IMG/VR virus record: IMGVR_UViG_3300027974_000205
Span: 1 to 20,099 of that record
Source of the DNA: a virus
Direction: 5' to 3' (one strand)
Length of the DNA: 20,099 nucleotides
Below the pieces are notes generated by a model. It searched no databases. It saw only the letters and a program-made list of their open reading frames with translations, and was not told where the DNA came from. The translations under genes and the position numbers were made by a program. Below, in pieces: positions 1-20,099 of the stretch. How positions within the stretch are numbered: the first letter of the stretch is position 1; each line of letters opens with the position of its first letter.

Positions 1-7
1 AAAAAAT

Positions 8-36
8 TTGACAAAATGCCCCGAATGGTCAACAAT
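8..36 (+). promoter_or_regulatory. Sigma-70-like promoter for the outer-membrane protein gene
   Basis: A perfect TTGACA (8-13), a 17-base spacer and a 4/6-match -10 AACAAT (31-36). The predicted transcription start falls about two bases before the ATG at 45, with eight bases between the -10 and the ATG, exactly as for the gene at 1817. No Shine-Dalgarno sequence is visible, so the mRNA would be nearly leaderless. The -10 is weak; an alternative TACTAT (36-41) is 22 bases from the -35, too far for a normal promoter. Confidence 0.45.
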
Positions 37-44
37 ACTATGCT

Positions 45-737
45 ATGAATAAACTATTCAAGATTGCACTATTAATTGCAACCCTAAATATCTCAGCTTT
101 TGCTGAAAGTAACACAATTACAGCCGCGATTGATGCGGGATACACCTCAAGCTACCTAGTAAACAACCTCGTTCAAGCAAAGGACGCTGCTGTTGCTGGA
201 GTAACACTCGGAAAGACCTATGCGGGAGTTGATTTCTCGCTTAAGGGTCAGTATCTTCCAATTGCCTCTGGCACAGACTCTAGCCATTGGGGCCTTGGGG
301 TTGGCAAGTCGTTCGAGGCTCTAAAAGAGCTAACCGTTCGCACAGATGCGGGAGTAACTCGTCACCAAACCGGGCAAGCCCTAATTCAAAACTACACAGA
401 AGTTAACGCTAGAGTTGCTCTTGAGAATAGTTTCTTTGTTCCTTATGTTAAGGCGATCTACAATGTTGAGCTAGACCAATCTGGCGCAACAGTTGGTATG
501 GAGAAGCGCTTTTCTCTATACGAATTCCACTTCGCCCCTGCTGTAGAGTATACTATGCTAACAGATGCTAAGACATACGCTGTTAAGCTTGCAATCTCTC
601 GTAACATCTGGAAGAACCTAGATGCGTTCACTGAAGTAGCTTATATCAAGAACGATTTTTCTACTAGCAAACACACTTTTGCGCTAAAGGAGTTCGATGG
701 CGCAGTTGGCACCGCTGGTCTTCGCTGGACCTTCTAA
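45..737 (+). CDS. Phage-encoded outer-membrane beta-barrel protein (porin-like)
   Basis: The 230-residue product starts with a clear Sec signal peptide: Lys at 3 and 6, a hydrophobic core at about 7-17, and an Ala-Phe-Ala cleavage site at 18-20. The mature part alternates polar and hydrophobic or aromatic residues as transmembrane beta strands do, and the chain ends in Thr-Phe, the C-terminal aromatic recognised by the BAM complex in Gram-negative outer-membrane proteins. It should be exported and inserted in the host outer membrane. Five of its six arginines use CGN codons, like the capsid gene and unlike neighbours that use AGA, which suggests strong expression or host origin. The gene has its own promoter and terminator. 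The barrel fold is well supported; the function (porin, receptor change, superinfection exclusion) is inference. Confidence 0.75.
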   Translation: MNKLFKIALLIATLNISAFAESNTITAAIDAGYTSSYLVNNLVQAKDAAVAGVTLGKTYAGVDFSLKGQYLPIASGTDSSHWGLGVGKSFEALKELTVRTDAGVTRHQTGQALIQNYTEVNARVALENSFFVPYVKAIYNVELDQSGATVGMEKRFSLYEFHFAPAVEYTMLTDAKTYAVKLAISRNIWKNLDAFTEVAYIKNDFSTSKHTFALKEFDGAVGTAGLRWTF

Positions 738-761
738 AAAACATATAAGTTCAGTAGTTCT

Positions 762-793
762 AATCCTCAAGTTGAAAAACTTGGGGATTTTTT
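762..793 (+). terminator. Rho-independent terminator after the outer-membrane protein gene
   Basis: A 12-base stem (762-773 with 778-789, one G-T pair) closes a GAAA tetraloop and runs into a T-rich tail to 793. It lies 25 bases after the stop codon of the outer-membrane protein gene. Its descending arm contains the TTGGGG that could serve as the -35 box of the next gene. Confidence 0.85.
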
Positions 794-810
794 ATTATTA
801 CATATATAAT
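781..810 (+). promoter_or_regulatory. Sigma-70-like promoter for the PhoH-like gene
   Basis: A perfect -10 TATAAT (805-810) lies five bases before the ATG at 816. A partial -35, TTGGGG (781-786), is 18 bases upstream and sits within the preceding terminator stem. Predicted transcription start is at or one base after the A of the ATG, so the message would be leaderless; no Shine-Dalgarno sequence is seen. Confidence 0.55.
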
Positions 811-815
811 AGCTA

Positions 816-1544
816 ATGTCAAAACAAGATAAGTCACCAAAGATTCTTCAGAGAGACAAGTTCAAAGAAGAAATAAAGATTAGAGACCTCAACTGGACAG
901 ACAAACAAAAAGAATTCATAAATATAGCTCTAGATAAGAACGTAAAAATGATGTTTATTAGCGGCCCCGCCGGCTCTTCTAAAACTTTACTAAGTATATA
1001 TTGCGCTCTTCACCTAATAAAGGAAAAGAAAGTTAGTGACATTATGTATATCCGATCTCCAGTAGAGAGCAGCGATAGCAAAATCGGTTTCCTACCAGGA
1101 GACGCTGATGAAAAGCTAAAGTACTACAACTTACCCTTTGCTGATAAGCTAGACGAACTACTATCTAAGCCATCTATAGAGTCTCTTAACAATCAAGGCA
1201 GACTTCAGAGTCATCCATTGTCATTTGTGCGCGGTATGAGTTGGAACTGCAAGGCTATTATTCTTGATGAGGCCCAAAACTGCACTCAAAAAGAAATAGT
1301 TACCCTAATGACAAGAGTAGGAGAGTTTAGCAAGTGCTTTATCTTAGCAGATCCTGATCAATCTGACTTGGCTCATGGTAAGTCTGGCGGATTTGAGAAG
1401 CTCCAAGCTGTTTTCGGGGAAGATGACAGCAAAGAAAAGGGAATCTACTCTTTCCACTTCACCGAAGAAGACATTAAGAGAAGCGATATAGTCAAATTTA
1501 TAGTTAAAAAACTAAAAAACTTTTCTCCAGCCTTGAGAGTATAA
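816..1544 (+). CDS. phoH: PhoH-like P-loop ATPase
   Basis: The 242-residue protein matches the single-domain PhoH ATPase family in length and motifs. A Walker A GPAGSSKT is at 50-57, the family signature GFLPGDxxEK at 91-100, a Walker B AIILDEAQN at 147-155, and a sensor-like ADPDQSD around 178-184. PhoH-like genes are common in phages of aquatic bacteria; the proteins bind ATP and are linked to RNA metabolism or phosphate starvation, but their role in infection is not settled. The gene is monocistronic in appearance: its own TATAAT promoter precedes it, a candidate terminator follows at 1555-1585, and its 3' end overlaps the convergent minus-strand gene by 33 bases. Family assignment is firm, function is not. 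Confidence 0.9.
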   Translation: MSKQDKSPKILQRDKFKEEIKIRDLNWTDKQKEFINIALDKNVKMMFISGPAGSSKTLLSIYCALHLIKEKKVSDIMYIRSPVESSDSKIGFLPGDADEKLKYYNLPFADKLDELLSKPSIESLNNQGRLQSHPLSFVRGMSWNCKAIILDEAQNCTQKEIVTLMTRVGEFSKCFILADPDQSDLAHGKSGGFEKLQAVFGEDDSKEKGIYSFHFTEEDIKRSDIVKFIVKKLKNFSPALRV

Positions 1545-1796
1545 GTATTTTGTTAAGGTAGCTGAAAATTTTCTTACCTTTTTTTCCGTTTTTTCAAAAA
1601 AGAAAGCATGAGTGAACTCTTCAATAGTAACAGCCAGCTCTCTTCTAGGGAGCAAAGATGGGTCAATAACAATCTTGGGGTTTTTAGACTCAGGATTGTC
1701 GCAAAGCCCTTCAGCAGCGAACTTATACTTAGGTTTAACCTTATCTACAGTATATTCGTAGCCTTCGTCTGTTTTGAATTTGAAACCTTTACGCAT
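1512..1796 (-). CDS. Small HExxH-like protein with Glu in place of the first His
   Basis: This is the only gene on the minus strand. I chose the ATG at 1796-1794 rather than the upstream in-frame ATG at 1874 because the extension would run across the start of the divergent zinc-ribbon gene and because a promoter sits just upstream of 1796. The 94-residue product has the layout of small phage proteins with an Ile-His-Glu-x-x-His metalloprotease-like helix followed by a charged stretch and a C-terminal Gly-Trp-Arg: here TIEEFTHAFFFEK (57-69), a helical segment, then QGWRKV near the end. The position normally held by the first zinc-binding His is Glu59; Glu60 and His63 remain. The substrate is unknown and the enzyme may be inactive. 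The 3' end overlaps phoH by 33 bases. Confidence 0.65.
   Translation of the reverse strand: MRKGFKFKTDEGYEYTVDKVKPKYKFAAEGLCDNPESKNPKIVIDPSLLPRRELAVTIEEFTHAFFFEKTEKKVRKFSATLTKYLYSQGWRKVF
1555..1585 (+). terminator. Candidate terminator for the PhoH-like gene
   Basis: AAGGTA (1555-1560) pairs with TACCTT (1575-1580), with a short inner GAA/TTC stem, followed by a run of seven T (1579-1585). It lies ten bases after the phoH stop and inside the coding sequence of the convergent minus-strand gene. The stem is imperfect and AT-rich, so this is moderate evidence. Confidence 0.4.
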
Positions 1797-1808
1797 ATTT
1801 CTTATAAT
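1780..1808 (+). promoter_or_regulatory. Near-consensus sigma-70-like promoter for the zinc-ribbon/packaging run
   Basis: TTGAAA (1780-1785), exactly 17 bases of spacer, then a perfect TATAAT (1803-1808). The ATG at 1817 follows after eight bases, so the leader would be about two bases. The -35 lies inside the coding sequence of the minus-strand gene. This promoter could drive the whole 1817-6720 run. Confidence 0.65.
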
Positions 1809-1834
1809 AATCAACCATGAAAACTTATTGTCAA
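1804..1834 (-). promoter_or_regulatory. Divergent minus-strand promoter for the HExxH-like gene
   Basis: Read on the minus strand, a perfect TTGACA (1834-1829) is followed, after 19 bases, by TATTAT (1809-1804; 5/6 match). The ATG at 1796 is seven bases further, so the transcript would have a leader of about one base. The -35 lies inside the zinc-ribbon gene, and the -10 occupies nearly the same bases as that gene's own -10. The spacer is longer than ideal; GATTAT with a 16-base spacer is an alternative. Confidence 0.45.
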
Positions 1835-2212
1835 AAATGCGGGACAGGAATAGATTACGCATACGAAAAACCAAATTTCTGTACTAAGTGTGGATTCAAT
1901 TTCTCGCCAGTCAAGTCTGCACTTGCAAAAACTATTCCCCCCAGACAAAAGATTATTACACCTTCTGAAGAGGAAACGGAAGATGTCGAGTCTTTGGAAA
2001 ATATTAAGAACATGTCTTGTTTAGATGTGGAGATCTCAGCATCGCCAGACCGTAAAACTAAATTTAAAGACATAATTGGCACAAGGTCAGATTCTCCAGC
2101 CCAAGAAGACCAAATTCAAGTTGGACCTGTAGATAAGAAAGAATTCTTAGAGTCGTTCAGGAAAGAAGCTGGATTCTATCCATCCAGAAACCAAAATGAT
2201 GAAGAAGAATAA
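1817..2212 (+). CDS. Zinc-ribbon protein of unknown function
   Basis: The 131-residue product opens with a compact zinc ribbon: two CxxC knuckles (Cys5/Cys8 and Cys22/Cys25) separated by 13 residues. The remaining ~100 residues are polar and acidic, with no recognised fold, and probably largely disordered. It is the first gene of a run whose next member is a sigma-like factor, and overlaps that gene by 17 bases, so translation is probably coupled. A zinc ribbon next to a sigma-like factor would suit a transcription or nucleic-acid-binding role, but that is inference from position. No Shine-Dalgarno sequence; the promoter at 1780-1808 places the transcript start almost on the ATG. Confidence 0.7.
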   Translation: MKTYCQKCGTGIDYAYEKPNFCTKCGFNFSPVKSALAKTIPPRQKIITPSEEETEDVESLENIKNMSCLDVEISASPDRKTKFKDIIGTRSDSPAQEDQIQVGPVDKKEFLESFRKEAGFYPSRNQNDEEE

Positions 2213-2879
2213 ATTAAAATTTGAAAAGAATTTAGATTTAATTAATACGGAAATCCTTAAAAGGAAAAATAAGTGGACCTTATCCGCTCTTAACTGGATC
2301 GATTTTGAAGACGTAGCTCAGATAGTAGTGTTCCATTTATTCAAAAAGTGGGATCTCTACGATCCTGCAAAACCAATGCTACCTTGGGTAAACAGAATCA
2401 TATCTAATCAAATAAAAAACATAATTAGAAATAATTATGGTAATTACGCTAGACCATGCTTAAAGTGCGCCGCTTCTTTAGGCGATTCTGGTTGTAAAAT
2501 ATATGGAGAGCAAAACTCAGATTGCCCCATGTACAAAAATTGGAAAAATACAAAAAAGAACGCTTACGATATAAAAATGGCAGTATCAATTGAAGATCAC
2601 CCAACAGAAATAAACAATAGATGCCAAGAATCTTTAGATATACAAAAAGCTACAGCAAATTTAAACATAGTAATGCAAAAGGTTCTTAAACCTATGGAGT
2701 GGCAAGTGTATGATTTGCTATATATTCAATTAAAAAGCGAAGAACAAGTTTGCAAAATCTTAAAACTAAAATTCGATAAGAATTCTAAAACAGGATACAA
2801 TAAACAGCTTAGAAACATTCAGAAATCTATAATAAAAAAAGCAAAACTTGTTATTAGAAACGGAGAAGTGGACCTATGA
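2196..2879 (+). CDS. Sigma-70-like RNA polymerase factor with a four-cysteine insert
   Basis: Residues ~36-82 of this 227-residue protein read as sigma-70 region 2: an acidic helix (DFEDVAQIVVFHLFKKW), the turn with Asp-Pro, then PWVNRIISNQIKNIIR, matching the core-binding and -10-recognition helices of ECF-type sigma factors. A cysteine-rich insert follows (Cys88, Cys91, Cys100, Cys110), likely a zinc site, and the C-terminal ~165-215 is a lysine-rich helical stretch that could be a region-4-like -35 reader. It probably redirects host RNA polymerase to phage promoters, possibly the GTGTAAT motifs in front of structural genes. ATGATG offers starts at 2196 and 2199. It overlaps the upstream gene by 17 bases and the downstream one by ATGA. 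All seven arginines are AGR. Confidence 0.7.
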   Translation: MMKKNKLKFEKNLDLINTEILKRKNKWTLSALNWIDFEDVAQIVVFHLFKKWDLYDPAKPMLPWVNRIISNQIKNIIRNNYGNYARPCLKCAASLGDSGCKIYGEQNSDCPMYKNWKNTKKNAYDIKMAVSIEDHPTEINNRCQESLDIQKATANLNIVMQKVLKPMEWQVYDLLYIQLKSEEQVCKILKLKFDKNSKTGYNKQLRNIQKSIIKKAKLVIRNGEVDL

Positions 2880-3967
2880 CCCAACCAATTTTAACAAAAG
2901 AACAAGAAGATTTAGTAATACAGCTCTGGAACGATAATAAGGATAACCCCCCAAGTCTTCAAGACCTTACTCAAAAAGTTTTTCCCGAAATCGCTAATGT
3001 TGATGGCAGAAGTGTTTATGGTAAAGCAGTAAAAGTTTTTTTAGCCTCTAGATCTTTAAATGTAAAAACTAAAAGCCAATACACCCCGAAAACCAGAGTA
3101 GACTTCTCTCAAGACCAGAAAGATTATATTTGTAATAATGCTTCTTTAATGTCTGCTGTAGAAATATCTAGGGAACTTTTTCAAAACTACTCTTTAAACA
3201 ACCTTTCTATAGAATCAAGAAGCGTTCAAGAATATTTAGATTCTTTGCCAAAGCAAGTTAACCCAGGAACGAGTCACGAAGAAGAAGAGACTCAAGGAGA
3301 CTATAAACCGCCTAAAAATATTGAGCGAGCTACAGTTAGAGTAAATAAGTATGTTCTTAATGGTTTAGATAAAGATAAAATCTCAGCCAAAAACAAAAAA
3401 GAATTAACATCTCTCATATCTTATTTGCATACCTACAGATTTTTGCATCAAATAGCAACATACGGAAAGCAGGGAGATAGGGATTTATTTGAGAGCAGTT
3501 TTATAAGATACACTTATGATAAATCAGACCTAACGCAAGAAGAAGTAGATCAATATATTGTTTTGGCCACTGAAGTTGTAATATCATCAAATATTCAAGC
3601 GGCAATTCAAACTCTTCAAGAGCAAATAGACATAGAGATAAGTTCTGGTAATAGAATCCCTATGCCTATTATAGAAGCAGTGACTTCTGCTCGTACAGAA
3701 TACAATCAATGCGTAAGTCGTCAGCAAAAACTTCTTAACGATCTAAAAGTAAAAAGAAGCGAAAGACTTTCTAGTCAAGTAAAAGATAACGCCTCGATTC
3801 TTAACCTTGTTCAGATGTGGAAAGACGAAGACACTAGAAAAGAAATGATAAAAATGGCAGATATGAGAAGAGAAGTCTTAAAGGGAGAGATTGGGCGCTT
3901 GTCATCTATGGACGATGTTAAAGCTAGAATTTTTGGTCTTACAGAAGAGGAGGTTTTAGATGGTTAA
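2876..3967 (+). CDS. Candidate small terminase subunit or packaging DNA-binding protein
   Basis: I do not recognise a named family in this 363-residue protein. The N-terminal third holds two similar helical segments (~5-60 and ~76-125), each beginning with a Thr/Ser-x-(Glu/Asp)-Gln-(Glu/Lys)-Asp helix and ending in an Arg-Ser-Val helix, as in repeated helix-turn-helix modules. After an acidic linker (~133-145) comes a long helical region with coiled-coil character (~225-330). DNA-binding N-terminus plus helical oligomerisation region, two genes upstream of the large terminase, is what a small terminase would look like, though at this length it would be large. It overlaps the sigma gene by four bases (ATGA) and the next gene by eight; GGAG upstream is a plausible ribosome-binding site. 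Confidence 0.45.
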   Translation: MTQPILTKEQEDLVIQLWNDNKDNPPSLQDLTQKVFPEIANVDGRSVYGKAVKVFLASRSLNVKTKSQYTPKTRVDFSQDQKDYICNNASLMSAVEISRELFQNYSLNNLSIESRSVQEYLDSLPKQVNPGTSHEEEETQGDYKPPKNIERATVRVNKYVLNGLDKDKISAKNKKELTSLISYLHTYRFLHQIATYGKQGDRDLFESSFIRYTYDKSDLTQEEVDQYIVLATEVVISSNIQAAIQTLQEQIDIEISSGNRIPMPIIEAVTSARTEYNQCVSRQQKLLNDLKVKRSERLSSQVKDNASILNLVQMWKDEDTRKEMIKMADMRREVLKGEIGRLSSMDDVKARIFGLTEEEVLDG

Positions 3968-4880
3968 ATGTAAAATTTGCAATGTAGAGTTCGAAACAGA
4001 TAAATCTTTTCATGGGCATCTTAAGTCTCATCAATTGAGAATGGTAGAGTACTACCAAACTCATGAACCAAGACACGACCTGCTCACTGGAGAATTAATA
4101 AACTTTAAAAACAAAGACTATTACTTCTCTAACGATTTCAATAATAAAAACTCCATGAAAAAATGGCTTAGCCAGCAAACCGCTGAGGGCCAGAAAGAAT
4201 ATTTAAAAAAACTCCTCTCTCAAAGAAAACAAAAACACAACTTAATTTATGCACCTACTGAAGTCGAGCTTAGATCTATTACTAGCCCGCCCGTTCCTTA
4301 TTATCATAAGCTTTTTTTGGATTACTATGACATTTGCAATTCTTTGGGCTATAAAATCAAATACGCATACCCAAAAGAAGCGCTAAAATATAAAATTAAA
4401 GACGGTTTTAGTATTTATATTGATACAAGAGAGCAGATGCCTCTAGTTATTGATTATCCCACCGAAATCAAGGGTTTAAAATTTGGAGACTACGCTATCA
4501 ATGACCCGAATAACAAATGCTATATAGAAAGAAAGTCTATCTCTGATTTTATTGGCACAATGAGCGGCGGATACGAGAGATTCTGTAGAGAGATAGAGCG
4601 CTCCATAGCAGCAGAGGCTAATCTAATTGTACTAATAGAGCGACCACTACAAGAGTGTTTGAGTTTTCAACATTTAGATTATGTATCTAAGAAAATTAAA
4701 GTTACTCCAGAGTTCGTTTTCTTTAATGTAAGAGAACTAATACAAAAATACACCAATGTTCAGTTTTTATTCGTAGACGGCAGAGAAGAGTGCGTAAGAG
4801 TAATGAAAAGAATATTCTTTAGCAATGGAGAATATAAAAAATACGACTTACAATTAATGTACGACTTAAAGCTGTTATAA
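3960..4880 (+). CDS. C2H2 zinc finger fused to an ERCC4-type nuclease
   Basis: The first 24 residues are a classical C2H2 zinc finger (Cys4, Cys7, His20, His24; spacing C-x2-C-x12-H-x3-H). A basic linker region follows, and residues ~150-280 carry the ERCC4/XPF nuclease signature: IDTRE (154-158), GDY (176-178), ERK (190-192) and Asp196, the metal-binding and catalytic set of this fold. ERCC4 enzymes cut branched or flap DNA; the finger may give DNA or protein targeting. Its place directly between the candidate small terminase and the large terminase suggests processing of branched or concatemeric DNA before packaging, but a homing-type or recombination role is also possible. A strong GAGGAGG ribosome-binding site lies inside the end of the upstream gene, which it overlaps by eight bases. 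Confidence 0.8.
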   Translation: MVKCKICNVEFETDKSFHGHLKSHQLRMVEYYQTHEPRHDLLTGELINFKNKDYYFSNDFNNKNSMKKWLSQQTAEGQKEYLKKLLSQRKQKHNLIYAPTEVELRSITSPPVPYYHKLFLDYYDICNSLGYKIKYAYPKEALKYKIKDGFSIYIDTREQMPLVIDYPTEIKGLKFGDYAINDPNNKCYIERKSISDFIGTMSGGYERFCREIERSIAAEANLIVLIERPLQECLSFQHLDYVSKKIKVTPEFVFFNVRELIQKYTNVQFLFVDGREECVRVMKRIFFSNGEYKKYDLQLMYDLKLL

Positions 4881-4881
4881 T

Positions 4882-6720
4882 ATGTGGCACGAAACACCTA
4901 AATATAAAAAGAAGATTGAAAATTATAACGAAGTTTTTAGTCTGTTAGAAGGCGAGCTTGAAGATAGAGAGGCTAAGATTACTTTGTGCAAATTTTTGCG
5001 ACAAAATCTTTATTTAACAACTTATCTATTAACTGGGATAAAACTCTCTGCTTATCAGGAAATCACTCTTAAAGGAATGTTTAATAGAAACTTTTCTATG
5101 TGCGTGTGGGGTCGTGGTTGCGGTAAGTCGTTCATTGCTAGTGTGTATTGTGTGCTACAGTGCATCTTTGAACCAAATACGAAGATTCTTATAGCAGGCC
5201 CAACATTTCGTACAGCTAGAGCTATATTTAATAGCATAGAGAAGATGTCTGAAACTAGAGGCGCAGAGTTATTGCTGCAAGCTTTTGGCGCTAAGAGCAA
5301 AAGAAACGATCTTTACGAATGGGATATTAATGGCGGCTCGATTAGGGCTATTCCTTTAAGCGGCGAAAAGATTCGTGGTTTTCGCGCGAATATTCTAGTT
5401 CTTGACGAGTTCATGCTTTTGCCCGAAGAGATTATTAAAAATGTATTGATGCCATTCCTTGTTGCCCCGCAAGACATGAAGAGACGTATTGATATTCGTG
5501 AAATGGAAGACCTGCTAATCAAAGAAGGCAAAATGAAAGAGGAAGATAGAATGGTGTTTGTAAATAACTCGAAAATGATAGCTCTTTCTTCCGCTAGTTA
5601 TACTTTCGAAAATCTTTATAAAACTTACCAAGAATGGGTTAGCAAAATTACATCTCCAGAGAATGCAGAGTCTACTTATTTTGTTTCGCAATTAGGTTAC
5701 GAAGCTTTACCAGCAGAAATGATAGATAAAACTATTATTGAAGAGGCCCAAAGTGGCGGGACTTCTCATTCTGCATTTCTTAGAGAGTACTGCGCTCAGT
5801 TCACAGATGGATCAGACAGTTACTTTAGCGCAAAGAAGATGGAAGAATGTACTCTTAAAGATGAGTACCCGCACACTCTGATTAGAGGATCTTCTGGAAA
5901 AAGATATGTTGTAGGAATTGACCCTAACATGAGCGATAGTCCAAATGCAGACTATTTTGCTATGGCGGTACTAGAGATAGACGACGATACTGGAGTAGGA
6001 GTGCTTGTTCATACTTACGCTGGCTTAGGAAATTTAAATAACCATGTTAAATACTTTGCTTACTTGATGTCTAGCTTTAATGTTGTTTTAGTTATTTGTG
6101 ACAATGCTGGAGCAGACATATTCTTAGATACTTGCAACGAATCTGATGTCTTTAAATCTAATAAATTAAAAATTAGAGCCTTTGATTTTAATTCTGATTT
6201 AGATGGTTCAGAGTACGAGGCAGAAGCTCGAAATGCCAAATCCCAATACAATCAAACAGAGGGAAAAATAGCTTTTAGCCAAGTCTTCTCTTCTGGATTC
6301 ATTAGAAAGGGCAACGAATATCTGCAAGCTTGTATCGACTATAAGAAAGTTTTATTCGCTTCTAGGACTTGCTCTAACGATAAGTTTTTTAGCCAAGTTA
6401 TAGACTCTCATTTGCCAAGAGAATTAATATTTAATGGCGACAAGCAGGAATGGACCAACCTTGATTTTATTGAGAGCCAAGACGATTATATATATCAAAC
6501 AAAAAAACAATGCGCTCTAGTAGAATACACAACAAGTTCTAGAGGAATGCAAAATTTTGATTTGCCTCAGCACCTTAAGCGAGGATCTTCAGCAACAAGA
6601 GCTAGAAAAGATAACTATTCTGCATTTATGTTGGCTAACTGGGGATTGAAATCTTATAATGAAATAATGAAGCAAAATACTGAAAATAATACATTTACAT
6701 TTACTCCAGTAATGTTTTAG
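4882..6720 (+). CDS. terL: Large terminase subunit (T4 gp17-like packaging ATPase/nuclease)
   Basis: The 612-residue protein has the two-domain plan of large terminases. In the N-terminal ATPase, a Walker A WGRGCGKS is at 76-83, an AGPTF segment near 105-109, and a Walker B ILVLDE at 171-176. In the C-terminal RNase H-like nuclease, the expected acidic residues are in VVGIDPNM (Asp347), VVLVICDNAG (Asp407) and DNYSAF (Asp577). It translocates DNA through the portal into the prohead and cuts the concatemer. The length matches T4-type TerL. The gene begins one base after the nuclease stop codon, with no Shine-Dalgarno sequence, so it is probably translated by coupling. TATAAT just before the ATG overlaps the upstream stop and has no -35 partner. 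Confidence 0.93.
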   Translation: MWHETPKYKKKIENYNEVFSLLEGELEDREAKITLCKFLRQNLYLTTYLLTGIKLSAYQEITLKGMFNRNFSMCVWGRGCGKSFIASVYCVLQCIFEPNTKILIAGPTFRTARAIFNSIEKMSETRGAELLLQAFGAKSKRNDLYEWDINGGSIRAIPLSGEKIRGFRANILVLDEFMLLPEEIIKNVLMPFLVAPQDMKRRIDIREMEDLLIKEGKMKEEDRMVFVNNSKMIALSSASYTFENLYKTYQEWVSKITSPENAESTYFVSQLGYEALPAEMIDKTIIEEAQSGGTSHSAFLREYCAQFTDGSDSYFSAKKMEECTLKDEYPHTLIRGSSGKRYVVGIDPNMSDSPNADYFAMAVLEIDDDTGVGVLVHTYAGLGNLNNHVKYFAYLMSSFNVVLVICDNAGADIFLDTCNESDVFKSNKLKIRAFDFNSDLDGSEYEAEARNAKSQYNQTEGKIAFSQVFSSGFIRKGNEYLQACIDYKKVLFASRTCSNDKFFSQVIDSHLPRELIFNGDKQEWTNLDFIESQDDYIYQTKKQCALVEYTTSSRGMQNFDLPQHLKRGSSATRARKDNYSAFMLANWGLKSYNEIMKQNTENNTFTFTPVMF

Positions 6721-6726
6721 TGTAAT
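6720..6726 (+). promoter_or_regulatory. GTGTAAT motif upstream of the first fibre gene (possible late promoter)
   Basis: GTGTAAT begins at the last base of the terL stop codon, 11 bases before the fibre ATG at 6738. No -35 partner is visible. The same heptamer precedes genes at 9554, 13591 and 16952. A small hairpin (6725-6729 with 6733-6737, loop ATT) lies between the motif and the ATG and could affect initiation. Confidence 0.35.
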
Positions 6727-6737
6727 CCCATTGGGGT

Positions 6738-7628
6738 ATGCCTAATTTAATCAGAAGAAAACAAGTTGATCAATCAGAGTTTTCTGGCTTTTTTGTAGAA
6801 GTCGGAGGTGTTAATTATTATCCTCTCGCAACTAACCCTTCGAATTTTATTGATGCTGGAGACTTGTCTACAGCTACTGGACAGGTTTATGTAGATCTTA
6901 ATGCCGTATCAGGCAATCTAAATACTTCAGTTATTTTATCTGGCCAAAATTCAATAACTTATACAAATGTAGTTAGCGGAAATTTGTCTGCTAATTTAGT
7001 TTCAACCGGAAGCTCGCTAACCTCTTCTGTGAGTTCTTTAAGCGGATACGTAATATCAGTTAGCGGAAATTTAACCGCTGGAATATCGAGTACTAGTGGA
7101 GTCTTAAATACAAAAATTAATACTACTAGCGGAGATTTAAAATCGTATACGAATACAGTGTCTGGAAGTTTATCTTCCCAGATAGTTTCTTCTTCTAGCT
7201 CTACGGTTGTTAATTCTATTGTTAGCGGAAATAATTTTAACTTCACTGGGCAAAAAATATTTAACTCTACAGTATCTGCTTCAAGGATTAATTTAAGTGG
7301 GCTGGCAGCGCCTAGTCAAATCGCTATAATAGCGTCTTCTGGAATGGTATCTATAGTTGGGTCTTCTGGAACTTTCGTGTCTTTTGTTGAGACTGGAATT
7401 GGTAGCGCATCTAATTCTTTATTTGCAGTCACAGACGCCGCTGGATTGCCTATGATAGAACTATATGACGATTATAAATTAGTTTTAGGTCATGACTCTA
7501 GAAAATCTATAGTTCTGAGTGGAATTTCTGGATATGTAATCATGCCTAGCTTACCAGACTATACTCAAACCACTAGTTTACCTAGCGGGTCAATTTTCAG
7601 AAGCGGCAATTTTTTAATGATTAAATAA
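6738..7628 (+). CDS. Virion fibre protein, paralogue of the 13591 fibre
   Basis: The first ~38 residues (MPNLIRRKQVDQ..SGFF.EVGGVNYY..NPSNFI) match the N-terminus of the fibre gene at 13591 position by position, which suggests a shared virion-attachment domain. Residues ~55-165 are a low-complexity array of Ser-Gly-Asn-Leu-type turns about every 12-20 residues, as in trimeric fibre shafts. Then come a TGQKIFN segment (170-176), a motif SLFAVTDAAGLPMIELY (227-243) also found in the giant fibre at 16952, and a short beta-rich tail. It is likely a trimeric tail or head fibre. Its place between terminase and portal is unusual, since fibre genes normally sit with the tail module. No Shine-Dalgarno sequence; a GTGTAAT motif and small hairpin precede the start. 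Confidence 0.75.
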   Translation: MPNLIRRKQVDQSEFSGFFVEVGGVNYYPLATNPSNFIDAGDLSTATGQVYVDLNAVSGNLNTSVILSGQNSITYTNVVSGNLSANLVSTGSSLTSSVSSLSGYVISVSGNLTAGISSTSGVLNTKINTTSGDLKSYTNTVSGSLSSQIVSSSSSTVVNSIVSGNNFNFTGQKIFNSTVSASRINLSGLAAPSQIAIIASSGMVSIVGSSGTFVSFVETGIGSASNSLFAVTDAAGLPMIELYDDYKLVLGHDSRKSIVLSGISGYVIMPSLPDYTQTTSLPSGSIFRSGNFLMIK

Positions 7629-7637
7629 GGAACAAGA

Positions 7638-9536
7638 ATGAAAAGAAAAAAACTCCAAGAAATAATTCCTTTGATGGCATCAGCTTCTACAATCTCAGAT
7701 ACTCCTATCTCTGCTCGTAGAAACGTAGCTGGGACCATTGAGAGAACAGAGCGTTTTCATAATATTGAATATGGACTAACGCCATTCAAGTATTCTAATA
7801 CGATTTCCAACAAAAGCTCTCTTAATGTAAGAGACGCTGTTATTCTTTGCCAGAAAGCTTACTATAATTTTTCTTCTTTTAGAAATGTTATTGATTTGAT
7901 GACAGAGTTTTCTTGCAGCCCTATCTATTTCACCGGAGGCAACAAGAAGTCTAGAGATCTTGTTACAGCTTTATTTAAAAAAATAAATATCGATAACTTT
8001 GTTGATAAATTTTTCAGAGAATACTATCGCTCTGGTAATGTTTTTATATATAGATTCGATTATAAGGTTTCCCAAGAAGATGTAAATAAAATTACTCAAG
8101 TTTTTGGAAGCGAAACTATTGCTGCTGAAACATTGCAACTTCCATCTATGTATATGGTATTGAATCCAGCAGATATTCAATATGGTGGTAATATTTCTTT
8201 CGTTGGTACTAATTATTATAAAATACTTACTGATTACGAACTAGAAAGATTGCGCCACCCAACTACCGATGAGGATAGAGAGGTTTTGAAGAGCTTGGAC
8301 GAGCAAAATAAACTAAGGCTAACTAAAAAGACATTGTCTGGCGCAGGCGCGTTTATAACCATTCCACTTAACACAGAAAAAGTTTCCGCAGTATTCTACA
8401 AAAAGCAAGACTACGAACCATTCTCTGTTCCTATGGGTTTTCCAGTTCTAGAAGATATAAACTGGAAGCAAGAGATGAAAAAGATGGACATGGCTCTTAC
8501 GAGAACAACTCAGCAAGCTGTTTTGTTGATTACTATGGGCTCTGAGTTAAAGAGTGGAGCTTTAAATATCAATCAAAAGAATATTGAGGCTATGCAAAAT
8601 CTTTTCCAAAACCAATCGGTTGGAAAAGTTCTAGTTTCAGATTTTACTACCAAAGCTCAGTTTGTTATTCCTGATATTGCTAACATTCTTGACCCAAGAA
8701 AATACGAAGTAGTAAATACAGACATCCAACAAGGATTAAATAACATTCTTGTTGGTGACGAGAAGTTCTCGGCCACTAGCATTAAAGTTAATATTTTTAT
8801 GCAAAGACTTGAGCAAGGAAGGCAAGCTTTTATAAATAATTTTCTAGTCCCAGAGGTCAAGAGACTTTGTAAAAATTTAGGATTCAAAAATTTTCCTATG
8901 CCTCACTTTGAGGAGATAGATATTAGAGACTCTTCAGTTTGGCAAAGAGTTGTTGCTCAGTTAATGCAACTAGGAGTTTTAACTGCTGAAGAAGGTATGC
9001 AAGCTATTGTTACAGGAAGGCTGCCAACACCAGATGAGTCTATAGAGTCTCAAAGAAAATACAAAGATCTTAAAGACGAGGGGCTTTACGCCCCATTAGC
9101 TGGAAATGCTGCTGGTGGCGGAGCAACTGGAAGGCCTCCAGGATCTTCTTCTCCTCAATCATCGAAAAAAACCTCTCCTCCCGGATCTGGTAAAAAGGCT
9201 CCAGCTATAGCCAATTATTCTGTATCTAATATCTCTCAGTCTTTCAGAGAATACGAGAGCTTAACTAATGATGTAGCCGAAGCATTAAAGAAGAAACACA
9301 AGAAAAAATCTTTAAATAAAGAACAGGTACAAGTAGCAGAAGCAATGGCAAAAGCTATCTTTATGAATGAAGAAAAAGCAGATTGGACATCATCGATTAA
9401 ATCTTATTTAGCCGGCAATACTAAATCTAACGTAGAGAAAATTAATAAGCTATCTGCGATATCAGAAGAGCATTCTGTTGATCTTTTTTCAGCAGCTATA
9501 TTAAATTTTAGTCAAACATACTTAGAAAAAGTGTAA
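7638..9536 (+). CDS. Portal protein with a helical C-terminal extension
   Basis: This 632-residue product, between terminase and prohead protease, has the size and pattern of a portal: a mixed N-terminal region with SSLNVRDAV (60-68) and a YYRSGNVFIYRF strand (129-140), a NPADI turn (176-180), a stem/crown-like segment with TTQQAVLLITMGSE (290-303), and the DIQQGLNNILVG loop-helix (362-373) typical of phage portals. It forms the dodecameric ring that carries the packaging motor. Residues ~490-525 are a Gly/Ser/Pro-rich linker, followed by a separate ~110-residue lysine-rich helical domain that the portal core does not need. The ribbon of AAGGA nine bases before ATG is a good ribosome-binding site. 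It starts ten bases after the fibre stop codon. Confidence 0.85.
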   Translation: MKRKKLQEIIPLMASASTISDTPISARRNVAGTIERTERFHNIEYGLTPFKYSNTISNKSSLNVRDAVILCQKAYYNFSSFRNVIDLMTEFSCSPIYFTGGNKKSRDLVTALFKKINIDNFVDKFFREYYRSGNVFIYRFDYKVSQEDVNKITQVFGSETIAAETLQLPSMYMVLNPADIQYGGNISFVGTNYYKILTDYELERLRHPTTDEDREVLKSLDEQNKLRLTKKTLSGAGAFITIPLNTEKVSAVFYKKQDYEPFSVPMGFPVLEDINWKQEMKKMDMALTRTTQQAVLLITMGSELKSGALNINQKNIEAMQNLFQNQSVGKVLVSDFTTKAQFVIPDIANILDPRKYEVVNTDIQQGLNNILVGDEKFSATSIKVNIFMQRLEQGRQAFINNFLVPEVKRLCKNLGFKNFPMPHFEEIDIRDSSVWQRVVAQLMQLGVLTAEEGMQAIVTGRLPTPDESIESQRKYKDLKDEGLYAPLAGNAAGGGATGRPPGSSSPQSSKKTSPPGSGKKAPAIANYSVSNISQSFREYESLTNDVAEALKKKHKKKSLNKEQVQVAEAMAKAIFMNEEKADWTSSIKSYLAGNTKSNVEKINKLSAISEEHSVDLFSAAILNFSQTYLEKV

Positions 9537-9537
9537 T
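9531..9537 (+). promoter_or_regulatory. GTGTAAT motif upstream of the small gene at 9554
   Basis: The heptamer spans the portal stop codon and is followed by ATTTATAG; the ATG is 16 bases downstream. It is one of four copies, each near the start of a structural-module gene, and lacks a -35 partner. Confidence 0.3.
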
Positions 9538-9553
9538 ATTTATAGTTACTAAA

Positions 9554-9940
9554 ATGAATTTAGAAATAGAAACGAAAATTCCTAATAAAAAATCTGAATC
9601 TGCAGATTTTTACATTGACTTTTCTCTTAAATTAATGAATGCATTAAAAGAGAAAGCCCAAGAGCACAATAAGAGTAGCGATAGGAAAATATCAGTTAGT
9701 CAAGTTATAGAGAAGTATTGCGGCGCGGCAGCTAATTACATTAAAGACGAGTCGATTGATATAAATACTTATTCAATGGCTAAGGTTAATGAGTTCTTGG
9801 AAGGGAGAAAGGGCGAGTTTAATTTAGATAAAGCAGAAAAGGATATTAAGAAATTTGGATTAGAGTTCGATTTTGAAAATTTAAATAATTTATATTTATC
9901 CTCTTCTAGAGACAAGAACAGTAACTGGTTTGAGATTTAA
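9554..9940 (+). CDS. Small head-module protein of unknown function
   Basis: A 128-residue, charged, mostly helical soluble protein that I do not recognise. It has no signal peptide or membrane segment. Residues ~45-66 (KISVSQVIEKYCGAAANYI) form a conserved-looking helix that resembles the KVSLSQLKKVYRRGAG-type motif I recall in short proteins near capsid genes of marine phages, but that link is weak. Its position between portal and prohead protease suggests a part in head assembly, perhaps a core or inhibitor protein. It ends two bases before the protease start, so the two are probably co-translated. No clear Shine-Dalgarno sequence; GTGTAAT lies 16 bases upstream. Confidence 0.65.
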   Translation: MNLEIETKIPNKKSESADFYIDFSLKLMNALKEKAQEHNKSSDRKISVSQVIEKYCGAAANYIKDESIDINTYSMAKVNEFLEGRKGEFNLDKAEKDIKKFGLEFDFENLNNLYLSSSRDKNSNWFEI

Positions 9941-9942
9941 TT

Positions 9943-11379
9943 ATGAAATTTCAATATACAACAACATTTAGCTCCATTTTGAAGCCAATGGTTTCGGAGG
10001 AGAAGGACAAATATTTAGCATTAGCTTCTTTGGCGCAATTAGGAGATTTTTTGCCTAATATAAACACCGAGAAGAATGTAGATCTATTGCCGGTAGCTTT
10101 TAACGCTGCTGTAATTAATAGAGTAAACAAAAATGGAGACGTAATTGACACTGCTACAGCCTCTTCTGTTTATAAAGACTTTATTAATAAGCCAATTAAT
10201 CTAGAGCACAATAGAGAAAAAATTATTGGCGTTATATTAACCGCTGGATTTAGCCAATTTGGATCTGACACTATTCTTACCGAAGAAGAGATTGCAAATC
10301 TAAAGGGGCCATTTAATATTACTCTAGGAGGAGTTCTCTGGAGAATCGCTAACCCAACATTAGCAGATATGATTGAAGATTCTGGAGACTCATCAAGTGC
10401 TAATTATCAAAAAATTAGCGCTAGTTGGGAGCTAGGATTTAGTGAGTATAATTTAATAGTTATAGAGGGAGAGTCTAAAAATATAGAAGATGGATTAGAG
10501 ATTTCAGACGCTTCTCAAGTAGAAGATATGAAAGCTAACCTAAGAGCTTTCGGCGGAACTGGTAAAATTGGAAAAACAAAATCAATCTATAGAAAAGTAA
10601 TTGGTAATGTTATTCCTCTTGGAATTGGGTTAACAGAAACGCCTGCTGCTGATGTAAAAGGAATAGTTTCAACGCAAAATGACTCAAAAGAAGTTAAAGC
10701 TGAAGAAATTATTTCCAAAAATGAAAATTTGAATGTAAATAACAATATAAATCAAGATACTATGAAAATTACAAGCATCAAGGATATAACAGACGAGAAC
10801 TTGAAGCAAGTTTCCGCGTCGCAGATTTCTGATCTCATTGAACAAGAGTTGAAGACTGCCTCCGAAAAATTCGCTGCTGAAAAGAGTGCTGTCGATACAG
10901 CTCTTAAAGCCGCACAAGAACAATACAACACTCTATTAAGCTCGCAAGATGCTCTTAAGCAAGAGGTTGATTCGTTGAAGTCTGAACTACAATCTACTCA
11001 AGAAGAGATGCAGAAAGCTGCTGCTTCTGAAGCCTTTAATTCTAGAATGGCTAGTCTTGAAGCTGAGTTCGATCTAGATTCAGAGGCCAGAGAAGTCATT
11101 GCTAAAGATATTTTTAATCTTGATGATGAATCATTTGCCGCTTACAAGAATAAGATGGCGATTTTCATGAAGAACAAAAAGAAGGGCGCTAAAGAAGAGC
11201 CCGCCAAAGAAGACGCTGAAGCTAAGGCTTCCGTAAGCGAAGTTGTCGAAGAAGTAACTGATTCAGCTAAGAAAGAAATTGTTGGAATTCCAATGACTTC
11301 TTCAGCATCAGACTCTTCGCTCTTCGATAAGTATAAAAAAGCTTTTGATTACGACGGATTCGTAGTCACAAAAAAATAA
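9943..11379 (+). CDS. Prohead maturation protease fused to a coiled-coil scaffold
   Basis: Residues ~1-235 look like a prohead serine protease: PINLEHNREKIIG around 84-96 with candidate catalytic His89, a beta-rich core, and KISASWELGF (157-166) with candidate Ser159 or Ser161. Residues ~240-275 are a low-complexity linker. Residues ~285-360 are a long Ala/Glu/Gln/Lys-rich coiled coil, followed by an acidic and lysine-rich tail ending in a compact C-terminus, as in capsid scaffolds. Protease-scaffold fusions are known in HK97- and lambda-type phages, where the protease cleaves the scaffold and itself before DNA packaging. Met274 (ATG at 10762) begins exactly at the scaffold part and could be an internal start. 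The family call is inferred from motifs, length and gene order. Confidence 0.75.
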   Translation: MKFQYTTTFSSILKPMVSEEKDKYLALASLAQLGDFLPNINTEKNVDLLPVAFNAAVINRVNKNGDVIDTATASSVYKDFINKPINLEHNREKIIGVILTAGFSQFGSDTILTEEEIANLKGPFNITLGGVLWRIANPTLADMIEDSGDSSSANYQKISASWELGFSEYNLIVIEGESKNIEDGLEISDASQVEDMKANLRAFGGTGKIGKTKSIYRKVIGNVIPLGIGLTETPAADVKGIVSTQNDSKEVKAEEIISKNENLNVNNNINQDTMKITSIKDITDENLKQVSASQISDLIEQELKTASEKFAAEKSAVDTALKAAQEQYNTLLSSQDALKQEVDSLKSELQSTQEEMQKAAASEAFNSRMASLEAEFDLDSEAREVIAKDIFNLDDESFAAYKNKMAIFMKNKKKGAKEEPAKEDAEAKASVSEVVEEVTDSAKKEIVGIPMTSSASDSSLFDKYKKAFDYDGFVVTKK

Positions 11380-11404
11380 CACAACAAAAAAATAAAGGAT
11401 AAAT

Positions 11405-11989
11405 ATGGCTTATCAATTAAGACCTTTTAGAGATTATGATGAACACGATGTACTAAATCTGTTCGCATACGACACAACAAACCTAACTGCCGGTCAAATT
11501 CAAGTCCCCAAGGGCGTTCTCGTAAAGATCGCCACTGGTTGGAAAAACTATGATTCTGGCGCTATTCTTGGTGGTGGAATTGATTTCATCGGAAGCGCTG
11601 GCACTTTGGCTCCAAATAACGTTGTTTCTCAACGCTTTGGAGTTATCGCTAAAGTAGTCGCTGCTACTACTGGAGAAACTCCAGTTGGTATGATGCTCTA
11701 TGACGTAAGAGACGTAGATGAGAATGGCGAGCTACTCAAGTATAAACCCCGCAAGGCTGCTGAGATGCAAGCTGTAATTCCTGGACAAGCTGTTCCAGTT
11801 GTTACCCGTGGAGTTTTCCTAGTTCAAGGCGTTCTTGGAACTCCTGCTGCTGGAGGAACAGCCTACGCTGGTCTAACAGGTCAAATCACCGCCTCAACCG
11901 GAACTCACCCAATTTCCAACGTTGCAATCGGTAAATTCCTAGGTGCCGCAGATACAAACGGCGAAACCCTTGTTAAATTGGCCCTATAA
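11405..11989 (+). CDS. Probable capsid decoration/stabilisation protein
   Basis: The 194-residue product is Gly/Ala/Val/Thr-rich and beta-rich, without signal peptide or membrane segments. It begins MAYQLRPFRDYDEHDV and then reads like a beta-sandwich with a VPKGVLVKI strand (34-42), PVGMMLYD (104-111) and AVPVVTRGVFLV (129-140), close to small head proteins that precede the major capsid gene in many phages. It has an AAAGGAT ribosome-binding site and starts 14 bases of gap before the capsid gene, which has an almost identical site. Its codons are of the highly expressed type, consistent with an abundant virion part. Decoration protein is the likeliest reading; other minor head proteins are possible. 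Confidence 0.6.
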   Translation: MAYQLRPFRDYDEHDVLNLFAYDTTNLTAGQIQVPKGVLVKIATGWKNYDSGAILGGGIDFIGSAGTLAPNNVVSQRFGVIAKVVAATTGETPVGMMLYDVRDVDENGELLKYKPRKAAEMQAVIPGQAVPVVTRGVFLVQGVLGTPAAGGTAYAGLTGQITASTGTHPISNVAIGKFLGAADTNGETLVKLAL

Positions 11990-12003
11990 TATAAAGGATT
12001 AAT

Positions 12004-13140
12004 ATGAGAATTAAACTTAAAAACACACCTGAACAAGTAGAGTTGATTAAGGCTCTCGGTTCTAAAAACAGACTAGTTGCTGCTGAGGCTGCTGAAGCTT
12101 TCGCCGCTTTTCTTGGACCTGTTATTCAAAGAGTTATTTTGCAAGCCGGTACAGCTTCACAAATCTATACCGATGCCCCATTCGATGAGAATGACTCTCC
12201 TAGCTATCCTCTTGATCTCTATTATCAAGAGCTAAATAACGGCTACGTTAGCGTTTGGTCACAAACTCTAGCTGGCGGTCTTCCTAGCGCTCAAGACGTT
12301 TCTGCTATTCAAGAGGTTAAGATTGCTACCTATCGTCTCGATAGCGCAGTCTCAATCAACAAGAGATATGCTCGTCAAGCTCGTTTAGACGTAATCGCCA
12401 AGTTGGTTGAGCGTATGTCCCAAGAGGTTCTTGTTAAGCAAGAGCGCAATGCTTGGGCCGTTATGCTTAAGGCTCTCGGAGAGGCTTCAACAACTCCTCA
12501 AGGTGCCGCTGCTCTTAAGCACTACACTGAGGCTGGAACTCTTGGTCAATTCAAGCTTGATGATCTTAACAAGCTAATGACCCGCGTTAAGAGAATTAAC
12601 GAGTCATGGGCTGGTGGTACTCCTGCTGATCCATATAGCACTGGCTTGACTGATCTTTATGTTTCTCCTGAAATTAAAGAAAACATTCGCGCCTTTGCTT
12701 ATAACCCATTGAACACTGTTGCTCCTGGCGGTGGCGCTGCCACTGATAGCACTGTTGGTATTGCTCTCTCAGACAACATGAGAGATGAGATCTACCGCAG
12801 CTCTGGTATGCAAGAGATCTATGGTGTAAATATCGTTGAGTTGATTGAGCTTGGTAGGTCTAAGAAGTACAACATTCTATTCGATAACTACATCGCTAAT
12901 CTTCCTGTCACTACCGGAACAGGTTTCAATCCTGGAGTTCATCAAATCTTGGTTGGTGTTGATAACACTAAGGGAGCTTTGATCCGCCCAATTGCTACTA
13001 CCTCTGAAACCGGTAGTCAATTCAATGTGCAACCAGACGATCAGTTCCTACAAAGAACCGATAAGACTGGATTCTACGGATCAATGGAAGAGGGCCGCAT
13101 CTGTATTGATGCCCGTGCTCTTTCTGGTATCATTGTCTAA
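12004..13140 (+). CDS. Major capsid protein (HK97-fold type)
   Basis: Size (378 residues), place after protease-scaffold and decoration genes, and sequence character fit a major capsid protein. The N-terminal ~35 residues are helical and charged. SVWSQTLAGGLPSAQD lies at ~82-97, and a long helix, SINKRYARQARLDVIAKLVE (about 115-134), resembles the spine helix of the HK97 fold. The C-terminal half has the mixed A-domain pattern ending GRICIDARALSGIIV. Eleven of nineteen arginines use CGN, unlike the replication and packaging genes, as expected for very strong expression. An AAAGGATT ribosome-binding site precedes the ATG, and a strong terminator follows 20 bases after the stop. I infer the fold; the capsid role is well supported by context. 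Confidence 0.85.
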   Translation: MRIKLKNTPEQVELIKALGSKNRLVAAEAAEAFAAFLGPVIQRVILQAGTASQIYTDAPFDENDSPSYPLDLYYQELNNGYVSVWSQTLAGGLPSAQDVSAIQEVKIATYRLDSAVSINKRYARQARLDVIAKLVERMSQEVLVKQERNAWAVMLKALGEASTTPQGAAALKHYTEAGTLGQFKLDDLNKLMTRVKRINESWAGGTPADPYSTGLTDLYVSPEIKENIRAFAYNPLNTVAPGGGAATDSTVGIALSDNMRDEIYRSSGMQEIYGVNIVELIELGRSKKYNILFDNYIANLPVTTGTGFNPGVHQILVGVDNTKGALIRPIATTSETGSQFNVQPDDQFLQRTDKTGFYGSMEEGRICIDARALSGIIV

Positions 13141-13154
13141 TATTTAACGCAACT

Positions 13155-13190
13155 ATAAAACCCGCTGGGGAAACCTAGCGGGTTTTTTTA
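13155..13190 (+). terminator. Rho-independent terminator after the capsid gene
   Basis: CCCGCT (13161-13166) pairs with AGCGGG (13177-13182), extended by the flanking A run against the T run, with a loop of about ten bases, followed by seven T (13183-13189). It closes the head module before a new promoter. Confidence 0.9.
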
Positions 13191-13191
13191 T

Positions 13192-13220
13192 TTGATTTAT
13201 CTAAATTATAATTTTATAAT
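13192..13220 (+). promoter_or_regulatory. Near-consensus sigma-70-like promoter for the fibre module
   Basis: TTGATT (13192-13197), a 17-base spacer, then a perfect TATAAT (13215-13220), directly after the capsid terminator. The predicted start, about 13227, coincides with the second ATG at 13226, so translation may begin there on a leaderless mRNA. Confidence 0.6.
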
Positions 13221-13222
13221 TT

Positions 13223-13573
13223 ATGATGAATAAAAAGACAAAACTCAAACAACTTAATCAAATCGACGCTAAAGCCGAACCCCCAAAGGCAATGACACTT
13301 GACCAATTGTGGGGAAGTCAAGGCCTGTCGAAGTATACTGTAGACAACGCTGAAGATTACAAGTCTTATCTTCGGTCTTTAAATAGAACAGATATTCATG
13401 CTCATGCTATTCAAGTAGGAATTTTGCCTAATGATAACATGGAAATTCTTTTCTCAAGACTAGAGAGAGAGTTCCAAAGACACATCTGTTCTTACCAAAC
13501 TCCTACCCAAGTGCCTAAAAAAGAAAAGAAGGTTTCTAAAGAAATCGAGAAGATTTTATCAGAGGGTAGATAA
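13223..13573 (+). CDS. Small SAP-like helical protein
   Basis: A 116-residue charged protein (115 if the second ATG at 13226 is used, which suits the promoter geometry better). The middle segment, about 47-90, reads YLRSLNRTDIHAHAIQVG, then ILPNDN, then a helix MEILFSRLEREF. This helix, short loop with Gly, second helix is the pattern of SAP/HeH-type helical motifs, which usually bind nucleic acid. In phages such a short protein often follows the capsid gene and may be a head-completion or capsid-associated protein; I cannot tell which. It is basic at both ends and ends KEIEKILSEGR. No Shine-Dalgarno sequence is seen. The next gene follows after 17 bases with GTGTAAT between them. Confidence 0.65.
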   Translation: MMNKKTKLKQLNQIDAKAEPPKAMTLDQLWGSQGLSKYTVDNAEDYKSYLRSLNRTDIHAHAIQVGILPNDNMEILFSRLEREFQRHICSYQTPTQVPKKEKKVSKEIEKILSEGR

Positions 13574-13576
13574 TTT

Positions 13577-13583
13577 GTGTAAT
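13577..13583 (+). promoter_or_regulatory. GTGTAAT motif upstream of the 13591 fibre gene
   Basis: GTGTAAT lies seven bases before the ATG at 13591, followed by TCAATAG. No -35 partner is seen. This is the closest of the four copies to its ATG. Confidence 0.35.
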
Positions 13584-13590
13584 TCAATAG

Positions 13591-14379
13591 ATGGGAAACT
13601 TAGTTAGGATAAAACAAATTGACAAACCCGAACTTTCTGGTTACATAAAGGAGGTCGGGGATGTTAGTTATTATCTAGGCTCAAATCCATCTGGGTTTAT
13701 TTCTTCAGTAGTTCAAGACGCTAGCTTTCAGCAGCTGACGGTTGATCTCTCTACCTTAAGCGGTAATTTATATACTAATTTAGCCGCTACTGGGGCTACT
13801 CTTACCTATAGCTTAAGCTCTACTGGAAATATTTTAGATGTTAAGATTAATAATTTAAGCGGTTATGTTGAAATATCTAATGTAAAAATTGCTGCTGTTT
13901 CTGGTGATGTTGATTACGCTAAGTATTTAGCTACTGGATTAGACTATTCTAGCAACGTTACTATTTCTGGAAATATTATTAGCACTAGCGGGTATGCTAG
14001 TGGTATAAGTGGGTTCTTAGACTCAAAGATATCAACAACAAGCGGAAGTTTATCTTCTAGAATCACTTCTCTAGAAGGAGTTTTTGTTGCTAGTGGCGGG
14101 AACTTTATAGATATATACTCCAACAACCAAACGGTAATAGGGGAAAAAAATTTCAACGGTAAAACTAGTTTTAAATTAATTAATATTGTGCCGGTTTCTG
14201 GAGACTACTCTAATCCTGGCGGATTAAATAATTATTTATATACACAATTCATAGATAACAATATTTTTTATGTTAGCGGATTAGGATATAGAACTGGAGA
14301 TTTTTTCATAACGAAAGTTATGTATCCAAACAACGAAGAGTGTATAATCTCTTCGAATATTTATACAGGAAATTATTAA
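13591..14379 (+). CDS. Virion fibre protein, paralogue of the 6738 fibre
   Basis: The 262-residue product shares its N-terminal ~38 residues with the fibre at 6738 (MGNLVRIKQIDKPELSGYI, then EVGDVSYY and NPSGFI), then has the same style of Ser-Gly-Asn-Leu shaft (~55-165) and the same QTVIGEKNFNG type segment (~180-190). The C-terminal ~70 residues are different and beta-rich, with Tyr and Asn clusters, so the tips of the two paralogues probably bind different partners or ligands. The shared head and different ends fit a common attachment site on the virion. It begins a run of three consecutive fibre genes. There is no Shine-Dalgarno sequence, and its last codon is followed after one base by the start of the next gene. 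Confidence 0.75.
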   Translation: MGNLVRIKQIDKPELSGYIKEVGDVSYYLGSNPSGFISSVVQDASFQQLTVDLSTLSGNLYTNLAATGATLTYSLSSTGNILDVKINNLSGYVEISNVKIAAVSGDVDYAKYLATGLDYSSNVTISGNIISTSGYASGISGFLDSKISTTSGSLSSRITSLEGVFVASGGNFIDIYSNNQTVIGEKNFNGKTSFKLINIVPVSGDYSNPGGLNNYLYTQFIDNNIFYVSGLGYRTGDFFITKVMYPNNEECIISSNIYTGNY

Positions 14380-14380
14380 T

Positions 14381-16948
14381 ATGTCTACAGTATATGGAAC
14401 TTATGATTCTACTTCAAAAAATTGTGTTTTATTGTACGATTTTTCAGCTGGATCTTACGATGGCGAGCCAACAACTAATTTATTTTATCAACCACCGGGA
14501 TTCGTTCAGTATTCTGGCACATATTATAACTCTGACTCTTATTGTGGCGGCGGAAAATATAGAACATTTATTCATACCCAAAACCCTGTTCTTTTTCCAG
14601 CAGGCTCTCAAAAGATAACTGGGTATGCAGAATTCACTAGAACAAGTGGCTCAAATGATCAAGGATCTCCTGGATATTTAACATTAAATACTAGCGGATT
14701 TTCTGATTTTTATTATTGCGACACTGCTGAGTCTAGCGCTGGAAATGCTAAAATTTTTTACGAAGGTTTTGATCTTAGCCCGTTTTCTTACGACACAGGA
14801 AGAGCATTCTTCAAGCTAGACTATTATCAAAATTTAAATAATCAAGGAACATTTTCTGATAATGCTGCTGGGGCTTATTTGGCATCTGATTCTATTTATA
14901 AATACAACTATCAATCTGGAAAATTTGAGATTAATGCAAATGTAGGAAACAAACACGGTTTTAATATTAAAATAACAAGGGGAGAAACTTACACTGTTTC
15001 TACTGACGTTTTCATTTCCACAGGACACCCAAGAACTGGATTGGTTCCTGTTCTTAGTTTAACTCCAAATTTAACTGGAACTTTTGCTACTCTTTCTGGA
15101 GCGTATGATTGCAATCAAAAAGGAACTTGGCAAAGTATAAAGCAAAAAATATTTGTCCCGTCTGCAATTAATACTGTATCTCCAAATCCAACTTATTATG
15201 AAGTTACAGTAGCGGCAAAAACTGCCCAACACCCTTATTTCACTTCTGGTTCAAATTACGGATTCGTAGTTGGAAATACTCAAGGTAGAACTCTTAATTT
15301 ATACAAAGGAGGAACTTATGTATTTGTGCAATCTAACGATACAAATATTGATAACGAGCTATACGTATCAACAAGCCCAGACGCTGGAGCTGGATCTAAC
15401 GCTTATGCTAATGGGTTTTCTTATTATGGAAATAAAGGGTTCGATGGATATGCTGTATTTAATGTGCCGTATAATGCTCCTTCTATTCTTTATTATAATT
15501 CAAGAGCTCAATCTAGCTCTTATGTTGGTGGAAAAATAAATGTAGTTGGCGGATACAATTCAGGCAACACAGGCAACACTGGAAACGTAGGCTCTTCTGG
15601 ATCAGCAGGAAGCGCTGGATCAAGCGGCACGGTTTTAACTTCAGAGTCTTATTCTGTTTGTTTTGATCCTACAAGAGGAGTGTTTAACTCTTCTCAAGGA
15701 AATCTAAGCGGAGGATACATTCTTTATAAGAACATGCAATTTGAGAAAAACAAAAAGATGTTCAAAGGCACAATTCATAAAAGTCAATTTACTTCTACAA
15801 CTAGATCTGATCTTGCAACTTGCATTGACTTAACCGGAAGAAGCAACAATTCTAACTTTGTTAATGCTAATTACGATGCTAATGGTTATTTATTTTTTTC
15901 TAAAAGGCAAAATGTTGGAGATGGCGGATTTTTAGACATTAATCTTAAATACGATAAAGCAAAGCAATTTTTAATTGGCAGCGCCAAAACTCAAACTTAT
16001 GATTTTTGGTTTAAGCAAACTAGCATATCTAATACTAGAGCGTTTTTATTTTCGAGAGCTTCTTCTTTATCAAATGACTTATTTATAGAAAATGAAGGCT
16101 ACCCACAATTAATATATATCCAAGATAAAAGAATTTACTTCTTCTTCACTTCTTCTGTTAATAGATCTTTTGCTGGCTATTCTGCTCAGGTAATAGAACC
16201 GAATGTATTGTATAATGTTAGCGTTTCTTTGAATTTTAATGCTGTAGTTGGAGAAAAAATAAATATATATGTAAATGGCCAGCGAACTGCATCAACTGTT
16301 CTTTCTATCGTTGACGCTCCTGAAAATTTAAATTTTGCAAACGTGACTTCTGCTACTCAAATTGTTGGCAATTCGTCTGTTGTTTCTGAAAGAGGCTTCA
16401 ATAGCAATTCGAATCAATTTTATTGCATATCTTCTTACGATAGTAATGGAGAGTCTAGAGCTTCGGAGCCGATTTCAGTTCCAACAAGCACTGTAAAAAA
16501 ATCAATACAACTTTCTTGGCGCGCAGCAGAAGGAGCAATAGGATATTATATTTATAGATCCAAGTCTTCATCATTCGGGGCTTCTTCATTACTAGCTGAT
16601 ATAAGCAGTGGAAAAATACTCTCTTTTACTGATGAAAATTTTCCTACCAGAGCAGGAGCACCAAAACAAGTTGCTGCTTATTCTTATTTTTACGACCCTA
16701 ATACTTTGAACCTTGTTGACGATTCTTCAGCTAAGGTTTGCTTTGGAGATTATCCAACTACCAATGCGGTTCCTCATTATTTTGAAGGATACATCTATCG
16801 AATTGGAATATATAATACAAGCATTAGTGATAAACAAGCTTTTAGGAATTATAATTCTTTGCTTTATAAATATGTTTCTGGAAATCCTTATTTATCTAGA
16901 GAGGTATTCAGGCCAAGAAGTGTAATCTATAAAAAGGTGCAAAATTAA
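14381..16948 (+). CDS. Large multidomain adhesin with cupredoxin-like, lectin-like and FnIII-like domains
   Basis: This 855-residue protein is a mosaic. Residues ~180-270 and ~420-460 read as the two halves of a carbohydrate-binding-module-like beta sandwich; the closing strand GGYILYKNMQFE (444-455) is typical. Inserted between them, ~272-390 matches the cupredoxin-like domain seen in virion proteins of marine phages (LNLYKGGTYVFVQSND at 305-320, then SILYYNS), followed by a short collagen-like Gly-x-x linker (395-416). Residues ~475-660 and ~785-825 look like a LamG/concanavalin-type lectin (INIYVNGQRTA at 627-637; FEGYIYRIGIYNTSIS at 801-816), split by an FnIII-like unit (~670-760, QLSWRAAEGAIGYYIYRS). 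Such proteins bind cell-surface glycans. Domain calls are by eye. The gene starts one base after the upstream stop. Confidence 0.7.
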   Translation: MSTVYGTYDSTSKNCVLLYDFSAGSYDGEPTTNLFYQPPGFVQYSGTYYNSDSYCGGGKYRTFIHTQNPVLFPAGSQKITGYAEFTRTSGSNDQGSPGYLTLNTSGFSDFYYCDTAESSAGNAKIFYEGFDLSPFSYDTGRAFFKLDYYQNLNNQGTFSDNAAGAYLASDSIYKYNYQSGKFEINANVGNKHGFNIKITRGETYTVSTDVFISTGHPRTGLVPVLSLTPNLTGTFATLSGAYDCNQKGTWQSIKQKIFVPSAINTVSPNPTYYEVTVAAKTAQHPYFTSGSNYGFVVGNTQGRTLNLYKGGTYVFVQSNDTNIDNELYVSTSPDAGAGSNAYANGFSYYGNKGFDGYAVFNVPYNAPSILYYNSRAQSSSYVGGKINVVGGYNSGNTGNTGNVGSSGSAGSAGSSGTVLTSESYSVCFDPTRGVFNSSQGNLSGGYILYKNMQFEKNKKMFKGTIHKSQFTSTTRSDLATCIDLTGRSNNSNFVNANYDANGYLFFSKRQNVGDGGFLDINLKYDKAKQFLIGSAKTQTYDFWFKQTSISNTRAFLFSRASSLSNDLFIENEGYPQLIYIQDKRIYFFFTSSVNRSFAGYSAQVIEPNVLYNVSVSLNFNAVVGEKINIYVNGQRTASTVLSIVDAPENLNFANVTSATQIVGNSSVVSERGFNSNSNQFYCISSYDSNGESRASEPISVPTSTVKKSIQLSWRAAEGAIGYYIYRSKSSSFGASSLLADISSGKILSFTDENFPTRAGAPKQVAAYSYFYDPNTLNLVDDSSAKVCFGDYPTTNAVPHYFEGYIYRIGIYNTSISDKQAFRNYNSLLYKYVSGNPYLSREVFRPRSVIYKKVQN
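16920..16926 (+). promoter_or_regulatory. GTGTAAT motif upstream of the giant fibre gene
   Basis: The fourth GTGTAAT copy lies within the last codons of the adhesin gene, 25 bases before the ATG at 16952, and is followed by CTATAAAAAGG. A similar GTGTATAAT occurs at 14340, 32 bases before the adhesin gene. Confidence 0.3.
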
Positions 16949-16951
16949 TTT

Positions 16952-19900
16952 ATGGCTATAACAAGGTATGCGGGAGATAGATTTTATGGTTTAGACGCAG
17001 AAAAAAACTCTCTGTTATCTAAGGTCATTGATGGAGCAATATATAATGCTTCAGATAGTCTATTTCAATATGTCAAGATTAATGGATCTTGGGTATTGTC
17101 GTCTGGAGGATCTGGATCTGGGTCTAGCGGATCGTCTGGTTCTAGAGGATCTAGTGGTTCGTCTGGTAGTAGTGGGTCATCTGGCTCTAGCGGATCTAGT
17201 GGGTCATCTGGGTCTAGCGGTTCATCTGGGTCTAGCGGTTCATCTGGGTCTAGTGGGTCATCTGGGTCTAGCGGTTCATCTGGGTCTAGCGGTTCATCTG
17301 GCTCTAGTGGGTCATCTGGGTCTAGCGGATCATCTGGGTCTAGCGGTTCATCTGGCTCTAGTGGGTCATCTGGGTCTAGCGGATCTAGTGGGTCATCTGG
17401 GTCTAGCGGTTCATCTGGCTCTAGCGGTTCATCTGGGTCATCTGGATCTAGCGGAGCTGCTGGAGGTGTTAGATATAATTTTTCAAATAGTACTGTAGAC
17501 TCCGATCCGGGTAGTGGAATCTTAAGATACGATAATGCTTCTCCCGCAGGCATAGATTTCATATTCATAGATAACGTTGACCAATTGGGAAATTCTCAAA
17601 CAGCGTGGTTTGACACTTGGAGTAATGGTATTACGTCGACTGATCACGGCACGATAACTATTTACAGTAGAGATTCGGGAAATGTAGTTAACCAATTTAC
17701 GGTCTACAACGTTTACGTCAGTTCCGGATATTATAGGATATACGTTAGCCATATTGCAGGCGCTATACCTAGCAATGGGGCATTGTTAGCTGTAAGTTTT
17801 TCTAAGACTGGAAATAGTGGATCTAGCGGATCTAGTGGGTCTTCTGGCTCTAGCGGATCATCCGGTTCTAGCGGATCATCTGGCTCTAGCGGTTCATCTG
17901 GGTCATCTGGCTCTAGCGGATCATCTGGGTCATCTGGCTCTAGCGGATCTTCAGGCGCTAATGGAACTCCAGGAGGACCAGGGTCTAGTGGTTCATCGGG
18001 AGTCACTGGATCTGGAGGATCTCCAGGAGGACCAGGGTCATCTGGATCTAGCGGATCTAGTGGGTCTTCTGGCTCTAGCGGATCATCCGGTTCTAGCGGA
18101 TCATCCGGTTCTAGCGGATCATCTGGCTCTAGCGGTTCATCTGGGTCATCTGGCTCTAGCGGATCATCTGGGTCATCTGGCTCTAGCGGATCTAGTGGGT
18201 CTTCTGGCTCTAGCGGATCATCCGGTTCTAGCGGATCATCTGGCTCTAGCGGATCATCCGGTTCTAGCGGATCATCTGGCTCTAGCGGATCTTCAGGCGC
18301 TAATGGAGCGACAGGCCCAACTGGTCCAACTGGCCCTACAGGATCAACTGGCGGAACTGGATCTAGCGGTTCGTCTGGGTCATCTGGAACTAGCGTTGCC
18401 GTTTCTGGATCATCAGGTTACCTAGTTAGATTCACAAGCGCTACCACGATAGGAAATTCTTCTGTAGCTTTTGATAATGGATCCAATATTGGTATAGGTA
18501 CAACAGTTCCTGCTTATAAATTACATGTTGCGGGACCAGGCTTTATTGGTAGACAAAATAGCTATGGTGCTTATGATGCCGCTGATGCTGATTTAATAAT
18601 ATCAAATTATAATAGTGATAATACATCAATATTACTTTTTAATAATGCTGGTGCTTACCACTCTAGTTTAATAAATTACTATAATAATATTCTTTCTTTA
18701 GGATTAAATAATAGCAATAGTACCAATTCAATATTAACATCAACCGCTATAAACATTACCTCTACTGGTGTTGGTATAGGTACAAGTAGTCCTGCTGCAA
18801 TATTACAAGTTGAAAATTCTGGAAGAATACTTGGGGTTTTAAGATTGCAAATAACACCACAAACTACATTCTATGACCATACATTTGCAATTGGCACCGA
18901 TGGAGGAGGCGCTCAAGGATTTATTTATACAAGTGGAACTGGCGGTACATTTCCGCTTGATACATATGGTGAATTAATTTTACAAGCCGGACCAAGAACT
19001 GGTTTTAATAATGGTATTAGTTTGGTTACTGGAACAACATCTCCGAGTGTTAAACTAAGAATTGCAGAAGGTGGTAATGTTGGTATAGGAACAACAAGTC
19101 CATCTACCAATCTTCATATCGGCGCGACAGCCGCAAGTGGAGGAGCCGGTGGCACTCTAGGAGTATTTTTAAGTCGTGGAGTAACAACAAACTTTTTTGA
19201 AGCATTTGATGGTACTAAATCATTTATAGCTGGCGTAGATAATACTCAAGGTTTTGCCAAAGTTGGAACATTATCAAATCATCCAGTTTCAATTACCCAA
19301 AATAATGGTAGTGCAATATATATCGATACTAGTAAATACATAGGAATAGGAACAACTAGCCCATCGACTTACTCTTCTCAATTAGCAATAGAAACATCTC
19401 AGACAAGAGCAATAATGGCATTCAATACTGCATTAGCTGATGCAGGAACACTGTATGGGTTGGGCTTCGGTTATGCAATGAGCAATTACAACAGTGCTTA
19501 TATAAGTTTTTATAAAGCTGGTGTTAGTAGCACTTCTAATCGTTTATCTTTTAGCTTATGGAATAAAGATGACATCTTAAATATAAATGGTGCCGGGAAT
19601 GTTGGCGTAGGAGTGACTGTTCCTTCAAGCAAATTTCATGTAAATTCAACAACAGCAGGAGAAACGATAATTAGAGCAGATGGCACAAATGGGACATTGT
19701 TTTCTGTAGTCGATGATTTGAGCGACTCTTTGATGTCAGTAAATAACTCAGCGGGGCTTCCTGTGATGGAAGTTTTTGCAGACGATAGAGTAGTGATGGG
19801 GCAATATGGCAGCGGAGATTTTGTATTAAAAAACAACAAGGTAGGAATTGGCCAAAGCAATCCTTTATATACTCTTGATGTTTCTGGAACTATTAGATTT

Positions 19901-20099
19901 ACTGGGATCTCTCCGAGCTCTAGCACCAATTGCTTAGTAATAGACTCGGATGGGGCCGTAAAGACAAAAATAAACGCTGCAAGTTCTGGATCTTCTGGCT
20001 CTAGCGGTTCATCTGGCTCTAGCGGATCTTCAGGCGCTAATGGAACTCCAGGAGGACCAGGGTCATCTGGATCTAGCGGTTCATCTGGCTCTAGCGGAT
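16952..20099 (+). CDS. Giant collagen-like tail fibre (3' partial, runs off the window)
   Basis: The frame is open from the ATG at 16952 to the last base: 1049 codons with no stop. Order: a ~50-residue N-terminal domain (MAITRYAGDRFYG...), probably for virion attachment; a Gly-Ser-Ser collagen-like tract (~51-171); a ~115-residue beta-rich globular domain (~172-286) ending GALLAVSFSKTG; a second, longer Gly-X-Y tract (~287-490) with GANGTPGGPG and GPTGPTGPT units; then six repeats, ~80-100 residues apart, each marked by (N)xGIGxxxP and a following beta strand, at ~511, 606, 709, 797, 884 and 964; a LFSVVDD motif (~917) shared with the fibre at 6738; and a third Gly-Ser-Ser tract from ~1011. 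It is probably a trimeric fibre with collagen-like shafts, and its receptor-binding tip lies beyond the window. No Shine-Dalgarno sequence. Confidence 0.85.
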   Translation, partial: MAITRYAGDRFYGLDAEKNSLLSKVIDGAIYNASDSLFQYVKINGSWVLSSGGSGSGSSGSSGSRGSSGSSGSSGSSGSSGSSGSSGSSGSSGSSGSSGSSGSSGSSGSSGSSGSSGSSGSSGSSGSSGSSGSSGSSGSSGSSGSSGSSGSSGSSGSSGSSGSSGSSGAAGGVRYNFSNSTVDSDPGSGILRYDNASPAGIDFIFIDNVDQLGNSQTAWFDTWSNGITSTDHGTITIYSRDSGNVVNQFTVYNVYVSSGYYRIYVSHIAGAIPSNGALLAVSFSKTGNSGSSGSSGSSGSSGSSGSSGSSGSSGSSGSSGSSGSSGSSGSSGSSGANGTPGGPGSSGSSGVTGSGGSPGGPGSSGSSGSSGSSGSSGSSGSSGSSGSSGSSGSSGSSGSSGSSGSSGSSGSSGSSGSSGSSGSSGSSGSSGSSGSSGSSGSSGSSGSSGANGATGPTGPTGPTGSTGGTGSSGSSGSSGTSVAVSGSSGYLVRFTSATTIGNSSVAFDNGSNIGIGTTVPAYKLHVAGPGFIGRQNSYGAYDAADADLIISNYNSDNTSILLFNNAGAYHSSLINYYNNILSLGLNNSNSTNSILTSTAINITSTGVGIGTSSPAAILQVENSGRILGVLRLQITPQTTFYDHTFAIGTDGGGAQGFIYTSGTGGTFPLDTYGELILQAGPRTGFNNGISLVTGTTSPSVKLRIAEGGNVGIGTTSPSTNLHIGATAASGGAGGTLGVFLSRGVTTNFFEAFDGTKSFIAGVDNTQGFAKVGTLSNHPVSITQNNGSAIYIDTSKYIGIGTTSPSTYSSQLAIETSQTRAIMAFNTALADAGTLYGLGFGYAMSNYNSAYISFYKAGVSSTSNRLSFSLWNKDDILNINGAGNVGVGVTVPSSKFHVNSTTAGETIIRADGTNGTLFSVVDDLSDSLMSVNNSAGLPVMEVFADDRVVMGQYGSGDFVLKNNKVGIGQSNPLYTLDVSGTIRFTGISPSSSTNCLVIDSDGAVKTKINAASSGSSGSSGSSGSSGSSGANGTPGGPGSSGSSGSSGSSG
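17102..17465 (+). repeat. Gly-Ser-Ser coding repeat tract 1
   Basis: About 40 copies of a 9-base codon triplet, GGN plus two serine codons. Serine codons tend to alternate between TCT-AGC (or TCT-AGT) and TCA-TCT pairs, so the DNA unit is really 18 bases. All are in frame with the giant fibre. Confidence 0.9.
17812..18418 (+). repeat. Gly-X-Y coding repeat tract 2 with internal segmental duplications
   Basis: About 200 codons of Gly-X-Y, mostly Gly-Ser-Ser with Asn/Thr/Pro-containing interruptions. It holds long exact copies: 17849-17950 equals 18092-18193 (102 bases, offset 243), 17822-17892 equals 18182-18252 (71 bases, offset 360), and 17818-17880 equals 18043-18105 (63 bases, offset 225). 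All offsets are multiples of nine. Confidence 0.9.
19982..20099 (+). repeat. Gly-X-Y coding repeat tract 3 (continues past the window)
   Basis: At least 39 further Gly-X-Y codons at the right edge. Bases 20009-20064 are an exact copy of 17930-17985 (56 bases), about 2.1 kb away within the same gene, which suggests copying between shafts. Confidence 0.9.

Follow-up and report, generated by a model that had tools for sequence, protein, structure and literature searches.

What does a gene for a nuclease of the ERCC4 type do in the middle of a viral terminase operon? The 20,099 nucleotides of viral DNA analysed here (IMG/VR record IMGVR_UViG_3300027974_000205; below, the window) contain an intact open reading frame with an ATG start at positions 3960..4880 (plus strand, as are all features given below). 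It encodes a protein of 306 amino acids and lies between a candidate small terminase gene (TerS) and the gene of the large terminase (TerL). The original prediction described the product as a fusion of a C2H2 zinc finger with an ERCC4 nuclease that might debranch concatemers or direct the initial packaging cut. The fusion is real. The gene is probably a standard part of the preparation of DNA for packaging in this viral family.

Domain structure of the protein

The ERCC4 nuclease domain occupies residues 147-290 (4398..4829). The Pfam model PF02732 (ERCC4) matches residues 166-284 with E=9.4e-7 and 29.3 bits, the curated cut-off being 24 bits; PHROG 3490, "ERCC4-type nuclease", is matched at 3e-13 and the NCBIfam model of the Hef nuclease at 1e-6. 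The domain is detected in all 37 diverse relatives (E<=0.05). Comparison of the family profile with PDB sequences yields Hef (1j22, 2e-6), and Foldseek on solved structures returns at E<=0.01 Hef, XPF, Mus81, FANCM and no others, with a TM of 0.74, by target length, for 1j22. The catalytic motif (DxRE, GD, ERKxxxD) is complete, D155-x-R157-E158 ... G176-D177 ... E190-R191-K192-x3-D196, and its active-site positions do not vary across 148 relatives, save that E190 is replaced by D in two of them. Asp177 and Lys192, singled out in the original prediction, are the correct residues, both within the intact motif. By domain, motif and fold, the product of 3960..4880 belongs to the ERCC4 (XPF/Mus81/Hef) superfamily.

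XPF, Mus81 and Hef cut branched DNA, and such nucleases are used in human cells. XPF and Mus81 in their full architecture work as a dimer on branched DNA. That full architecture is not present here, since Pfam finds no (HhH)2 domain in the window protein. Nor is there any HNH family by Pfam, PHROGs or NCBIfam, or a match to PF02945 (Endonuclease_7).

The zinc finger (3969..4031, residues 4-24) has the ligands C4, C7, H20 and H24 with the spacing C4-x2-C7-x12-H20-x3-H24 and the expected hydrophobic core, and is thus a predicted zinc binder by the C2H2 pattern. On the window protein alone the Pfam finger models reach 1e-3, which is under their cut-offs. In the relatives, zf-C2H2_4 matches 37 of 37 diverse proteins, and other finger models give values down to 6e-7; the finger is kept in 140-143 of the 143 alignable ones. 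There is one finger only in the window protein, and its recognition positions are occupied by small residues. Natural variants with altered finger spacing occur at L127:549-1508 and L214:863-1765.

The finger is followed by a conserved middle region (4032..4397, residues 25-146) that matches no family above cut-off and is helical at residues 28-128 in the AlphaFold model, which is confident (pLDDT 94.5). A match of this region to PDDEXK_15 was rejected as chance-level (E=0.05, one of 37 relatives). After the ERCC4 domain the same model leaves only about 16 residues, the C-terminal tail (4830..4877, residues 291-306), in which D296 and Q298 are invariant (149 of 149 relatives); one may guess at a docking role for them. 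In a library of viral fold models, the ERCC4 half alone was matched, the best viral match being L7THM4, and the combination of finger, helical region and nuclease was absent among the matches.

Operon structure and translation

The gene order is PhoH, a small zinc-ribbon ORF, sigma factor, TerS candidate, ERCC4 gene, TerL, a structural gene and portal. The PhoH-like ATPase (816..1544; PF02562, 2e-45) and the sigma-70-like factor (2196..2879; PF04542, 1e-6), which belongs to the same operon, are conserved neighbours upstream. TerL (4882..6720, 612 amino acids) is recognized by PF03237 and PHROG 2. Its ATPase and nuclease motifs are intact, and it has conserved aspartates D347, D407 and D534, as would fit a nuclease site of its own. 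The portal (7638..9536) is assigned from position and length, Pfam and PHROGs giving nothing above cut-off; almost every relative whose sequence extends far enough has it downstream of TerL. The 363-residue product of 2876..3967 is a candidate small terminase: its position, N-terminal helical units and 90-residue C-terminal helix agree with this assignment. No Pfam, PHROG or NCBIfam family matches it, nor does any solved small terminase by fold, and profile comparison with two proteins from the TerS position was negative.

The nuclease ORF starts 8 bp inside the TerS candidate and ends one base before TerL, in agreement with the original prediction. The ribosome-binding-like stretch AGAGGAGG (3945..3952) lies within the 3' end of the TerS candidate and precedes the nuclease ATG. 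AGGA/GGAGG-like sites stand before the nuclease start in 96 of 138 relatives and before the TerL start in 9 of 116. Since TerL so rarely starts with such a site, the pattern suggests that its translation may be coupled to that of the nuclease gene.

No packaging site or other cis element within the gene is strongly conserved. Synonymous variation dips mildly at about 4140-4350 (0.33-0.37 versus 0.41 gene-wide), which is too weak for a hidden cis element. A defence-system reading of the gene was dropped, as PADLOC gave no match. No tRNA or non-coding RNA was found in the window. Elsewhere in it, arrays of 18- and 27-bp repeats (17116-18363 and 19988-20099) apparently lie in collagen-like, glycine-rich segments of tail proteins, and an ORF at 45-737 has a signal-peptide-like start and an outer-membrane-protein-like sequence; a similar ORF is found at the same place in G001, a relative of 174.5 kb.

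Conservation of the gene position

A first scan of viral sequences with the nuclease as query gave 73 relatives (76-97% identity), all with identical gene order wherever flanks are present. Wider scans added hundreds more from uncultured viruses of freshwater and marine origin, the habitats being those suggested by sample types and contexts rather than tabulated. Of 148 distinct proteins, 137 come from loci with both flanks identified, and these have the order TerS-ERCC4-TerL, in 114 of them with an overlap of exactly 8 bp with TerS. The sole contrary locus is L214 (38% identity), where the gene is situated between TerL and portal. As to hosts, there are weak hints: the contigs L213, L214 and L215 were binned in metagenome genomes of Flavobacteriales, Proteobacteria and Flavobacteriaceae.

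As these searches had started from the nuclease itself, a search anchored on TerL was done. The nuclease is present in 72 of the 80 loci found, and the other eight begin inside or just before TerL. Wherever both terminase genes are included, the nuclease is between them (64 of 64), with no empty sites. The TerL query was built from members of the lineage, and the statement about the slot is limited to that lineage. The nucleases from these loci are merely 25-34% identical to that of the window. In 57 of 57 such distant relatives the finger ligands, D155, R157, E158, G176, D177, R191, K192, D196, D296 and Q298 are retained, and E190 is mostly D. The structural gene between TerL and portal (6738-7628), taken from the same operon as a control, is missing from all 72 distant loci; therefore simple inertia of the operon does not explain the persistence of the nuclease. 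Some marine relatives have gained accessory genes next to the nuclease, on one flank or the other, without its leaving the interval from TerS to TerL.

The original prediction named homologues scattered at random loci as evidence against itself; these were sought and not found, and the fusion stands beside terL throughout the lineage. The gene is neither stray nor mobile.

The accessory genes at the junctions of TerS, nuclease and TerL (L121:3133-3873 and 4823-5494; L381, L390, L393) encode a sulfotransferase, a 2OG-Fe(II) oxygenase, sugar epimerase-like and methyltransferase-like proteins and a 163-residue nuclease-like ORF. At L117:3674-6619 an intein containing a LAGLIDADG domain splits TerL at its ATP-binding loop. 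The cultured phages MaeS, LIBA6276 and PJN02, whose TerL is related and more distant, have no extra gene between TerL and the preceding ORF; in Bacillus phage Slash that place is taken by an HNH gene (Slash_32).

Evolution of the nuclease gene

The nuclease diverges together with its neighbours (Mantel r 0.78 for nuclease and TerL, 0.76 for nuclease and TerS, 0.77 for TerS and TerL). The dN/dS ratio of about 0.05-0.08 indicates purifying selection, with dS near saturation in some pairs. A local recombination tract is visible in the alignment: positions 3960-4450 are 95-98% identical to L001/L002 at the nucleotide level, whereas the flanks are mostly 65-87% identical, so that the 5' half of the gene appears to have been exchanged between the window's virus and L001/L002. 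Discordant pairs among 1966 number two for the nuclease, three for TerS and one for TerL, and thus exchange is no commoner than in the neighbouring genes.

Other candidate nucleases of the lineage

The gene in the terminase cassette is the sole ERCC4 gene of G001; the block of RecA, DnaB and polymerase genes has none (RecA being labelled by reading the sequence, not by a family search). Pfam finds no endonuclease VII, RuvC, RusA or T7 endonuclease I in this genome; the same searches recovered the resolvases of T4 and T7, that of T4 with PF02945 at 4e-23. G001 also has an HNH gene, similar in its core to a PHROG that bears the label endonuclease VII, and a 138-residue nuclease-like gene beside RecA (97101-97517, equivalent to L197:2101-2517). 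The latter recurs in five of the lineage's 11 long records, which are all fragments or of unestablished completeness. Either of these genes could be a resolvase, and the RecA-adjacent gene is possibly a second recombination nuclease that would share the work on branches. Hence we do not claim that the ERCC4 enzyme is the only resolvase.

Comparison with known systems

With archaeal Hef, XPF and Mus81 the window protein shares the ERCC4 fold and the complete D-x-RE, GD, ERKxxxD motif. However, it has neither helicase nor (HhH)2, having instead the N-terminal finger and the helical region, and its gene is viral and lies in a terminase operon. The closest proteins among named phages are the ERCC4 nucleases of haloviruses (PHROG 3490; HF1/HF2, HSTV-2, HRTV-27), with 31-35% identity over the ERCC4 domain. 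They are 145-161 residues long, without finger or helical region, and in the two genomes examined their genes are not part of a packaging operon.

In function the nearest parallel may be endonuclease VII of phage T4 (gp49), which binds the portal and frees motors stalled on Y-DNA (PMC9958956, PMC3485210). The likeness is in the proposed task of debranching for packaging; gp49 is not homologous, being of an unrelated nuclease family with its gene outside the terminase operon. HNH endonucleases adjacent to terminases resemble the present case in the coupling of a nuclease gene to terminase genes (PMC5304195, PMC9611059; Slash_32), and have a nuclease fold other than ERCC4. Moreover, the slot of the Slash HNH gene is empty in MaeS, whose neighbouring genes are related, whereas no member of the present lineage that shows both terminase genes lacks the ERCC4 gene.

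A finger similar to that of the window protein (52% identity over 33 residues) was found at the N-terminus of a NUMOD3 homing-type endonuclease in L074, which differs in the remainder and lacks an ERCC4 domain. The C2H2 finger therefore looks like a module shared among phage nucleases, and the rarity of such fingers in phages, to which the original prediction appealed, is doubtful as an argument.

Possible function

The reading towards which we lean, by analogy with T4, is that of a late structure-specific endonuclease debranching concatemers for the terminase. The nuclease would be expressed late, together with the packaging motor, and would trim forks, flaps and Holliday junctions from replicated and recombined concatemers, keeping the terminase from stalling at branches. 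Cutting close to the junction would fall to the ERCC4 domain, and the finger with the helical region may replace the contact with DNA or protein that helix-hairpin-helix domains give in cellular ERCC4 nucleases. Late co-expression, nuclease activity, preference for branches, the role in packaging and contact with TerL or portal are what we infer here; the reading is supported by the domains with their intact motifs, the strong sequence conservation, the constant slot in the terminase cassette and the co-divergence. Against it count the missing (HhH)2 domain, which is typical of XPF/Mus81, and the two other candidate resolvase genes of G001. The shared operon position indicates co-expression at most, as the same operon contains PhoH and sigma-factor genes, which are not packaging enzymes.

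Debranching is preferred to the next two alternatives because of the precedent of gp49 and because TerL keeps its own nuclease site. The protein might help TerL instead, promoting or positioning the cut at which packaging starts or ends, with the finger aiding recognition of the site. This is in line with the HNH genes next to terminases, which follow the same slot logic (PMC5304195, PMC9611059) and one of which occupies the same slot in Slash, and with the possible dependence of TerL on translation of the nuclease gene. However, the window protein has no HNH motif, the ERCC4 superfamily is structure-selective, and no strongly conserved cis element was found in the gene. Site recognition is hardly to be expected of a lone finger whose recognition positions carry small residues, and TerL, whose nuclease aspartates are conserved, needs no replacement for its cut. 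Hence a helper of TerL seems unlikely, and for the direction of the initial cut, as originally proposed, there is no specific support. A general recombination or repair nuclease, merely co-transcribed with late genes and taking no direct part in packaging, is perhaps slightly less likely still: the operon also contains PhoH and a sigma factor, and in haloviruses and magroviruses (PMC10160649) ERCC4 nucleases accompany the replication genes or are classed with them. Yet in G001 the gene is confined to the terminase cassette and missing from the block with RecA, DnaB and polymerase, and in the lineage it has kept its slot at 25-34% identity despite gene insertions on either side.

That the gene is a mobile or homing endonuclease, or a newly domesticated one, is very improbable, although the finger on the L074 endonuclease and the exchanged 5' half would fit this. 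The slot is always occupied, the nuclease has diverged in parallel with the terminase, and discordant exchange is as rare as in TerS and TerL; homing was rejected on these grounds. There is, finally, a bolder form of the debranching hypothesis, tentative and on balance doubtful, in which the protein is a subunit of the motor: an XPF-type nuclease docking on TerL or portal, perhaps via the invariant tail, and clearing branches in a large uncultured group.

No published description of an ERCC4 nuclease between terminase genes was found in the open-access literature searched, in accord with the original suggestion that this could be an undescribed nuclease. Viral resolvases have been listed in five groups, none of them ERCC4 (PMC3485210). 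Compared with 50,697 phage records, the portal and capsid proteins of the lineage gave no match. Thus, while the enzyme class is known, the C2H2-ERCC4 form and its placement in the terminase operon appear to be undescribed.

The gene can serve as a marker of the lineage, and its product is a small, naturally occurring C2H2-ERCC4 enzyme that lends itself to study. What is known of the handling of branched concatemers by packaging motors comes chiefly from T4, with gp49 at the portal. If the debranching reading is true, a common, uncultured lineage of aquatic phages has made an XPF-type nuclease a regular partner of its terminase; as a subunit of the motor, this enzyme would add a debranching activity of phages beyond the five listed groups of viral resolvases.
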